Below, in pieces: positions 1 through 64,000 of a stretch of DNA of 64,000 nucleotides. The stretch comes from Desulfovibrionaceae bacterium (lineage in GTDB: Bacteria; Desulfobacterota; Desulfovibrionia; Desulfovibrionales; Desulfovibrionaceae). A program made the position numbers and the translations under genes. The stretch spans positions 1 through 64,000 of the forward strand of contig JADFXV010000006.1 of NCBI GenBank assembly GCA_015233395.1, in the 5' to 3' direction. The notes under the pieces are model-generated. The model did no database searches and was not told the origin of the DNA. It saw only the letters and a program-made list of their open reading frames with translations. Every line of letters begins with the position of its first letter. Position 1 is the first letter of the stretch.

Positions 1-70
1 TGTCCTTGCGTCTGCGACGGTGAGCGATGATGTAATCGGCAACGCCGGGAATCTTCTTGCGCTCGTTCAT
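1..70 (-). CDS. partial hypothetical protein, N-terminus only
   Basis: The reverse strand reads ATG at 68-70 followed by 22 further codons before the window edge (MNERKKIPGVADYI...). A GGAGG Shine-Dalgarno lies 7-8 nt before this ATG, which favours it over the in-frame ATG four codons upstream. The visible part is basic and shows no recognisable domain. The gene is cut by the window, so nothing can be said of function. Confidence 0.5.
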   Translation of the reverse strand, partial: MNERKKIPGVADYIIAHRRRRKD

Positions 71-133
71 GACCGCCTCCATCGTTGAAGATGGAGATAA
101 ATTAACATAAATTACAGCAAGTTGAAAGACAAA

Positions 134-694
134 TTATGCTGTTTTGCCGTGCAGGGGTCTCAAAAGAATCAGTCCGGCTTGGCCCGGATCGCTGTAAATG
201 CATCTGGCGCTTACATGCGCCCAGAATGCCGTTTTGTCGTTCTTCATCATTCTCAGGTCGCGCAACTGCACCGCGCCGGTTCCGGCAAGCTGCTTGTGCA
301 ACAGGTGAAAAAAATCCCGGTCCTTCGCGTCGTGGACGAACCTGTTCAGCGGCTGCGCGATGAGTTCGCCCCTAGCCAGGCCGAGCAGGGTCGCGGCGGA
401 GAGATTGGCCTCGACGATCAATCCCTGTTCGCCGAGGGTGAGGTAGCCGACGGGCGCCAGCTCAAAGAGGTCGAAATACCGGGCGCGCAAGGTTTCCAGT
501 TCATCCCGGGCCTTGCTCAATTCCTCGTTTTGCATCTCGAGTTCGACCTGATGGACCTGGAGCTCATGGAGCAGCCGGTGCGCGTTCGGCTCCGGACCGA
601 TGAGCGGCGCGGGGAGGTTGCGCCTGGACGGAAGCTGCTCCGGCTTGCGGCGCAAGGCGTCAGCCGCAACGGATATATTCGAACTTTTTCGCAT
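134..694 (-). CDS. stand-alone PAS domain protein
   Basis: The 186-residue protein has a basic N-terminus. A short coiled coil at about 40-70 (LHELQVHQVELEMQNEEL) leads into one PAS domain at about 70-180 (FDLFELAPVGYLTLGEQGLI, then a VEANLSAATLLG core). This coiled-coil-plus-PAS arrangement usually opens larger sensor kinases in this group. Here the frame stops right after the PAS domain, with no kinase, GGDEF or HTH output and no membrane segment or signal peptide. It is either a soluble sensor acting through a partner or the remnant of a larger kinase. It lies 192 bp beyond the end of the glucan synthase gene, with a hairpin between them, so it is probably transcribed separately. Confidence 0.7.
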   Translation of the reverse strand: MRKSSNISVAADALRRKPEQLPSRRNLPAPLIGPEPNAHRLLHELQVHQVELEMQNEELSKARDELETLRARYFDLFELAPVGYLTLGEQGLIVEANLSAATLLGLARGELIAQPLNRFVHDAKDRDFFHLLHKQLAGTGAVQLRDLRMMKNDKTAFWAHVSARCIYSDPGQAGLILLRPLHGKTA

Positions 695-852
695 GCCGGT
701 TTCCAGTGAAGTGAAAATTTTCGCTTATGGGAGAGATAGCAGGAAATGAAACCCGTGGGAATGAAATTCACGAAAATGACATTGAAAAAAAGGGGTGTGT
801 TGGAATAAGTCTATATAATCGGCATATTATGCAGAAAAATAATATCACCCCA

Positions 853-873
853 GCCGCTCCCAAGGGGAGCGGC
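853..873 (-). terminator. hairpin after the glucan synthase gene
   Basis: A perfect 9-bp inverted repeat (GCCGCTCCC / GGGAGCGGC, 3-nt loop) lies 13 bp past the stop of the minus-strand gene. On that strand it is followed about 9 nt later by an AT-rich stretch containing ATTATTTTT. The U-tract is not directly adjacent, so this is a likely but not textbook intrinsic terminator. Confidence 0.5.
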
Positions 874-886
874 AAGCCCGATGCGC

Positions 887-3800
887 CTAGCTCAAAGTCA
901 CCAGGGCGTGATGCTCCCCGCGATCGTCCGTGAGAGGAATGACGCCCCCCGGCCGGCCCGCTGTATCCGGGGCGGCGGACTCGATCGCCACGCCGTCCAG
1001 CGTCACGCGGACCTCTTGCCGCGCAGCGTCGCCAAGGCGCTTGATTTCGATGTGATAGAGGGTCTCGCGAAAGCGGTAATGGATCTTGTACGAATCCCAG
1101 TGGGCCGGAATGCACGGCGCGATGCGCAGCCGGTCCACTTCCAGATGAAGGCCCAGGAGCGTCTCCACGATCAACCGGTACATCCAGCCCGCCGCGCCCG
1201 TGTACCACGTCCAGCCGCCCCGGCCGGCGTGCGGCGGCGCGGCGTAAATATCGGCGCTCATGACGTAGGGCTCGACCTTGTAGCGTTCGATGTCCTGGGG
1301 CCTGCCGCCGTGGCCGATGGGGCTGAGCATGGCGAAGAGTTCCCAGGCGCGCTTGTGGTCGCCAAGTCCAGCAAAGGCCATCGCCGCCCAGATCGCGGCG
1401 TGGGTGTATTGGCCGCCGTTTTCGCGCACCCCGGGCACGTAGCCCTTGATGTACCCGGGCTCGAGGCCTGATTTGTCGAAGGGCGGAGCGAGCAGCGCGA
1501 TGAGTTTCGCGTCGCGGCGCACCAGGCGTTCGTCCACCGCGGCCATGGCCAGGCGGGCCCGAACCGGGTCCCCGCCGCCGGAAAGGACCGCCCAGCTCTG
1601 GCTGATCGAATCGATCTGGCATTCCTCGTTGCCCACGGAGCCCAAGGGGCCGCCGTCGTCGAAATAGGCCCGCCGGTACCAGCCGCCGTCCCAGGCGCCC
1701 GCCTCGATGGCGCCCAGCAAGAGCGCCGCCTGGTCCGAACAGGCAGCGGCGAAGGCTTCGTCGCCGCGTCCCCGGGCCAACTCCGCGAACAGCGCCAGAT
1801 TCCGGTACAGGAACCACCCAAGCCAAACGCTCTCGCCCTTGCCTTCGCGGCCGACGAGATTCATGCCGTCGTTCCAGTCGCCGCAGCCCATCAGCGGCAA
1901 CCCATGCGCCCCGAAGCGCAGGGCGTGCTTGATCGAACGCACGCAATGCTCATAGAGACTCGCCGCTTCGGCCGAACGTTGCGGCTGATCGTAGTACGAC
2001 TCTTCCTTGGGATCGAGTTCGCGGCCTTCGAGGAAAGGCGCCGCTTCGTCCAGCACGCCGGTGTCGCCGGTGGCCGACACATACCGGCAGGCGGCGAACG
2101 GCAGCCACAGGAAGTCGTCGGAGAAATGCGTGCGCACGCCCTGCCCGCCCGGCGGATGCCACCAGTGTTGCACGTCGCCCTGGAGGAATTGGCGCTGCGC
2201 GCAGCGGATCAACTGCTCGCGGGCCAGCCACGGCGCGGCGTGGATCAGCGCCATGGCGTCCTGCAATTGATCGCGGAAACCGTACGCGCCGCCGGACTGA
2301 TAAAACCCGCTGCGGCCCCAAAGCCGGCAGGACAGCGTCTGGTAGACCAGCCAGCCGTTGGCCAGCACGTCCAGGGCCTTGTCCGGCGTCTCCACGTTCA
2401 CCGCGCCGAGCGTCCGGTTCCAGTGTTCCCACACCGTATCGAGGGCCTGCTGCGCGCCGGCCGATCCGCAAAAGCGCGAGACGAAATAGCGCGCTTCGTC
2501 GACGTCCCGGGCCGCGCCGAAGACGAACACGATCTGGCGCTCGACGCCCTCGGCCAGTTCGATCCGGGTCTGGATCGCGGCGCAGGGATCAAGGCCCGCC
2601 CCGGTCTTTCCCGACAACCGCGTGCGGCCCATGGCCGCCGGGTTGGCCAGCGAACCTCCCCGGCCGATGAACTCGGCGCGGTTGCCGGTCAACGTGCGCT
2701 CAAGTTCGCTGACCTGGGCGAAGACCACCCGGCCGCCGCATTCGCGGCCGTAGGCGTTGCGGGCGATGAGCGCCCCGTTGTGCGGATCGATTTCCGTGAC
2801 GATGTGCATCAGATTGGCGTGACGCCACTCGCCCATGACCAGTTCCCAATACCCGGTCAGCGACAGCTTGCGCGGCCGCTTCGAATGGTTGCGCAAGGTC
2901 ACCACCGCGAACTTCACGGGCGAGTCCATGGCCACATAGGTGGACAGAACCGAAGAGACGCCGGCTTCGTAGTGCTCGAACACGCTGTAGCCGAATCCGT
3001 GCCGGCACACGTACCCGGACCGGCCGGGCGCGGGCGACGGCGTCGGCGACCAGAATGCGCCCGTTTCCTCGTCCCGGACAAAAAACGTCTCCCCGCTTGG
3101 GTCGGCCTGCGGATCGTCGTGCCAGGTGGTCAGCCTGAATTCGTGGGCGTTCTCCACCCAGGTATAGGCGCTGCCGGATTCGCTCACGACCGTGCCGATG
3201 TGCGGGCTGGCGATGACGTTGACCCAGGGCGCGGGCGTGGCCTGGCCGGGTTCGAGGGTGACGACGTATTCGCGTCCGTCCGTCGTGAAGCCTCCCGGGC
3301 CGTTGCAGAAAATGCGTTCGCGCTCGGGCAGCGGCTGGACCAGTTCCCAGGCCCGTTTCCGCGACGGCGTGAGTTTGCCCGGCGTAAGCTCCAGAGGCGC
3401 CCGGCGCTGCACCTGTTCAAGCAAGGTCTCGGCGGAGTCGCAAAGCTCCACCCGGGCCACGGTCTGGAACAGAACCCGGTCCTCCTCGGACAATTCCTCG
3501 GCCCGCCGCGGGAAAACCCCGCCCGGCTTGTCGATGACCAGCGCTTCGGAACCGGCGTTGATCAATTCCAGGATCTGGTCCTGCAATTCCGCCCGGTAGC
3601 CCGAGAAATCCTCGTTTAAGATCACCAGGTCCGAGGCGACGCCCTTCATCCGCCAGTAGGCGTGAGCCATAAGCGCCTGTTTGACCAGGTCGAGGCGTTT
3701 TAAGTCGCTTATATGCACCAGCACGATCGGCAGATCGCCCGAGATACCGAAGCGCCAGAGCCCGGGCTGGCCGAGCCGGTTGCGGGCGATGATACTGGGC

Positions 3801-6800
3801 GCGGCGCGGCGCAGGGCGCCGGCGTAAATGACCGAGGCGGCCAGGCGGCCGTAAACCTGGGCGTCGGCTTCGCTCGCGCCCAGGCGCCGCAGCGCTTCCT
3901 GGCTTTGGAACCAGGCCATTTCAAAGGCGCGTTCGACGAAATGCTTGTCTATATATTTGTCGAGCAAGGCCAGGGCCGCTTCGCGCGTGTCCGCGACCCC
4001 GGAGATGATCTGCACGGTCGCCGATGCGTCGGGCGCCAGAGTGACGGCGCGGCGGATGGCCACGATGGGATCGAGCACCGAACCGTCCGTGTTCGACAAT
4101 GACGGCGAAACGCCGGCGTCGAGCGCCGCCGGGTTGGCGAAGGTGCGGCCGCGCCCGAGGAACCGGGCCCGGTCGGTCTCGTAGGACGGCTCGCCGGCGG
4201 CCGCGCCGGGCGCGGCCAGCAGATGAAACATCCACGGCGGCTGTTCCCCGGACGAACGGGGACGGCGCGTGCACAGGATCGCCTGGCGTTCGGGCAGGAT
4301 TTCGGTCTGCACGAACAGGTTGCTGAAGGAGCGATGGGCAAGGTCGGCATTGAGCGGCGCAAGCACCACCTCGGCGTAGCTTGTCACCTCGATGTTGCGG
4401 GCGCCCGACGACAGATTGGTGAGCTTGACGCGGCGGATCTCGACGTCGTCCTCGGGCGAAACGCTGATCTCGGTGTAGGTTTCGATCGCCTGGTCGCGGC
4501 GCCGGTATTCGGCGCGCGCCTGCACGAAGGTCGCTTCGTAGCGTTCGGCCGGACGCAGCGCCGGTTGATGCCCGCTCGACCAGAAACGCCCGGAGCCTAA
4601 GTCGCGGACGTATATGAACGTGCCCCACGAGTCGCAGGCGGCGTCCTCGCGCCAGCGGGTGACCGCCAGGTCGCGCCAGCGGCTGTAGCCGCTGCCGGCA
4701 TTGGTGATCATGACGTGGTAGCGGCCGTTGGACAACAGATGCACTTCGGGCGCCGGCGTATTCGGGTCGGTGAAGGCGCGCATGATCGAGCCCGGTTCCG
4801 CGGCCGTGGTGCGCGAGGCGGCGCTGACTTCGGCGGCGTGCGGGTACAAGGTGGCTCCTTTTTTCGGCACGCGTTCTTGCAAGAGCAGTTCCGTGGCCCG
4901 CGCCAGGGGCGAGGACATGAAGCGGCGCTGCATCGGCCGGCCGTTCAAGGCGAAGTCCAAGGCCAAAAGGCTCATGCCCTGGTGGTGGGCCATAAACGCG
5001 CGCACAACGGCGTAGGGCTTTCCCCTGGGCACGCGCGAGGCAGTGTAATCGACCGACTCGTAAAAGCCGTATGCGCCCAGAAAGCCGCTCTCGGACAACG
5101 TCTGCAAGTTGCGGCAGGCTTGCCGGGGGGCGACCGTCAGCGCCAGGGCGCTGGCGTACGGAGCGATGACCAGATCGTCCCCAAGCCCGCGCTTAAATCC
5201 CATCCCGGGCACGCCAAAGGCGCGGTATTGATAGGTTTGCCAAATATCCAGGGTATTGTAGCAGGACTCGGAAATGCCCCAGGGCACGTCGCGCTGCCGG
5301 CCGTATTCGATCTGTCGCGACACCGCGGCCTTGCAGGTCTGATCCAACAAGGTGTTGTCGTAACTGGGCATGATCAGTTGCGGCATGAGATACTCGAACA
5401 TCGAGCCGCTCCAGGAAATCAAGCTCATTTCGCCGCCGTGGCTGGTCAGCAGGCGCCCGAGCGAGAACCAATGCTTCTGCGGCGCCTGCCCCTGCGCGAT
5501 GAGCAGAAAACTGGCCAGGCGCGCTTCCGAGGCCAAAAGGTCGTAGCAGGACGGGTCGCGGCGACGCTCGTTCACGTCGTAGCCGATGGCCAGCAAATCG
5601 CGCGAGGCGTCGTAGAGAAAATCAAAATCCATTGTCGCCAGTTCGTGGCAACGGCCAATCAAATCGTCGATGATTTGAAGACGCTCCAGCGCCCCCTTGT
5701 TGCGGCAGGCCCCAAGCCCGGCCGCGTCGCCGGACGCGCCCGGGTCCGCCGCTTTCCGCCTGGCCAGCGCCGACAGGGTCGGGACGGCGCCAAAACGCTC
5801 CGGCTCCGGCGTCAGGCAGACCAGGTCGTCTCGCAGCGCCAGAATTTGCCGGTTCAACTCCCGCGTCCAGTATGCCAGTTCCCCGCCGGCGTCGGCATCC
5901 GCCGGCAGTTGGCTGGAAAGCTGCTCGCCGCCGCGCTGCATCGCCGCCAGGGCGCCGAGCGCGTCCGCAAGCGTCCGGGGCTGCCCATCCCGCAAGAGCG
6001 CGTCAAGCTCTTGCCGCAACGACCCGATGCGCCCCGCGAGCTCCGGGACGCGAGCGGCGGGGGCGAGCGCGGCGAGCACCTTCATGGTGTCGGCCAGCCC
6101 CAAAAAGGCGTTCGGCGAGAGCACGGGCGCGTCCTTCAGCTCGGCCAGCCCGGCCTGCAAGGTGAGCAGGCAGCCGGCCAGGTTGCCGCTGTCCACCGTC
6201 GAGACGTATTGCGGCCTAAGCGTCGCAAGCGTGCGCGTGTCGCACCAGTTGTAAAAATGGCCCCGGTAGCGTTCCAGCTTTTCCATCGTGGCCAGCGTAT
6301 TCGCCACCAGCCCAAGCAATTCTCCGGCGCAGACGAAACCGAAATCGTAGGCGGCCAGGGCCGAAAGCAGAGCCATGCCGATATTCGTGGGCGAAGTGCG
6401 CGAGGCTATGGCCGTAGCGGGATATTCCTGAAAGTTGTCCGGCGCGAGCCAATTGTCCCTGGGGCCGGCGAACTCGGCGAAATAGCGCCAGGTTCGCCTG
6501 GCCACCGTCCGTAAAAACGCCTGCTGCCCGGCGCTCAGTTCGCGCGCCGGGGACGTCAGCGGCCGGCTGATCCACCAGGCCGCGGCCGGCGAAGCCAGCC
6601 AGAAAACCAGGACCGGCGCGCACCAGAGCAGTTGGCCGGGCCGGATAATCGCCAAGGCGAAGGCCAGCGACGCCGCCAGAACGGGCGCGATCCACATCTC
6701 CAGGAAAAAATCGCCCGGCGTGCGCCGCGCGTTGCGGCGGGCGTAGGCCGGCGTATGCCAGAGCAGAAGACCGCGCCGGGTGAAAACCATCCGCACGCCC

Positions 6801-9658
6801 GAGCGCAGGATGGCGTCCAGGCAAAGCAGCGCTTCGTAGGGCAAAAAAAGCAGCGGCAGCGCGGCGAGCGCGAGCGGGCGTCCGGCGGAGCCGCCCATCA
6901 GGACAAGGTGCGCCGCCCAACCGCGCCCCCTGGGCTTGCGGATGCATTCGAGCGCGGCCCGGAGCACGGCGGGCGCAAACACCACGGCTGCGATCGCCAG
7001 GGTCCAGGACCAGGCCGCTCCCGGGCCAAACAGCCAACCGCCCGCGAGCAGGGCCAAAAGCGCCGGCTGCGCGAGGCTGCGCCGCAGATTGTCGCAAATT
7101 TTCCAGCGCGATAAAGCCGACAGCGGGTTCGGCTGCCGCTTGGCCGAGGCGGCGCCGGTTCCGGGCGGTCCGGGTTGTCCATCCGGGCCGGGCGCGCTCG
7201 GAAGCAGCCAGCCGGCAAGCTGCCAGTCGCCGCGTATCCAGCGGTGACGCCGGCTGGCCTCCACGGCGTAACTGGCCGGAATCTCCTCGATGAGCTCGAC
7301 ATCGGTCACCAGCGCCGAACGCGCATAGCCGCTTTCCAGCAGATCGTGGCTGAGAATGAGGTTTTCCGGAAAACGGCCGTCCACCGCCCGGCGAAAAGCG
7401 TCCACGTCGTAGATGCCCTTGCCGATGAACGATCCCTCTCCGAAAAGATCTTGATAGACGTCCGAGACTTCGCGCGAATAGGGATCGATGCCGGATTCGC
7501 CGGCGAAGAGTTTCGAGAACAGCGAGCGCCCCGCGCTGACCAGGCCGATCGAGGCGCGCGGCTGCAAAATGGCGTAGCCGTGTTTGACGCGTCCCAGGTC
7601 CGCATCGAACACCGGCCGGTTGAGCGGATGGGCGAAGTTGCCCACCAGCGTGCGCGCCGCGTCGCGGGGAAGCTGCGTGTCGGTGTCCAGGGTGACGACG
7701 TACTTGATCGAAGGTAGGACGGCCCGGTCGCCGGCGATATCCGAGAACGCGTCCGCCCCACTCCCCCTCAGCAGGGCGTTGAACTGTTCGAGCTTGCCGC
7801 GCTTGCGTTCATATCCCATCCACGTCCGTTCGGACTCGTTCCAAATCCGGGGCCGGTGGAACAGATAGAAGATGCACCCCCGCTCCTCCCCGCCCTCCGC
7901 GTCCTTGCGGTAGGTCTCGTTGAGCGCTTCCACGCCCGCGCGAGCGTGTCGCCGCAAGATCTCGTCTTCAGGCTGGACTTGCCCCGGCGCGTCGCGAAAG
8001 TCCGTGAGCAGGGCGAAAAACACGTTCGGATCGCGGTTGCCGAGGTAGCGGATCTCCAGGGCTTCGAGCAGATCGTCGATCTCTTGAGCCGAACCCAGCA
8101 AGGTGGGCACGACCACCATGGTGCGGTGAGCCGGCGGAATGCCGAGCGAAAAATCCAGGCGCGGCAGGGCGCGCGGAGGCAGGGCGAGCGTGACCGCCAA
8201 GTTCGTCAGCGATACGGCCAGCGCCGAGAGGCCGATAGCGCCCGTGGCCGCAAAAAACCAGAGGCGCCAGCCGCCGGAATGAACTCCTCCGGAAACGGAC
8301 AGCATGGCCCACACAGCCAGCGCGGCGATGAGCGCGACGGAGACGAGGTACAAGGCGAGACGGCAATTTTGGCTCGTCCGCGCGGCCCGGGTTTTCAGCG
8401 TCACCCGGCAACCGGCCGCGCGCTCGAGCTCGCGCCGTCCGTCATCGACCAGATAGTAGCCGACATGCGCGGCGCGGTCGTGTACGCCAAGGCGCGAAGC
8501 GGCCTGACGCGCAAGCGCGACGGCCTGGCTCGCCAGGGCGGGTTCGTCGAGCGCGCTTCTTCTGGCCAGATCCTCGACGACATGCCGGTAGCGGTCGCGG
8601 GTGGCGAAATCCTGGAGGGCGTGCGTTGCCGCAGGGTCATCGCGCAAGATCCCATCGACGACGCTTAGCGACTCGACGTAATTTTTCCAGTCCATCGCGC
8701 CGATGAACCGCAGGCTGCCGATGCTGTTGGCGATGGAGATCTGGTTGGCCGCGGCCGTCCGGCCGGCCGCCGCCGACAACTGGGTCGCGGTCACCCCTTG
8801 TTCGACCAGTTTCTGCTCCACCCAGGTCTGGACAAAGGCCATGGCCGGCCCTTGAGCCTGGAGCCGGGAGTAGAATTCCTCGACGAACGGGGCGGTCAGG
8901 GGCACGTCGGCCTTGGCGAACTCGGCAAGCAGATGGATGAGCTGATGCGGTTTTTTTTCGGCCGTCGACAGCATGCGGTCCGCCCACAGACTCGCCGCGT
9001 CGAGCTCCTTGCGCCGGCGGGCGATGCGCGTCCCGATGCGGCGGAGATTTTCCAAGAGCGCCAGTTGCAGCATGATCGGGAAGGCCCACAATTCGCCGAG
9101 TTTGAGCGGCTTGGCGCTTTGGTAGGCGGCGACGAACCTGGTGGCGTTGTCGCTGTCGACCCGGCCGTCCATGTGGGAGATCAATTCCAGGGCCAGATCG
9201 TAGATGCGGGGAAAACCGGCCGAGTGGCCTTCGGCCAGCCTGGGCAACTGCCTGCTGTATCCGCGCGGCAGATGCCGGCGCGCTTGACTTATCTGTTGCT
9301 CGATGAGGTAGAAATTGTCGAGCAGCCAGACTTCGGCCGGCACGATCCGTTGCCCCGGCGCGGCCGCGGCGGTCACGACGTCGTAGGCCGCCAGAAGCAC
9401 CCGTTCGTTGTCGGCCAGACGCGGCAGCAGCCGGTCGGGCCCGGAACGCTTTTCGATCGCGTGCTGGCCCGCCAGCGTCACCGCGTGGCTTTCCAGTTGT
9501 TTGATGCTGTAAAGCTCCGAGCGCAAAAGCTCGGTGTCCCGGTCGTCGCGCGGCGCTGCGCGAGCGCGCGCGGAGAATATGAAGTCTTTGATAAGTATGT
9601 CGCACTCCTCGTTTGAACCCCGGGGCGGGCAGCGCCGGATGCAGCCGGATGCGCTCAA
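887..9658 (-). CDS. ndvB: cyclic beta-1,2-glucan synthase (NdvB/ChvB type)
   Basis: This giant inner-membrane enzyme is about 2,900 residues, normal for the family. It carries an N-terminal soluble region, membrane segments around 425-490 and 860-1000, a GT84 glycosyltransferase core, and a C-terminal GH94 phosphorylase-like module that controls ring size in characterised homologues. Visible motifs include the acidic TLDTDTQLP near residue 660, RHRWIRGDWQ near 806, CGDWNDGMN near 2590 and ENGGQYTHAAIW near 2750. The product would be a periplasmic cyclic glucan made from UDP-glucose, with roles in osmotic adaptation and surface interactions in other bacteria. The start is uncertain. The longest frame begins at a TTG with a poor ribosome site. 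A good GAGGAG lies inside the frame but is followed by ATA. The conserved homology begins only at about residue 44 (LLRSELYSIKQLESHA). No partner exporter gene is adjacent. Confidence 0.93.
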   Translation of the reverse strand: MSASGCIRRCPPRGSNEECDILIKDFIFSARARAAPRDDRDTELLRSELYSIKQLESHAVTLAGQHAIEKRSGPDRLLPRLADNERVLLAAYDVVTAAAAPGQRIVPAEVWLLDNFYLIEQQISQARRHLPRGYSRQLPRLAEGHSAGFPRIYDLALELISHMDGRVDSDNATRFVAAYQSAKPLKLGELWAFPIMLQLALLENLRRIGTRIARRRKELDAASLWADRMLSTAEKKPHQLIHLLAEFAKADVPLTAPFVEEFYSRLQAQGPAMAFVQTWVEQKLVEQGVTATQLSAAAGRTAAANQISIANSIGSLRFIGAMDWKNYVESLSVVDGILRDDPAATHALQDFATRDRYRHVVEDLARRSALDEPALASQAVALARQAASRLGVHDRAAHVGYYLVDDGRRELERAAGCRVTLKTRAARTSQNCRLALYLVSVALIAALAVWAMLSVSGGVHSGGWRLWFFAATGAIGLSALAVSLTNLAVTLALPPRALPRLDFSLGIPPAHRTMVVVPTLLGSAQEIDDLLEALEIRYLGNRDPNVFFALLTDFRDAPGQVQPEDEILRRHARAGVEALNETYRKDAEGGEERGCIFYLFHRPRIWNESERTWMGYERKRGKLEQFNALLRGSGADAFSDIAGDRAVLPSIKYVVTLDTDTQLPRDAARTLVGNFAHPLNRPVFDADLGRVKHGYAILQPRASIGLVSAGRSLFSKLFAGESGIDPYSREVSDVYQDLFGEGSFIGKGIYDVDAFRRAVDGRFPENLILSHDLLESGYARSALVTDVELIEEIPASYAVEASRRHRWIRGDWQLAGWLLPSAPGPDGQPGPPGTGAASAKRQPNPLSALSRWKICDNLRRSLAQPALLALLAGGWLFGPGAAWSWTLAIAAVVFAPAVLRAALECIRKPRGRGWAAHLVLMGGSAGRPLALAALPLLFLPYEALLCLDAILRSGVRMVFTRRGLLLWHTPAYARRNARRTPGDFFLEMWIAPVLAASLAFALAIIRPGQLLWCAPVLVFWLASPAAAWWISRPLTSPARELSAGQQAFLRTVARRTWRYFAEFAGPRDNWLAPDNFQEYPATAIASRTSPTNIGMALLSALAAYDFGFVCAGELLGLVANTLATMEKLERYRGHFYNWCDTRTLATLRPQYVSTVDSGNLAGCLLTLQAGLAELKDAPVLSPNAFLGLADTMKVLAALAPAARVPELAGRIGSLRQELDALLRDGQPRTLADALGALAAMQRGGEQLSSQLPADADAGGELAYWTRELNRQILALRDDLVCLTPEPERFGAVPTLSALARRKAADPGASGDAAGLGACRNKGALERLQIIDDLIGRCHELATMDFDFLYDASRDLLAIGYDVNERRRDPSCYDLLASEARLASFLLIAQGQAPQKHWFSLGRLLTSHGGEMSLISWSGSMFEYLMPQLIMPSYDNTLLDQTCKAAVSRQIEYGRQRDVPWGISESCYNTLDIWQTYQYRAFGVPGMGFKRGLGDDLVIAPYASALALTVAPRQACRNLQTLSESGFLGAYGFYESVDYTASRVPRGKPYAVVRAFMAHHQGMSLLALDFALNGRPMQRRFMSSPLARATELLLQERVPKKGATLYPHAAEVSAASRTTAAEPGSIMRAFTDPNTPAPEVHLLSNGRYHVMITNAGSGYSRWRDLAVTRWREDAACDSWGTFIYVRDLGSGRFWSSGHQPALRPAERYEATFVQARAEYRRRDQAIETYTEISVSPEDDVEIRRVKLTNLSSGARNIEVTSYAEVVLAPLNADLAHRSFSNLFVQTEILPERQAILCTRRPRSSGEQPPWMFHLLAAPGAAAGEPSYETDRARFLGRGRTFANPAALDAGVSPSLSNTDGSVLDPIVAIRRAVTLAPDASATVQIISGVADTREAALALLDKYIDKHFVERAFEMAWFQSQEALRRLGASEADAQVYGRLAASVIYAGALRRAAPSIIARNRLGQPGLWRFGISGDLPIVLVHISDLKRLDLVKQALMAHAYWRMKGVASDLVILNEDFSGYRAELQDQILELINAGSEALVIDKPGGVFPRRAEELSEEDRVLFQTVARVELCDSAETLLEQVQRRAPLELTPGKLTPSRKRAWELVQPLPERERIFCNGPGGFTTDGREYVVTLEPGQATPAPWVNVIASPHIGTVVSESGSAYTWVENAHEFRLTTWHDDPQADPSGETFFVRDEETGAFWSPTPSPAPGRSGYVCRHGFGYSVFEHYEAGVSSVLSTYVAMDSPVKFAVVTLRNHSKRPRKLSLTGYWELVMGEWRHANLMHIVTEIDPHNGALIARNAYGRECGGRVVFAQVSELERTLTGNRAEFIGRGGSLANPAAMGRTRLSGKTGAGLDPCAAIQTRIELAEGVERQIVFVFGAARDVDEARYFVSRFCGSAGAQQALDTVWEHWNRTLGAVNVETPDKALDVLANGWLVYQTLSCRLWGRSGFYQSGGAYGFRDQLQDAMALIHAAPWLAREQLIRCAQRQFLQGDVQHWWHPPGGQGVRTHFSDDFLWLPFAACRYVSATGDTGVLDEAAPFLEGRELDPKEESYYDQPQRSAEAASLYEHCVRSIKHALRFGAHGLPLMGCGDWNDGMNLVGREGKGESVWLGWFLYRNLALFAELARGRGDEAFAAACSDQAALLLGAIEAGAWDGGWYRRAYFDDGGPLGSVGNEECQIDSISQSWAVLSGGGDPVRARLAMAAVDERLVRRDAKLIALLAPPFDKSGLEPGYIKGYVPGVRENGGQYTHAAIWAAMAFAGLGDHKRAWELFAMLSPIGHGGRPQDIERYKVEPYVMSADIYAAPPHAGRGGWTWYTGAAGWMYRLIVETLLGLHLEVDRLRIAPCIPAHWDSYKIHYRFRETLYHIEIKRLGDAARQEVRVTLDGVAIESAAPDTAGRPGGVIPLTDDRGEHHALVTLS

Positions 9659-9801
9659 GGAATTGAAACCGGGAAACGCTCTGCCGGCTTTTTTAGCCCT
9701 TTAGCCTGTTAGCAGGTATCCCCGTGGGGGTCAATGAAGCCGTTACGCAAATGCGCCGGGGAGGCGATGACGCCGGTCTTCATGATGATTGCTTGTTTTG
9801 C

Positions 9802-9820
9802 AGCCCGTTGAAAACAGGCT
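9802..9820. repeat. hairpin of the CAGCCCGTT family, copy 1
   Basis: Arms AGCCCGTT (9802-9809) and AACAGGCT (9813-9820) pair with one mismatch around a GAA loop. It lies about 33 bp past the stop of the minus-strand polyferredoxin gene. Two further copies follow the stop codons at 18363 and 55900. No U-tract follows on the gene's strand. Confidence 0.6.
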
Positions 9821-9852
9821 CTCAGGCCGCCGGCCGTTTGGGCGCGGCCTGA

Positions 9853-10872
9853 CTACCGCGCTAGACCGGCGTCGCGAGGAGTTCTCGCCCGCAAGACGTC
9901 GCGCGCGTCGCGAAACGACAGGGCCTTGGCCGGGCAGGACGCGATGCAGCGCCCGCAGCCCATGCACTCCTCGATGCTGACCACCTTTCCGGCGGCTCGC
10001 CCTTGCTCGCGAATGGGAATGCCCATGTCGCAAACCCGGTCGCATTGACCGCAATCGGCGCAGCGTTCGCGGTCCAGGCGCACCTGGAAAAAGCCGATGC
10101 GGTTCAGTAGCCCGAAGGTCGCGCCGTACGGGCACAGAAAACGGCAATAGGCGCGGTTGCCGATGAAGGGGGAAAGCAAAAGGGACGCGAAGTACGGCAG
10201 CGCCACCAGGCCGAGAAAGACCCGATACGCCGTGGAAACCCCGGGAACGCCCGGAATCAGGATCATCGCGGCCACGCCCGCGTACAGGGAGAAAAACGGC
10301 CATTTCAGATGCCGCCAGCGCCAGGCCTTGCCGGAACGGGGGGTGCGGTCCCGGAAGGCGAACCCCACGGTTTCCCTGATTCCGACGCACGGGCAGTTCC
10401 AGCCGCAGATGACCCGGCGGCCGAAAAGCAGCGCGAGCAGCAGCGCCGCAAAAAAGGTCAGCGTTCCCGGCGTATGGAGTTGCGGGAGCAGCGGGGCGCC
10501 CGGCAACGCGCCGATATAGGGCTCGGGGAGCCGCAGGTACGCGGGCGTCGCCCACCAGAACGCCATCACGGCGGCGACCAGGAAGACCAGCCGTCTGCGC
10601 GTGTATGCGTCTCGCTCGGCAATGACCCGCCAGACGCCAAAGACGGCGATGACCAGATATTCGCTTGCCTGGCTGAACCATACAGGCGGCTGTCCGTCCG
10701 CATCGGCCAGAAGGTGGAACACCCGGGCGTTGAGATAGGCCGCCACTACATAAATGAACGCGGCCATGGCGAGAATGCGCACCCACGGGGCATAGCGGCC
10801 AGGCAGGCAGTCCTGGCGGCCGGCCGGCGCCTGGCCAGGCGGGCGGGGCGACGCGGATGAGGAGGCGGTCAT
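9853..10872 (-). CDS. NapH/YccM-like membrane polyferredoxin
   Basis: This is a 339-residue protein with about five or six membrane helices and four cysteine motifs. CGWNCPC and CRFLCPYG lie near helix ends and match the conserved CX3CP motifs of the NapH/NosR/RdxA group. They are followed by two classic [4Fe-4S] ferredoxin motifs, CADCGQCDRVCDMGIP and CMGCGRCIASCPAKA. Such proteins pass electrons from the quinone pool to partner reductases. No napA, napG, nosR or other partner is adjacent, so the acceptor is unknown. I chose the ATG at 10870-10872 with an upstream GGCAGG. An in-frame TTG 96 bp earlier would add a tail unlike a membrane-protein N-terminus. Confidence 0.85.
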   Translation of the reverse strand: MTASSSASPRPPGQAPAGRQDCLPGRYAPWVRILAMAAFIYVVAAYLNARVFHLLADADGQPPVWFSQASEYLVIAVFGVWRVIAERDAYTRRRLVFLVAAVMAFWWATPAYLRLPEPYIGALPGAPLLPQLHTPGTLTFFAALLLALLFGRRVICGWNCPCVGIRETVGFAFRDRTPRSGKAWRWRHLKWPFFSLYAGVAAMILIPGVPGVSTAYRVFLGLVALPYFASLLLSPFIGNRAYCRFLCPYGATFGLLNRIGFFQVRLDRERCADCGQCDRVCDMGIPIREQGRAAGKVVSIEECMGCGRCIASCPAKALSFRDARDVLRARTPRDAGLAR

Positions 10873-11051
10873 CGGGTTTTTCCTGCCGGTTGATGGATGC
10901 AAAGCCGATCGAGCGTTGCAATCGGCGCCTGCGACCGCCAAGGCGGGCCATGCCGATGCCTGCGGCAAGAAGTATAATCACTCCCGTACGGATCGCCAGG
11001 GGTATCCGGTCGCGCCGGTCGCGCAGGGAGGGAAAGCCCGGCCCTAGGGTC

Positions 11052-12149
11052 TTATCCGCCGCAGCGGTCGAAAAAATCCAAGGCGGCGTCCGCGGCCCGG
11101 TCGAAATCCACTCCCCCGGTCACTTCAAGCACGGGGCAGCCGTCAAGCAGGGCGAGGTAGGCGTCCCCAGAGACTTCGGAGGAAACTTCGGGGATCGCCG
11201 CCGGATCGTCCAGCGCATAGAACAGTCCCGGGCTTTTCATGAACGCCTCAAGGAGATCCCGGCGCTCGCGCAGCGACACCGCGGCCGCGCGCATGGGAAC
11301 GGCTTCGCGTTTCCAGTTGAGGACGACAAGACCGGCCATGCCCGCCGTCAGCTTGAACCGGCCGGGGCCGAAGCAGGCGTCGATGCTGGCGTCGTACTTG
11401 TGCTCCAGGTCCCAGAGCTCGGCCGGAGAAAGCCTGGAGAAGCGCTCCCAGTCGGCCTGGTCCATCACCGGCTTCAGGCTCGGGTTGTTGAGCACGGTCC
11501 CGGGGTTGACCCGGGGCATCTTGGCCACCCCGGCCATGCGCAGTTCGCCTTGCCGGCGGCTGACCATGAGCCGGTCGTTGCTCACGAAATCCATGCCCCG
11601 GGTCAGAATCTGCAGGGCCAGCGTGGATTTGCCCGCCCCGGAGAAACCGACCAGAGCCAGTCCCTTGCCTTTGCGGGCCACGGCGGCGGCGTGAAAAAGC
11701 AAGGCCCCTTGCTTGAGAACCAGCTCGATATGACGGTTGTTGATGAAATTGACCACCTGGGGGTCGTTGGCCAGACACGGCCCCAGGGCGTAGTTCTCCC
11801 CGCCGCCGAAGGCGAAGACCATGCCCGTCCTGACCTTGTGCACCACGCGGGCGTCGCGCAGATCGGCGTATTCTTCCTTGGGCGTCTTGCCCGGCGCGAG
11901 CGCGGTGGCCGTATAGGACAGGTCCAGGACCAAAGCCGGCGTTTCCACGGCCTTGACCGTGATGTCCGCCCCGCCTTCCCGGCCGAGAAAATCGGCGTAA
12001 TACGCCTTCAGGCGATCGGCGAGTTCCCGGGAATTGGTTTCGACCAGCACCCGGCATTGGTCGAAAACCAGAAACAGCCGGTGAGGCCGGTCGCCAGTCG
12101 CTTTGGCGGCGGCGAGAAGGTCTTTCAGATTGCCGATGGACGCGCTCAT
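11052..12149 (-). CDS. HprK-related kinase B (GAK system)
   Basis: This 365-residue protein has a P-loop GFSGAGKST at 168-176. It follows LLFHAAAVARKGKGLALV, the HprK-like pattern of a His-containing strand before the loop. FVSNDRLMV at 188-196 matches the acidic switch of the HPr kinase fold. It resembles the family named 'HprK-related kinase B' rather than true HprK, and no HPr or PTS gene is nearby. Its substrate is not known for the family. Its start overlaps the end of the ATP-grasp gene by ATGA, indicating translational coupling, so the two probably act on the same substrate. Confidence 0.85.
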   Translation of the reverse strand: MSASIGNLKDLLAAAKATGDRPHRLFLVFDQCRVLVETNSRELADRLKAYYADFLGREGGADITVKAVETPALVLDLSYTATALAPGKTPKEEYADLRDARVVHKVRTGMVFAFGGGENYALGPCLANDPQVVNFINNRHIELVLKQGALLFHAAAVARKGKGLALVGFSGAGKSTLALQILTRGMDFVSNDRLMVSRRQGELRMAGVAKMPRVNPGTVLNNPSLKPVMDQADWERFSRLSPAELWDLEHKYDASIDACFGPGRFKLTAGMAGLVVLNWKREAVPMRAAAVSLRERRDLLEAFMKSPGLFYALDDPAAIPEVSSEVSGDAYLALLDGCPVLEVTGGVDFDRAADAALDFFDRCGG

Positions 12150-13027
12150 ATTTTCTCCAGGACGTAATCGGCGTAGAGGTTTGCGGCGTCGATATCGAGA
12201 GATTCAAGCAGCCCCCGGAAGCCGCCGAAGGCCGAGACCTCGAAGATTTCGGCCCCGGCCGGGGTTTCCACCACGTCCACGCAGGTGAAGGCCATGCCCG
12301 GAAACAGGGCTTGGGCCTTGTGGGCCAGATCCTTGATCTCCCGGGAGGGTTCGAAGGGCGCGTATGTTCCCCCGGTGCGGGTGGTGGTGTCCCAGGAACC
12401 GGCGTCGCCCTTGCGGGCATAGGTGGCCAGGTACTCGCCGCCGAGGAAGGAGACGCCGAGATCCAGGCGTCCGGCCGCATGCCGGATGAGCTTTTGGATG
12501 TACATCACCCTATTGCCCTGGTTCTTGAAGTCCTGGATTTCCTCGGCCGCCTCCGGACCGTCGGCGATGACGGTCATGCCCCTGGCTTTGGAGCCGTACA
12601 AAGGCTTGAACACCGCCTTGCCGTAGTTCGCCACCGCGCTCCTGGCCTCGTCGATGCTTTCGGTGATGACCGTGGCCGGCATCGGAATGCCGCCTTGCCT
12701 GAGCGCCCGGGTGCAGGAGAGGCGGTCGATCAACTGATACATGGAATCCGGATCGGAAAAGACCGGAACACCCCGGCCGTGGATGAAGCGCATGATTTCC
12801 ATGCGGTCCAGGGCGTCGGGGGAATACGAGGGGGCGATCTTCTTGACGATGATCGCGTCGAGCGCGGTCAATTCCACCTCGCCGCAAAAGGCCCGGCCGT
12901 CCTCCAGATCCAGGCGGACCCCGGCCATGTCGATGAAGACGCGCTGGCCGGTTTTTTGCTCCAGGGCGTCTAAAAGCCTCTGCGTCGACCAGCCGTGTGG
13001 AATGCCGACAACTCCGACTCGTTTCAT
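12146..13027 (-). CDS. GAK-system ATP-grasp enzyme (RimK-like)
   Basis: This 293-residue protein has the RimK-type ATP-grasp layout. An N-terminal Rossmann-like region begins MKRVGVVGIPHGWST. The ATP-binding part includes KAVFKPLYGSKARGM at about 135-150 and YIQKLIRHAAGRLDLGVSF at about 176-194. The late acidic/asparagine motif is altered to VETPAGAEIFEVSAFGGF. Family relatives ligate amino acids such as glutamate to protein or small-molecule carboxylates. The substrate of this subgroup is unknown. It is the first gene of a two-gene unit with the HprK-related kinase. The other families usually named with this system (amphi-Trp, CofD-like, XXXCH proteins) are not found next to it. Confidence 0.85.
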   Translation of the reverse strand: MKRVGVVGIPHGWSTQRLLDALEQKTGQRVFIDMAGVRLDLEDGRAFCGEVELTALDAIIVKKIAPSYSPDALDRMEIMRFIHGRGVPVFSDPDSMYQLIDRLSCTRALRQGGIPMPATVITESIDEARSAVANYGKAVFKPLYGSKARGMTVIADGPEAAEEIQDFKNQGNRVMYIQKLIRHAAGRLDLGVSFLGGEYLATYARKGDAGSWDTTTRTGGTYAPFEPSREIKDLAHKAQALFPGMAFTCVDVVETPAGAEIFEVSAFGGFRGLLESLDIDAANLYADYVLEKI

Positions 13028-13127
13028 GATCCGCTCCTTGCTGGTTCCGTATCCTGTCCAGGCAGTGTCAATTCAGAGAATCTTTCAGGCCGGCGGATAT
13101 GGCGCCGTCATCCGGATCCGTAAAATG

Positions 13128-13159
13128 CGCGGAGAGCCTTGCAAGCAAGACTCCCCGCG
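13128..13159 (-). terminator. hairpin after the P-type ATPase gene
   Basis: Arms CGCGGAGAG and CTCCCCGCG pair with one mismatch around an inner CTTGCAAG palindrome, 21 bp past the stop of the minus-strand ATPase gene. The following minus-strand bases (CATTTTAC) hold a short U run. It is a plausible weak terminator. Confidence 0.4.
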
Positions 13160-13179
13160 TTTGCCGCGCGGCGAAAGAT

Positions 13180-15975
13180 TCAGGCCGCGCTCACCCCGAA
13201 GTACTGTTTCTGAGACATGTTGATCTTGCGCACAAGCCAGGTTTTGAGGATCTGCGTCAAGGTCATGTAGCAAAAGAGGATCAGCCCCAGGCGCCACCAA
13301 TAGCCGGAGGGCGGCAGGACCAGCCCCAGGTATTCGGCAAAGGGCGAGAACGGGGACCAGACGCCCGCCACGCAAATGGTCAGGGTGGTCAAGGTCAAGG
13401 CGATGCTCGCCCGGCTCTGGATGAAGGGGACCTTGTCCGTTCGGATCACGTGCACGATGAGCGTCTGGGAGAGCAGAGACTCGACGAACCAGGCGGTCTG
13501 GAACAGCGGCGCGTTATCCCAGCAGTCAAAGACATAGAGCATCAGGAAAAAGGTCGCGTAGTCGAAAATCGAACTGATCGGGCCAAGATACAGGATGTAG
13601 CGTTTGATGTCCTCGATGCGCCAGCGCCTGGGCAATTTCAGGAAGTCCTCGTCCACGTTGTCGGTGGGGATGGCGGTCTGGGAGAAGTCGTACATCAGGT
13701 TGTTGATCAGAATCTGGATGGGCAGCATGGGCAGGAAGGGCAAAAAGGCGCTCGCGCCCAGCACGCTGAACATGTTGCCGAAGTTCGAACTGGCGCCCAT
13801 GCGGATGTATTTGGTGATGTTGCTGAAGACCTTGCGGCCTTCGACCAGCCCCAGCTCCAGCACGGTCAGGCTTTTTTCCAGCAGGATGATGTCGGCCGAC
13901 TCCTTGGCCACGTCCACGGCGCTGTCCACCGAGATGCCCACGTCCGCGCTTTTCAGCGCCGGCGCGTCGTTGATGCCGTCGCCCATGAAGCCGACCACGT
14001 GGCCGTTTTTGCGCAAGGTCGAAACGATCCTTTCCTTCTGCATGGGATCGAGCTTGGCGAAAACGTTATACTTCTCGACCTTCAGGGACAACTCTTCGTC
14101 GCTTAGGGAGTTGATCTCTTCGGAGGTGACGATGTGGCCGTGGTCGCTCAGCCCGACCTGGCGGCAGATGTTGGCCGTGATGATGGCGTTGTCGCCGGTG
14201 AGGATCTTGGGGGTGATGCCCATCGCGACCATCGTCCTGAGCGCCTCGGCGGCGGTCTCCTTGGGCGGATCGAGGAAACCCAGATAGCCCTTGAAGATGA
14301 GCTCGCTTTCGTCGGCCACGCCAAATTCGGTCCGCGAGGAGTCGACTTCCTTGTAGGCCAGGCCCACGACCCGGAAACCGTCCTCGTTGAGATCGGTCAC
14401 CAGCTGCTTGCGTTTGTCGATATGCTTTTCGTTGAGCGGCTTCGGGTCGTCGTCCTTCAGATAGAACGCGCTGTGATCGAAGACCTCCTCGGCCGCGCCC
14501 TTGCAGATGAGCAGGGTCTTGCCGGTTTCGGTGTCCTTGACGACCACGCTCATGCGGCGGCGCTTGAAGTCAAAGGGAATCTCGTCGATTTTGATATATT
14601 TCCCGGTATCGACGCCGGCGTGATTGGCCTCGTGGATCACCGCGTCGTCGATGGAGCTTTTCAGGCCCGTCTGAAAGAAGCTGTTGAGGCCGGCGTACTC
14701 CAGAACGCTTTCGTCCTCTTCGCCGCGCACGTTCAAATGCTTCTGCAGGATGATCTTGTCCTGGGTCAGGGTGCCGGTCTTGTCGGTGCAAAGCACGTCG
14801 ATGGCCCCGAAATTCTGGATCGCCTCCAGGCGCTTGACGATGACCTTCTGCTTGGCCATGGCCATGGCGCCCTTGGAAAGGCAGACCGTCACGACCATGG
14901 GCAGCATTTCCGGAGTCAGGCCCACGGCCACGGCCAAGGCGAACATGAAGGCCTCGGTCCAGTCGCCCTTGAAGAACCCGTTGACGAAAAACACGAAGGG
15001 CACCATGAACGCCATAAAACCCAGCATGAGCATGGTGAACTTCTTGATGCCCTTGTCGAAGTCCGTCAGCGCCCGCTTTTCCGAGAGCTTGGCCGCAATG
15101 CTCCCGAAATAGGTTTTCGCGCCCGTCGCCATGACCAAAGCCAGGCCCGAGCCGGATTCCACGTTGGTGCCCATGAAACACATGCTCGGATCATCCAGCT
15201 TCAATTCCTGCACGTTTTCATCGGGCTCGGCCGCGGCGATCTTCTCGACGGGCATGGCTTCGCCGGTCAAAGTGGCCTGGTTGATGTGCAGATCCTTGCA
15301 CTTGAGCAGCTGCACGTCGGCCGGAACCATGTCCCCGGCCGCAAGTTTGACGATATCGCCCGGCACGACCCCGGCAAGCGGGATCTCCTTGTTCACCCCG
15401 TCGCGCAGGACCGTGGCCGTGGTGTGCACCATGGCCTTGAGCTGGGCCGCGGCCGTGTCGGCCTTGGATTCCTGAACGACCTTGAGCGTCACGCCGATCA
15501 CGGCCATGGAGATGATCACCACGGCCGTGCGCAGATCGTCGGTGACATAGGCCAAGGCCCCAAGCACTAAAAGCAGCAGCACCAGGGGATTTACGGTCGC
15601 CTCCCAGAGCCTTTGCAGGAAGGTGATCTTCTTTTCCTTGATGGTCTGGTTGGGGCCGAAACGTTCGAGCCGCTCCTCGGCCTCTTCGCCGGTCAGGCCT
15701 AAAATGGCCGGCGTTTTCAGTTTGGCCGGCTCGCCCAGATGCCTGGCCAGATCGGATATCTGCCCCCAGAGCGATTCGAGACGTTTGAACATATCCCAGG
15801 AGCTGATGATCTTCTTGGCGGCCAAGGCGGCCATGGAGTGGGCCTGCTGCGCCAAATGCTCCACCTGCCGGGTGAATTCCTCGTCGGGGCTTAAATGGAT
15901 CCCTTTCTCCGGCCCGGGCTCCTGGGCGTCCCCGGCCATGGGCGCTTGCCCCTTGCTGTCGTTGTCGTCAGGCAC
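13180..15975 (-). CDS. mgtA: P-type ATPase, MgtA-like magnesium importer
   Basis: This 931-residue inner-membrane pump has the full P-type set. TLTGEAMPV is the actuator domain (TGE loop). AVGLTPEMLPMVV is the transmembrane signature of the IIIB magnesium class. DKTGTLT is the phosphorylated Asp, near residue 397. GDGINDAPALK is the hinge, and six C-terminal helices follow. The N-terminal 70 residues are hydrophilic and longer than in enteric MgtA. The start is GTG at 15973-15975 with GAGGG 8 nt upstream. The gene is divergent from the molybdopterin oxidoreductase gene across a 303-bp gap that holds a conserved inverted repeat. No PhoPQ genes are in view. Magnesium specificity is inferred from the family. 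Confidence 0.9.
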   Translation of the reverse strand: MPDDNDSKGQAPMAGDAQEPGPEKGIHLSPDEEFTRQVEHLAQQAHSMAALAAKKIISSWDMFKRLESLWGQISDLARHLGEPAKLKTPAILGLTGEEAEERLERFGPNQTIKEKKITFLQRLWEATVNPLVLLLLVLGALAYVTDDLRTAVVIISMAVIGVTLKVVQESKADTAAAQLKAMVHTTATVLRDGVNKEIPLAGVVPGDIVKLAAGDMVPADVQLLKCKDLHINQATLTGEAMPVEKIAAAEPDENVQELKLDDPSMCFMGTNVESGSGLALVMATGAKTYFGSIAAKLSEKRALTDFDKGIKKFTMLMLGFMAFMVPFVFFVNGFFKGDWTEAFMFALAVAVGLTPEMLPMVVTVCLSKGAMAMAKQKVIVKRLEAIQNFGAIDVLCTDKTGTLTQDKIILQKHLNVRGEEDESVLEYAGLNSFFQTGLKSSIDDAVIHEANHAGVDTGKYIKIDEIPFDFKRRRMSVVVKDTETGKTLLICKGAAEEVFDHSAFYLKDDDPKPLNEKHIDKRKQLVTDLNEDGFRVVGLAYKEVDSSRTEFGVADESELIFKGYLGFLDPPKETAAEALRTMVAMGITPKILTGDNAIITANICRQVGLSDHGHIVTSEEINSLSDEELSLKVEKYNVFAKLDPMQKERIVSTLRKNGHVVGFMGDGINDAPALKSADVGISVDSAVDVAKESADIILLEKSLTVLELGLVEGRKVFSNITKYIRMGASSNFGNMFSVLGASAFLPFLPMLPIQILINNLMYDFSQTAIPTDNVDEDFLKLPRRWRIEDIKRYILYLGPISSIFDYATFFLMLYVFDCWDNAPLFQTAWFVESLLSQTLIVHVIRTDKVPFIQSRASIALTLTTLTICVAGVWSPFSPFAEYLGLVLPPSGYWWRLGLILFCYMTLTQILKTWLVRKINMSQKQYFGVSAA

Positions 15976-16062
15976 GATTTGAACCCTCGTTTTGATAAGA
16001 TTTGGCCTGGCCTGGAAAAATCATCCTCTTCAGGCGGCGACAAATCAACGGCCGATATTCAT

Positions 16063-16093
16063 GGGAGCGAAAAGGAAAATACTTTTCGCTCCC
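16063..16093. repeat. GGGAGC inverted repeat, copy 1
   Basis: A perfect 12-bp stem has GGGAGCGAAAAG (16063-16074) and CTTTTCGCTCCC (16082-16093) as arms. The flanks are ATATTCAT on the left and GGTAATAATG on the right, as in other copies. It lies between two divergent genes, so it cannot be a simple end-of-gene terminator here. Confidence 0.75.
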
Positions 16094-16182
16094 GGTAATA
16101 ATGAAAAAAAAACGTGACGAACCGGTGACGGCAACATGGAGATACCGACACCCTCGCGACCGGGGCGGCTGCGGGCCGCTTT

Positions 16183-16211
16183 TTGACAGCCTGCCGCGAT
16201 CGGGCTAAAGT
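16183..16211 (+). promoter_or_regulatory. sigma-70-like promoter for the oxidoreductase gene
   Basis: A consensus -35 TTGACA (16183-16188) is followed by a 17-bp spacer and TAAAGT (16206-16211) as -10. The start codon is about 60 bp downstream of the predicted transcription start. Confidence 0.55.
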
Positions 16212-16278
16212 CGCATCGTAGGCCTTCTCCAAAATCGCCGCTGGGTTCCGCAAGAGATACCCAGGTGGAGTCATCCCC

Positions 16279-18363
16279 ATGACCAGAGAAAACGTTTACA
16301 GCATGTGCGGCATGTGCTCCGTGCGCTGTCCGATCGTGGCCGAAACCGAAAACGGCCGGGTCGTGCGCCTGCAGGGCAACCCGCACGCCCCGGGCGTGGC
16401 GGGGTCGCTGTGCCCCCGGGGCGCGGCCGGCATGGCCCTGTCCTACGACGTGAATCGCCCGAAGGGGCCGCTGATCCGCGCGGGCGAACGCGGCCAGGGC
16501 AAATGGCGCGAGGTCTCCTGGGACGAAGCCCTGGACCATGTGGCCGAAAAACTCGCAGCCGTCACGGCCGCCCACGGGGCGAAAAGCGTCATGTGGTCCG
16601 ACCGGGGCGGGGCGTTCAACGACCTGACCAAGGCCTTCATGCGCGGCCTGGGCTCGCCCAACTACCATACCCACGACAGCGCCTGCGGCCGCAACGTCCA
16701 TCACGCCGCCTTGTCGCTCTTCGGCCTGGACCGGAAGGATCTGGCCCTGGACCTGAAAAACGCCCGCCACGTCGTCCTGCAGACCCGCAACATCTTCGAG
16801 TCGGTCAACGTGGCCGAGGTCAACAACCTGCTCGACGCCATGGACGCCGGCTGCAAGCTCAGTGTCGTCGACATCCGGGCCACGGTCAGCGCCTCCAAGG
16901 CCGACAATTTCTTCCTGATCCGGCCGGGGACGGACTACGCCTTCAACTTGGCCGTCATAAACGTCCTGCTGACGCAGGACCTCTATGACAACGCCTTCGC
17001 GGCCCGGCATATTGACGGACTAGACGCTCTGGCGGCCTTCATCGAGCCGTATACGCCGGTCTGGGCCGAGGCCGAGACCGGGATCGCCGCCGCGCGCATC
17101 GTCGACCTGGCTGAACAGCTGGCCGCTGCCGCGCCGCAAGTCGCTTGGCACCCGGGCTGGATGAGCGCGCGCTACCGCGATTCCTTCCAGGTCGCACACA
17201 CGGCTTACATTATCAATGCCTTACTCGGCTCGGTCGGGGCCAAGGGCGGCCTGGCCATCGCCAATTGCGCGGCGGACGTAGGCCGGCCCGAGCTGGCCGA
17301 ACTTACCGCCCTCTATCCTAAATCCCGGGAGAAGCGCGCTGACGGCGCGGGCGGCGATTTGGCGCATATCGACGCCGGACCGGGGCTTTTCCATCTTGCG
17401 CTGAAAGCCGTGGCCAGCGGCGTCCCTTATCCGGTCAAGGCCTATATCGCCTTCCGCCACGACCCGCTCATGGCCTATCCCGATCCCGGCGAACAGCGCC
17501 GCATCCTGGACAAACTCGACCTGATGGTCGCGGTCACCTTCACCTGGTCCGACACCGCCTGGTTCTCGGACGTGGTGCTGCCGCTGTCTCCCTACCTGGA
17601 GCGCGAATCGATCGTCAGCCTGAAAAAAGGTCCCCGCCCCTCCTTCGTCGTACGCCGCCGGGCCATGCAGCCTGTCCACGACACCCGCGCCGACTGGGAA
17701 ATCATTTCCGGTCTGTCCGGGCGTCTGGGCCTAGACAAGCTCGCATTCAAAAGCATCGAAGACATCTGGGCCTACCAGCTCGCGCCGTCCGGCCTGTCCA
17801 TGGCCGATTTCGCGGCTGCGGGCATGGTCTTTCTCGCCGGCGCGCCGCATTACCGAACTCCGGAAAACCTCGCGTTCAAGACGCCCTCGGGCAAGATCGA
17901 AATCGTGAGCGCCAGGCTTGAAAAGGCCGGGCTGTCCTCCCTTGCGCCCTACCGGCCTCCCCAGGCCCCTCCGGAGGGAGAGTTCCGCCTCGCCTTCGGC
18001 CGCGCCGTTCTGCACACCCAAGGCCATACCGTGGACAACCCCGTCTTGTTCGCCCGGATGCCGGAAAACGTCCTGTGGATCAACGCCGGGCGGGCGGCGG
18101 CGCTCGGCATCGAAAACGGCGGCCTGGCGACGATATCCGGCAAAGGACGCGGCGGCGTCATCCGGGCCTTTGTCACCGAGTTCATCCATCCGGAAGCGGT
18201 CTTCATGGTCCACGGTTTCGGCCACGACCTGCCGGTGGAAGAAAGGGCCAGGGGACGGGGGGTGGCCGACAACGCGCTCATGAACGGCGGGCTCTTCGCT
18301 ACCGATCCCTACGGCGGCGGCGTGGTCATGCAGGAGCATTTCGTCCGGGTGGCCAAGGCCTGA
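16279..18363 (+). CDS. molybdopterin oxidoreductase catalytic subunit, orphan
   Basis: This 694-residue protein of the DMSO-reductase superfamily has an N-terminal [4Fe-4S] motif C10-C13-C17-C45 (CGMCSVRCP ... LCPRG). Central bis-MGD-binding domains and a C-terminal dinucleotide-binding domain (LHTQGHTVDNP at about 576-586) follow. Its pattern is closest to the polysulfide/thiosulfate/arsenate reductase group. HDSACGRNVHH may supply the metal ligand, but this cannot be settled by eye. No Tat signal peptide is seen, so it is probably cytoplasmic, which is unusual for that group. No iron-sulfur or membrane-anchor subunit gene flanks it. The next co-directional gene is an MHS transporter. The true substrate is unknown. 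Confidence 0.8.
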   Translation: MTRENVYSMCGMCSVRCPIVAETENGRVVRLQGNPHAPGVAGSLCPRGAAGMALSYDVNRPKGPLIRAGERGQGKWREVSWDEALDHVAEKLAAVTAAHGAKSVMWSDRGGAFNDLTKAFMRGLGSPNYHTHDSACGRNVHHAALSLFGLDRKDLALDLKNARHVVLQTRNIFESVNVAEVNNLLDAMDAGCKLSVVDIRATVSASKADNFFLIRPGTDYAFNLAVINVLLTQDLYDNAFAARHIDGLDALAAFIEPYTPVWAEAETGIAAARIVDLAEQLAAAAPQVAWHPGWMSARYRDSFQVAHTAYIINALLGSVGAKGGLAIANCAADVGRPELAELTALYPKSREKRADGAGGDLAHIDAGPGLFHLALKAVASGVPYPVKAYIAFRHDPLMAYPDPGEQRRILDKLDLMVAVTFTWSDTAWFSDVVLPLSPYLERESIVSLKKGPRPSFVVRRRAMQPVHDTRADWEIISGLSGRLGLDKLAFKSIEDIWAYQLAPSGLSMADFAAAGMVFLAGAPHYRTPENLAFKTPSGKIEIVSARLEKAGLSSLAPYRPPQAPPEGEFRLAFGRAVLHTQGHTVDNPVLFARMPENVLWINAGRAAALGIENGGLATISGKGRGGVIRAFVTEFIHPEAVFMVHGFGHDLPVEERARGRGVADNALMNGGLFATDPYGGGVVMQEHFVRVAKA

Positions 18364-18365
18364 CA

Positions 18366-18383
18366 GCCCGTTGAAAAACGGCC
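18366..18383. repeat. hairpin of the CAGCCCGTT family, copy 2
   Basis: Arms GCCCGTT and AACGGCC (one mismatch) surround GAAA, starting two bases after the oxidoreductase TGA stop. The next bases are GC-rich with no T-run, so it lacks the tail of an intrinsic terminator. Confidence 0.6.
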
Positions 18384-18542
18384 CGGGCGCCGGCTTAGCC
18401 GGCATGCTTTACGGCCGTTCGGCCTTGCGCTTGCCAGGGGAGTTGTGCGACACAAGGGAAAGCCGCACGCGACCGTGAAAGCCGGGGCGCATCGCCTGGC
18501 CCGGCCGCGCGGTTTTTTCCATTCTTTACGGGATAGGGACGC

Positions 18543-19970
18543 ATGCCCATCGATCGCAACCAGACCGCAACCGGCGAAACAACCGGCGGCGAGGCGGCCA
18601 AAAACCTCACCGGGCAGTTGCTCGGCCTGATGCAACTGCGCCGGGCGAAAGCCGTCCGGAACCAAGGGACCGGCGCGAATTGCCGGGCCGCCGCTTTAAG
18701 CGCCAACATGTTCGGCGGCGTCGCGGGCAATGTTCTCGAGTGGTACGATTTCGCGATTTTCGGTTTTCTGGCCCCCTTGATCGGGGAGAATTTTTTCCCC
18801 TCCGACGACCCTCTGGTTTCGCTGCTGGGCGCCTTCGGCGTTTTCGCGGCCGCCTTTCTCGCCCGGCCCGCCGGGGGCTTGCTGTTCGGATATATCGGCG
18901 ACCGCCACGGCCGCAAATACGCCCTGCGGCTCTCGGTGATGCTCATGGCCGCGCCCACGTTTTTCGTGGGCCTTTTGCCCACCCACGCCTCGATCGGGAC
19001 GCTCGCGCCGGTGCTGCTCGTTCTCTTGCGCCTGGCCCAAGGTTTGTCCGTGGGCGGCGAACTCATCGGCTCGATCGCCTTCGTCTCCGAGAACGCGCCG
19101 CCCGGGCGCCGGGGGTTTTACAGCAGTTGGACCTTCGCCAGCGGCTATACGGGCATGATGCTCGGCTCGCTGTGCGCCGTCTTGATGAACGCGGCGCTCG
19201 GACACCGGGCCATGGCCGCCTGGGGCTGGCGCCTGCCTTTTCTGACGGGCGTCGTCATCGCCCTGGCAGCGATCTGGATGCGCAAGGGACTGACCGAAAC
19301 GCCGGCTTTCGAGGATATGCGGGCCTGCGGGCGCCTGAACGAAAACCCCTTGGCCGACGCCGTGCGCCTGTTTCCCGGGGACGTCTTTCACGCCGCGCTG
19401 CTGGTCACGCTGGTCGGCGGGGGATTTTACATCCTGTTCCTTTGGTGGCCGACCTTCCTCGACGCCTTCGCCGGCTCCGGCGTCCCCTACGCCGCGGCGC
19501 TCAACACCTTTTCCCTGATTGTCCTGATCGTCCTGATTCCCCTGGCCGGACGGCTCTCCGACCAGTGGGGACGCAAACGGCTCTTGGCCTGGAGTTCGGC
19601 GGGGCTGGCGCTTTTGTCCTGGCCGCTCTTTTTGTTGGCCACCCAGGGCGGTTTTTTCCCGGTCTTCGCGGCCCAGATGTGTTTCACCGTCCTGATGGGC
19701 TTTTATCTCGGCCCGATTCCGGCGGCCCTGGTCGAGATGTTCCCGGCGAACGTCCGCTACAGCGCCATCGGCCTGGGCTACAACCTCTCCTTGTGCTTCT
19801 TCGGAGGCACGGCGCCGCTTCTGGCCACCTGGCTTGTGCGGCGCTATCAGACGGTTTCCTCGGTGGCGTTGTATCTCGTCTTCCTCTCCTGCCTCAACCT
19901 CGCGGCCGCGCTCGCCCTGCGCGAAACGAAGTTCATCCGGGTCGAGGACGCCCTCCCGGCGACCCCGTAG
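18543..19970 (+). CDS. MHS-family MFS transporter (metabolite:H+ symporter)
   Basis: This 475-residue protein has about 12 membrane segments. The MFS loop signature GYIGDRHGRKYAL follows helix 2, and RLAQGLSVGGELIGSIAFVSE is the helix-4 motif typical of the ProP/KgtP/citrate-type MHS family. A second GRLSDQWGRKRLL follows helix 8. The first 50 residues are hydrophilic and weakly conserved in appearance, so the start could lie later. Substrates of the family include dicarboxylates, betaines and proline, and the sequence does not say which applies. It lies 179 bp after the oxidoreductase gene on the same strand and may supply a substrate for that enzyme, but this is only suggestive. Confidence 0.87.
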   Translation: MPIDRNQTATGETTGGEAAKNLTGQLLGLMQLRRAKAVRNQGTGANCRAAALSANMFGGVAGNVLEWYDFAIFGFLAPLIGENFFPSDDPLVSLLGAFGVFAAAFLARPAGGLLFGYIGDRHGRKYALRLSVMLMAAPTFFVGLLPTHASIGTLAPVLLVLLRLAQGLSVGGELIGSIAFVSENAPPGRRGFYSSWTFASGYTGMMLGSLCAVLMNAALGHRAMAAWGWRLPFLTGVVIALAAIWMRKGLTETPAFEDMRACGRLNENPLADAVRLFPGDVFHAALLVTLVGGGFYILFLWWPTFLDAFAGSGVPYAAALNTFSLIVLIVLIPLAGRLSDQWGRKRLLAWSSAGLALLSWPLFLLATQGGFFPVFAAQMCFTVLMGFYLGPIPAALVEMFPANVRYSAIGLGYNLSLCFFGGTAPLLATWLVRRYQTVSSVALYLVFLSCLNLAAALALRETKFIRVEDALPATP

Positions 19971-20232
19971 ACCCGGCCGGGGGGCCGAGGCCGGGAAAAA
20001 ACGAATCCCCCCCCGCCAGCGGCGCGGTCAACCGCGCACTCCCGGAAACGCCCTCGTTTTCCCGCTCCCATGCCCGAGAGCGACCCGCGCCCTTGCCGCT
20101 TTGACGCGGCGGCGAGACGGACAAATTGACAGAATACAAACATATACCTAAAAAGGAGCCCGGCGGTTTCCGGAAAGCCAGCGGACCGCCGGCCGCGCAC
20201 GCATGTCTTGAACCGACGCGCAAAGGAATTCC

Positions 20233-23200
20233 ATGGGCTTGCGAATTTTTCACGGTTCCATCCGGAAAATGCTTGCCGTCCTGATCCTTTGCTCTTCGCT
20301 GCCGGCTTTGGGCGTCATCTTGCTCCTGGGCCTGCATGACCGCGGCGCGGCCATCGCCAATGCCCAGCGGGAGCTGATGGCCTCCATCCAAAGTTTCTCG
20401 GACACCCAGGGCGCGATCACCGCTTCCGCGAAACAACTCCTTGACACCTTGGCCAATATGCCGGAAGTGCGCCGCGCGGACGCCGCCGCCTGCGCCGAAC
20501 TGTTCGCCGTCGTGCTTCAGGCCAACCCGATCTACGGCAACATCCATCTGCTCGGCCTTGAAGGCAACGACCTGGCGTCGGGCAGAAAATCCACCTCCGC
20601 CAGCTTCGCGGGGCGCAAGCAATTCAAGGACTCCGTGGCGACCAGAGAGTTCGCCACCGGCGAATTCATGATCGGCGCGACTCTCAATGTTCCGATTTTT
20701 CCCTTCGCCCAACCGGTTTTCGACACCGGGGGGACGTTGCGCGCGGTGCTGACGATCAGCATCCAACTCAGCGACTTCGGCAAGATCTTCGCCCAGGCCC
20801 ACTTCCCGCCGGATTCCTTTTTCGGCGTCACCGACCGAAACGGCATCCGGCTTTTCCGTTTTCCCGACGACGAAAAAAGAGCTCCCGTGGGCCAGCCGAT
20901 CAACCCGGAGGTATACGACGCGGTGCGCTCGGGGCCGGCGCACGGCCTGGTGAGGACCACCTCGGCGGACGGCGTGCGGCGCATCACGGCCTACCGCCAA
21001 CTGCGGCTGAGTCCCGATAAACCGCCATACATGTATATGTTCATCGGCCTGCCCGAAGACTCGATCTATGCCGAAGCCGCGCGCGTCACCGCCCGCCACC
21101 TGGGCATCATGGCCTTGACGCTGCTGGTGACCCTGGGCCTTGGCTGGATTCTCGGCGGCAGGACCATCGGCCGGCGGCTTGAGGAATTGACGGCCGCCGC
21201 CGGCCGCATCGGGGGGGGCGATCTGACCAGCCGGGCCCGCATCGACACGGCGATCGCTGAAATCGATTCGCTGGCCCGGGCCTTCAACGGCATGGCCGCG
21301 GATCTGTCGCGCGACATCGCGCAGCGAAAGCAGGTCGAAGAACACCTGCGGATCATCTCCGACAACACCTACGAATGGGAGTATTGGCGCGCTCCGGACG
21401 GGCGCTACATCTGGGTTTCCCCCTCCTGCGAAAAGATCTCCGGCTACGCCCCGCGAATGTTCACCGGAGAGGGGGCGGCGCGCTTTCTCAGCATCGTGCA
21501 TCCAGACGACAAGAAAATCTGGGAGGACCACCTCGTCGAGGTGAACAGCGTCCACCCGGAGCACCGGGAGCTGGAATTCCGGATCGTCAAGCCATCCGGC
21601 GAGAGCGTCTGGATCAGCCACATCTGCAAACCGATCTACGGCGAAGACGGCGTGTTGCTGGGACGGCGCGGCTGCAACCGGGACGTGACCGAAAGCAAGC
21701 AGGCGGCGCTGGCGCTCAAAAACAGCGACGAACGCCTGCGGCGCGCGGAGCTTGTCGCCAGGATGGGCAACTGGGAAATCGATCTTGCCTCCAAGACCAT
21801 CGACGCCTCCGAGGGCGCGGGGCGCATTTACGGCGTCGACGGCGGCGCCCTGTCCCTGGACGCGATTCAGGCCGCGCCGCTTCCGCAATACCGGCCGGTT
21901 CTGGACGCCATGCTGCGCGACCTCGTCTCGAACAAGGCGCCCTACAGCGTGGATTTCAAAATACGGCGCCCCTCGGGCGAGGTCGTCGATATCCATTCGA
22001 TCGCGGAATACGACGATGCGAACAACGTCGTCTTCGGGATCATTCAAGACATCACCGAGCGCAAGGAGATCCAGGACCAGCTGATGGAGACCAATCGCGA
22101 TCTGGAAGAAGCCATATCGCGCTCCGAAGAGCTGGCCGAGCAGGCAAACGCCGCCAACAAGGCCAAGAGCGAATTCCTCGCCAACATGAGCCATGAGATC
22201 CGCACTCCCTTAAACGGCGTCATGGGCATGATGCAACTGCTCCAGGACACGGGGATGTCCCCGGAGCAGTCGGAATTTCTCGACATCGGACTCGGCGCCG
22301 CCCGGGGCCTGGTGAAAATCATCAACGACATTCTCGATCTTTCGCGCATCGAACAGGGGGTGCTCGAACTGAGGCAGGACGGCTTCGACCCGCGCAGGAC
22401 GATGACCTCGCTGTCGGAAATATTCCAGATCGCCGTCAAGTCGAAAGCGTTGCGGCTGACCTTCGCGGTCGATGAAGCCTTGCCCGGGATCGTCTACGGC
22501 GACGAAGGCCGGTTGACCCAGATCCTGTTTAATCTCGTGGGCAACGCCGTCAAATTCACCGACAAGGGAGAGATCGCCATCAAGGCCGGCCTGGTCTCGC
22601 AAACCGGCGACCTGCTCCATGTGCTCTTTGAGGTCGCCGACACCGGAATCGGCATACCGGAAGATAAAATCGAGTACATATTCAAGCCGTTCACCCAGGT
22701 CGACGGCTCCAACACGCGAAAATACGGCGGCACGGGACTGGGGCTCGGCATCGTCAAAAAGCTGATCGACGCCATGGGCGGGTATCTCCAGGTTACGAGC
22801 GAACTCGGCAAGGGGACGACGGTGTCCTTTGCCCTCAAGTTCAGCGTCCGCGAACCGAGAGTCACCAACGACGCCGAATTCACCGAAACCCTCACCGCCG
22901 CCGAAATCGTCTCGTGCAACGTGCTGGTCGTGGAGGACGACGCGGTCAACAGGCTGGCGGTCACGAAACTCCTTGAGAATTTGGGCTTCACGGTCCGGGC
23001 GATCGACGACGGCGACCAAGTGATCGAAGCCCTTGAGAGCGGCCGCTTCGACCTGGCGCTCATGGACATCCAGATGCCGCACATCGACGGCATGCGCGCC
23101 ACCCGGTTGGTGCGCGAGTCCGGCGGGCCGTACGCCAAAATCCCGATCGTGGCCTTGACCGCCCACGCCATGAAGGGCGACCGGGGCAAATTCCTGGCCG

Positions 23201-23292
23201 CCGGGATGGACGACTACCTCGCCAAGCCGGTGGAACTCGAGGATCTCAAGGCGGTCATCCACAGGGTTCTGGCCAAGGGCGCCGGCCGGTAG
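20233..23292 (+). CDS. hybrid sensor histidine kinase, dCache-HAMP-PAS-PAS-HK-REC
   Basis: This 1019-residue membrane sensor has a first helix at about 15-35 and an extracellular double-Cache-like sensor at about 36-285. A second helix at about 290-310 is followed by HAMP (GRRLEELTAAAGRIGGGDL). The first PAS (NTYEWEYWRAPDGRY ... RRGCNRDVT) is followed by a second PAS. HisKA has H654 in [11 protein letters not shown], and HATPase boxes include [11 protein letters not shown] and GIGIPEDKIEYIFKPF. A C-terminal receiver has D945 in LALMDIQMP. An AAAGGA site precedes the ATG. The Cache part resembles that of the kinase at 60238. The downstream partner is not evident, since only another hybrid kinase follows. 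Confidence 0.93.
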   Translation: MGLRIFHGSIRKMLAVLILCSSLPALGVILLLGLHDRGAAIANAQRELMASIQSFSDTQGAITASAKQLLDTLANMPEVRRADAAACAELFAVVLQANPIYGNIHLLGLEGNDLASGRKSTSASFAGRKQFKDSVATREFATGEFMIGATLNVPIFPFAQPVFDTGGTLRAVLTISIQLSDFGKIFAQAHFPPDSFFGVTDRNGIRLFRFPDDEKRAPVGQPINPEVYDAVRSGPAHGLVRTTSADGVRRITAYRQLRLSPDKPPYMYMFIGLPEDSIYAEAARVTARHLGIMALTLLVTLGLGWILGGRTIGRRLEELTAAAGRIGGGDLTSRARIDTAIAEIDSLARAFNGMAADLSRDIAQRKQVEEHLRIISDNTYEWEYWRAPDGRYIWVSPSCEKISGYAPRMFTGEGAARFLSIVHPDDKKIWEDHLVEVNSVHPEHRELEFRIVKPSGESVWISHICKPIYGEDGVLLGRRGCNRDVTESKQAALALKNSDERLRRAELVARMGNWEIDLASKTIDASEGAGRIYGVDGGALSLDAIQAAPLPQYRPVLDAMLRDLVSNKAPYSVDFKIRRPSGEVVDIHSIAEYDDANNVVFGIIQDITERKEIQDQLMETNRDLEEAISRSEELAEQANAANKAKSEFLANMSHEIRTPLNGVMGMMQLLQDTGMSPEQSEFLDIGLGAARGLVKIINDILDLSRIEQGVLELRQDGFDPRRTMTSLSEIFQIAVKSKALRLTFAVDEALPGIVYGDEGRLTQILFNLVGNAVKFTDKGEIAIKAGLVSQTGDLLHVLFEVADTGIGIPEDKIEYIFKPFTQVDGSNTRKYGGTGLGLGIVKKLIDAMGGYLQVTSELGKGTTVSFALKFSVREPRVTNDAEFTETLTAAEIVSCNVLVVEDDAVNRLAVTKLLENLGFTVRAIDDGDQVIEALESGRFDLALMDIQMPHIDGMRATRLVRESGGPYAKIPIVALTAHAMKGDRGKFLAAGMDDYLAKPVELEDLKAVIHRVLAKGAGR

Positions 23293-23414
23293 CCCGCCCC
23301 GGCGAAAATCCGGGTCCGCCCATATCCGCCCGCACGTTGTTCTTGCGTGTTTCCCGCTGGCGAATTATCTGCTAGCATGGCGTGGGCCACCTTCCGGCCT
23401 TGCTTGGAGCAGCC

Positions 23415-25907
23415 ATGCCAGATGCCCAGACACGTCAAGAGCGACCGGCCGCCGGATTGCGCGGGGCCGTCCCAAGGCTCGCGTTTATCGCCGCCGCCTA
23501 TTTCGCGGCCAACAAAATCGCCCTGCTGTTCCCCGACGCCGAAGCGGTCCTCACGGCCGTCTGGCCCGCCGCCGGAGTCGGCCTGGCGTCGCTTCTGCTC
23601 AGTCCCCGCCGCCTGTGGCCGCAGATCCTGGCGGTCATTTTCCTGGCCGGCAACGCGGCCAATCTCCTCTCCGGCCGCCCGCTCGCCAACAGCGCCGGGT
23701 TCATGACCGCCAACGTCCTGGAATCGTTCCTGTGCGCCTGGCTGATCACCGGCTGGCGCGGGGAGAACGTCCGCTTCTCGCGCGTGAAGGACGTGGCCGC
23801 CCTGATCGCCGCCGCGACCTGCGTCAACGCGGTCACTTCCCTGGCCGGCGCGGGAACGGCCAAACTCGCCGGCCTCGCGCCCTTCTGGAGCTTCTGGGAA
23901 ACCTGGTGGATCGCCGACGGGCTGGGCATCCTGCTGGTGACGCCGCTGATCGCCGCCTGGGCGGGTCCCGCACGTTCCCGGACGACTCCGGGCGTAAGCC
24001 GCCGGTTTGAATCGTTTTTCTTCCTGGCGTTCTGGTGCCTGATGACCTGGCTGTCGTTTCACCCGAGAGCCGCGTTCGCCCCTCAGCCCTATATGCTCGT
24101 GGCCCTGCTCGCCTGGCCCGCCTTGAGGCTGGGGCGGCGCACCGTGTCGCTCGCGCTGGCCGTCCTGGCCGTCATGGCGGTCCTGAGCCGGCCGGAGGCG
24201 CTTGGGCCGTCGCCGTGGGGAAGCGGCGAAGAAATCCAGCGCCTGCTGGCCGTGCAGATCTTTATCGGACTTACGTCCATCACCGCTTTTCTGCTCGCCG
24301 CCGTCACTTCCGAACGCAAGCAGGCCGAGGCCTCGCTGCTTACGGCGGGGCAGGCCGCCGAGGCGGCCAAAAAAGATTGGGAGAAAACCTTCGACGCCGT
24401 GCCCGATCCGATCGCCCTGATCGGCACGGACCACCGTATCCTGCGCGCCAACCGGGCCATGGCGGAAAGGATCGGCTGCTCGTTTGAGCAGATGGCAGGC
24501 GGCCGTTGCCATGAACTCGTTCACGGCCTGCCTGGCCCGCCTCCGTTTTGTCCCCATGCGAAACTGCTCAAAAGCGGCCGAAAGGAACGCTGCGAAGTCG
24601 CCGAGGAGCGCCTGGGCGGCGTCTTCGATATCACCGTGACGCCGCTGACCGGCGAGTTTGGACGCATCGCCGGCAGCGTGCATGTCATGCACGACATCAC
24701 CGATCGCAAGCGGGCCGAGGAGACCATGCGCCTGGCGAGAGATCAGGCGCAAGCGGCCAACAAGTCCAAGAGCGAATTTTTGGCCAACATGAGCCACGAG
24801 ATCAGGACCCCGCTCAACGGCGTCCTGGGCATGCTCCAGCTTTTGGGAACGACCGGCTTGGACGAGGAGCAAAAAGAGTATTTGCTCGCGGCGATCAAGT
24901 CGAGCAACCGCCTGACCAGGCTGCTCTCCGACATCCTCGACCTTTCCCGGATCGAGGCCGGCAGGCTGGACATCCGGGAAGCGGAATTTGCCGTCCAGGA
25001 CCTGAAGGATTCGCTTGAGGAATTATTTGGCGTGACCGCGAGGCAAAAGGGCCTTGGCCTGGATTTCTACGCCGACGACCGGTTGCCGCCGGTTTTGATC
25101 GGGGATGAAAACCGGCTCGTGCAGATCCTCTTCAACCTCGTCGGCAACGCCATCAAGTTCTGCGACGCCGGGACCGTCCGGGTCGAGGCCACGGCGCTGC
25201 CCCAGGCCGATGGCTCCCGGGTCCGGGTTCTTTTCACGGTCGCCGACGACGGCATCGGCATCTCCGACGCCCAGCTCAAGGAGATTTTCGAGCCCTTCGT
25301 CCAGGGGGATGATTCGCGCACGAAGCGTTTCCAGGGCGCGGGCCTTGGCCTTTCCATCGTCCGCAAGCTGGTGAAGATGATGGACGGCAGCCTCGCGATC
25401 GACAGCGCCGAAGGAAAAGGGACGACCGTATACCTCTGCGTGCCGCTGAAGCTCCCGCGGGCGCGGAGCATGCCCGTCATGCCCGCCCTGCCCGTCATGC
25501 CCGGCGGCCGCGTCATGACCGGACCGGGCCTTCGCGTGCTCTTCGCCGACGACGACAGCGTGAGCTTGCGCGCCGGCAAGCGGATGCTGGAAAAATCCGG
25601 GCATACCGTGACCGTCGCCGCCGATGGCCGCCAAGCTCTGCAACTCTTCGCGCGGCAGGATTTCGACCTGATTCTCATGGACATCCAGATGCCGGTCATG
25701 GACGGGCTTCAAGCCACCCGGGCCATCCGCACGGCCCCGGAATTCGCGGGCAAGGCGCTTGTCCCGATCGTCGCCATGACCGCCTACGCCATGACCGGCG
25801 ACCGGGAAAAATTCCTGGCCGCCGGGATGGACGACTACCTCGCCAAGCCGGTGGAAATCGAGGATCTCAGAGCGGTCATCCGGCGGGTGTTTAGGCCCGG
25901 CGCCTAA
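23415..25907 (+). CDS. MASE1-PAS hybrid sensor histidine kinase
   Basis: This 830-residue protein begins with an eight-helix MASE1 membrane sensor at about 10-295, with motifs AAYFAANKIALLFPDAEAV and VWPAAGVGLASLLL. The PAS domain carries a striking RCHELVHGL...PPPFCPH cysteine/histidine motif at about 360-380. HisKA has H461, HATPase includes [20 protein letters not shown], and the receiver has D756. The start is the ATG at 23415, with GGAG 8 nt upstream. The frame also opens at an earlier GTG without a good site. Its kinase core is close to that of the DUF4118 kinase at 30884, and its PAS to that of the kinase at 56807, suggesting module exchange among paralogues. Confidence 0.93.
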   Translation: MPDAQTRQERPAAGLRGAVPRLAFIAAAYFAANKIALLFPDAEAVLTAVWPAAGVGLASLLLSPRRLWPQILAVIFLAGNAANLLSGRPLANSAGFMTANVLESFLCAWLITGWRGENVRFSRVKDVAALIAAATCVNAVTSLAGAGTAKLAGLAPFWSFWETWWIADGLGILLVTPLIAAWAGPARSRTTPGVSRRFESFFFLAFWCLMTWLSFHPRAAFAPQPYMLVALLAWPALRLGRRTVSLALAVLAVMAVLSRPEALGPSPWGSGEEIQRLLAVQIFIGLTSITAFLLAAVTSERKQAEASLLTAGQAAEAAKKDWEKTFDAVPDPIALIGTDHRILRANRAMAERIGCSFEQMAGGRCHELVHGLPGPPPFCPHAKLLKSGRKERCEVAEERLGGVFDITVTPLTGEFGRIAGSVHVMHDITDRKRAEETMRLARDQAQAANKSKSEFLANMSHEIRTPLNGVLGMLQLLGTTGLDEEQKEYLLAAIKSSNRLTRLLSDILDLSRIEAGRLDIREAEFAVQDLKDSLEELFGVTARQKGLGLDFYADDRLPPVLIGDENRLVQILFNLVGNAIKFCDAGTVRVEATALPQADGSRVRVLFTVADDGIGISDAQLKEIFEPFVQGDDSRTKRFQGAGLGLSIVRKLVKMMDGSLAIDSAEGKGTTVYLCVPLKLPRARSMPVMPALPVMPGGRVMTGPGLRVLFADDDSVSLRAGKRMLEKSGHTVTVAADGRQALQLFARQDFDLILMDIQMPVMDGLQATRAIRTAPEFAGKALVPIVAMTAYAMTGDREKFLAAGMDDYLAKPVEIEDLRAVIRRVFRPGA

Positions 25908-26084
25908 CGCTTTTCACCTTCCGCTCCCGGCGCAAGGCCCAAAGCCCCCGGGGGACGCTCTCCCCTTCTTGATTCGGTCTTGCGTTTTCCGGGGGAATTG
26001 TGAGAAAAGACCAGACGGGATTTCCCGGCGACAGGCCACGGGCCGCCGCCTGCACGACTTGGATCATTTTCACGGGAGATTGCC

Positions 26085-26501
26085 ATGGCGCGAATCCTGA
26101 TCGCCGAAGACGACCCCACCAGCCGGATCGTCTGCTATAAAATCGTCGAAAAACTCGGCCATATCCCGTTGGCGAGCCCGGACGGCAAGCACGCCTATCA
26201 GACCCTGCTGTCGGACAACCGCATCGACGTCCTGATTACCGACATCATGATGCCCGTGATGGACGGCCGGGCGCTCATCATGACCCTGCGCGGGCATACG
26301 GAATTGATCGATTTGCCGGTCATCATCATGTCGGCGGTCGTCGGCATCGAAGACATTTCCGATCTGCTGCGGCTCGGCGCGGATTTATTTTTGCCCAAAC
26401 CGATCAACGGGGCCGACGTCAAGGATTATATCGAACGCTGCCTCTGCGGGAGCCGAAAAAAGACGGGAAAGTCCCGCCCCGAACAGTCCCGCCCCGGTTG
26501 A
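26085..26501 (+). CDS. single-domain response regulator
   Basis: This 138-residue CheY-like receiver has the acidic pair D9-D10, phosphoacceptor D53 (LITDIMMPVMDG), S83 and K105 (LFLPKP). A basic tail has no output domain. A GGGAG site lies 7 nt before the ATG. It follows the MASE1 hybrid kinase by 177 bp and precedes the V4R gene by 118 bp on the same strand. It may relay phosphate from one of the neighbouring kinases to a separate output protein. Confidence 0.9.
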   Translation: MARILIAEDDPTSRIVCYKIVEKLGHIPLASPDGKHAYQTLLSDNRIDVLITDIMMPVMDGRALIMTLRGHTELIDLPVIIMSAVVGIEDISDLLRLGADLFLPKPINGADVKDYIERCLCGSRKKTGKSRPEQSRPG

Positions 26502-26619
26502 CCGCGCCGGCCGCTTGGGCGAGAATCGGGCGCAGGAAAAACGAGCCGGATTTTCTCCGGCCCGGGAGCGGTCCGTCCGGAACCGCGGCCGCCGGGACAC
26601 ATTGCAAGGAGCCTTGACC

Positions 26620-27141
26620 ATGGCCGAACGAAAATACGTCTTTTCCTGGGATCTTCTGGGCGACATCGCCCTTGGCAGGCCCAACCTCGGGCCGAACACC
26701 CGGCTTGAAGTGTATCGCCTGATGCAGTTTGTTTTTCGGGACGTGTTCGAGCGCAATTACGGCACGGAAAAGACCGACGAGATTTTCTACGACGCGGGAA
26801 AACTCGCCGGAGACCACTTCTATAAAAATATCTTCGCCGGCATTACCGACTTCAACGAATTCGTCAAAAAACTTCAGATCGTGCTCAAGGACATGGGAAT
26901 CGGCATTCTGCGCATCGAAAAGGCCGATCTGGAGAACGGCTCCTTCGTACTCACGGTTTCCGAAGACCTGGACTGTTCCGGACTGCCGGAGATGGATTCC
27001 GAAATTTGCGTGTACGACGAGGGCTTCATCGCCGGACTGATGGAAAGTTTCACGGGCAAGCGCTTCAAGGTGAAGGAAGTCGACTGCTGGTGCACCGGCG
27101 ACCGGACCTGCCGCTTCACCGCCGAAGTCGTCAAGGACTAG
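26620..27141 (+). CDS. V4R domain sensor protein
   Basis: This 173-residue soluble protein contains a V4R (4-vinyl reductase) domain. The diagnostic late motif is VDCWCTGDRTCRF with C156, C158 and C164, and the alpha-beta segment DEIFYDAGKLAGDHFY precedes it. V4R domains bind small hydrophobic ligands, heme or metal in studied cases. The ATG at 26620 with AAGGAG 8 nt upstream is preferred, because the open frame upstream is arginine-rich and intergenic in character. Only 4 bp separate its stop from the GTG of the next kinase gene, whose ribosome site lies inside this gene's final codons. It is therefore likely a ligand-sensing partner for that kinase. Confidence 0.85.
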   Translation: MAERKYVFSWDLLGDIALGRPNLGPNTRLEVYRLMQFVFRDVFERNYGTEKTDEIFYDAGKLAGDHFYKNIFAGITDFNEFVKKLQIVLKDMGIGILRIEKADLENGSFVLTVSEDLDCSGLPEMDSEICVYDEGFIAGLMESFTGKRFKVKEVDCWCTGDRTCRFTAEVVKD

Positions 27142-27145
27142 CCCG

Positions 27146-28672
27146 GTGACGGACGAAGGCATTCTCGCCATAGCCCGGGCCGAACTCGACCAAGCCATCC
27201 GGGAGAGCGACTGGGAAAGAGCGGCCAGAGCGGCGGATTCGCTCCATCGGGCCTGCCTTGACCGGGCCGGATTGGAACATCCGGCGGATGCGGCGGTCCG
27301 CGTCGTGCGGGAGGCCTTCTTCGCCCAGAAACCGTCCGCCGAACCGCCAGGCTCTCTCTCGGGAAACCGGGAACTCGCCAAGGTTCTCGAAGACGTCCTG
27401 GCCGTGCGCGATTCTTTGATGGCCATGGCCAACGGAGATTTGTCCAAGACCATCGCCGTCAAAGGGTTCCTCGGCGGTTCGCTCAAGATGCTCCAGGCCC
27501 ACCTCAATCATCTCACCTGGCAGACGAAAATGGTGGCCAAGGGAGATTTCAGCCAACGGGTGGACTTCATGGGGGAATTCGCCGAGGCGTTCAACGACAT
27601 GGTCGCGCAGCTCGACGAAGCCCGCAAAAAAATCACCGAGAGCGAGGAGCGGTACCGCAGCTTCTTCACCAGCGTGGAGGCGATCAAGCTCATCGTCGAC
27701 CCGGCGACCGGCGCCGTCATGGACGCCAACCCGGCGGCGATGGAGTTCTACGGATACGACCGGGAACAGCTGCGGGGCATGTCGATCCGCGATCTGGACA
27801 CCGAGCCGGCGCGCGAGTCCCTCGCCGAACTGGCGAATATCGCGGCGAACAAAAAAGGCCACGGCTTCTTCCGCCACCGGCTGGCCAGCGGCGAACTGCG
27901 CGAAATCGAGGTCTACGCGAGCCTCATCCAGTTCAAGGGCATTAGCCTGGTCATGTACTCCATCCACGACGTGACCGAACTGCGGCGCCTGGAGCAGATC
28001 CGGCAGGACGTGGAGCGCATCGTCCGGCACGACTTGAAATCTCCGTTGACCGGGCTCATCAACATCCCGCAGATGCTCATGGACGATGCGAACCTGACCG
28101 CGCAGCAACGGGAGATGCTCGCCCTGGTCGCCGCCTCGGGCCAGAAGATGCTCAGGCAGATCAACAGCGCGCTTGAATTGCACAAGATCGAGAGCGGGAC
28201 TTACCGCCTCGTGGCGCAAGAATGCGATCCGGCCGAGCTGATCCGGGAGAATGTTCGCCTCATGAGCGTGAGCATGGGCGTCGACCCGGGGCTTATTTCC
28301 ATCCGGGAGCACGGGACTGCCGGACCTGGCTGCCGCATACCCCTGAAAACCGACCTGCTCCTGCTGGACATCGTCCTGATGAACCTGCTGCGCAACGCCC
28401 TGGAGGCCAGCGAACCGGGAGCTCGGGTCGGCGTGGATATTTTTGAAGACGGCCCGGAGGTCGTCATCTCCGTTTCCAACGGCCAGCCCGTGCCGGCCGA
28501 GGTCCGCGATAGATTCTTCGAGAAGTACGCCACGGCGGGGAAAAAGGGCGGGACCGGCCTTGGGACGTACAGCGCCGCGATCATGACCCGGGCGCTTGGA
28601 GGATCGATCGCCATGGAGACCGCCGACGAGACCGGGACGAAAGTCACCGTTCGCATCCCGGCGACGCATTGA
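27146..28672 (+). CDS. cytoplasmic PAS sensor histidine kinase
   Basis: This 508-residue protein has no membrane helices. The N-terminal helical region (1-80) leads into two tandem HAMP-like repeats at about 85-165 (VRDSLMAMANGDLSKTI, then TKMVAKGDFSQRVDF). A PAS domain (FFTSVEAIKLIVDPATGAV), a DHp helix with H295 (RHDLKSPLTGLIN) and a HATPase domain (LLRNALEASEPG, GTGLGTYSAAIM) follow. There is no receiver, so it probably signals to a separate one, such as the receiver gene 75 bp downstream. The GTG start has AAGGA 8 nt upstream, inside the V4R gene. Coupled expression with the V4R protein suggests a sensor-kinase pair. Confidence 0.9.
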   Translation: MTDEGILAIARAELDQAIRESDWERAARAADSLHRACLDRAGLEHPADAAVRVVREAFFAQKPSAEPPGSLSGNRELAKVLEDVLAVRDSLMAMANGDLSKTIAVKGFLGGSLKMLQAHLNHLTWQTKMVAKGDFSQRVDFMGEFAEAFNDMVAQLDEARKKITESEERYRSFFTSVEAIKLIVDPATGAVMDANPAAMEFYGYDREQLRGMSIRDLDTEPARESLAELANIAANKKGHGFFRHRLASGELREIEVYASLIQFKGISLVMYSIHDVTELRRLEQIRQDVERIVRHDLKSPLTGLINIPQMLMDDANLTAQQREMLALVAASGQKMLRQINSALELHKIESGTYRLVAQECDPAELIRENVRLMSVSMGVDPGLISIREHGTAGPGCRIPLKTDLLLLDIVLMNLLRNALEASEPGARVGVDIFEDGPEVVISVSNGQPVPAEVRDRFFEKYATAGKKGGTGLGTYSAAIMTRALGGSIAMETADETGTKVTVRIPATH

Positions 28673-28747
28673 TGCGGCGCGGCGTGAAGGAACCCGGGAA
28701 TAAAACGGCCGGCTTCAATTTGTAAGGCGAACGAAACAGGAAACCGT

Positions 28748-29152
28748 ATGAAAATCTTGATTGTCGACGACGACCTGACAAACCGCGTATTGTTGAACAA
28801 AATGCTTGCCGGTTACGGGGAATGCTCCAGCGAAGAAGACGGGAAAAAAGCGCTCGGCTCCTTTGTGAAGTCTTTATACGACGGAAGCCATTTCGACCTG
28901 ATATTGCTGGATATCATGATGCCGAACATCGACGGGCAGGAATTGCTGAAGATTATCCGCGCCGTTGAAGACAAATGGGGGGTCAAGCCGGGCGACGAAG
29001 TCAAAATCATCATGGTTACCGCCCTGGACTCGCCCAAGGACGCCACGGAGGCTTTCTTCAAAGGCTTCGCGACCGACTACGTGGTCAAGCCGGTGGATTT
29101 CAAGGTGATGAAAGAAAAAATCGATTCTCTCTTCCCGGGAAAGGCCATTTAG
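28748..29152 (+). CDS. single-domain response regulator
   Basis: This 134-residue receiver has D7-D8-D9, phosphoacceptor D55 (LILLDIMMPNIDGQ), T91 and K114 (YVVKPVD), with no output domain. It is 75 bp behind the PAS kinase, on the same strand, and is the most likely phosphorylation target of the V4R-kinase pair. The gene is somewhat AT-richer than its neighbours. Two inverted repeats follow its stop codon. Confidence 0.9.
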   Translation: MKILIVDDDLTNRVLLNKMLAGYGECSSEEDGKKALGSFVKSLYDGSHFDLILLDIMMPNIDGQELLKIIRAVEDKWGVKPGDEVKIIMVTALDSPKDATEAFFKGFATDYVVKPVDFKVMKEKIDSLFPGKAI

Positions 29153-29190
29153 TCCAATCCATGACGATCCAATGCGTTCTCTCCGGTGAT

Positions 29191-29236
29191 ATTAATGGGA
29201 GCAGAAAATGTCTTTATTTTTGAACTCCCATTTATA
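29191..29236. repeat. GGGAGC inverted repeat, copy 2 (imperfect)
   Basis: ATTAATGGGAGCAGAAAA on the left pairs imperfectly with TTTTTGAACTCCCATTTATA on the right. The left flank is the same TATTAAT seen in other copies, and the right arm has decayed (CTCCCA without GC). It lies 39 bp after the receiver gene and includes a U-rich TTTATTTTT, so it could end that transcript. Confidence 0.6.
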
Positions 29237-29241
29237 AGTAC

Positions 29242-29279
29242 GGCCCCGCTTGCGGCGGGGCCAAGCGGCGTCCGCCGCT
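29242..29279. repeat. two GC-rich hairpins between repeat copies
   Basis: GGCCCCGC (29242-29249) pairs perfectly with GCGGGGCC (29255-29262). AGCGGCG pairs with CGCCGCT directly after it. Together with the flanking GGGAGC repeats they form a run of four stem-loops over about 120 bp between the receiver and TPR genes. Confidence 0.5.
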
Positions 29280-29310
29280 GGGAGCAAAAAGTACGATACT
29301 TTTTGCTCCC
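29280..29310. repeat. GGGAGC inverted repeat, copy 3 (perfect)
   Basis: A perfect 14-bp stem has GGGAGCAAAAAGTA (29280-29293) and TACTTTTTGCTCCC (29297-29310) around a CGA loop. GGTAATAATG follows, as in copy 1. It sits 45 bp upstream of the TPR gene start. Confidence 0.75.
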
Positions 29311-29355
29311 GGTAATAATGTCCGTTCCAGAAACGCTCGCGGAGACCGCTGACAC

Positions 29356-30711
29356 ATGACGCAGCCTGTAAAATTCGACAACGACGTACGCGAATTTCTC
29401 GAACAGCAAATGGGCGTCATCGTCGTTGTGAGCGACGACCCCACGTTTGTGCGCGTCATGCGCGTTTCCCTGCTCAAGACCCTGGGCGTCAAGCGCGATT
29501 GCGTGGAGGCCTTTCAGGAAACGGATCTGGTGAGCCGCAGCCTGCACATTCACCAGGGAAACAATTCGCCGGTCATTCTCTTTACCGAACGCCTGCTCCA
29601 AGGGATGAACAACGCCGACTTCCTGCGCAAAATCAAGAAAGAGTTCCCCCTGGTCAAACGGGTGGTGGTGACCCCGGAAACCAGCCAGGAATCCCTGGCG
29701 TTGATCTGCGAGATCGGCGTGGACAGCATCATCACCAAGCCGGTCTCGCTGGACACGCTGATCGAAAAAATCGCCGGAGTGATCCGGCCGCAAGGCAAGA
29801 TCAGCGAATTCATGGAAAAGGGCCGCGGCCTGCTTGAGCGGGGCGAGTTCGAGAAAGTCCTGCAGATCAGCGATCTGATCCTTTCGATCAAGGCCGGCAG
29901 CCCCGCCGCCCTGATGCTGCGCGGCGACGCCCTGCTGGCCTCCGCTAGACGCGACGAAGCCATCGCGGCTTACGAAGAGGCCCACAACGCCTCGAAACTG
30001 TACATCGAGCCGCTCAAGAAACTGGCCGCCGTCCACCGCGACGGCGACCAGGACGTGTATCTCGCCTACTTGAAAAAACTCGACACGATCAGCCCGCTCA
30101 ACACCGCGCGCAAGTGCGAGATCGGCAAAATCTACACCCGCAAGCAGGAAATCGAAACGGCCGAGCGGTATTTCCACGAAGCCCTGGCCTGCGCCGAGAT
30201 CGACGCCCAAAGCTATGTCTCGGGCATCGCCCTGGACATCGCCGACAACCTCTCGGAGTCCTCCCCGGCCATCGCCGAAAAATATTACGCCAAGGCCCTG
30301 GAAACCAAGGGCGACAACTTGACCTCGGCGGACCTCGTCACCTTCAACCGCCTGGGCATCATCCTGCGCAAACAAGGCAAGTGGAGCGAGGCGGTGGAGA
30401 ATTTCCAGCGGGCCCTGAAAGTCGCGCCGGGCGACAAGAACGTGCTGTACAACATGGGCCTGGCCTACGCCGACGGCCAGCAGTTCAAGGAAGCCCGGAA
30501 ATGCTATGACAGCGTCCTGAGCAACGATCCGAATTTCAAACGCACTTCGAGCATGGTGGCCTGCAATATCGCCTATACCTACTCCAGGCTCAAAGACCTG
30601 GACACCGCCGAGGAGCTTGTGAACATCGCCCTTGAGATCGACCCCGAGCACGCGCCCTCGAAAACGCTTCTGGCCTATCTGAAAAACGCCGTCTTGCCGG
30701 CCAAAAAATAG
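29356..30711 (+). CDS. TPR protein with degenerate receiver domain
   Basis: This 451-residue cytoplasmic protein has an N-terminal CheY-like domain at about 18-145. It keeps the acidic pair D27-D28, T106 and K128 (SIITKPVSLDTLI), but the phosphoacceptor position reads ILFTERL, with Thr77 where Asp is expected. About seven TPR repeats follow at about 155-445 (for example GKWSEAVENFQRALKVAPGDKNVLYNMGLAYADGQQFKEA). The same receiver-TPR layout occurs in deltaproteobacterial scaffold-type regulators. The domain is probably a phosphorylation-independent interaction module. It is flanked by kinases and may organise them. Confidence 0.85.
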   Translation: MTQPVKFDNDVREFLEQQMGVIVVVSDDPTFVRVMRVSLLKTLGVKRDCVEAFQETDLVSRSLHIHQGNNSPVILFTERLLQGMNNADFLRKIKKEFPLVKRVVVTPETSQESLALICEIGVDSIITKPVSLDTLIEKIAGVIRPQGKISEFMEKGRGLLERGEFEKVLQISDLILSIKAGSPAALMLRGDALLASARRDEAIAAYEEAHNASKLYIEPLKKLAAVHRDGDQDVYLAYLKKLDTISPLNTARKCEIGKIYTRKQEIETAERYFHEALACAEIDAQSYVSGIALDIADNLSESSPAIAEKYYAKALETKGDNLTSADLVTFNRLGIILRKQGKWSEAVENFQRALKVAPGDKNVLYNMGLAYADGQQFKEARKCYDSVLSNDPNFKRTSSMVACNIAYTYSRLKDLDTAEELVNIALEIDPEHAPSKTLLAYLKNAVLPAKK

Positions 30712-30752
30712 CCGCGCGGGCAACGCCGGCGTCTTGTCGATCGGAGGATAAA

Positions 30753-30887
30753 GTGAGAAACTTTCCGTTTCCGGTAAAAACCGCCCGGCTTGGACGTCCG
30801 GGCTGCGTCCCGGGAAGCCCGGAGGCCGGACTCTCCCGGAAAACCTGCAACCGAGCCGCGCGCGGCGTGCGGGCCATTTGCTCATGA
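30753..30887 (+). CDS. possible 44-residue leader peptide upstream of kinase
   Basis: A GTG at 30753 has GGAGG five bases upstream. It opens a 44-codon frame, basic and cysteine-containing, ending in TGA at 30885-30887. That stop overlaps the ATG of the downstream kinase (ATGA). The arrangement fits translational coupling, and the kinase's own ribosome site is poor. Composition alone does not prove it is translated. Confidence 0.35.
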   Translation: MRNFPFPVKTARLGRPGCVPGSPEAGLSRKTCNRAARGVRAICS

Positions 30888-32401
30888 CGCTCCCCCGGTG
30901 GTTCACCTACGTATTCGCCCTGGCGACGACCGCGGCCACCCTGCTGGCGCGCTCGGCCGGCGGCTTCGCCCCCGGCGACCCGACGATGTCCGGGCTGTTC
31001 ATCATTCCCATCGTTCTCAGCGCCTACGTGGGAAAACTCGGCCCCGGACTTCTGTCCACCGCCCTGGTCGGCCTGGGCGTGAAATACTTCTTTACGCCTG
31101 AAATCCATTCCTTTGTTTTCCTCGATTCAAGCCGTTTCTTCCAATGGCTCAGCATGCTGGCGGCCGGAATCATCATCAGCGTGCTTGTGGAAGCCTTGCA
31201 TCGAACGCAAAAAAAATTGCAAACCGACGTCGCCGCGCGCAGGCTTGCCGAGGAGCATCTGCGCATCGTTTCCGACAATACGTACGACTGGGAATATTGG
31301 CGAGCCCCGGACGGGAAGTACGTCTGGGTTTCTCCGTCGAGCGAGACGATCTCGGGCCATCCTCCCGGAGAATTCATGGAGGCCGGGCGGGACGTTGCCC
31401 GCGACATCGTGTATCCGCCGGACCGTCACGTCTGGGACGAGCATATACGGGAGGTGGACAATCTCCACCCGGAGCACCGGGAGATTGAATTTCGAATCGT
31501 CAAGCCAACGGGCGAAATCGTCTGGATCGGCCATACCTGCAAGCCGATCTTCAGCGGCGCCGGCGCGTTTCTGGGCAGACGCGGCTGCAACCGGGACATC
31601 ACCGGACACAAGACGGTCCAGGCGCAACTCATCGCGATGAAAGACAACGCCGAGGCGTCGGACAAGGCCAAGAGCGAATTCCTAGCCAACATGAGCCATG
31701 AGATCCGCACTCCGCTCAACGGCATCGTGGGTGTTTTGCAGATCATGGAAATGGCCGCTTTGGACGAGGAGCAGAAGGAATTTCTGGTCATAGCCCAAAA
31801 ATCGTCCGACCGGCTGAGTCGCTTGCTCTCGGATATCCTGGACCTCTCCAGGATCGAAGCCGGGAAATTCTATCTGTGCGAAGCGGATTTCTTGCTCAAA
31901 GACGTCAAGGCTTCGATTTTGGAGATTTTCGCCGTTGCCGTGAATGCGGACGACATCCGTTTTGATTTTTCGATCGACGAACGGCTGCCCCCGGTATTGA
32001 AAGGCGACGAAAACCGGCTGACGCAGATTCTTTTCAACCTTGTCGGCAACGCCATCAAGTTCACTCAAAAAGGATTTGTCCAGATCGACGCCTCTCTGCT
32101 GCATTCCGATTGCAATTCCGCAATCCGCGTTCTTTTCACCGTGAGCGACACGGGCATCGGTCTTTCCGGCGAACAACTCGAATATATTTTCGATCCCTTC
32201 ACCCAGGTCGATGCGCCGCATACGAAACGTTTTCAGGGCGCGGGCCTGGGGCTTTCCATCGTCCGCAAGCTGGTGAAGATGATGGGCGGCGAACTGTGCA
32301 TCGACAGCGCCGAGGGAGAAGGGACGACCGTGTATCTCAGCCAGGCCTTCAGGCTTCCCGGTTCGCGGCCGGAAGTTGATTTCGCCGGATGCGGAAAATG
32401 A
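30884..32401 (+). CDS. DUF4118-PAS sensor histidine kinase
   Basis: This 505-residue protein starts with a KdpD-like DUF4118 membrane module at about 5-100 (four helices, FIIPIVLSAYVGKLGPGL). The PAS domain (NTYDWEYWRAPDGKY ... RRGCNRDIT) is nearly the same as the first PAS of the kinase at 20233. HisKA has H272, and the HATPase domain follows ([36 protein letters not shown]). Unlike its relatives it ends after HATPase with no receiver. Another receiver (with PilZ) starts 15 bp downstream and is the likely partner. The start is ATG at 30884, overlapping a possible leader peptide. Confidence 0.9.
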   Translation: MTLPRWFTYVFALATTAATLLARSAGGFAPGDPTMSGLFIIPIVLSAYVGKLGPGLLSTALVGLGVKYFFTPEIHSFVFLDSSRFFQWLSMLAAGIIISVLVEALHRTQKKLQTDVAARRLAEEHLRIVSDNTYDWEYWRAPDGKYVWVSPSSETISGHPPGEFMEAGRDVARDIVYPPDRHVWDEHIREVDNLHPEHREIEFRIVKPTGEIVWIGHTCKPIFSGAGAFLGRRGCNRDITGHKTVQAQLIAMKDNAEASDKAKSEFLANMSHEIRTPLNGIVGVLQIMEMAALDEEQKEFLVIAQKSSDRLSRLLSDILDLSRIEAGKFYLCEADFLLKDVKASILEIFAVAVNADDIRFDFSIDERLPPVLKGDENRLTQILFNLVGNAIKFTQKGFVQIDASLLHSDCNSAIRVLFTVSDTGIGLSGEQLEYIFDPFTQVDAPHTKRFQGAGLGLSIVRKLVKMMGGELCIDSAEGEGTTVYLSQAFRLPGSRPEVDFAGCGK

Positions 32402-32416
32402 ATAAGAAGGATTCCA

Positions 32417-33181
32417 ATGAAAAGCATCTCTCTCTTGATCGTCGACGACAGTTCGACAGTGCGGCACTTGATCGCCAAATACGTCAAATCCATTTTGGGC
32501 ATCGATACCATTCTCACGGCCCAGAATGGAAAGGAAGCGTTCGAAATATTTCAAAACAACGAAATCGATATCGTGATTTCCGATTGGGACATGCCGGTCA
32601 TGACCGGAGAAGAACTCTTATTCGATATCCGGAACAAATCGAAGAACAAAAATGTTCCGTTTATCATGGTCACCAGCCATGCCGAAAAAGATTTTATCAT
32701 CACCGCCATCCAGAATGGCGTGAATCATTATATTGTTAAACCCTTCACGGCTGCGGACATTGAACGCAAAATAACGGAATGCCTGAAATTATCCAAAAGG
32801 CGTTCTTACCCCCGTTACAGCAATCTTCCGGCTCACAATGCGTTTGTCACATTCAAGCCGTCGGTTCTTGAAGCGAACGTTGTGGACATAAGTCTTGAAG
32901 GTTCCCAAATCGAATTCAATTATCAGGACGACATCACATTGTTTAAGCAATGCCTGGTCAATATCGACTTGGCGCTGCCTGGCTCGCCCAAAAAATTGTT
33001 TATCGGACCCATTGCCGCCATGGTCATCCGCCTTGAAGCAAGCGATTACGCCAACGCTTCCTCGAAATTATGCCGTATGGGATTATATTTCTCCAGGGAT
33101 AGCGTCGACAAGGCCGTCGTGAAAAAATTGGAGACATTGATCGATTGGCTGCATTCCAATTCACCTGAAATGCATCCATAA
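32417..33181 (+). CDS. response regulator with PilZ (c-di-GMP binding) output
   Basis: This 254-residue protein has a receiver at 1-120 (D10-D11, D56 in VISDWDMPVMTG, T86, K108). A PilZ domain follows, with the RxxxR motif at R129-R133 (RRSYPR) and DISLEG at 157-162, the two c-di-GMP contact motifs of the family. AAGGA precedes the ATG. It follows the DUF4118 kinase by 15 bp, so the pair probably forms one two-component system whose output is combined with c-di-GMP level. Its DNA is clearly AT-richer than the surrounding genes, which may mean separate ancestry. It is convergent with the prepilin peptidase gene, 15 bp apart. Confidence 0.88.
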   Translation: MKSISLLIVDDSSTVRHLIAKYVKSILGIDTILTAQNGKEAFEIFQNNEIDIVISDWDMPVMTGEELLFDIRNKSKNKNVPFIMVTSHAEKDFIITAIQNGVNHYIVKPFTAADIERKITECLKLSKRRSYPRYSNLPAHNAFVTFKPSVLEANVVDISLEGSQIEFNYQDDITLFKQCLVNIDLALPGSPKKLFIGPIAAMVIRLEASDYANASSKLCRMGLYFSRDSVDKAVVKKLETLIDWLHSNSPEMHP

Positions 33182-33196
33182 CCATCGCCGCACGCC

Positions 33197-33853
33197 TCAT
33201 CCGTGCAGCGCAAGACCGTCCGGCCTGGCCTCGTACAGGACGCAGACCATCGCCCCCAGGCATAAAAACGGACCGAAAGGGATGGGCGCGCGCGTTTTGC
33301 CCCGTCCGCGCAAAAGAAGCGGACTCGCGAGCAGGGCCGCCGCGCTCCCCAGGACGATGGTCAGCGGCAAACCCCGCCAGCCGGCCAAGGCGCCGAGCGA
33401 GGCCATGAGCTTGACGTCGCCAAGACCCAGTCCCTCGACGCCCCGCAAACGCCGGTAAGCGGCCGCGAACAGCCAAAAGAACAGCGGTCCGCAAACCGCG
33501 CCGAGCAGCGGCCCGCTCGCGGGTTCGCCGAGCAGCAATATCCTGCCGGCCAGGGCCAGGACCACGGCCGGATAGGTCAGGACGTCGGGCAGGACGAGTT
33601 CCGCAAGATCGACGCACGAGGCCACGATGAAGACGCCGCCCAGGGTCATATACACAAGCCAGGCCTGGCTGGGCCCGAACGCCAGCGCCAGGCCGAGCGC
33701 CCACAGGGCGCTGGCGGTTTCGATCGCAAGCCCGGCCGGGCCTTCGCCGCTGACGAAACGCCTGACGCACGCGCCGTAGAAGACCCCCAGGGCAAGCCCC
33801 AAAACGGGCGCCAGGCAGGGAAAAATCGGATCAAGCAGGAGTATGCCGAGCAT
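33197..33853 (-). CDS. type IV prepilin peptidase (A24, without methylase domain)
   Basis: This 218-residue integral membrane protease has about seven helices. The catalytic aspartates are D82 (CVDLAELVLPD) and D146 in GLGLGDVKLM, the GxGD motif. The N-terminal GLALGVFYGACVRRF resembles the first helix of full-length PilD-type enzymes, but the cysteine-rich methyltransferase loop is absent. It is last in a minus-strand group of TadE/TadG-like genes and likely processes their class III signal segments. A GAGG site lies upstream of the ATG. A second peptidase (tadV) is next to the Flp pilins, so the locus encodes two. Confidence 0.88.
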   Translation of the reverse strand: MLGILLLDPIFPCLAPVLGLALGVFYGACVRRFVSGEGPAGLAIETASALWALGLALAFGPSQAWLVYMTLGGVFIVASCVDLAELVLPDVLTYPAVVLALAGRILLLGEPASGPLLGAVCGPLFFWLFAAAYRRLRGVEGLGLGDVKLMASLGALAGWRGLPLTIVLGSAAALLASPLLLRGRGKTRAPIPFGPFLCLGAMVCVLYEARPDGLALHG

Positions 33854-33861
33854 GTTCTCGC

Positions 33862-33899
33862 CTCATTAAAAGTAAAATACTTTTTGCTCCCGGTAATAG
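33862..33899. repeat. GGGAGC inverted repeat, truncated copy 4
   Basis: Only one full arm is present: TACTTTTTGCTCCCGGTAAT matches copy 3, while the opposite arm is reduced to ATTAAAAGTA with no GGGAGC. It lies between the EF-hand gene and the peptidase gene of the same operon, just upstream of the peptidase ribosome site. Confidence 0.6.
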
Positions 33900-33945
33900 G
33901 GGCTTGCGGGCGTCTGCAACGCCCCGTGCGGACAGGACCGGGGGG

Positions 33946-34218
33946 TCATTTCTGCGCGCCCTGGGCGGCCAAAAATTCGTCCCTGGTCAGGATGCCGTCG
34001 CCGTTGGCGTCCATGGCCGCGAAATCGGCCGCGGCCTGGGTCTTGTCCTGGAACACGGCCAGGTACTGGTCGAGAGTGACGTAGCTGACGCCGTTTACGT
34101 CAACCAGATCGAAGCCGTCGCTGCTGTCGCCGTTGTCGCTTTGAGCGCGGGCCGCGCCCGGGGAAAAAACCAACAGGGCCAGGGCGGTCGCCGCCGCGAT
34201 CAGGAATTGTCTTGGCAT
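33946..34218 (-). CDS. secreted EF-hand protein
   Basis: This 90-residue protein has a clear signal peptide (PRQFLIAAATALALLVFSPG, cleavage probably after ARA). One canonical EF-hand loop is present, DANGDGILTRDEF, at about 70-82. A degenerate partner lies before it (VDVNGVSYVTLDQY). GGAGG precedes the ATG. It lies between a TadE gene and the prepilin peptidase gene in one direction, so a calcium-binding periplasmic or surface role in the Flp pilus system is inferred. Confidence 0.75.
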   Translation of the reverse strand: MPRQFLIAAATALALLVFSPGAARAQSDNGDSSDGFDLVDVNGVSYVTLDQYLAVFQDKTQAAADFAAMDANGDGILTRDEFLAAQGAQK

Positions 34219-34241
34219 CGCATCCTCCGAAGCCGCCCGTT

Positions 34242-34784
34242 TCACGGGCAGGGTTGCCACGGCTCGTTGACCCGCCGGGCGTAAGCGTTCATGGGAATCT
34301 GGGCGCCCCAGCCGTTGGAGCCGAACAACCCCATCATCGACGCGATCGGGGTGATGGTGTTGTAGGTGTAGCCCACCTGGATCTCCACGGTGTCGCAGGC
34401 CAAGCCGGGGTTGTTCAGGCGGCCGGCCCCGGCGGGATTGGTCCCGGCCCAGCTGCGCACGGTGACGACGCCGGCCTGCCCCCGGGAGGCGACCAGGATC
34501 TGGTTGACGGAGTTGACGATGCCGGTCATTTGAGTGCCGCCGATCACGCCCTGGCCGGTCGCGGCGTAACGCGCGCCGGTGTCGGCCGCGTTTTGGATCA
34601 TAAGCCAGGTCGACATGGCGTTGCCCACCTCGATCACGCCGAAAATGAGCAGCAGAAGAAGCGGCAGCACCACGGCCGTTTCCACGGCGCTCGATCCATC
34701 CTGTCCGCCCGCGAGCGAGACCGGGAAAAGGCCCGGCCGCCCTTTCCCGGTCCTGCCCGCGCTCGTCCTTATCCTGCCTTGCAT
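34242..34784 (-). CDS. TadE-like pseudopilin
   Basis: This 180-residue protein has a basic cytoplasmic tail. The segment GGQDGSSAVETAVVLPLLLL at about 26-45 is the class III prepilin motif (Gly, then Glu at +5) followed by a hydrophobic helix. An extracellular domain with two cysteines follows. TadE-family minor pilins are processed by the dedicated peptidase and assist Flp pilus assembly. It starts 9 bp after the TadG-like gene and ends 23 bp before the EF-hand gene, so all belong to one operon. Confidence 0.85.
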   Translation of the reverse strand: MQGRIRTSAGRTGKGRPGLFPVSLAGGQDGSSAVETAVVLPLLLLLIFGVIEVGNAMSTWLMIQNAADTGARYAATGQGVIGGTQMTGIVNSVNQILVASRGQAGVVTVRSWAGTNPAGAGRLNNPGLACDTVEIQVGYTYNTITPIASMMGLFGSNGWGAQIPMNAYARRVNEPWQPCP

Positions 34785-34793
34785 TGCCGGCTC

Positions 34794-35954
34794 CTAGTTG
34801 ATCAGGCGCAGCCCGAGCTGCTGGCCGATGAGATTGAACATGGTGCTGATGTCGGCGTTGGTCGGGGCGGTGAAGTAGTGGTCGTTGGTGCCCGGCGTCG
34901 ACGAGGCCATGGTCTGCATCATGCTGATCGCGGTGGCGTTGGAGTCGCTGGAATAGCGGATGCAGAAGATTTCCACCCCGGCGGCCTTGGCGTTGGCCGC
35001 CGCCTTGAGCATGGCCGCGTTGAGGCAGCCGGTCGTCCCTCCGCCGCAATGGCAGTTCTGCACGCCCATGCCGTAGTAGGCGTTGTACCAGTAGTCGTTG
35101 GGATCGTACGGAGCGGCGTACTGCCCGCCGCACTTGCCGTCCTCGGTTTCGCCGTCGGTCAGAAGGATCATCACCTTGCGGAACTGGCTGACCGGGCCGC
35201 CCTGGGTGAAGTACGGCCCGAGCAGGACGTACTGCCCCCACTTGATCCCTTCGCTGATGACCGTGCCCGAGGCCGTGCCCGTGGCGGTCAGGGTGTTGAT
35301 GGCGTTGATGATGGTCGCCGGGTTCGTGGTCAGGGCCTGGATCGCCGAAACCGAGTTGCAGGAGGCGGTGTTGGTGGTGTTGACCGAGCCGTCGGCGTTG
35401 CGGCAGCCGGCCGTCTTGCCGTCCACGTTCGTGCCCAGATGGATCTTACCCCGGAAGGGAACGAGCCCCACCTTGGTCGAACTCGCCCCGCCGACGGGGA
35501 TAACCAGGTTGACCAGGTCGGTGGCCGCGTTCCTGACGGCGGTGATCGGAGCGCCGGCCATGGAGCCGGTGTCGTCGAGGACGAGCGCGATCTCCAAGTT
35601 GTTGAAACCGGCGCAGGAGGACGCCGTGACGGTGTTCGCGGCGATCCCCAGGGCGGCCATCAAAGTCAGGTTCACCGAGGCCTGGGCCGTGACGCAGGCG
35701 CTGCGTATCTGGGTCCCCAAGGTGACGTTTTGCACCGTGGCCCCGGGGTAGTCCTTGCCCACCATGGTCGCGGCCGCGCCCTGGACCAGGCCCTTGGAGA
35801 GGTTCGGATCGTAGGGCAGTTGCAGGCTGGCCGACAGGGCGGCCGAGTCCACCGCGCTCTGGAGCTTGTTGTGCGAAATGTACAGGTTGCCGCCGTCGAC
35901 GGCCAGACCCGCCAAGCCCGCGAGCACGGGCAGCGAAAGGGCCAAGACCGGCAT
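34794..35954 (-). CDS. TadG-like protein with von Willebrand A domain
   Basis: This protein of about 386 residues has a single N-terminal helix (IMPVLALSLPVLAGLAGLAVD) followed by the TadG-type NKLQSAVDSAALSASL segment. A VWA domain at about 125-370 carries the metal-site motif DDTGS (DxTxS form) and LLTDGETEDG. A cysteine-rich insert (GVQNCHCGGGTTGCL) lies near 290. The start is uncertain. The ATG at 35952-35954 lacks a strong ribosome site and cuts the usual arginine-rich lead (RSGRSRGS). A longer frame from 36074 would overlap the upstream TadE gene by about 98 bp. It probably anchors the pilus or mediates adhesion. Confidence 0.82.
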   Translation of the reverse strand: MPVLALSLPVLAGLAGLAVDGGNLYISHNKLQSAVDSAALSASLQLPYDPNLSKGLVQGAAATMVGKDYPGATVQNVTLGTQIRSACVTAQASVNLTLMAALGIAANTVTASSCAGFNNLEIALVLDDTGSMAGAPITAVRNAATDLVNLVIPVGGASSTKVGLVPFRGKIHLGTNVDGKTAGCRNADGSVNTTNTASCNSVSAIQALTTNPATIINAINTLTATGTASGTVISEGIKWGQYVLLGPYFTQGGPVSQFRKVMILLTDGETEDGKCGGQYAAPYDPNDYWYNAYYGMGVQNCHCGGGTTGCLNAAMLKAAANAKAAGVEIFCIRYSSDSNATAISMMQTMASSTPGTNDHYFTAPTNADISTMFNLIGQQLGLRLIN

Positions 35955-35976
35955 GATCGAGCCGCGGCTTCGTCCG

Positions 35977-36360
35977 CTACGGCAGCGACATGGTCGTGGT
36001 CGACTGCAGCGTGACAGGGCCCGAATGAAACGACGAAAGAAGCTGGTTGGCGCTGAAGAAGGAGCTGTATCCATATTGCACCTCGACTGTTACCGTTTTC
36101 GCCGCCGCGTTGGTGGTCACGGTGGTGTTGAGACTGGTCGCCGGAAGCTTGTTCATGGTGGAATTAATGATGTTGGAAATGTTGGCGGAATTGCCGTCGC
36201 GCACGTAGGCCCTGGCCCCTTCCCTCGATGCGTCCTCGACCGACTGGTAGGTGTAGAGCATGTTCGAAACTTCGATCAGGACCATGATCATGGAAACCAG
36301 GAAGGGCAGCGCCAAGGCCACTTCCAGAGCGGCGATGCCTCGTTGTCCTTTGCGCTTCAT
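35977..36360 (-). CDS. TadE-like pseudopilin, first gene of operon
   Basis: This 127-residue protein begins MKRKGQRGIAALEVALALPF, a short basic leader, Gly, then Glu at +5 and a hydrophobic helix, the class III prepilin pattern. The C-terminal part is rich in Ser/Thr/Asn and lacks cysteine. GGTGGAG lies 8 nt before the ATG at 36358-36360. A longer open frame continues upstream but is arginine- and proline-rich and not convincing. It heads the minus-strand group TadE, TadG-like, TadE, EF-hand, peptidase. Confidence 0.83.
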   Translation of the reverse strand: MKRKGQRGIAALEVALALPFLVSMIMVLIEVSNMLYTYQSVEDASREGARAYVRDGNSANISNIINSTMNKLPATSLNTTVTTNAAAKTVTVEVQYGYSSFFSANQLLSSFHSGPVTLQSTTTMSLP

Positions 36361-36767
36361 ATTGTTTCTCCACCTTTCTTGTCCGCCCGGCCGGGATGGC
36401 CCCGGGCGGCGGCGTCCCGAGTCCGGTAACGCAAAATGCGGGCCAAGCCGGCCCGGCCGCCGGCCGCGCTTTGCCGGCCAGACGCCGCAACGGCGCAACC
36501 GCCCGGAAGCGATAGGATTTCCCCCGCGAGCGCGTTTCGCCTCGACCGCCGCGCCGGCGCAGCCTCGGCCGGCCGACCCATTATTAGTGGACCAAACCTC
36601 CCCGTACAACCTGAAAACGACCCGGAATCCGGCTGTCTGATTTCGTTTTACTTTAATAATATGGATATTTATACTAACAAGTCCTTCGATCCATAATAAT
36701 TAGAATACGGCCCGGGCGCGCTTTCGTCCGCCAAACCCCGCCAGGCAACGGTTTGCGGCCGACTCGC

Positions 36768-36780
36768 CCATCGATCGTGG
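36768..36780. promoter_or_regulatory. possible activator site upstream of cpaB
   Basis: CCATCGATCGTGG matches CCAC-N5-GTGG with one mismatch. Its right half (ATCGTGGAT followed by TGCCG) closely resembles the site upstream of the flp pilins. It is about 245 bp from the sigma-54 promoter. Confidence 0.4.
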
Positions 36781-37004
36781 ATTGCCGGCCTGGGCCGGCC
36801 TGAACCGGGATTGTTTGCCGCGACGCAAAGGCCCGGCCCAGTCCGCCTCTCCCGCCCTTGTCCGCGTCCGGGAACGAACAAGACGGCGGCGAGGCGGCCA
36901 AAGCCTCCCCAGGGCCCCTAAACGGCCGGGCCGGGGCGGCGCGGCCCGCGCCCGGGGACGCCGTCAAGCGGGGTCCGGGCCGCGCGAGGCGGCGATTTTT
37001 TTTG

Positions 37005-37021
37005 TTGGCATTTTTTTTGCT
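37005..37021 (+). promoter_or_regulatory. sigma-54 promoter for cpaB operon
   Basis: TTGGCA, then eight T, then GCT gives GG (37007-37008) and GC (37019-37020) exactly 10 bases apart, the invariant -24/-12 spacing. Transcription would start near 37031, about 320 bp before cpaB. Confidence 0.65.
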
Positions 37022-37349
37022 TTTGAAATAAACGGCTTGCAGGTTGTTTCCCGAACAATTGCTTTGCGGGCCGCGCGAGCGGACCCCACGCGCATGGAAA
37101 CGACGGCGCGCGCCAGCGGCAAGCGCCGTTTGGCCTCGCTCCGAGTGGGGCCGCGCCCATGAACGGGAAGTGCGAAAAAAATGTCTGTTCCCTTGAATTT
37201 AGAAGCGGATGTTTGAACATATTTGAAATCCCTGGTAGACGCATTGCCGTGAACGCCCCCCGTTCGGGGCGGTTTAGGGCGGTGCGGGGCGGCGCGCGGC
37301 GAAAGACTTCGCGCTCCAAGGATAAGGCCGCGAAGCGGCAAGGAATCGC

Positions 37350-38315
37350 ATGGCCAAACCGCGAGTCGTCGTCAACCTGGTCGTCTCCTGCATCGTCGCC
37401 CTGGTGGCCGGCTTTCTGGTGCTCAAGCTCTTGCGCGGCCGCCACGAGGCCGCGATTCAAGCTCCCCCGGTCGCGCCCGAGACGCTCGTCGCCGTGACCG
37501 TCGCGCCGCTTGCCCGGGGCGCGCGCCTGGACCCGGACAAAATCAAACTTTCGCCGTATTTTGAACAATCCATCCCCGAGGGGGCCTTCCGAGGGCTGGA
37601 CGAACTGTCCGGCCGGATCGTGTCCCAGCCGCTGGCGGCCAACGAACCGGTCACCAAAGACAAGCTCTTCCCCGTGGGCGTCTCGGGCGGCATCGAGGCC
37701 ACGATCCCCCTGGGCAAGCGGGCCATGTCCGTCAAGGGCACGCCGGTGCTCGGCCTTGGCGGCCTGATCGGCCCGGGGGCGCACATCGACGTCTACGGCG
37801 TCTTCGGCATCACCAAAGACGACAAGGCCGCCCGGGAAATACCGGTCGCCAAGCTCCTTTTGCAGAACATCCCGGTGTTGGCCGTGGGCGATGACACCGA
37901 AAAAGGCGCCGGCAAATCCGCCGCCGCGACCGGCCTGTACACCCTGGAACTCACCCCGGACGAGGCCGAGAAACTCGCCCTGGCCTCGGACAAGGGCACG
38001 CTCCACTTCACCCTGCGCAACCCCACCGACGGCGACGTCGTCTTCACCCGGGGCGAGGATCTGCTGCGCCTGCTCATGTCCTATCTCGATTACGAGCCCA
38101 AGGCCCCGGAAGCGCCGCGCGGCCAGGCCAAACCGGGCGGCGTGGTCATCATCAAGGGAACCAAACAGACGCTGGTCGACGGCTCAACCGGCTCAACCGG
38201 CGCAAATGGCGCTCAATCCGGCCAGGGCCAAGCCCAGGCGCCGCCCGCGACCGCGGCCCCGGTCCCGGAGCAAAGCCCAATTCCGGTCCCGGTCCCGGCG
38301 CCGCAGAGGAGATAG
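37350..38315 (+). CDS. cpaB: CpaB/RcpC, Flp pilus assembly protein
   Basis: This 321-residue periplasmic protein has an N-terminal anchor (VVVNLVVSCIVALVAGFLVL). An SAF domain at about 45-115 (LVAVTVAPLARGARLDPDKI, then GRIVSQPLAANEPV) and a RcpC-type domain at about 120-255 follow. The C-terminal 60 residues are low-complexity, rich in Gly, Pro, Ala and Gln. CpaB works with the secretin in Flp pilus export. AAGGA precedes the ATG, and the secretin gene follows 2 bp after its stop. It is the first gene of the plus-strand tad operon behind the sigma-54 promoter. Confidence 0.92.
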   Translation: MAKPRVVVNLVVSCIVALVAGFLVLKLLRGRHEAAIQAPPVAPETLVAVTVAPLARGARLDPDKIKLSPYFEQSIPEGAFRGLDELSGRIVSQPLAANEPVTKDKLFPVGVSGGIEATIPLGKRAMSVKGTPVLGLGGLIGPGAHIDVYGVFGITKDDKAAREIPVAKLLLQNIPVLAVGDDTEKGAGKSAAATGLYTLELTPDEAEKLALASDKGTLHFTLRNPTDGDVVFTRGEDLLRLLMSYLDYEPKAPEAPRGQAKPGGVVIIKGTKQTLVDGSTGSTGANGAQSGQGQAQAPPATAAPVPEQSPIPVPVPAPQRR

Positions 38316-38317
38316 CG

Positions 38318-39877
38318 TTGAAGGCAGTCCCGATTTTGCGCAAAGCCGCTGCGGCGACCTTCCTGGCGACGGCCGCCGTCTGGTTGCTCGCGACCGCGGC
38401 GTCAGCCGGGCCGAGCGACCCGGGCGCGCCCCAGCCGGGCGCGGTCCAGGCCGTGCCTCGCATCCAGCTGACCGTGGGCAAGTCCATCGTGCTCAAAACC
38501 AAGTACAGCATCGGCAAGGCCTCGGTGGCCGACGACAAGATCGCCGACATCGCCGCGCCCATGCTGCCGGGCCAGAACAAGACCAGCCAGGTTTACGTGG
38601 CCGGCAAGGCCCCCGGCCTGACCACGCTCACCCTGTGGGACGAGGCGGACCAGATCCGAAACGTCTACGACATCGAGGTCGCCCCGGACCTGACCAGGCT
38701 CAAGAAGATGATCTTTTCGGTCATGCCCGAGGAGACCGGCATCGAGGTCCACAACAACAACGACGCCATCGCCTTGTCCGGCCAGGTCAAAAGCGCGGTC
38801 GACCTGCAAAAGGCCCTGGCCCTGGCCGAATCCTACGCCCCGGGCAAGGTCATCAATCTGCTCACCGTGGGCGGCGTCCACCAGGTCATGCTGGAGGTGC
38901 GCGTGGCCGAGATGAACCGCACCCTGCTTAAGAACCTGGGTGTGAACATCAACTACCTGCTCAACGGCGACTTCGTGTTCACCATGCTCGGACAGCTCAC
39001 CAGCGTGCCCCTGCTGCAGAACATCGTCACCAACTCCACCGACCCGAGCCTGTCGAGCAACAACCCGACCCGCTTCAACGCCCAGACCACGCCGCTCAAC
39101 ATCACCCCCAACGTCAACGCCATCGCCAACGTGAACACCTACATCAACGGCCAGCGCGTGACCTGGACCGGCCTATTGAACGTGCTCAAGGAAAACGACC
39201 TGGTCAAGATCCTGGCCGAGCCGACCCTGGTGTGCCTAAACGGCCAGACCGCGGATTTCCTGGCCGGCGGCGAAATCCCCGTGCCCATTCCCCAGGCCCT
39301 GGGCACCACCACCATCGAATGGAAAAAATTCGGCGTGGAACTCGCCTTCACCCCGACCGTGCTCTCCGGCAACCGCATCAGCCTCAAAGTCTCCCCGTCG
39401 GTCTCGGATTTGGACTACACCCATTCCGTGACCGTGGGCGGCTACCAGATACCGACCATCGACAAACGCAGCACCACCACGGTCATCGAGATGGACGACG
39501 GCCAGAGCTTCGCCATCGCCGGTCTGCTCCAGGAGCAATTGCGCGACAGCTCGCAGAAGTATCCGTTCCTGGGCGAGGTGCCGGTGCTGGGCAGCCTGTT
39601 CAAAAGCCAAGCCTACCAGAAAAACACGACCGAACTGGTCATCATCATCACCCCGCACCTGGCCAAGCCCATGGACAAGTCCATCACCAAGCTGCCGACC
39701 GACGGCGTGCGCGAACCCACGGACCTGGAATTTTATTTGAACATCCCCCAGCCCGCCCCGGACAAGCCGAAAAACGCGGCGGCGAAAAGCGTTTCGGCCG
39801 CCCCGGCCGGCAAAAGCGGCCTGGACGGCGATTTCGGCCACGCCGTCCCGGACATGACCCAGAGTTCCGGCCAATGA
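38318..39877 (+). CDS. cpaC: CpaC/RcpA secretin
   Basis: This 519-residue outer-membrane channel has a signal peptide at about 1-28. The pilus-assembly N-terminal domain follows (RIQLTVGKSIVLKTKYSI), then a BON-like region (IEVHNNNDAIALSGQVKSA). The secretin domain at about 230-450 has VKILAEPTLVCLNGQTADFLAGGEIPVP and VPVLGSLFKSQAYQKNTTELVIIITPHL. A low-complexity tail ends the protein. It is the pore for the Flp pilus and sits 2 bp behind cpaB. Confidence 0.94.
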   Translation: MKAVPILRKAAAATFLATAAVWLLATAASAGPSDPGAPQPGAVQAVPRIQLTVGKSIVLKTKYSIGKASVADDKIADIAAPMLPGQNKTSQVYVAGKAPGLTTLTLWDEADQIRNVYDIEVAPDLTRLKKMIFSVMPEETGIEVHNNNDAIALSGQVKSAVDLQKALALAESYAPGKVINLLTVGGVHQVMLEVRVAEMNRTLLKNLGVNINYLLNGDFVFTMLGQLTSVPLLQNIVTNSTDPSLSSNNPTRFNAQTTPLNITPNVNAIANVNTYINGQRVTWTGLLNVLKENDLVKILAEPTLVCLNGQTADFLAGGEIPVPIPQALGTTTIEWKKFGVELAFTPTVLSGNRISLKVSPSVSDLDYTHSVTVGGYQIPTIDKRSTTTVIEMDDGQSFAIAGLLQEQLRDSSQKYPFLGEVPVLGSLFKSQAYQKNTTELVIIITPHLAKPMDKSITKLPTDGVREPTDLEFYLNIPQPAPDKPKNAAAKSVSAAPAGKSGLDGDFGHAVPDMTQSSGQ

Positions 39878-39914
39878 ACGCAAAATCAACCGGCTTTGCC
39901 CGGCGGGGGACGCC

Positions 39915-40211
39915 ATGAAAAAACTCTGGATCGCCTGCGCCGCGCTGGCGGCGCTGCTGCTTGCCGGCTGCAACGAGGACCGGCGCACCACCTGGGATCA
40001 CGGCGAAGCCACCAAGGAAATTTTCGCCAGCCAGATCGCCAACCCCGAGGCCGGCAAATCGAACGCGCCGGGCGCGGGCCTGGACGGCAAGGCCGCCGAG
40101 CGGGTGATAAAGACCTACCAGGAGGGCGACGACAAGACCAAGCAGAGCGGCCCCGCCCCCGCGATCAACTTAAATCTCAACAGCGGCGGCAGCCAGGGCT
40201 CCGGGCAATAG
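39915..40211 (+). CDS. small tad lipoprotein
   Basis: This 98-residue lipoprotein has the lipobox LLAGC (C19). The mature part is short and hydrophilic, with a C-terminal NLNLNSGGSQGSGQ. It lies between the secretin and the protease genes, at the place where tad loci often encode CpaD/RcpB, a small outer-membrane protein. Sequence similarity to CpaD is not evident, so the analogy rests on position. Asp does not follow the cysteine (C-N-E), which is compatible with outer-membrane sorting by Lol rules known for enterics. Confidence 0.75.
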   Translation: MKKLWIACAALAALLLAGCNEDRRTTWDHGEATKEIFASQIANPEAGKSNAPGAGLDGKAAERVIKTYQEGDDKTKQSGPAPAINLNLNSGGSQGSGQ

Positions 40212-40220
40212 GAAACGGCC

Positions 40221-41651
40221 ATGGCGACACTTGCGAAGCCTCGCGCGGAAACAAACGGCCGCGCGCCGCGTCCATTTTGGGCGGCCCTGGCGTTGTCGCT
40301 TGGCTTGGCCTGCCTGGCCGCCGTCGCCTTCGCCCAGACCCAGGCCGCTCCCGAAACGGCCCCGAAGGCCGGGGAAACGGCGCAACCCGTGCAACCCGTG
40401 CAATCGGGCGCGCCGCAGCCCTCCGCGCTGGACCAGGCCGAAGCCTCGGCCCGGCGCGGCGAGCACAAGACCGCCTTGGCGGCGTATCTCGCCTTGGCCA
40501 AAGACAACAACGCCCAGGCCCAGCTCAAGGCCGGACTCATGCTGGACGAGGGGCTTGGCGCGCCCAAGGACTGCGCGGCGGCCGGCGAGTGGCTCAAAAA
40601 GGCCGCCGAACAGGGTCTGGCCCAGGCCCAAAACGCCATGGGCGACCGCTCCCGCTTCGGCCGCTGCGCGGTCAAAAGCTACAAAGAAGCCATGCGCTGG
40701 TACCTCAAGGCCGCCTATCAGAACAATTCCATGGCCATGCGCAACCTGGCTTCCATGTTCAACAGCTATTCCCTGGGCGGACGCGGCGGCAAGATCGCCG
40801 CCTATTTCTGGGCCGTTTTGGCGGCCAAGGCCGATCCGGAGGCCGCCGACCTGCGCGACCGCATCATGGCGGCCCTGCTTCCGTTCCAGGTCGAACAGGT
40901 CCAGGCCAAGGCCGCCGAATGGGTTCCGGGCAAGGAATCCGAAGCCATCGATGACTTGCAGCAGAAAAAAACCGGCACCGGCTTCGTGGTCGGCGTCAAG
41001 GGATACGTCCTGACCAACGCCCATGTGGTCAGGGGTTTTAAGTTTCTCAAGGGGGAGATGAGCGGCAAGGAGTACGCCCTGACCCCGGTCAAGATCGACG
41101 ACGAGGCCGATCTGGCCCTGCTCAAGATGGACGCCGCCGGCGCGGACGGCCTGCGCCTGCGCGCCGGCCCCGGCCCCAGGCCGGGAGAGCCCGTGGTGGC
41201 CATCGGGTTTCCCTTGCGGGGCCTGTTATCGCTGGACCCGACCGTGACCACCGGCGCCATCAGCGCCCTGTCCGGGATCAAGAACGACAAGCGCTTTTTG
41301 CAGTTCACCGCCCCGGTCCAGCCGGGCAATTCCGGCGGCCCTCTGCTCGACCAAAGCGGCAACGTCATCGGCGTGGTGACCCTGAAACTCAACGCCCTGG
41401 CCGTCGCCGACGTCACCGGCGACATCCCCCAGAATGTGAATTTCGCCCTGACCCTGGAACAGATCAGGCCGTTTCTCGAATCCGGCGGCGCGGGCGCGCT
41501 GTCCGCCCCCTCCGCGGCCACGCTCAAAGCCTCGGAGATCTTCGAGCGCTCCCTGAACAAGGTCATGTGCATCACCGCCTCCAACGAGGAAAGCGACCGG
41601 AAGTCGAAATCCGGCCCCAGCCCAAAGGACGTCATGCCCGAGGGCGGCTAG
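40221..41651 (+). CDS. Sel1-repeat trypsin-like serine protease in tad operon
   Basis: This 476-residue exported protein has an N-terminal hydrophobic segment (residues 20-39). Three or so Sel1-like repeats at about 85-205 follow (AQLKAGLMLDEGLGAPKDCA, AQAQNAMGDRSRFGRCAVKS). A chymotrypsin-fold protease at about 250-430 carries the full triad: H268 in TNAHVV, D297 in EADLALL, S371 in PGNSGGP. There is no PDZ domain, unlike DegP/HtrA. It lies 9 bp after the lipoprotein gene. A protease is not part of the standard tad set, so it may process or quality-control pilus components in the periplasm. Confidence 0.88.
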   Translation: MATLAKPRAETNGRAPRPFWAALALSLGLACLAAVAFAQTQAAPETAPKAGETAQPVQPVQSGAPQPSALDQAEASARRGEHKTALAAYLALAKDNNAQAQLKAGLMLDEGLGAPKDCAAAGEWLKKAAEQGLAQAQNAMGDRSRFGRCAVKSYKEAMRWYLKAAYQNNSMAMRNLASMFNSYSLGGRGGKIAAYFWAVLAAKADPEAADLRDRIMAALLPFQVEQVQAKAAEWVPGKESEAIDDLQQKKTGTGFVVGVKGYVLTNAHVVRGFKFLKGEMSGKEYALTPVKIDDEADLALLKMDAAGADGLRLRAGPGPRPGEPVVAIGFPLRGLLSLDPTVTTGAISALSGIKNDKRFLQFTAPVQPGNSGGPLLDQSGNVIGVVTLKLNALAVADVTGDIPQNVNFALTLEQIRPFLESGGAGALSAPSAATLKASEIFERSLNKVMCITASNEESDRKSKSGPSPKDVMPEGG

Positions 41652-41826
41652 GCCGCGCGCGGCGCCGGGCAAGTCCCCGCACTCAAAAGAAAATTCCATG
41701 CGAAAATTCCATGCGTCTTGACAAAAAACCTATTTCCGCTTCAGATTCCGGGTATCCTGGACCGATCCGGACGCGGACCGGCGGCAATACGCCCCCCCGG
41801 GGGCTCATGGAGCACAACGCCACCTC
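41652..41826. other. 175-bp gap inside the tad operon
   Basis: It holds a tandem AAAATTCCATGCG repeat (41692-41715 region) and a consensus -35 TTGACA (41718-41723), with only a weak -10 (TCAGAT) 17 bp on. An internal promoter ahead of cpaE is possible but poorly supported. No gene is seen. Confidence 0.3.
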
Positions 41827-43008
41827 ATGAACGAACCGATCGGCATCGCCCTGGATATCGCCTCGCCCTTGGTCCGGCAGGTCGTGGAACAATGTCTGGC
41901 CGACTCGGGGGGCTTCGCCGGCGGCCCGGTTTCCCCGGAGAACGCCGAATTGTGCGTGGTGGAGTCCGGCGACGACCTGGAGCCGGCCCTGGACAAGATC
42001 GCGGCCGCGGCCCGGGCCAATCCGGGGCTGACCGTCTTTGTCGTGTCCAGGCGCCTAGACAGCGATTCCTTGATCCGGGCCATGCGCGCCGGGGTGCGCG
42101 AATTTTTTCCCTTGCCGCCGGAGGCGGCCGAATTCACGGCGGCGCTCTCGCGCTTCAAGGAAAACCGGGCCAAGCGCTCCCCGGCGGCGGCCGGCAAACG
42201 CGGCCGGGTGGCGTCCGTGATCGGAGCCAAGGGCGGCGTCGGGGTCACGACCGTGGCCGTGAACCTGGCCGCTTCCTACCAGGCGCGCGCGCCTGGGGCC
42301 AAGGTGGTCCTGCTCGACATGACCATCCCCTACGGCGAAGTGCAGCTTTTCCTGGACGTGCGTCCCAAGTTCCACTGGGGCGAGGCGGTGCGCAACATCT
42401 CGCGCCTGGACGCCGCCTATCTCATGGGCATCCTGGCCAGACACCCCTCCGGGCTCTATCTGTTGCCCCCGCCGAGCCAGTTCGAGGACATCCAGCTCGC
42501 CTCGCCCGAATCCATCGGCGCCATCCTGGAGCTTCTGGCGCGTACATTCGATCTGGTGGTGGTGGATCTGGGCATTTACATCGACGAGGTCGCCCTGCGG
42601 ATCATGGACCTCTCCGAGGTGATCTACCTGGTGGCCGTGCAGCATCTGGCCTGTCTGGCCAACGTCAAGCGCTTCCTGGAGCAGGCCGGGGCCGACGGCC
42701 CCGGCAATCTGGCCGGGACGGCCCGCAAGGAAAAATTCCGCCTGATTCTCAACCGCCATCTCAAGGAATGCGACTTAAGCGCCCAGGACATGGAGGAGGC
42801 GGTGGGGATGGCCGTTCACGCCTTAATCCCCAACGACTACCAGACCACGCTCACGGCCATCAACCAGGGCCGTCCCCTGTGCGAGCAGGCTCCAAAATCG
42901 GAGGTGGCCAAAAGCCTGGCCGCCCTGGCCGCGAGCCTGGACCCGGAGGCGAAAACGGCCTCAAAAGGCGGCGCGCTCTTCAAATTGAAGCTGTTTTCCA
43001 AACGATAG
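41827..43008 (+). CDS. cpaE: CpaE/TadZ, atypical ParA-like ATPase
   Basis: This 393-residue cytoplasmic protein has an N-terminal receiver-like domain at about 1-115 (VFVVSRRLDSDSLIRAMRAGVREFF) without a clear phosphoacceptor. A MinD/ParA-fold ATPase follows. The deviant Walker box reads GAKGGVGVTT at 133-142. The signature lysine K135 is present, but the second lysine is Val, as reported for atypical TadZ proteins. TadZ localises the pilus machine, typically to a pole. It starts 175 bp after the protease gene and 60 bp before cpaF. Confidence 0.92.
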   Translation: MNEPIGIALDIASPLVRQVVEQCLADSGGFAGGPVSPENAELCVVESGDDLEPALDKIAAAARANPGLTVFVVSRRLDSDSLIRAMRAGVREFFPLPPEAAEFTAALSRFKENRAKRSPAAAGKRGRVASVIGAKGGVGVTTVAVNLAASYQARAPGAKVVLLDMTIPYGEVQLFLDVRPKFHWGEAVRNISRLDAAYLMGILARHPSGLYLLPPPSQFEDIQLASPESIGAILELLARTFDLVVVDLGIYIDEVALRIMDLSEVIYLVAVQHLACLANVKRFLEQAGADGPGNLAGTARKEKFRLILNRHLKECDLSAQDMEEAVGMAVHALIPNDYQTTLTAINQGRPLCEQAPKSEVAKSLAALAASLDPEAKTASKGGALFKLKLFSKR

Positions 43009-43067
43009 GCCCGGACTTTTTCGCCAGGGGCGTCCCGGTCCGCTGAACCAGGACCGGGAGGTGGGAT

Positions 43068-44432
43068 ATGGAAAGACGCCAAGTCATCAGGACCATGCCG
43101 GTCAGGCCGGAAACCCCGGCCGCGCCGCAGCGCCGCAGCGAAGTGGCCATCGACGCCTATTTCGAAATCAAGACCCGCATCCACGACCGGCTGATCGACC
43201 TGATCGACCTCTCCCTGCTCGACACCCTCGAACCGGCGGCGCTCAAAAACGAAATCGCCAAGCTGGTCGAGAGGCTCCTGCGCGAGGAGTTCACCCAGAC
43301 CCCGCTGAACCTCGGCGAACGCGACAAGCTCATCGGCGAGATCCAGGACGAAATGCTCGGCCTGGGGCCGCTTGAGCCGTTTCTCAAGGACCCGACCGTC
43401 AACGACATCCTGGTCAACGGCTATTCCCACATCTACGTCGAACGCAAGGGCCGCCTGGAGCGCACCGACGCCCGCTTCAAGGACAACGAGCACTTAAAAA
43501 AGATCATCGACCGCATCGTCAACCGCATCGGCCGCCGGGTGGACGAATCCACCCCCATGGTGGACGCGCGGCTCGCCGACGGTTCGCGCGTCAACGCCAT
43601 CATCTCCCCGCTCGCCCTGGACGGCCCGGCGCTGTCGATCCGCAAATTCTCCCGCGATCCGCTGGAACTCGACGACCTGATCAACTACAAGGCGCTGACC
43701 CCGGAAATCGGCGAGGTGTTTCGGGGCATCGTGAAGGCGCGGCTCAACATCCTGATCTCCGGCGGCACCGGCTCGGGCAAGACCACCATGCTCAACTGCT
43801 TGTCCCGCTTCGTCCCGGAAAACGAGCGCATCGTCACCATCGAGGACGCCGCCGAACTCCAGCTCAAACAGGACCATGTGGTGCGCCTGGAAACCCGCCC
43901 GGCCAACATCGAAGGCAAGGGCGAGATCACCCAGCGCGACCTGGTCAAGAACTGCCTGCGCATGCGCCCGGACCGGATCATTATCGGCGAGGTGCGCGGC
44001 GGCGAGGCCCTGGACATGCTCCAGGCCATGAACACCGGCCACGACGGATCGCTGGCCACCATCCACGCCAACACCCCGCGCGACGCGCTGATGCGCCTGG
44101 AAACCATGGTGGCCATGGCCGGGCTGAACATCTCCCCTTTGTCCATGAAACGCTTCATCAGTTCGGCCGTGGACGTCATCATCCAGATTTCGCGGCTCTC
44201 CGACGGCTCGCGCAAGATGATCAGTTTTCAGGAAATCAGCGGCATGGAAGGCGAAGTCATCACCATGCAGGAAATTTTCGCCTTCGAGCAAAAGGGAGTC
44301 GACTCCGACGGCAAGGTCCGGGGCGCGTTCGTCGCCCGGGGGGTCAGGCCCAAATTTTCGGACAAGCTTACGGCCAAGGGAATCTCCTTGCCCGGAACCC
44401 TGTTCGAGCCCAAACCGATCGCCGACGTGTAA
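43068..44432 (+). CDS. cpaF: CpaF/TadA secretion ATPase
   Basis: This 454-residue hexameric ATPase powers Flp pilus assembly. The N-terminal domain carries [21 protein letters not shown]. Walker A is GGTGSGKTT at 232-240, followed by the Asp box ([12 protein letters not shown]), Walker B region ([20 protein letters not shown]) and His box ([18 protein letters not shown]). A GGGAGG site lies close upstream of the ATG. Two base pairs separate it from tadB. Confidence 0.96.
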
Positions 44433-44434
44433 CC

Positions 44435-45406
44435 ATGGATTACGCCATCGCCGCCTTCGTCGTCGCCGCCCTCGGCTATCTGGTCTACGCCGTGACCCAG
44501 GCCGTCTCCGCCTCGCGCGACGCGGGCCGGGAATCGGTGCGCCGCCGTTTGACCCAAATGGACGCTCCGGCCGAGGAGGCCGAGACCCAGGCGGTGGACA
44601 TCGTCAAGAACCGGCAGCTTTCCAGCCTGCCCGCCTTCGACCTGATCCTGTCGCGGCTGCACTGGACGGAAGCGATAAGCAGGGTCGTCGCCCAGGCCGA
44701 TATAACCGTCCCGCTCGGCGTGATCGTCCTGGCCGCCCTGGTCATGGGCGCCTTCGGCTATCTCGCCGCCTACGCCCTGAGCCACCATTTTCTGGTCGCC
44801 CTCGGCGCCGGAGCGGCGGCGGCGCTCGGCCCGGCCTTGTGGGTGCGCTCGCGCAAGAAACAACGCATGGCCCGCTTCGAGGAGCAGCTGCCCGAGGCGC
44901 TTGGCCTGGTGGCCAGGGCGCTGAAGGCCGGACACACCTTTTCCAGCGGCATGGGCCTGGTGGCCGCGGAATTCGAGGAGCCGATCCGCGGCGAATTCGG
45001 CAAGACCCTGGAAGAAATCAATTTCGGCATGAACGTCCAGGAGGCCCTGGATAATCTCTCGGTCCGGGTGGATTGCGGCGATCTTCGCTTTTTCGTCATC
45101 TCGGTCAAAATCCAAAGCGAGACCGGCGGCAATCTGGCCGAAATCGTGGAGAATATCGCCGCTCTGATCCGGGAGCGCTTCAAGCTCAAGGGACGGGTGC
45201 GCGTCTTGTCCGCGGAAGGGCGCTTCGCCGCCTGGATCTTGTGTTCGATGCCGCCCGGCATCGCCCTGGTCATCAATTTCCTCAATCCCGACTACCTCTC
45301 CGTGCTCTTCACCGAAGAGCTGGGCAAGATGATGCTCTATACCGCCGGGGCCATGATGCTCGTCGGCGTGCTGGTGACCAAACGCATGATCAACATCAAG
45401 GTGTAG
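44435..45406 (+). CDS. tadB: TadB inner-membrane platform protein
   Basis: This 323-residue protein has a first helix at the N-terminus, a helix pair at about 90-130 and helices near the C-terminus, bracketing a T2SSF domain at about 155-285. The domain includes LPEALGLVARALKAGHTFSSG and IQSETGGNLAEIVENIAALIRERFKL. With TadC it forms the platform on which CpaF assembles Flp pilin. It starts 2 bp after cpaF and ends 12 bp before tadC. Confidence 0.94.
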   Translation: MDYAIAAFVVAALGYLVYAVTQAVSASRDAGRESVRRRLTQMDAPAEEAETQAVDIVKNRQLSSLPAFDLILSRLHWTEAISRVVAQADITVPLGVIVLAALVMGAFGYLAAYALSHHFLVALGAGAAAALGPALWVRSRKKQRMARFEEQLPEALGLVARALKAGHTFSSGMGLVAAEFEEPIRGEFGKTLEEINFGMNVQEALDNLSVRVDCGDLRFFVISVKIQSETGGNLAEIVENIAALIRERFKLKGRVRVLSAEGRFAAWILCSMPPGIALVINFLNPDYLSVLFTEELGKMMLYTAGAMMLVGVLVTKRMINIKV

Positions 45407-45418
45407 GCGGAGCGGGCC

Positions 45419-46366
45419 GTGGACAACAGGGACGTGTGGCTGGCCCTTGTGGCCGTGATCCTGGCCGTGGCGGTCGCGGCCTTCGGGATCAACGCCTGGC
45501 TGGCCGAACGCGAGCGCCGGGAGCGGGTGAAGGCCAGGCTGAGCGGAAATGCGGCCGCCGATACCGGGCATGGCGACGCCTGGGAAGGTCTGCGGTTGTG
45601 GCTGGTGTCCCTGGCCGGCCGGGTCGGCGACAGCTTCCAGCCCAAAAAGACCGCCGAGCTCTCCAAGCTGCGCACCAGACTGATCCACGCAGGGCTGCGC
45701 CAACACAACGCGCCGGCGGTCTTCTGGGGCGTGAAGATGGGCATGCTGGCCGTGGGCGCGGCCGCGGCCGTGCTCCTCAACGTCACGGTCCTTGGCGCGG
45801 CCAAGCGGCAGATCGTCTTATTGGTCTATCTTTTCGTTCCGGCGTTTTTTTTGTTCGCGCCGGGATTCTGGCTGGACAAAAAGATCGAGGCGCGCAAAAA
45901 GGCGATCCAAAACGGCCTGCCGGACGCGCTCGATCTTTTGGTGGTCTGCGTCGAAGCGGGCATGGGCATGGACCAGGCCATCCACCGGGTGAGCCTGGAA
46001 ATGAGGACCACCTGCCCGGTGCTTTCCGAGGAGCTGCGCACGCTGACGCTGGAGCTTCGGGCCGGCAAGTCAAGGCGCGAGGGGCTCAAAAACCTGGCCG
46101 GCCGCATCGGCCTGGACGACGTCAATTCCCTGGTGGCTCTGCTCATCCAGGCCGACCTCTTCGGCACCAGCGTGGCCGCGACGCTTCGGATCTACGCCGA
46201 CGCCATGCGCACCAAACGCTTCCAGAAAGCCGAGGAGATCGCCGCCAAACTCCCGGTCAAGATGCTGCTTCCGCTCATCTTTTTCATTCTGCCGCCGCTT
46301 TTTATCGTGATTATGGGGCCGGGCGTGCTCCGGCTGATGCACGTGCTGTCCAACATCAACAAATAA
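45419..46366 (+). CDS. tadC: TadC inner-membrane platform protein
   Basis: This 315-residue T2SSF-domain protein is paralogous to TadB. It has helices at about 5-25, 100-150 and 280-310. The domain includes LPDALDLLVVCVEAGMGMDQAIHRVSLEM and LIQADLFGTSVAATLRIYADAMRTKR. The start is GTG with GGCGGAGC just upstream in the intergenic bases. It lies 19 bp before the TadD-like gene. Confidence 0.94.
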   Translation: MDNRDVWLALVAVILAVAVAAFGINAWLAERERRERVKARLSGNAAADTGHGDAWEGLRLWLVSLAGRVGDSFQPKKTAELSKLRTRLIHAGLRQHNAPAVFWGVKMGMLAVGAAAAVLLNVTVLGAAKRQIVLLVYLFVPAFFLFAPGFWLDKKIEARKKAIQNGLPDALDLLVVCVEAGMGMDQAIHRVSLEMRTTCPVLSEELRTLTLELRAGKSRREGLKNLAGRIGLDDVNSLVALLIQADLFGTSVAATLRIYADAMRTKRFQKAEEIAAKLPVKMLLPLIFFILPPLFIVIMGPGVLRLMHVLSNINK

Positions 46367-46385
46367 AAATCGAAGACCGCCAATC

Positions 46386-48020
46386 ATGACCAAACATCCG
46401 CTCTCCCTTGTCCTGATCGCCGCGTGCCTGCTCCTGGCCGCCGCAGGTTGCCAGACGACCGCCAAGAAGCCGCCGGCGCCGGCGCCGGCGGCCGACTACG
46501 CCAAGATGCCAGCCGAGGAGCTCGAAAAGACGGGCGACGGCCTGGTCGCGCGCCAGGGCCAGGCCGAAGAGGCGATCGCGATGTACGCCCGGGCTCTGGC
46601 CAAAGGCGGCGACCCGGCCCGGCTCAAGTACAAGCAGGGTTTCGTCCTGCTGCGCGAAGGCCAGTGGACGCTCGCCGCCGAGCGCTTCGAGGAAGCGCTC
46701 GCGCTCGCGCCGCAGGACGTCCAGATCTTGCAGGGGTCGGCCTACGCGGCCTTCAGGCTGGGCGATTACGCAAAGGCCGAGAGCCGGCTGTCGCGGGCGG
46801 TGGCCGTCCGGCCGGACCTGCCCGGGGCGCATAACCTGCTCGGCATCACGCACAATTACTTGAAACGCCCGGAACTGGCCGCAGCCGACTTCAAGGCGGC
46901 CATCGCCCTTTCCGGGCCGAGCCCGGACCTGCAAAACAACCTGGGCATCGCCTATTTCATGCAGCGCGACTACGCCCACGCCGAGGAGTCCTTCCGCCAG
47001 GCCCTGGCCACGGGGCCAAACCCCAAGGCCGCGAACAATCTGGGCCTGGCCCTGTGCGGGCAGAAGAAATTCGACGCGGCCTTCGAGGCCTTCAAGAGGG
47101 CCGGAGGAGAAGCGGCGGCCCACAACAACATCGGCGTGTGCTACGCCGATGCGGGGTTAAAAGACAAGGCAGTTGAATCATTCAATAAAGCCGTGGAACT
47201 CAGTCCCAAGTACTACGCGGCCGCCGAGCGCAACCTGAACCAGGCCGGGGGCCGCGACACGGCCCTTGAAACCATGGCCATGCAGGCGTTTCCGGCCGGA
47301 GAGATCGCCGCGCCGGAAAAGCCCGCGCAACGCCCGATCGTCGAAGGCCAGTCCCCAAAGGCCGCCAAGGACGAGGCGCCGGCCGATTCCGGGATTTCGC
47401 CGCCCGAGGCCGCAAAACCGCGCGACTGGCCCGAGCACGCGCCGCTTCGGGCCAAAGCCCAGGACCAAAGCGCCGCCGCGACACGGCCCGCCGCCCAGGC
47501 CGCCGAGGCAGCCCCGCGGCAGGAGCAGGCGCCGGATGCGGCCGAGGCCGGGCAAAGCAGGCAAACGCCCTCTCCGGATACGGTCGGTCAGGTCGCCGCT
47601 TCGGCCGCCGATTCGGCCAAGCAAACGCCGCCCGCCGATCCTAAGGCGGCCGCGCAACCCGAAGCCCAAAGCGCGCCCGAAACTTTGGCCGCGTCATCCA
47701 AGGGAGGCCGGGTGGTGAACATCGCGGCGGTCGAGAGTCCGGCCGGGTACCGCGTGTATATCACCACCAGCGCGCCGGTTCAGAAGGCCCAGGTGTTTTC
47801 CAAGAAGTCCCCGCCGGCCGTGGGCATCGACCTCTACGGCCCTTGGACCGCACCGGCCCAGACCGCGCTTCCCGGCGGCGAGGGGTTCGCGGACAAGGTG
47901 CGCATCGGGACGCATCCCGACAAGCTGCGCGTGATGATCGACCTGAAAAACGACCAGATCCCGCGCAAGGCGACCATGGAGACTCTCAAAAACGGGGTCG
48001 TCATCATCGTGGGGAAATAA
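46386..48020 (+). CDS. tadD: TadD-like TPR lipoprotein with C-terminal AMIN domain
   Basis: This 544-residue lipoprotein has lipobox LAAAGC (C22). About six TPR repeats at about 40-285 follow (GDYAKAESRLSRAVAVRPDLPGAHNLLGI). A 140-residue Ala/Pro/Gln-rich linker leads to a C-terminal AMIN-like domain at about 440-540 (AGYRVYITTSAPVQKAQVF ... KLRVMIDLKNDQIPRKATME). Ordinary TadD ends after the TPRs. AMIN domains bind peptidoglycan in PilQ and amidases, so this version may tie secretin assembly to the cell wall. The kinase gene follows 3 bp after its stop. Confidence 0.88.
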   Translation: MTKHPLSLVLIAACLLLAAAGCQTTAKKPPAPAPAADYAKMPAEELEKTGDGLVARQGQAEEAIAMYARALAKGGDPARLKYKQGFVLLREGQWTLAAERFEEALALAPQDVQILQGSAYAAFRLGDYAKAESRLSRAVAVRPDLPGAHNLLGITHNYLKRPELAAADFKAAIALSGPSPDLQNNLGIAYFMQRDYAHAEESFRQALATGPNPKAANNLGLALCGQKKFDAAFEAFKRAGGEAAAHNNIGVCYADAGLKDKAVESFNKAVELSPKYYAAAERNLNQAGGRDTALETMAMQAFPAGEIAAPEKPAQRPIVEGQSPKAAKDEAPADSGISPPEAAKPRDWPEHAPLRAKAQDQSAAATRPAAQAAEAAPRQEQAPDAAEAGQSRQTPSPDTVGQVAASAADSAKQTPPADPKAAAQPEAQSAPETLAASSKGGRVVNIAAVESPAGYRVYITTSAPVQKAQVFSKKSPPAVGIDLYGPWTAPAQTALPGGEGFADKVRIGTHPDKLRVMIDLKNDQIPRKATMETLKNGVVIIVGK

Positions 48021-48023
48021 CCG

Positions 48024-49385
48024 GTGACCGGCCAAACCAGCCATCCGCCCCCATCGAGGGGGTCCGGGGGGGATCATCCCCCCCGGCGGGGGTCCGGGGC
48101 GCGAGCCCTGGCCAAGTCCGGGGCGCGAGCCCTGGCCAAGTCCGGGGCGCGAGCCCCGGCAAAGTCCGGGGCCCAGCCCCGGCGCAAAGGGACGTTTCTG
48201 TCCTTGCGGCTGCGTATCCCCTTGATATTATTTTTCTCCCTGGCCGGATTTTCGCTTGTTTATTATTTGTTCATTCAGCGCGGCATCGCCGCGCATTTCA
48301 CCCGGCCAGGCGACGAGAGCGCGGCGCTTCATTTCGGTTTTGCTTCGGTTGTGGCCGCAGGCAGTTTTATTTTGCTGGTCTTATGGCTCATTTTGGAGTT
48401 ATCCCTGGTGAGGCCGCTGTCGGCTTTGACCCGCCGGATCGAGGGCATCCGCCGCGACCGGGATTTGTCGCAGCGTCTCGCCGTGGCCTCGCCGGACGAG
48501 CTTTCGGTCCTGGCCCAGGCCTTCAATGAGATGATGATCGAGCTCGAACAGGCGCGAAGCGAGGTCCGCGACCAGTCGTTTCGGCTGGGTATGGCCGAAA
48601 TGGCCTCGGGAGTTTTGCACAACGTGCGCAATGCGCTCACCCCGTTCACCGGACATTTGCAGCTGGCCAGGCAGACCTTGGAGGCGGCGGCGCTCGAAGA
48701 TCTGCGCCGGGCGGCGCTGGAATTGGCCGCGGGCTCCGGGGACGAGGCGCGCCGCGCCGAGCTGGCCGAATTTGTGCGTCTGGCCGTGGACGACACCGCC
48801 GAGCGGCTGCAAACGGCGACGCAAAAGCTCGAAAAGCTCGCTCAGGTGGTCAAAAAAATCGAAACGATCCTGGTCGAGCGCGGCCGCACCCGGCCCAGGC
48901 GCCAGCAGGACGAGGCGATCGATCTCGGCCGGGCCGTCCGGGAAGGACTGACGCTTGTGCCGGAAGGGCATCTGGAAAACATGAACATCGTCGTCGATCC
49001 AAGCGTCGAAGCCGCGCCCGCCGTTCGCGGCAACGCGGTGATATTGCAGCAGGTGGTCGCCAATCTGGTGTGCAACGCGGCCGAAGCCTCGGCCAGGGCG
49101 AAGCGCGCCGGGACCAGGCTCACGATTGCGTCCAAAAGCCTTTCCACCGAGGCCGGGCCCATGGTGGAGACCGTTTTCGCCGACAACGGCCCGGGGTTTA
49201 AGCCAGGCCAGGCCGAGGGCGTTTTTTCGCGGGGCTCCTCCTCCAAGCCGGTCGCCTCGGGGCTTGGGCTGCATTGGTGCGCCAACGCGATTACGGCCAT
49301 GGGCGGCCGGATGAGCGCCGCAAGCTTCGGCGCGGACCAGGGCGCGGCGGTCGGGGTGATTTTGGCCGCCTGGAGCGATACATGA
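48024..49385 (+). CDS. membrane sensor histidine kinase, tad-linked
   Basis: This 453-residue protein has two helices (about 65-85 and 105-127) around a short periplasmic loop of only about 20 residues. HAMP (LSLVRPLSALTRRIEGI), a DHp with H199 in VLHNVRNALTPF and a HATPase domain (VVANLVCNAAEASA, ADNGPGF) follow. The first 55 residues are unusual, translating a 24-bp DNA tandem repeat as GARALAKS three times, and may come from an intergenic repeat read in frame. A later start (TTG within FLSLRLRIPL) is possible. The gene is joined to tadD by 3 bp and to the next kinase by ATGA overlap. Confidence 0.85.
   Translation: MTGQTSHPPPSRGSGGDHPPRRGSGARALAKSGARALAKSGARAPAKSGAQPRRKGTFLSLRLRIPLILFFSLAGFSLVYYLFIQRGIAAHFTRPGDESAALHFGFASVVAAGSFILLVLWLILELSLVRPLSALTRRIEGIRRDRDLSQRLAVASPDELSVLAQAFNEMMIELEQARSEVRDQSFRLGMAEMASGVLHNVRNALTPFTGHLQLARQTLEAAALEDLRRAALELAAGSGDEARRAELAEFVRLAVDDTAERLQTATQKLEKLAQVVKKIETILVERGRTRPRRQQDEAIDLGRAVREGLTLVPEGHLENMNIVVDPSVEAAPAVRGNAVILQQVVANLVCNAAEASARAKRAGTRLTIASKSLSTEAGPMVETVFADNGPGFKPGQAEGVFSRGSSSKPVASGLGLHWCANAITAMGGRMSAASFGADQGAAVGVILAAWSDT
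48058..48190. repeat. GC-rich tandem repeat in kinase N-terminus
   Basis: The core GGGGTCCGGGG(C) is followed by 24-bp units of the type CCGGGGCGCGAGCCCTGGCC plus AAGT, three to four times with small changes, inside the first codons of the kinase gene. The same word types (GGGGTCCGGGG and CCCCGGACCCCC) recur in the end-of-window repeat at 63940-64000, suggesting a dispersed intergenic family. Confidence 0.7.
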
Positions 49386-51523
49386 CCCCGGACGCCATCC
49401 TGGACATGCCGGGGGAACCCTTTCGCCTGTTGATCGCCGACGACGAGAGCGCGATCCTGGAGCTTTTTTCCGAGATCCTGGCGAGCGAGCCCCAAGGCAG
49501 GTCGCCCAAGCTCTCCGAACTCTCCTCGTCTCTTTTCGGCTCGCCCTCGGACCAAGGCGCGCCGGGCCGGTTCGAGCTGACCCTGGCCGCCCGGGGCGAA
49601 ACCGCCGTGGCCGAAGTCAAGCGGGCTTTGGACGAAAACCGTCCGTTCGCGGTCGCCTTTCTCGACGTGCGCATGCCGCCCGGCATGGGCGGAGTCGAGG
49701 CGGCCGAGCGCATCCGGACCATGGATCCGATGGTGCAGATCGTGTGCATCACCGCCTATTCCGACGTCGATCCGCGAGAGATCTCGGCCCGCATCCCGCC
49801 GCCGGACAAATTGCTCTATTTGCAAAAGCCGTTCGATCCGCAGGAAATCATCCAGCTGGCCTGGTCTCTGGCGGCCAAGTGGAAAGCCGAACGCGACTAT
49901 ATCGCCCTGCGCCAACGCCTGGAATCGCTCGTCGAGGAGCGCACCTCCGAACTGGCCCGGGCCAACGCCCAACTGACCCGGGAAATCAAGGCGCGGGCAA
50001 AGGTGGCCAAGCTCGTCGCCTCGGCCAAGGCCGAGTGGGAGAGCACCTTCGATTCCGTCCAGGACCTCATTTTGATCCTCTCGCGCGACAACCGGGTCAA
50101 GCGGCTGAACATGGCCATGGCCAACCGCCTTGGCCTGTCGCCGAGGCTCGTGGCGGGCAAGCCCCTTGGCGAGGTGCTCAAGCCCGACCTCCATCCTGGC
50201 CCCTATTACCGCGATCTCCTGGAGATGTGCGACGGCGCCTTCCACACCAAGGAATTGTCCATCCCCGGCCTTCGGGGCGAATTTCTGGTCACTGCCTCGC
50301 CCATGCACGACGCGGCCGGGGCGCTCGAACAGACCGTCCTGGTGGCCCACGACGTGACCCAGCGCAAGGGTCTGGAAGCCCGCCTGCGCCAATCCCAGAA
50401 GATGGAGGCCATCGGCACCCTGGCCGGAGGCATCGCCCACGATTTCAACAACATCCTGGGCATCATCATGGGTTTCGCCGAGATGGCCATGGACGCGTCC
50501 AAGGACGACGCGACCATGTCGCGGCGGGTGAACCATATCCTGGACGCCTGCCAAAGGGCGCGCGACCTGATCTTCCAGATCCTGACCTTCAGCCGCCAGT
50601 CCAGCGAAGAGGTCAGCCCCCTGCGCGTCGGGCCGCTGATCGCCGAAACCATGAAGCTGCTCGCGGCCACCCTGCCCAAAAACATCGCCATCGAGGAGCG
50701 CATCGACCCGGGCGATGACTGGGTGCGGGCCGACCCGACCCAGATCCAGCAGATCCTCATGAATCTGTGCGCCAACGCGGCCCACGCCATGCGCGAGAAA
50801 GGCGGCTCGCTTTTTGTCGGGCTTGAGACCCTGGAACTGGGCGCGGCCGAGGCCCAAGCCCTGCCCGGGCTCTCCCCGGGACGGCACGCGCGCCTGACCG
50901 TGCGCGACACCGGCCACGGCATGAAGCCCGAGATCCTCGACCGCATCTTCGATCCCTTTTTCACCACCAAAAATCCCGGCGTGGGCACGGGCATGGGACT
51001 GTCGGTGGTGCACGGCATCGTCCAGAAATACGGCGGCGCGGTGAACGTCGCCAGCCGCCCGGACGCGGGCTCGACCTTCGAGATCTATTTGCCGCTGGAG
51101 ACGCCGGGGAAGGCGGCCGGGACGCTCCCGGCCAGGCCGGATTCCCCGCCCTCGGGACAGGGCCGCGTCCTGGCCGTGGACGACGAAAAAACCCTGCTGG
51201 AGATGACCCGGGACATGCTGACCAGCCTCGGCTACACGGTCACGGCCGTCTCCTCGCCCGCCGAGGCTCTCAAACTGTTTGCGGCCAATCCGGCCGCCTT
51301 CGACGCGGTGCTCACCGACCAGACCATGCCGGGCATGAGCGGGGCCGAACTGGCCCGGGAAATGCTCGCCCTGCGCCCGGAGATCCCGATCGTCATGAGC
51401 ACCGGATATTCCGAGACCATCAACCCGGAAAAGGCCGCCGGCCTGGGCATCCGGGAATACCTGCTCAAGCCGGTCTTAAAGCGCGCCTTGGCCGAGGCCA
51501 TGGCCAGGGCCCTGACCTCCTGA
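49382..51523 (+). CDS. hybrid histidine kinase, REC-PAS-HK-REC, tad-linked
   Basis: This 713-residue soluble protein has an N-terminal receiver with D95 (AFLDVRMPPGMGG). A coiled coil at about 175-225 is followed by PAS at about 215-330. The DHp has H353 in IAHDFNNILGIIMGF, and the HATPase domain includes QILMNLCANAAHAM and GTGMGLSVVHGIV. A C-terminal receiver has D646 (VLTDQTMPGMSG). It starts by ATGA overlap with the preceding kinase. Together they form a phosphorelay-like pair, and the nearest DNA-binding receiver is the sigma-54 activator at 53070, so they likely control the pilus genes. Confidence 0.92.
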   Translation: MTPDAILDMPGEPFRLLIADDESAILELFSEILASEPQGRSPKLSELSSSLFGSPSDQGAPGRFELTLAARGETAVAEVKRALDENRPFAVAFLDVRMPPGMGGVEAAERIRTMDPMVQIVCITAYSDVDPREISARIPPPDKLLYLQKPFDPQEIIQLAWSLAAKWKAERDYIALRQRLESLVEERTSELARANAQLTREIKARAKVAKLVASAKAEWESTFDSVQDLILILSRDNRVKRLNMAMANRLGLSPRLVAGKPLGEVLKPDLHPGPYYRDLLEMCDGAFHTKELSIPGLRGEFLVTASPMHDAAGALEQTVLVAHDVTQRKGLEARLRQSQKMEAIGTLAGGIAHDFNNILGIIMGFAEMAMDASKDDATMSRRVNHILDACQRARDLIFQILTFSRQSSEEVSPLRVGPLIAETMKLLAATLPKNIAIEERIDPGDDWVRADPTQIQQILMNLCANAAHAMREKGGSLFVGLETLELGAAEAQALPGLSPGRHARLTVRDTGHGMKPEILDRIFDPFFTTKNPGVGTGMGLSVVHGIVQKYGGAVNVASRPDAGSTFEIYLPLETPGKAAGTLPARPDSPPSGQGRVLAVDDEKTLLEMTRDMLTSLGYTVTAVSSPAEALKLFAANPAAFDAVLTDQTMPGMSGAELAREMLALRPEIPIVMSTGYSETINPEKAAGLGIREYLLKPVLKRALAEAMARALTS

Positions 51524-51623
51524 CGCCGTTCGCGCCTCGCCGCGAGGGCGACCGCGGCCCGTTCCGCGATTCCCCAGCATTGCTGGGACTTGCAAAACAG
51601 TGGTTTTCCGACGCCTCCGGCGG

Positions 51624-51644
51624 CCAAAGGGCCGCGCCCTTTGG
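51624..51644. terminator. hairpin between convergent tad operons
   Basis: A perfect 9-bp stem has CCAAAGGGC and GCCCTTTGG around CGC, between the last kinase gene and the convergent tadV gene. A second small palindrome (CCCAGC / GCTGGG) lies near 51573-51587. T-runs follow only after a gap, so efficiency is uncertain. Confidence 0.5.
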
Positions 51645-51653
51645 AATCCCACA

Positions 51654-51684
51654 AAAGAAATTTTTCCGCTCCCGTTAAAACCGG
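51654..51684. repeat. GGGAGC inverted repeat, partial copy 5
   Basis: AAATTTTTCCGCTCCCGTTAA matches the right half of the family, with no left GGGAGC arm. The tadV stop codon lies inside it. Confidence 0.45.
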
Positions 51685-52160
51685 ATGAACTCCTTGCCGG
51701 CCAGGTTCCAGATCATGGCCGCCACGGCGCCGGCGGCGATGGCCAGGCCGTAGCACATCCTGCCGTCGGCCGCCGCGTCCTTGGAGCCGTACCCGCGGAT
51801 CAGGTAGTAGAAGCCCTGCGCGCCGCCGGCCAGGCAGGTGAAGAGGAAGGCGGTGAGCGCTCCGGACACGCCCAGGGCCGCGCCGACCACGCCCAGCAGT
51901 TTCACGTCGCCGGCGCCCATCTTGCCCAAGGCGTAGGGCGCGATCAGCAGGCTCATGCCGGCGGCCAGGCCGAGGGCCGAGGCGTAAAACCCCGGCAGGC
52001 CGCCAAGCGCCGTGTGGAAGGCGATCAGCGTCAGAATGGTCGGATAGGTGATTTTATTGGGGATGCGCCGGGTTCGCGCGTCGCTGACCGCGCAGGCCAG
52101 GCACACGATGGCAAGCCAGGCGTAGAGCAGGTATTTGGCCCAGGGGGCGAGGGTGGGCAT
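51675..52160 (-). CDS. tadV: TadV/CpaA prepilin peptidase
   Basis: This 161-residue membrane protease has about five helices. Catalytic D27 is in SDARTRRIPNKITYP and D85 in GAGDVKLLG, the standard A24 pair without a methylase domain. It processes Flp prepilins and TadE-type pseudopilins. It lies 200 bp behind the two flp genes on the same strand, across a long hairpin, so it is probably expressed less than the pilins. Confidence 0.9.
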   Translation of the reverse strand: MPTLAPWAKYLLYAWLAIVCLACAVSDARTRRIPNKITYPTILTLIAFHTALGGLPGFYASALGLAAGMSLLIAPYALGKMGAGDVKLLGVVGAALGVSGALTAFLFTCLAGGAQGFYYLIRGYGSKDAAADGRMCYGLAIAAGAVAAMIWNLAGKEFIRF

Positions 52161-52294
52161 AACGGGCGTCCTTGAGCTCGGGATGGGGCGCGGCCCTGCG
52201 GCCGCTTCGTTTGTTGCGGGAGATTGTGGAATTTTTAGGCGGTTTTGCCAAGAGGCGCGGCGGCTTGGCGGCCCCTTTTTTTTCGAGGCGGGGG

Positions 52295-52336
52295 CCGGAG
52301 GAGAAGCCGGCGCTTGGGCGCGGGATTCTCCTCCGG
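52295..52336 (-). terminator. long hairpin between flp pilins and tadV
   Basis: A perfect 11-bp stem has CCGGAGGAGAA (52295-52305) and TTCTCCTCCGG (52326-52336) with a 20-nt loop, 25 bp past the stop of the second flp gene. There is no adjacent U-tract. It could be an attenuating or RNA-stabilising structure that raises pilin output relative to tadV. Confidence 0.4.
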
Positions 52337-52360
52337 GCTCCCCGATTGGGAGGGCTTGGG

Positions 52361-52516
52361 TTAGATCTTGTTGGCGACGTTGTTGAAGATCGCCGTGAGA
52401 TTGGTGCCGAGCAGCGTCACCGCGGTGATGATCACGGCGGCGATCAGAGCGGCCAGCAGACCGTATTCAACCGCAGCGGCCCCTTCTTCGTCCCTGAAAA
52501 AATTCATGATGTTCAT
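52361..52516 (-). CDS. flp: Flp-type major pilin, copy B
   Basis: This 51-residue prepilin reads MNIMNFFRDEEG | AAAVEYGLLAALIAA. It has a short hydrophilic leader, Gly before the cleavage point, Glu at +5 and Tyr at +6, the defining Flp motif, followed by a single hydrophobic helix and a polar tail ending NNVANKI. GGAG lies 8 nt upstream of the ATG at 52514-52516. It is nearly identical to the other copy, 37 bp upstream on the same strand, so the pair is a recent tandem duplication. Confidence 0.93.
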   Translation of the reverse strand: MNIMNFFRDEEGAAAVEYGLLAALIAAVIITAVTLLGTNLTAIFNNVANKI

Positions 52517-52553
52517 GGTCTTCTCCTTTTGATCCCTTGTGTCGTTGCCGTTG

Positions 52554-52712
52554 TCAGATGGTGTTGGCGACATTGTTGAAGATCGCCGTGAGGTTGGTGC
52601 CGAGCAGCGTCACTGCGGCGATGATCACGGCGGCGATCAAAGCGGCCAACAGTCCGTATTCAACCGCGGTGGCCCCTTCTTCGTCCCTGAAAAAATTCCC
52701 AATGTACAACAT
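52554..52712 (-). CDS. flp: Flp-type major pilin, copy A
   Basis: This 52-residue prepilin begins MLYIGNFFRDEEG | ATAVEYG and ends NNVANTI. It differs from copy B mainly in the leader and at four positions of the mature part (A to T, T to A, and the K to T near the end among them). GGAGG lies just before the ATG at 52710-52712. It is the first gene after the sigma-54 promoter at 52775-52792, about 55 bp from the predicted transcription start. Confidence 0.92.
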   Translation of the reverse strand: MLYIGNFFRDEEGATAVEYGLLAALIAAVIIAAVTLLGTNLTAIFNNVANTI

Positions 52713-52774
52713 GGCGTCCTCCAGTCCCGTTGATCTTATTTTTTATTGCTTTGCATCGCCGGGTAATTTCCATT

Positions 52775-52792
52775 GAGCAAGGCCCGTGCCAG
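52775..52792 (-). promoter_or_regulatory. sigma-54 promoter of the flp operon
   Basis: On the minus strand it reads CTGGCACGGGCCTTGCTC, a full match to the -24/-12 consensus TGGCAC-N5-TTGC. GG and GC are exactly 10 bases apart. It is the strongest promoter match in the window. Confidence 0.88.
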
Positions 52793-52990
52793 ACAGAGGC
52801 GAGCTGGGCCAAAGACTCGGACGGCAACATTAAAACTTACGATAACGGGATGTTATGACTTCAGTGGCCGAGGAGGATGGCGCGTGGCGGAGGCTTTTGC
52901 GGCGCTTGGCCGTCCGGGAATCAATTTTCAGTGGATGGGCGAGGCGGGACAGGATTGCGCAAGGCGCTGCAATTCCTCAATCAATCGAAT

Positions 52991-53003
52991 CCACACATCG
53001 TGG
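52991..53003. promoter_or_regulatory. activator site upstream of flp promoter
   Basis: CCACACATCGTGG has the form CCAC-N5-GTGG, extended to ATCCAC / GTGGAT. It is about 220 bp upstream of the sigma-54 promoter, a normal distance for enhancer binding. The same core recurs over the activator's own promoter. Confidence 0.5.
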
Positions 53004-53069
53004 ATCATTGCCGCAATTCCCCATAAAACATGGACCAGGATTCCGTACCGGAGGCCTGTCCAGGTCAGG

Positions 53070-54443
53070 TCAGGCGCCGGCCTGGCCAAGCCGGTGCTTC
53101 TGGATCTTGTTCCAGAGGTTCTTGGGCGAGACGCCAAGCAGCCTGGCCGCCTCGGTCTGCACCCCGGAGGCCTGGCGCAAGGCGTCGGCGATCATGGTGC
53201 GCTCAAAGGCGCGCAGGTTCTCGCGCAGCGTGCCGGTCCGGGGCGCGGACTCGCGGACTCCGGCTCGCGGCGAGTTCTCGAAAGCCTGGCGGATGTCGCT
53301 CTCGGTGAGCACGTCGCCGCGCGATGTGATGGCCGCGCGTTCGAGCACGTTGGCCAGTTGGCGGATATTGCCCGGCCAGTCGTAATCGAAAAGCAGGGCC
53401 ATGGCCTCGCGCGAAAGCCCGCGCAGATCCGTGCCGGTCTTGGGATTGATCTTCTCCAGAAAATGCGCCGCCAAGGCCGGCAGGTCTTCCTTGCGCTCGC
53501 GCAGCGGCGGCAGGTTCACTGTGGCGACGCTTAAGCGGTAGTACAGATCGGCGCGGAATTTCTTCTCTTCGATGAGTTTGGCCAATTCCTGGTTGGTGGC
53601 GGCGATGATGCGCACGTCGATGTCGATGGGCGCGCCGCCGCCCAGGCGTTCGATGACGCGCTGTTCAACGGCGCGCAGCAGCTTGGGTTGCAAGGACAAA
53701 GGCATGTCGCCGAGTTCGTCGAGCAGGATCGTGCCCTTGTGGGCCAGTTCGAACTTGCCCTTCTTCAGCGACACGGCCCCGGTATAGGCGCCCTTTTCGT
53801 GGCCGTAGAGCTCGCTTTCGAGCAGCGTCTCCGGGATGGCCGCGCAGTTGACCTTGATGAAGCGTTCAGCGGCCCGCTTGCTGTAGGCCTGGATGGCGTC
53901 GGCCACCACTTCCTTGCCCGTGCCCGATTCGCCGGTGATCAGCACGGTGGTGTCGAGCGCGGCCACGCGCTGCACCATCTCGATCAGACGCAGCATGGCC
54001 GGGCTTTGGCCGACGATCACCGGGACGCGGCCCGCGCCGGAAAGCGAATTCTTGAGCGCCGACAGCTCGGCGCGCAACGCGCGCCGCTCCAGGGCGCGGC
54101 GGATGACGATCTCCATCTCGTTCAAACTAAACGGCTTGGTGAAATAATCGTAGGCCCCGCGCCTGACCGCCTCCAAGGCCGAATCCCTGGTGGAGTGGGC
54201 GGTCATGACGATCACGTCCAGGGCGGGATCGGCCTGCTTGATCAGGGACAGGGCCTCAATCCCGGACATGCCCGGCAGCATCACGTCCGTGATCACCAGG
54301 TCGAAGAGCTCCTTCTTGAGCCGGGCCACCCCTTCCTCGGCCGAGCCCACGAGCGCGCCCTCGTAGCCCTTCTCATGCAGAGCCTCGGCCAGCATGGCCC
54401 GAAAGGCGGGATCGTCTTCAATCACCAGGATCTTCTCGGCCAC
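53070..54443 (-). CDS. NtrC-family sigma-54 response regulator
   Basis: This 457-residue activator has a receiver with D53 (LVITDVMLPGMSG), T81 and K103. The AAA+ domain has Walker A GESGTGKE at 171-178, the sigma-54 contact loop GAYTGA at 218-223 (Tyr for the usual Phe, seen in other family members) and Walker B TILLDELGD. A Fis-type helix-turn-helix lies at the C-terminus (QTEAARLLGVSPKNLWNKI). It lies directly upstream of the flp operon, and the two kinases of the tad operon are nearby. Its promoter is overlapped by the CCAC-N5-GTGG motif, predicting autorepression. Confidence 0.95.
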   Translation of the reverse strand: MAEKILVIEDDPAFRAMLAEALHEKGYEGALVGSAEEGVARLKKELFDLVITDVMLPGMSGIEALSLIKQADPALDVIVMTAHSTRDSALEAVRRGAYDYFTKPFSLNEMEIVIRRALERRALRAELSALKNSLSGAGRVPVIVGQSPAMLRLIEMVQRVAALDTTVLITGESGTGKEVVADAIQAYSKRAAERFIKVNCAAIPETLLESELYGHEKGAYTGAVSLKKGKFELAHKGTILLDELGDMPLSLQPKLLRAVEQRVIERLGGGAPIDIDVRIIAATNQELAKLIEEKKFRADLYYRLSVATVNLPPLRERKEDLPALAAHFLEKINPKTGTDLRGLSREAMALLFDYDWPGNIRQLANVLERAAITSRGDVLTESDIRQAFENSPRAGVRESAPRTGTLRENLRAFERTMIADALRQASGVQTEAARLLGVSPKNLWNKIQKHRLGQAGA

Positions 54444-54468
54444 GGCTCCCCCTTTTGTATGGTGCGGT

Positions 54469-54481
54469 CCACATTTTGTGG
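54469..54481. promoter_or_regulatory. operator over the activator gene promoter
   Basis: CCACATTTTGTGG (CCAC-N5-GTGG) overlaps the predicted -10 of the activator gene. It is the third occurrence of this core in the tad region. Confidence 0.5.
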
Positions 54482-54501
54482 TCTGACCGGCCCGATGTCA
54501 A
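54473..54501 (-). promoter_or_regulatory. sigma-70-like promoter of the activator gene
   Basis: On the minus strand TTGACA (54496-54501) and CAAAAT (54473-54478) are separated by 17 bp. The start codon is about 30 bp from the -10. The operator core covers the -10. Confidence 0.55.
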
Positions 54502-54619
54502 CCGGCAATGAAAATAGCCGCTCCCACTCCGGCTTGACACGAAGCCCGGGACGATTCACAAATGAGGGCGGAGGCGTTGAAAAGACGGCCTTCGAATCCG
54601 CAAGGTTGATGGTGAGCTC

Positions 54620-55900
54620 ATGGCCAGGACAGCAATCGAGGCGCTCAAGCCCGGGGACGTGCTCAAGACCGACGTGACCGCCGGCGACGGCCGCTTTCTC
54701 ATGCCACGGGGGGCTCAACTCTCGCAAAATCATATCCGCTACCTCGAGGGTTTCGGCGTCACGGCCGTGGACATCGAGGACGACGCCCGCGATCCGGCTG
54801 AAATCGCCGCCCGGGCGGCCGATCCCGAAGTGCGCGCCTTAAGCGGCGACTATTGCCGGGAACGCTTCGCCCTGGTCGACCGGTCGCTGCCGGCCGCGGC
54901 CGCGCTTTTTGATCTGTGCGTCACCCGCCTGGCCTGGCGCATCGCCGCCAAGGGCGACGGTTTTCTCGCCAAACCGCCCATCGAGGAGCAGATCCGCCAG
55001 ATGCCGGCCGGACTCCGGGAAAATACCGGCGCGCCGGGGGAACTGCTCTCCCGCGACGTCAAGCTCGTCTCCCTGCCCGAGGTCTTCCTGCGCATCAACC
55101 AGGCGCTTCAGGACCCGGCCAGCACCACCGGCCACATCGCCGACCTGATCGGCATGGACCCGAGCCTTTCGGCCATTTTGCTGAAAATCGTCAACAGCGC
55201 TTTTTACAGCCGGGCTCTGCGCGCCGCCAGACACCAATTTCCGGCCAAAGTGGACTCCCTGTCCCGGGCCGTGGCCCTGGTGGGCAGTTCGCAGCTCGGC
55301 GTCCTGGCGCTCGGCGTGAGCGTGCTGTCGCGGTTTGACGACATCCCTGCCGGGCTGATCGACATGAAGTCCTTTTGGCGGCACAGCATCTTCTGTGGCA
55401 TCCTGGCCCGGATGCTGGCCGAGAAAAGGCGCGCGTCCGAAGGCGAACATTTCTTCGTGGCCGGCCTGCTGCACGACATCGGCAGGCTGATCTTCTACCG
55501 CCATTATCCGGTGCTCTCCGGCGAGACGCTCGTGGCCGCGAGGGTGCGCAAAATGTCCCTGACCGAGGCCGAGCGCGAGATCATGGGCTTTGACCACGCC
55601 GTAATCGGCGGACTTTTGCTCAAAAAATGGAACTACCCGTCCTCGCTTGAAAAATCCGTCCGCTTTCACCACGAACCGGGCGCGGTGCTCATCATCGACG
55701 AACCGGCCGTGGTCCACGTGGCCGATTGCATCACCGTGGCCCTGGATATGGGTTCAAGCGGCGAGTGCCTCGTGCCGCCCCTGATCCCCGAGGCCTGGGA
55801 CAATGCGGGCGTCGCGCCGGAGGAGCTAAGCCCCCTGGCGCTGGCGGCCATGGGTCAATGCGACGAAATCTTCGCGGCGTTCTTCCCGGACGAGGCCTGA
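54620..55900 (+). CDS. HDOD domain signalling protein
   Basis: This 426-residue cytoplasmic protein has an N-terminal domain of about 130 residues (LKPGDVLKTDVTAGDGRFLM, similar to the lead region of HD-GYP proteins). An HDOD domain at about 150-350 follows, with LPEVFLRINQALQDPASTTGHIADLIGMDPSLSAILLKIVNSAFY. It also keeps FVAGLLHDIGRLIFYRHYP, so an HD pair is present, unlike many HDOD proteins. HDOD proteins are regulatory scaffolds, often tied to c-di-GMP or chemotaxis circuits, and enzymatic activity is not established. It is divergent from the sigma-54 activator gene. Confidence 0.88.
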   Translation: MARTAIEALKPGDVLKTDVTAGDGRFLMPRGAQLSQNHIRYLEGFGVTAVDIEDDARDPAEIAARAADPEVRALSGDYCRERFALVDRSLPAAAALFDLCVTRLAWRIAAKGDGFLAKPPIEEQIRQMPAGLRENTGAPGELLSRDVKLVSLPEVFLRINQALQDPASTTGHIADLIGMDPSLSAILLKIVNSAFYSRALRAARHQFPAKVDSLSRAVALVGSSQLGVLALGVSVLSRFDDIPAGLIDMKSFWRHSIFCGILARMLAEKRRASEGEHFFVAGLLHDIGRLIFYRHYPVLSGETLVAARVRKMSLTEAEREIMGFDHAVIGGLLLKKWNYPSSLEKSVRFHHEPGAVLIIDEPAVVHVADCITVALDMGSSGECLVPPLIPEAWDNAGVAPEELSPLALAAMGQCDEIFAAFFPDEA

Positions 55901-55922
55901 CAGCCCGTTGAAAAACGGGCTG
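55901..55922. repeat. hairpin of the CAGCCCGTT family, copy 3 (perfect)
   Basis: A 9-bp perfect stem has CAGCCCGTT and AACGGGCTG around a GAAA tetraloop, starting directly after the TGA of the HDOD gene. No T-run follows on the plus strand. Confidence 0.7.
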
Positions 55923-56035
55923 CGGCGCGCCAGGAGGACCCCCGATTTCGCGCGCCGTAATTTCGGTGTTTCCTGCGCCCGGGTCCTCTGCTATCATGCC
56001 CGGAAGACGACAATCCTTTTCTTTCGAGAGCGCTC

Positions 56036-56794
56036 ATGACCTATCCAAAGACGACCGGAGGCCGGTTGCGCCTGGCGGTCCATTTTCTGACGGCCCTGCC
56101 CCCCTGGACCGGCTATGTGATCGCGACGGCGGCCGTCGCCGGGACCCTGCTCGCGCGCCTGAGCCTGGGGCATGCCCCAGGCGACCCCCCGACGCTCGTG
56201 TTGTTCATCATTCCCATCGTCCTCTCCAGCTACATTGGCGGCCTGGGGCCGGGGCTGCTCGCGACCGCGATTTCCGGCCTGGCCTCGGCGTATTTTCTTT
56301 TGCCCCCTTTCTACTCCTTCGCCATCGCGGATCCCAAAAATAAAATTCAGTTGTACGGCTTGCTTCTCGCGGGAACTCTCGTAAGCATGCTGGTCGAAAA
56401 ATTGCGCCGCACCAAAAGGATCCTGGAGGCCGAAATCGTCAAACGCATCCGGTCCGAAGAAGCCCTCACGGAAAGCGAGGAGCGCTTCCGCCAGGCCTTC
56501 GAGCAGGAGGCGATGGGCATTTTCCATGTCGGCGCGGAGGGCTTGCTGCGGCGCGTCAACCAGAAGTTTTGCGATTTTACCGGCTACACGCGCGAAGAAC
56601 TCGCCACGATGACCTCCAAGGACCTCGTCCATCCGGAAGACGTGGCCGAGATCGAAGAGATCCGCAAAAAACTGCTCCCCGGAGAATTGCCTTCGGTGGT
56701 GATCCAGAAACGGTATCGCCGCAAGGACGGTTCCTATGTCCGGGGGTCGTGCGTCCTGACCGCCCAATCGCCGGCGGCCAGGGACAACGAGTGA
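56036..56794 (+). CDS. DUF4118-PAS membrane sensor without kinase
   Basis: This 252-residue protein has a KdpD-like DUF4118 module of four helices at about 18-125 (FIIPIVLSSYIGGLGPGLLATAI), closely resembling that of the kinase at 30884. A coiled coil and one PAS domain at about 145-245 follow (EEALTESEERFRQAFEQEAMGIF ... YRRKDGSYVRGSCVLT). It stops after the PAS. The hybrid kinase gene begins 12 bp later with its own GGGAGG ribosome site, so sensor and kinase are encoded as separate, probably interacting proteins. A frameshift joining them is unlikely, since both ends are orderly. Confidence 0.85.
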   Translation: MTYPKTTGGRLRLAVHFLTALPPWTGYVIATAAVAGTLLARLSLGHAPGDPPTLVLFIIPIVLSSYIGGLGPGLLATAISGLASAYFLLPPFYSFAIADPKNKIQLYGLLLAGTLVSMLVEKLRRTKRILEAEIVKRIRSEEALTESEERFRQAFEQEAMGIFHVGAEGLLRRVNQKFCDFTGYTREELATMTSKDLVHPEDVAEIEEIRKKLLPGELPSVVIQKRYRRKDGSYVRGSCVLTAQSPAARDNE

Positions 56795-56806
56795 CGGGAG
56801 GCAAGC

Positions 56807-58861
56807 ATGCCGGATTACGAGAAATCCAAAGAAGAGCTCATCGCCGAACTCCAGGCAGGCGGAATCGGAAACAAACGGACCGCGGAGGCCTTGCGGGAGG
56901 ATGAGGAACGCTATCGCGCCCTGATCGAATGCCAAACCGACGTCATCGGCTGCATCCGGTCCGACGGGACGATCCTGTTCGTCAATCCGGGCGCCTGCCG
57001 CTTTTTCGGCAAAAGCGAGCAAGAGCTCCTCGGCTCCAAGTGGCAGCCCATGGCGGCCTCCGAGGACGTGGGCCTGATCGAGGACCAGCTTGCCCGCCTC
57101 ACGGCCGGCCACCCGATCGAGATCGTGGAAAAGCGCTTCTACAACGCCGCCGGCCAGATGCGCTGGATGCAATTCGTCGCCCGGGCGCTGTTGCGCGAGG
57201 ACGGCGGGATCAGAGAAATCCTGTGCGTCGGCCGCGACGTCACCGATCGAAAGCGGGCCGAGGACGCCCTGATCCTGGCCAAGCAAGCCGCCGAGTCGGC
57301 CAAAAAGGAATGGGAGCAGACCTTCGACACGATGCCCGACCTGATCGCCCTGATCGACACCAAGCACCGCATCATCCGCGCCAACCGGGCCATGGTGGAG
57401 GCGGTGGGCGAAGACGCCGGAAACATCGTGGGACGCCAATGCCATGAACTCGTGCATGGCCTGCCCTGCCCGCCCCCGTTCTGCCCGCACTCGAAACTTC
57501 TTGTCAGCGGGAAGGAGACGTATTGCGAAGTTTTTGAAAAGCGTCTGGACAGGACCTTCGACGTCACCGTGACGCCGGTCCTCGGGCCGAGCGGCGATAT
57601 CGAGGCCAGCGTGCATGTCATGCACGACATCACCGGCCGCAAACGAACCGAGGACGCCTTGCACCGGGCGCTTTCGATGGCCGAGACGGCCACCCGCGCC
57701 AAGTCGGAATTTCTCGCCAACATGAGCCATGAAATCCGCACCCCGATGAACGGGGTTCTCGGCATGCTGCAAATCCTCCAAACCACCGCCCTGGATGCGG
57801 AGCAAAGCGATTGCGTCGAGGTCGCGATGACTTCGGCGAACAATCTTCTGCGCCTGATCAACGACATCCTCGATTTCTCCAAAATAGAGGCCGGAAAGAT
57901 CGACATCGTCGAGAACGATTTCATCGTATCCGATCTGTGCCGGTCCGTGGCCGGCGCCTTCAAGGACCAGCTCGACAAAAAAGGCCTTCAATTGTCGATC
58001 GACGTTGCCCCCGGCGTCTGCGCAATCGTCCGCGCCGACGTCAATCGCATCCGGCAGGTGCTGCTCAATCTCGTGGGGAACGCCGTCAAGTTCACCGACC
58101 AGGGAGAAATCAAGCTCCTGGTCGAAGGCGGCGGGATCATCGACCGGGATACGATGCGCCTGCGCTTCAGCGTGAGCGACACCGGCATCGGCATCCCCGA
58201 GGACCGGCTCGCGGATATCTTCAACGCCTTCACCCAGGTCGACGGCGCTTTGACCCGGAAATACCAGGGCACGGGGCTCGGACTGGCCATCGTCAAGCGC
58301 CTGGTCGAGCTCATGGGCGGCGAGGCGAGCATCGAAAGCAAGCTCGGCGAAGGCGCCACGGTGCGCTTCACCATCCCCGTCGGAGTGCATCAGGCCGGCG
58401 AGGCCGTACCGGTTGGGAATGGCTGCACGGCCGCGCCCGCCGCGCCCGCCGCGCCCGCAGCCGCAAGCCCCCGGCTCAACTTGAAAATTCTTCTGGTCGA
58501 GGACGACAAGATCAGCCGGACCCTGGCGCAAAATTATCTGGAAAAAGCCGGGGCTGTCGTCACCTGCGCCGTGAATGGGGAGCAGGCGCTCGCCGCCTTG
58601 GCCAGGGGGGAGAAATTCGACTGCATCCTGATGGACATCTCGCTGCCGGTCATGGACGGGGTAACGGCGACCAAAAAGATCCGCTCGGGCGACGACGAAA
58701 GCAAAAACATCCGCATCATCGCCATCACCGCCCATGCGATGGTCGGCGATCGCGAAAGGTTCCTGGAAGCCGGCATGGACGAATACATCGCCAAGCCGGT
58801 GGACCTCAAAGCGCTCAAGGAAGTCATCCAGAGAGTTCTGGATACGGGAAACGCCGGTTAG
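56807..58861 (+). CDS. cytoplasmic hybrid histidine kinase, PAS-PAS-HK-REC
   Basis: This 684-residue protein has no membrane segment. A short coiled coil (MPDYEKSKEELIAELQA) leads to a first PAS at about 30-150. The second PAS carries the same QCHELVHGLPCPPPFCPH motif seen in the MASE1 kinase. HisKA has H308 ([16 protein letters not shown]), then HATPase ([24 protein letters not shown]), an alanine-rich linker and a receiver with D610 (CILMDISLPVMDG). It is translated 12 bp after the DUF4118-PAS sensor, which probably provides its membrane input. Confidence 0.92.
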   Translation: MPDYEKSKEELIAELQAGGIGNKRTAEALREDEERYRALIECQTDVIGCIRSDGTILFVNPGACRFFGKSEQELLGSKWQPMAASEDVGLIEDQLARLTAGHPIEIVEKRFYNAAGQMRWMQFVARALLREDGGIREILCVGRDVTDRKRAEDALILAKQAAESAKKEWEQTFDTMPDLIALIDTKHRIIRANRAMVEAVGEDAGNIVGRQCHELVHGLPCPPPFCPHSKLLVSGKETYCEVFEKRLDRTFDVTVTPVLGPSGDIEASVHVMHDITGRKRTEDALHRALSMAETATRAKSEFLANMSHEIRTPMNGVLGMLQILQTTALDAEQSDCVEVAMTSANNLLRLINDILDFSKIEAGKIDIVENDFIVSDLCRSVAGAFKDQLDKKGLQLSIDVAPGVCAIVRADVNRIRQVLLNLVGNAVKFTDQGEIKLLVEGGGIIDRDTMRLRFSVSDTGIGIPEDRLADIFNAFTQVDGALTRKYQGTGLGLAIVKRLVELMGGEASIESKLGEGATVRFTIPVGVHQAGEAVPVGNGCTAAPAAPAAPAAASPRLNLKILLVEDDKISRTLAQNYLEKAGAVVTCAVNGEQALAALARGEKFDCILMDISLPVMDGVTATKKIRSGDDESKNIRIIAITAHAMVGDRERFLEAGMDEYIAKPVDLKALKEVIQRVLDTGNAG

Positions 58862-58864
58862 CCG

Positions 58865-58920
58865 TTAATATTACTGGGAGCATGAAAATGAAGAAAATTT
58901 TCTGCTCCCGTTAATAATTC
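58865..58920. repeat. GGGAGC inverted repeat, copy 6
   Basis: Arms GGGAGCA (58876-58882) and TGCTCCC (58903-58909), with inner GAAAAT / ATTTTC pairing, are flanked by TTAATATTA and TTAATAATT. It lies between convergent genes and contains the stop codon of the minus-strand gene, so it may be a two-way terminator. Confidence 0.7.
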
Positions 58921-59276
58921 GCCACCGAAACACTCTCGCCGCGAATCACGACCAATCCCAGACGATCTTTTTCCACCGATCCGCGAACTGTTATATTGCA
59001 GTGCGGGGCGCACGACTTTTGAATGAATTTTTTATCGTTTTCCTGCAAATCATGCAGATCGACATGCAAAAAATGAGCGTTTCCCGGCCCCCTTGTGACG
59101 AACAAAATCCCGCCGTTGTACCGGCCGAAGGCGCTTATTTCAACTTTTCCTCCGACATATGCGCTGCTGTCTTGCCAAAATTCGTCAAACTTCGTATATT
59201 TGTATTGGCTGTCTTCCGCCTGGCACACGGAGTGGAAAACAAAAAAACATATCGTAGACAGAAGCAGTCGTTTCAT
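58911..59276 (-). CDS. small secreted protein, OB-fold-like, unknown
   Basis: This 121-residue protein has a signal peptide (KRLLLSTICFFVFHSVCQA, cleavage after CQA). The mature domain of about 100 residues has alternating strands (GGKVEISAFGRYNGGILFVT, CNITVRGSVEKDRLGLVVI) suggesting a small beta-barrel of the OB type, with two cysteines (C89, C93) likely oxidised. I do not recognise the family. The ATG at 59274-59276 is chosen because it begins the signal peptide. The gene is AT-richer than its surroundings and may be a recent arrival. Confidence 0.7.
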   Translation of the reverse strand: MKRLLLSTICFFVFHSVCQAEDSQYKYTKFDEFWQDSSAYVGGKVEISAFGRYNGGILFVTRGPGNAHFLHVDLHDLQENDKKFIQKSCAPHCNITVRGSVEKDRLGLVVIRGESVSVANY

Positions 59277-59493
59277 TATCGTGCCGCCGGGGAAAAGATT
59301 TTGAAAAAAAACGCGGTCCGGGCCAGCGGGAATGGCGTACGCGCATTCAACCCCCTCTGGGGGAATTGTCAAACTGCCCGCCCAAAATGAATCGTTCAGA
59401 CCATCGCGCCTGCCCGTCGCGGCCACGCGGCGATCGAAGGTCCGTTTTTTGCAACTGCCGGACTTGAATCCTTTCCCGTGGCGGAGACAACCT

Positions 59494-60156
59494 GTGCCCT
59501 GCAACGACTCCAGCGATCAACCCACCTATCATTGGCTTCCCGCGCTGCTCAAAGCGCATGCGCTGGTGGATAAGGCCGTAAAATCAAGCCTCGAAAACGA
59601 AGCCGCCTCGACCAGGCGCCGCCCGGCCTGCAAAAAAGGATGCGACGACTGTTGCTCCCACGTCATTCCCGTCAGCGCTCCGGAGATCGCCGGGGCGCTG
59701 TGGCAGCTCACCCGGAGGACGTCCGCCGGCTTGCGCGCGCGGGTGCAGCGCAATCTTCATGCGGCGCGCGGCCGCGCGTGTCCTTTCCTCGTCGATGCAA
59801 CCTGCTCCATCTATCCGCTGCGATTTATGGCTTGCCGCCAATTCATTATTTTCGGCGCGCCCTGTCCCGGCGGCGAAGACGTCTCGCTCACCCGGGGAGG
59901 CGATCTGCTGACTCCGGACAGGAATTTGAAACTGAAGGCTTTCGAGCAGTTGGCGACCTTATACGGATTGAGGCCGCAACTTTCGGCCGATGAAAAATTC
60001 CTGCGGCGATTCATCATGGACGTATCGCCGCCCATGCAGGATTGGGACTTCGCCAGATCGGAAACGATCCTCTTGCAGCTGGAGAAAAAGATGCTCTGCT
60101 ACCGGGGGCGCGATTTTTTCGCCCCGGGACTCGCGGCGCCCCGCGCGGCATCTTGA
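59494..60156 (+). CDS. YkgJ-family cysteine cluster protein
   Basis: This 220-residue soluble protein has the zinc/iron-chelating cluster pattern. CKKGCDDCC (C46, C50, C53, C54) is followed by CPFLVDATCSIYPLRFMACR (C96, C104, C114) and C124, in the layout of the family formerly UPF0153. The function is unknown for the family, and metal binding is predicted from the cysteines. The start is GTG at 59494 with GGAG 7 nt upstream. The frame opens earlier, but that part has no homology-like pattern. It is divergent from the small secreted protein gene, 217 bp away, and 81 bp before the next kinase. Confidence 0.83.
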   Translation: MPCNDSSDQPTYHWLPALLKAHALVDKAVKSSLENEAASTRRRPACKKGCDDCCSHVIPVSAPEIAGALWQLTRRTSAGLRARVQRNLHAARGRACPFLVDATCSIYPLRFMACRQFIIFGAPCPGGEDVSLTRGGDLLTPDRNLKLKAFEQLATLYGLRPQLSADEKFLRRFIMDVSPPMQDWDFARSETILLQLEKKMLCYRGRDFFAPGLAAPRAAS

Positions 60157-60237
60157 CGCAGGCCCGGCAAAAGGGCAATTTTCCCGCCAGTTCCTCAGTC
60201 CAACCCCGGCGCGGCCCAAAGACCGCTCGGAAGGCGC

Positions 60238-62769
60238 ATGATCAAACTCTTTTTCGGCTCCATCGCCCGCAGCCTTTACGTGCTCGTGGTCTGCGCCGTC
60301 CTGCCCGCCCTGGCGATCATTTTGTACAACGGGCTCGCGCAACGCAACCAGACCGTCGCCGTGGCCGACGATCAGCTTGTCAATCTCACCGGCAGCCTGG
60401 CCAGCCTGCAAACGGAAAAAACCGATCAGGCCAGGCTCCTTCTGCGGACCTTAAGCGTCCTGCCCGAGGTCAAAAACCTGGATGTCCCCAAATGCGACGC
60501 CCTGTTCCAGACGCTTTTGCGGGACAATCCGGCGCTGGCCAACATCGTGCTCATCGGTCCGGACGGGATCGTGCAAGCCTCCGGGATTCCGGTTTCAGGC
60601 AAGGTCGACGTGTCCGACCGCGTCTCGTTTCAGGACGCCCTGCGCACGAGGGATTTCAGCGCCGGCGGTTTCATGGTCAGCCGCATGGCCAAGACGCCGG
60701 TTTTCCAGTTCAGCTTCCCGGTCCCGGGCGACGACGGGTCGCCGGTTGCGGTCTTGTTCGCCACCTACGATCTTGCCAAATACGAGCCGTTTTTCCGCAC
60801 CCTGGCCCTGCCTGAGGACAGCCGGGCGACCTTGGTCGATCGCAACGGCCTGAGACTATTCAGTCTATCCATGCAGGCCGATACACCGCCAAGCGGCGAG
60901 CCGATCATGAACGCAAATTGGCGCACCCTCGGCGAATCGGAGTCGGACTCGGGCCGCTTCACCGGGACCAGGTACGACGGCGCCCAGGTTTTTTTCCATT
61001 TCATCAAGTTGCGGCTTCGGCCCGGCGAAGCGCCGTACCTCACCGTGCTCACGAACGTGCCGGCCCGAACCGCGCGGGCGCGGGCCGACCGGGCGCTTGG
61101 AGTCAACCTGACCCTGCTCGCCCTGGCCGCGTTTTTGGCCCTGATCGTCGCCCGGGTTCTCGGACGGGCGGACGTGGGGCGCTATGTCGAGATTTTGCGC
61201 GCGAGCGAGGAAAAATTCGCCAAGGTCTTTTACCGGGCTCCGGTGGCCATGACCCTGACCGGGATCGAGGACGGCCGGATCATCGACGCCAACGAGGCGG
61301 CGCTCGCAATGCTGGGCTTTTCTCACGAGGACATCCTCGGCAAAACCTCCCTTGAACTCGGCCTGTTCACCGCCGGGCAACGCCGGGAACTCATTGCGGA
61401 GCTCAAGGCCAGCGGCCGGGTGAGCGCCAGGGAAGCGAACTTCCCCTCCCCGGACGGCAAAGGGTATTGCTGCATCTTCAGCGCCGAGCTCGTCACGATC
61501 GACAACCGCGATATGATGCTGTCCCTGGCCCTGGACACCACCGCGCGCAAACTGGCCGAGCAGGCCCTGGCCCTGGCCAAGGAAGCCGCCGAGGAAGCCA
61601 GCCGGACCAAATCGGAATTTTTGGCCACCATGTCCCACGAGATCAGAACCCCGCTCAACGGCATCATGGGCATGCTGCAGATCATCCGGGAATTGGCCGT
61701 GGAGGAGGAAATCCGCGAATACGTCCGGACCGCCTTCGATTCCGCCAAACGGCTTTTGCGGCTGCTCAACGATATCCTGGACATCGCCAAGATCGAGGCC
61801 AGACGCATTCATATCGCCCGCGAGCAGTTTCGTCCGCGCGAGACGATCTCTTCGGTGACGGACCTGTTTAGTGCGCAGCTTACGAAAAGCGGCGTCAAAT
61901 TCGAGGTCGCGATCGCCGAAGACGTCCCCCGGGAGATGCTCGGCGACGAAGTGCGCCTCAGGCAGATCCTGTTCAATCTGGTCGGCAACGCCGTGAAATT
62001 CACCCACACGGGCGGGTTGGGCCTCCACCTGAGCCTGCTCCCCATCCCGGCCGGCCCGGACTCGGCGCGCCTGCTTTGCATCGTGAGCGACACCGGACCG
62101 GGCATTGCAGACGATCACATTGAGGACATCTTCACCCCTTTCCATCAAGTCGAGCGCGGCGCGGCGAAAAGATACGGCGGTGCCGGGCTTGGCCTGTCCA
62201 TCGTCAAACGCCTTGTGGCGCTCATGGGCGGAACGATCTGCGTCGATTCGCGGCCGGGCCGGGGCACGGACGTCTATTTCACCATCGAAGCCGGGAACGC
62301 CCCCGAGGCGACGGCCCCGCCCCCTCCGGCCGCCGAAGCTCCGGGGACAATCTCGCCCGCGGCCGTTCTGATCGCCGAGGATGACACCGTCAACCGGCTG
62401 GCCATCGACGCCATGGTGAAGCGGCTCGGCTACGAAACCAAGACCGTCGAAACCGGCCTGGAAGTTCTGGACGCGCTCAAACGCGGCCGCTTCGATTGCA
62501 TCCTCATGGATATCCAGATGCCGGTCATGGACGGCGTGGAAGCCGCCAAACGCATCCGGGCCGGAGAGGCCGGGCGGGAAAACCGGGATATCCCGATCAT
62601 CGCGCTGACCGCCTACGCCATGGCCGGGGACAAGGATCGCTTTCTCGCGGCCGGCATGGACGATTATCTTTCCAAGCCGGTGGAGACCCAGGAAATACGC
62701 GACGCCATCGAGAAGGTCGCGGCCATGAAAAAAAGCCCCTCCCGGCAACCGCCGGACCAAACCGTGTAG
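60238..62769 (+). CDS. dCache-PAS hybrid sensor histidine kinase
   Basis: This 843-residue membrane sensor has helices at about 12-32 and 285-305 around a Cache-type extracellular domain, homologous in layout to that of the kinase at 20233 ([23 protein letters not shown]). No clear HAMP is present. The PAS ([21 protein letters not shown]) is followed by HisKA with H467, HATPase ([18 protein letters not shown] in altered form, [13 protein letters not shown]) and a receiver with D758 ([13 protein letters not shown]). The D-box reads SDTGPGIAD, a normal variant. It is followed 67 bp later by the receiver-HD-GYP gene, a natural partner. Confidence 0.92.
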
Positions 62770-62836
62770 AACGATACCCGGCGGCGCGAAATCGCGGCCT
62801 TTGCGGCTTTCCAACATACCCAGACAGCGGGCGGAC

Positions 62837-63934
62837 ATGTCCGAAAAGAAAAAGATCCTCGTCGTCGACGATGAAGGCGCCATCCGCGCCAGCCTCGGAA
62901 AACTCCTGCGCGGCCTGGGCCTTGAGCCGGTCCTGGCCGCAAGCGGGACCGAGGCGCTGGCCGCGCTTGGCCCGGACATCGAACTCGTCCTCACGGACGT
63001 GATGATGCCCGACCTGAGCGGCTACGAACTGACGAGCGCCATCCGGGCCCGGCCCGATTGCGCCGAACTCCCGGTCATCCTGGTCACCGCGCTCTCGGCC
63101 CGCGGCGACCGGATCAAAGGCGTCGAAGCCGGCGCCAACGATTTCATCGTCAAGCCCGTCGATGTCACGGAACTCAAAGTGCGGGTCGAGTCGCAACTCA
63201 AGGTGAAACAAGCCCAGGACGCGCTCAGGCTCCATCAACTCCACCTCGAGGAAACGGTGCGGCTGCGCTCCGAAGATCTGCAACGCACGATCGGCAAACT
63301 CAAGCAGCAGCAACGGAAAAACCAGGTCGCCCTGCTCGACACCGCCACGCGCCTGGGCATCGCGGCGGAATTCAAGGACAAGGAGACCTCGGACCATATC
63401 CATCGAATGAGCGAATATTGCGAAATGATCGCCAGACTCATGGGCCTGCCCGCAGGCGAGGTCGAAATCGTCCTGCGCGCAAGTCCCCTGCACGACGTCG
63501 GCAAACTGGGCACCCCGGACGCCATCCTGCTCAAGCCCGGACCGCTGACCCCGGATGAATGGACGATCATGAAGGAACACACCGTGACCGGCGGCCGCAT
63601 CCTGGCCGACGCCATGTCGGACGTGATCCAGGCAGGCGAAATCATCGCCCTCGCCCACCACGAAAAATGGGACGGCTCCGGCTACCCCGAGGGACTCTCC
63701 GGCCGGGACATCCCGCTCTACGGCCGCATCTGCGCCATCGCCGACGTCTTCGACGCCCTGACCAACAAACGTCCCTACAAGGAAGCCTTTCCCAACGAAA
63801 CGGCCGTGAACATCATGACCGAAGGACGCGCAAAACATTTCGATCCCGAACTGCTCGATCTGTTCTTCGCCAATTTCGACGACGTCAAACGCATCCAACA
63901 AAAATTCACCGACGCGGCCAAACTCGCCGGGTGA
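62837..63934 (+). CDS. response regulator with HD-GYP domain (c-di-GMP phosphodiesterase)
   Basis: This 365-residue protein has a receiver with D11-D12, D54 (LVLTDVMMPDLSG), T84 and K106. A coiled coil at about 120-165 is followed by an HD-GYP domain, with HD at 219-220 (SPLHDVGKLGTPD) and HHEKWDGSGYP at 274-284. All metal and GYP-loop residues seem intact, so c-di-GMP hydrolysis is likely, switched by phosphorylation from the kinase upstream. The ATG at 62837 gives a normal receiver start. The open frame begins 36 bp earlier. Confidence 0.94.
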   Translation: MSEKKKILVVDDEGAIRASLGKLLRGLGLEPVLAASGTEALAALGPDIELVLTDVMMPDLSGYELTSAIRARPDCAELPVILVTALSARGDRIKGVEAGANDFIVKPVDVTELKVRVESQLKVKQAQDALRLHQLHLEETVRLRSEDLQRTIGKLKQQQRKNQVALLDTATRLGIAAEFKDKETSDHIHRMSEYCEMIARLMGLPAGEVEIVLRASPLHDVGKLGTPDAILLKPGPLTPDEWTIMKEHTVTGGRILADAMSDVIQAGEIIALAHHEKWDGSGYPEGLSGRDIPLYGRICAIADVFDALTNKRPYKEAFPNETAVNIMTEGRAKHFDPELLDLFFANFDDVKRIQQKFTDAAKLAG

Positions 63935-63939
63935 GAAGC

Positions 63940-64000
63940 TGGGGCTCCGCCCCAGACCCCGCCGGGGACGATGATCGCCCCCGGACCCCCACGTCAGGGG
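63940..64000. repeat. GC-rich hairpin repeat at window end
   Basis: TGGGGCTCCGCCCCA is a palindromic hairpin directly after the HD-GYP gene. It is followed by GC-rich words (CCCCGCCGGGG, GCCCCCGGACCCCC) like those in the kinase N-terminal repeat at 48058. It probably ends the transcript and belongs to a dispersed family. The window cuts it. Confidence 0.5.

Follow-up and report, generated by a model that had tools for sequence, protein, structure and literature searches.

The two genes at positions 11052-13027 on the minus strand of the window (the whole stretch of 64,000 nucleotides analysed here) encode a second, diverged set of two GAK enzymes, the kinase and the ATP-grasp enzyme. The source genome (3.37 Mb in 158 contigs, 98.9% complete) also carries a complete GAK operon on another contig, C75. 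As for function, we regard the chances as evenly balanced that GAK handles phosphate as part of the Pho regulon, in which case the C75 operon would act in trans and the window pair, linked to mgtA, would be a second dose.

The ATP-grasp gene (12146..13027, minus strand; 293 aa) and the kinase gene (11052..12149, minus strand; 365 aa) share an ATGA stop/start overlap at 12146..12149 (minus strand). Both the coordinates and the overlap agree with the original prediction, and its family names, GAK ATP-grasp and HprK-related kinase B, are confirmed by the NCBIfam models. The ATP-grasp enzyme scores 408 bits against grasp_GAK (TIGR04356; curated cut-off 300) over residues 3-293, and the kinase, of the HprK/PEPCK P-loop type, scores 485 bits against HprK_rel_B (TIGR04355; curated cut-off 200) over residues 9-359. 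The two proteins are thus full members of the GAK system of NCBIfam (TIGR04354-TIGR04358), other members of which are present in the same genome; the window differs from that system in holding a second, diverged pair, off the operon and next to mgtA. The ATGA overlap is found in all 16 pairs of the clade to which the window pair belongs and in 58 of the 132 remaining GAK pairs. Therefore, the coupling of the kinase and ATP-grasp genes is conserved.

The active site of the kinase is intact. Among 126 non-redundant homologues, the P-loop, H153, the SNDR motif, RxNPGT, ExK and W279 are invariant or nearly so; the Walker A sequence GFSGAGKST (residues 168-176; 11622..11648, minus strand) is so at most of its positions. 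In SNDR (residues 190-193; 11571..11582, minus strand), N191, D192 and R193 are invariant, and alignment to 1jb1 and 2qmh places the motif on the ADDR of HPr kinase, the first Asp of the pair being Asn in the GAK kinase. The window kinase departs from the usual residue at two conserved positions, with A100 in place of Gly and P130 in place of Asn. The possibility that the pair is a pseudogene was rejected, because every invariant active-site residue is retained.

The description of this kinase as 'HprK-like' needs some qualification. In a Foldseek search with the AlphaFold model (pLDDT 93.5), the best match is PEP carboxykinase, over the full length (E 9e-9, TM about 0.5), followed by HprK over the core only, and the HPr kinase/phosphorylase model TIGR00679 gives 28.1 bits, far below its cut-off of 240. 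What the GAK kinase has in common with HPr kinase/phosphorylase is the P-loop core and the region of the ADDR-like motif; it differs in having SNDR for ADDR and a whole-length predicted fold nearer to PEP carboxykinase.

The original prediction had noted that amphi-Trp, CofD and XXXCH genes are absent near the pair, which is correct, and had suggested looking for them elsewhere in the genome. They are all present: a CofD-like gene, an XXXCH gene and several amphi-Trp genes lie mostly together on C75, beside a second ATP-grasp gene and a second kinase gene. Two further proteins are encoded in the C75 operon: one joins a PhoU domain to an APH-type phosphotransferase, and the other, of 401 aa, has no Pfam match, while its AlphaFold model (pLDDT 90.7) resembles PHP metal-dependent phosphoesterases. 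The residues HxH, H, H and DxxH, characteristic of metal sites in PHP proteins, are invariant positions in the latter protein. The eight-gene order XXXCH - PHP - amphiTrp - PhoU/APH - ATP-grasp - kinase - CofD - amphiTrp is strongly conserved in Desulfovibrionales, and most of it also occurs in other Thermodesulfobacteriota, Nitrospinota, Zixibacteria, Planctomycetota, Myxococcota and others. At three loci (L127, L175 and L195), the PhoU-APH gene appears as two adjacent ORFs, which suggests either a frameshift or that PhoU and the kinase are made as two proteins there.

The window and C75 copies are 55% (ATP-grasp) and 49% (kinase) identical. In both protein trees, the window pair falls in a clade of 99% support together with genera coded g4 and g7 and genome G230, while the C75 pair lies outside. 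It is this separate, well-supported position that identifies the window pair as a diverged second enzyme set; a recent duplication of the C75 pair was rejected on the same identities and trees.

Beyond the GAK core, most of what an unbiased clustering of the ORFs next to GAK loci gave falls under phosphate genes, a glycosyltransferase or signalling proteins of a generic kind. Genes for PstB, PhoU, PhoH, PstS, PstA, PstC or PiT occur at 35 of 154 loci and in 17 of 75 groups (in the group counts, some genomes stand under two group names because of an overlap between two collections). Representatives of the phosphate genes were confirmed with NCBIfam and Pfam models, PstB, PstA, PstC, PstS and PhoU by NCBIfam. 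With one to three PstB copies per genome, PstB is found next to GAK in seven of 30 genera, where the expected number of genera is about 0.25. The GAK operon of D. gigas stands directly after PstB and PhoU. Among the other neighbours is a protein of about 820 aa with a C-terminal GT4 glycosyltransferase and an N-terminus that is PHP-like by reading, near GAK in 11 groups and about 20 loci (e.g., L121 2402-4906 and L203 10996-13464). The window itself contains a 2923-aa ORF (887-9658) which, by reading, resembles a cyclic beta-glucan synthase.

The PhoB box of D. vulgaris consists of two YGTNAC half-sites with a stated spacer of 4 bp (PMC3333781). With a threshold of at least 9 of 10 and the period set to 11 bp, PhoB-box repeats of this form are present upstream of 41 of 130 GAK units (26 of 71 groups), compared with 2.6% of random stretches. 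The signal at the GAK loci lies at spacer 5, which gives the 11-bp period known from the classic box, as against the published spacer of 4 bp. In a scan of spacers from 0 to 12, there is a peak at 5 alone, every other spacing giving at most 11 loci. Of the permuted motifs, two that keep the GT/AC content score 28 and 17 loci and two others 3 and 4; the permuted motifs are therefore imperfect, and the spacer scan is the main control. The E. coli-style box is only weakly enriched, with 10 of 130 loci reaching at least 11 against a background of 1.7%. The sole perfect match in the 64 kb window, where 0.10 is expected, is the PhoB-box-like direct repeat CGTCACCGGTTCGTCAC at 16114..16130 (minus strand) in the mgtA leader. 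Two observations on the boxes count against a phosphate-handling role: there is no good box in the 152-bp region directly before the pair, and several GAK operons, including those of C75 and D. gigas, have none either.

The gene with this leader, mgtA (13180..15975, minus strand), encodes a magnesium-translocating P-type ATPase of 931 aa (TIGR01524, 1110 bits against a cut-off of 611). It was claimed earlier that no other gene lies in the unit, a claim that now needs qualification: mgtA is on the same strand as the pair and ends 152 bp upstream of it, with a strong 14-bp-stem hairpin (13128..13159, minus strand) between them. This hairpin is a possible terminator or processing site; the segment 13085-13185 (minus strand) folds with -44.8 kcal/mol (z -2.4), and a terminator scan missed the structure, the T-run of which is weak. 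Co-transcription of mgtA and the pair is therefore possible only, and the hairpin also speaks against assigning the pair to a phosphate system. Scans of the pair region for sigma-70 promoters and terminators gave nothing useful, and a search of window positions 12900-16400 against Rfam gave no match. The mgtA leader at 15976-16113 has an unusually stable fold (z -4.1) with a 12-bp hairpin at 16063-16093 and may be a regulatory leader.

The mgtA gene is found in just 16 of 57 genomes. Both mgtA copies of the source genome adjoin its two GAK loci; under random placement, the chance that both would fall within 10 kb of a GAK locus is about 1e-4. In g7, mgtA lies beside GAK in all five genomes that have mgtA in that search. 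In contrast, it is present but not beside GAK in g2, g4, g19 and g30, which weakens the phosphate-handling interpretation. The window and C75 mgtA genes belong to different subclades, and the label of GAK neighbour requires at least three changes on the tree. The association has therefore probably arisen more than once, and a single ancestral mgtA-GAK cluster is unsupported.

Together, the loci show a recurrent association of GAK with phosphate uptake and PhoB. Should GAK be a phosphate-handling system, its parts might be arranged as follows. Pi and Mg2+ would come in through Pst/PiT and MgtA, respectively. The GAK kinases (one of HprK/PEPCK type, the other an APH-type kinase carrying a PhoU domain) would, like the ATP-grasp enzyme, spend ATP in building or loading a phosphorylated product, perhaps a phosphate reserve made without PPK, and the PHP phosphoesterase and the CofD-like enzyme would remodel this product or free phosphate, with the small amphi-Trp and XXXCH proteins perhaps as carriers or scaffolds. 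The C75 operon would provide the other GAK members in trans, and the mgtA-linked pair would be a second source of the ATP-dependent enzymes, under a control of its own. An enzyme that resembles RimK-type ligases, however, has no obvious part in phosphate storage.

That resemblance is the starting point of an alternative, which we consider doubtful but worth weighing, in which GAK modifies a protein or cofactor: the RimK-type ATP-grasp enzyme would put an amino acid or peptide on a small carrier (the amphi-Trp or XXXCH protein), the kinase would phosphorylate the carrier, and the Pho links would reflect only the timing of need. The best scores of the ATP-grasp enzyme outside its own family are indeed to glutamate ligases (MptN, 143 bits; RimK family, 101 bits), its nearest solved relatives are the LysX, ArgX and RimK ligases, with which it aligns overall, and in most operons there are small amphi-Trp proteins, in many cases alongside an XXXCH protein. 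Nevertheless, though it belongs to the same superfamily as RimK, MptN and LysX, the enzyme falls below the cut-off of every ligase model, and the metal-binding E-x-N motif of RimK-type glutamate ligases is not found in it. In alignments to solved ligases, the position of E-x-N in RimK, LysX and ArgX is taken by E263-V-S265 (12233..12241, minus strand), and S265, in place of the metal-binding Asn, is invariant across 130 non-redundant ATP-grasp homologues. The PhoU-APH kinase, the PHP phosphoesterase and the CofD-like enzyme are also better suited to small-molecule phosphate chemistry than to such modification.

A narrower form of the phosphate-handling reading is unlikely as it stands, namely that GAK is a PPK-independent phosphate-storage pathway making a Mg-bound, highly phosphorylated small molecule such as glucose pentakis(diphosphate), with the window pair as a second, Mg-coupled dose. 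Hensgens et al. are said to have described glucose pentakis(diphosphate) in 1996 in electron-dense granules of Desulfovibrio gigas; a literature search on this compound found no paper in the collection covered. D. gigas has a GAK operon and lacks PPK1. For PPK1, the only polyphosphate kinase considered, all 35 GAK genomes tested were negative and 13 of 20 relatives lacking GAK were positive (Fisher test, 5e-8), a contrast in favour of the broader phosphate-handling reading. The PPK1-positive genomes are almost all from g3, with g12 in addition, so that the comparison is nearly one evolutionary contrast, and this near restriction to one clade also tells against the broader phosphate-handling reading. 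If GAK makes a phosphate reserve, polyphosphate storage by PPK1 would be its functional counterpart, although the protein families are different and the two do not co-occur in the genomes tested. Phosphorus-rich granules that disappear under phosphate limitation are known from D. alaskensis G20 (PMC5193443), an observation on granules and not on GAK.

It is also rather improbable, though worth weighing, that GAK is a phosphate-sensing or signalling module, in which a regulator tuning Pst or PhoR-PhoB would be the phosphorylation target of the PhoU-APH protein and the HprK/PEPCK-type kinase. The PhoU domain within the GAK core and the PstB-PhoU neighbours are in keeping with such a module, as is a gene on contig C127 of the same genome (L018 6256-6981), in which a response-regulator receiver domain is fused to an amphi-Trp domain and which ties the latter domain to signalling. 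Such a module would, however, employ many enzymes of different folds, and the ATP-grasp, CofD and PHP proteins would be left unexplained.

The related genomes bear on the earlier proposal that the pair may be the minimal core of the system. CofD and XXXCH are kept in all ten related genomes, several of which have a dispersed GAK system, and the full operon on C75 has its own kinase and ATP-grasp genes; the members taken as missing have been rearranged, the very outcome that the original prediction had named as telling against its idea, which is therefore not supported. In the clade of the window pair (g4, g7 and G230), the GAK system is broken up, with the remaining members elsewhere in the genomes. 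In g4, the kinase/ATP-grasp pair is followed by peroxiredoxin, phosphotransacetylase and CofD genes, the first two lying between the GAK kinase and CofD at L138, L139 and L151. The g7 arrangement reads amphiTrp - PhoU/APH - ATP-grasp - kinase - mgtA and is accompanied by a divergent PiT phosphate transporter; four g7 loci (L198, L203, L206 and L212) have a cluster PstB-PhoU-kinase-CofD, the kinase of which, flanked by PhoU and CofD, is a second, diverged HprK-B. Given its conservation across the clade, together with the constant ATGA overlap there, the pair is an old, conserved sub-unit that is always accompanied by the rest of GAK in the genome. That it could function by itself, as a minimal system needing no other GAK protein, is very improbable: the window and g4 pairs do stand apart from the PhoU/APH, PHP and XXXCH genes, but in no genome checked does the pair occur alone.

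The GAK families carry names but no function in NCBIfam, and a literature search found no paper mentioning them in the collection covered. The genome context, the PhoB boxes and the absence of PPK1 together turn these names into a concrete hypothesis, that of a phosphate system common to sulfate reducers and several other phyla. If it is true that GAK makes a non-polyphosphate reserve, this would supply a missing piece in the picture of phosphorus storage in these bacteria.
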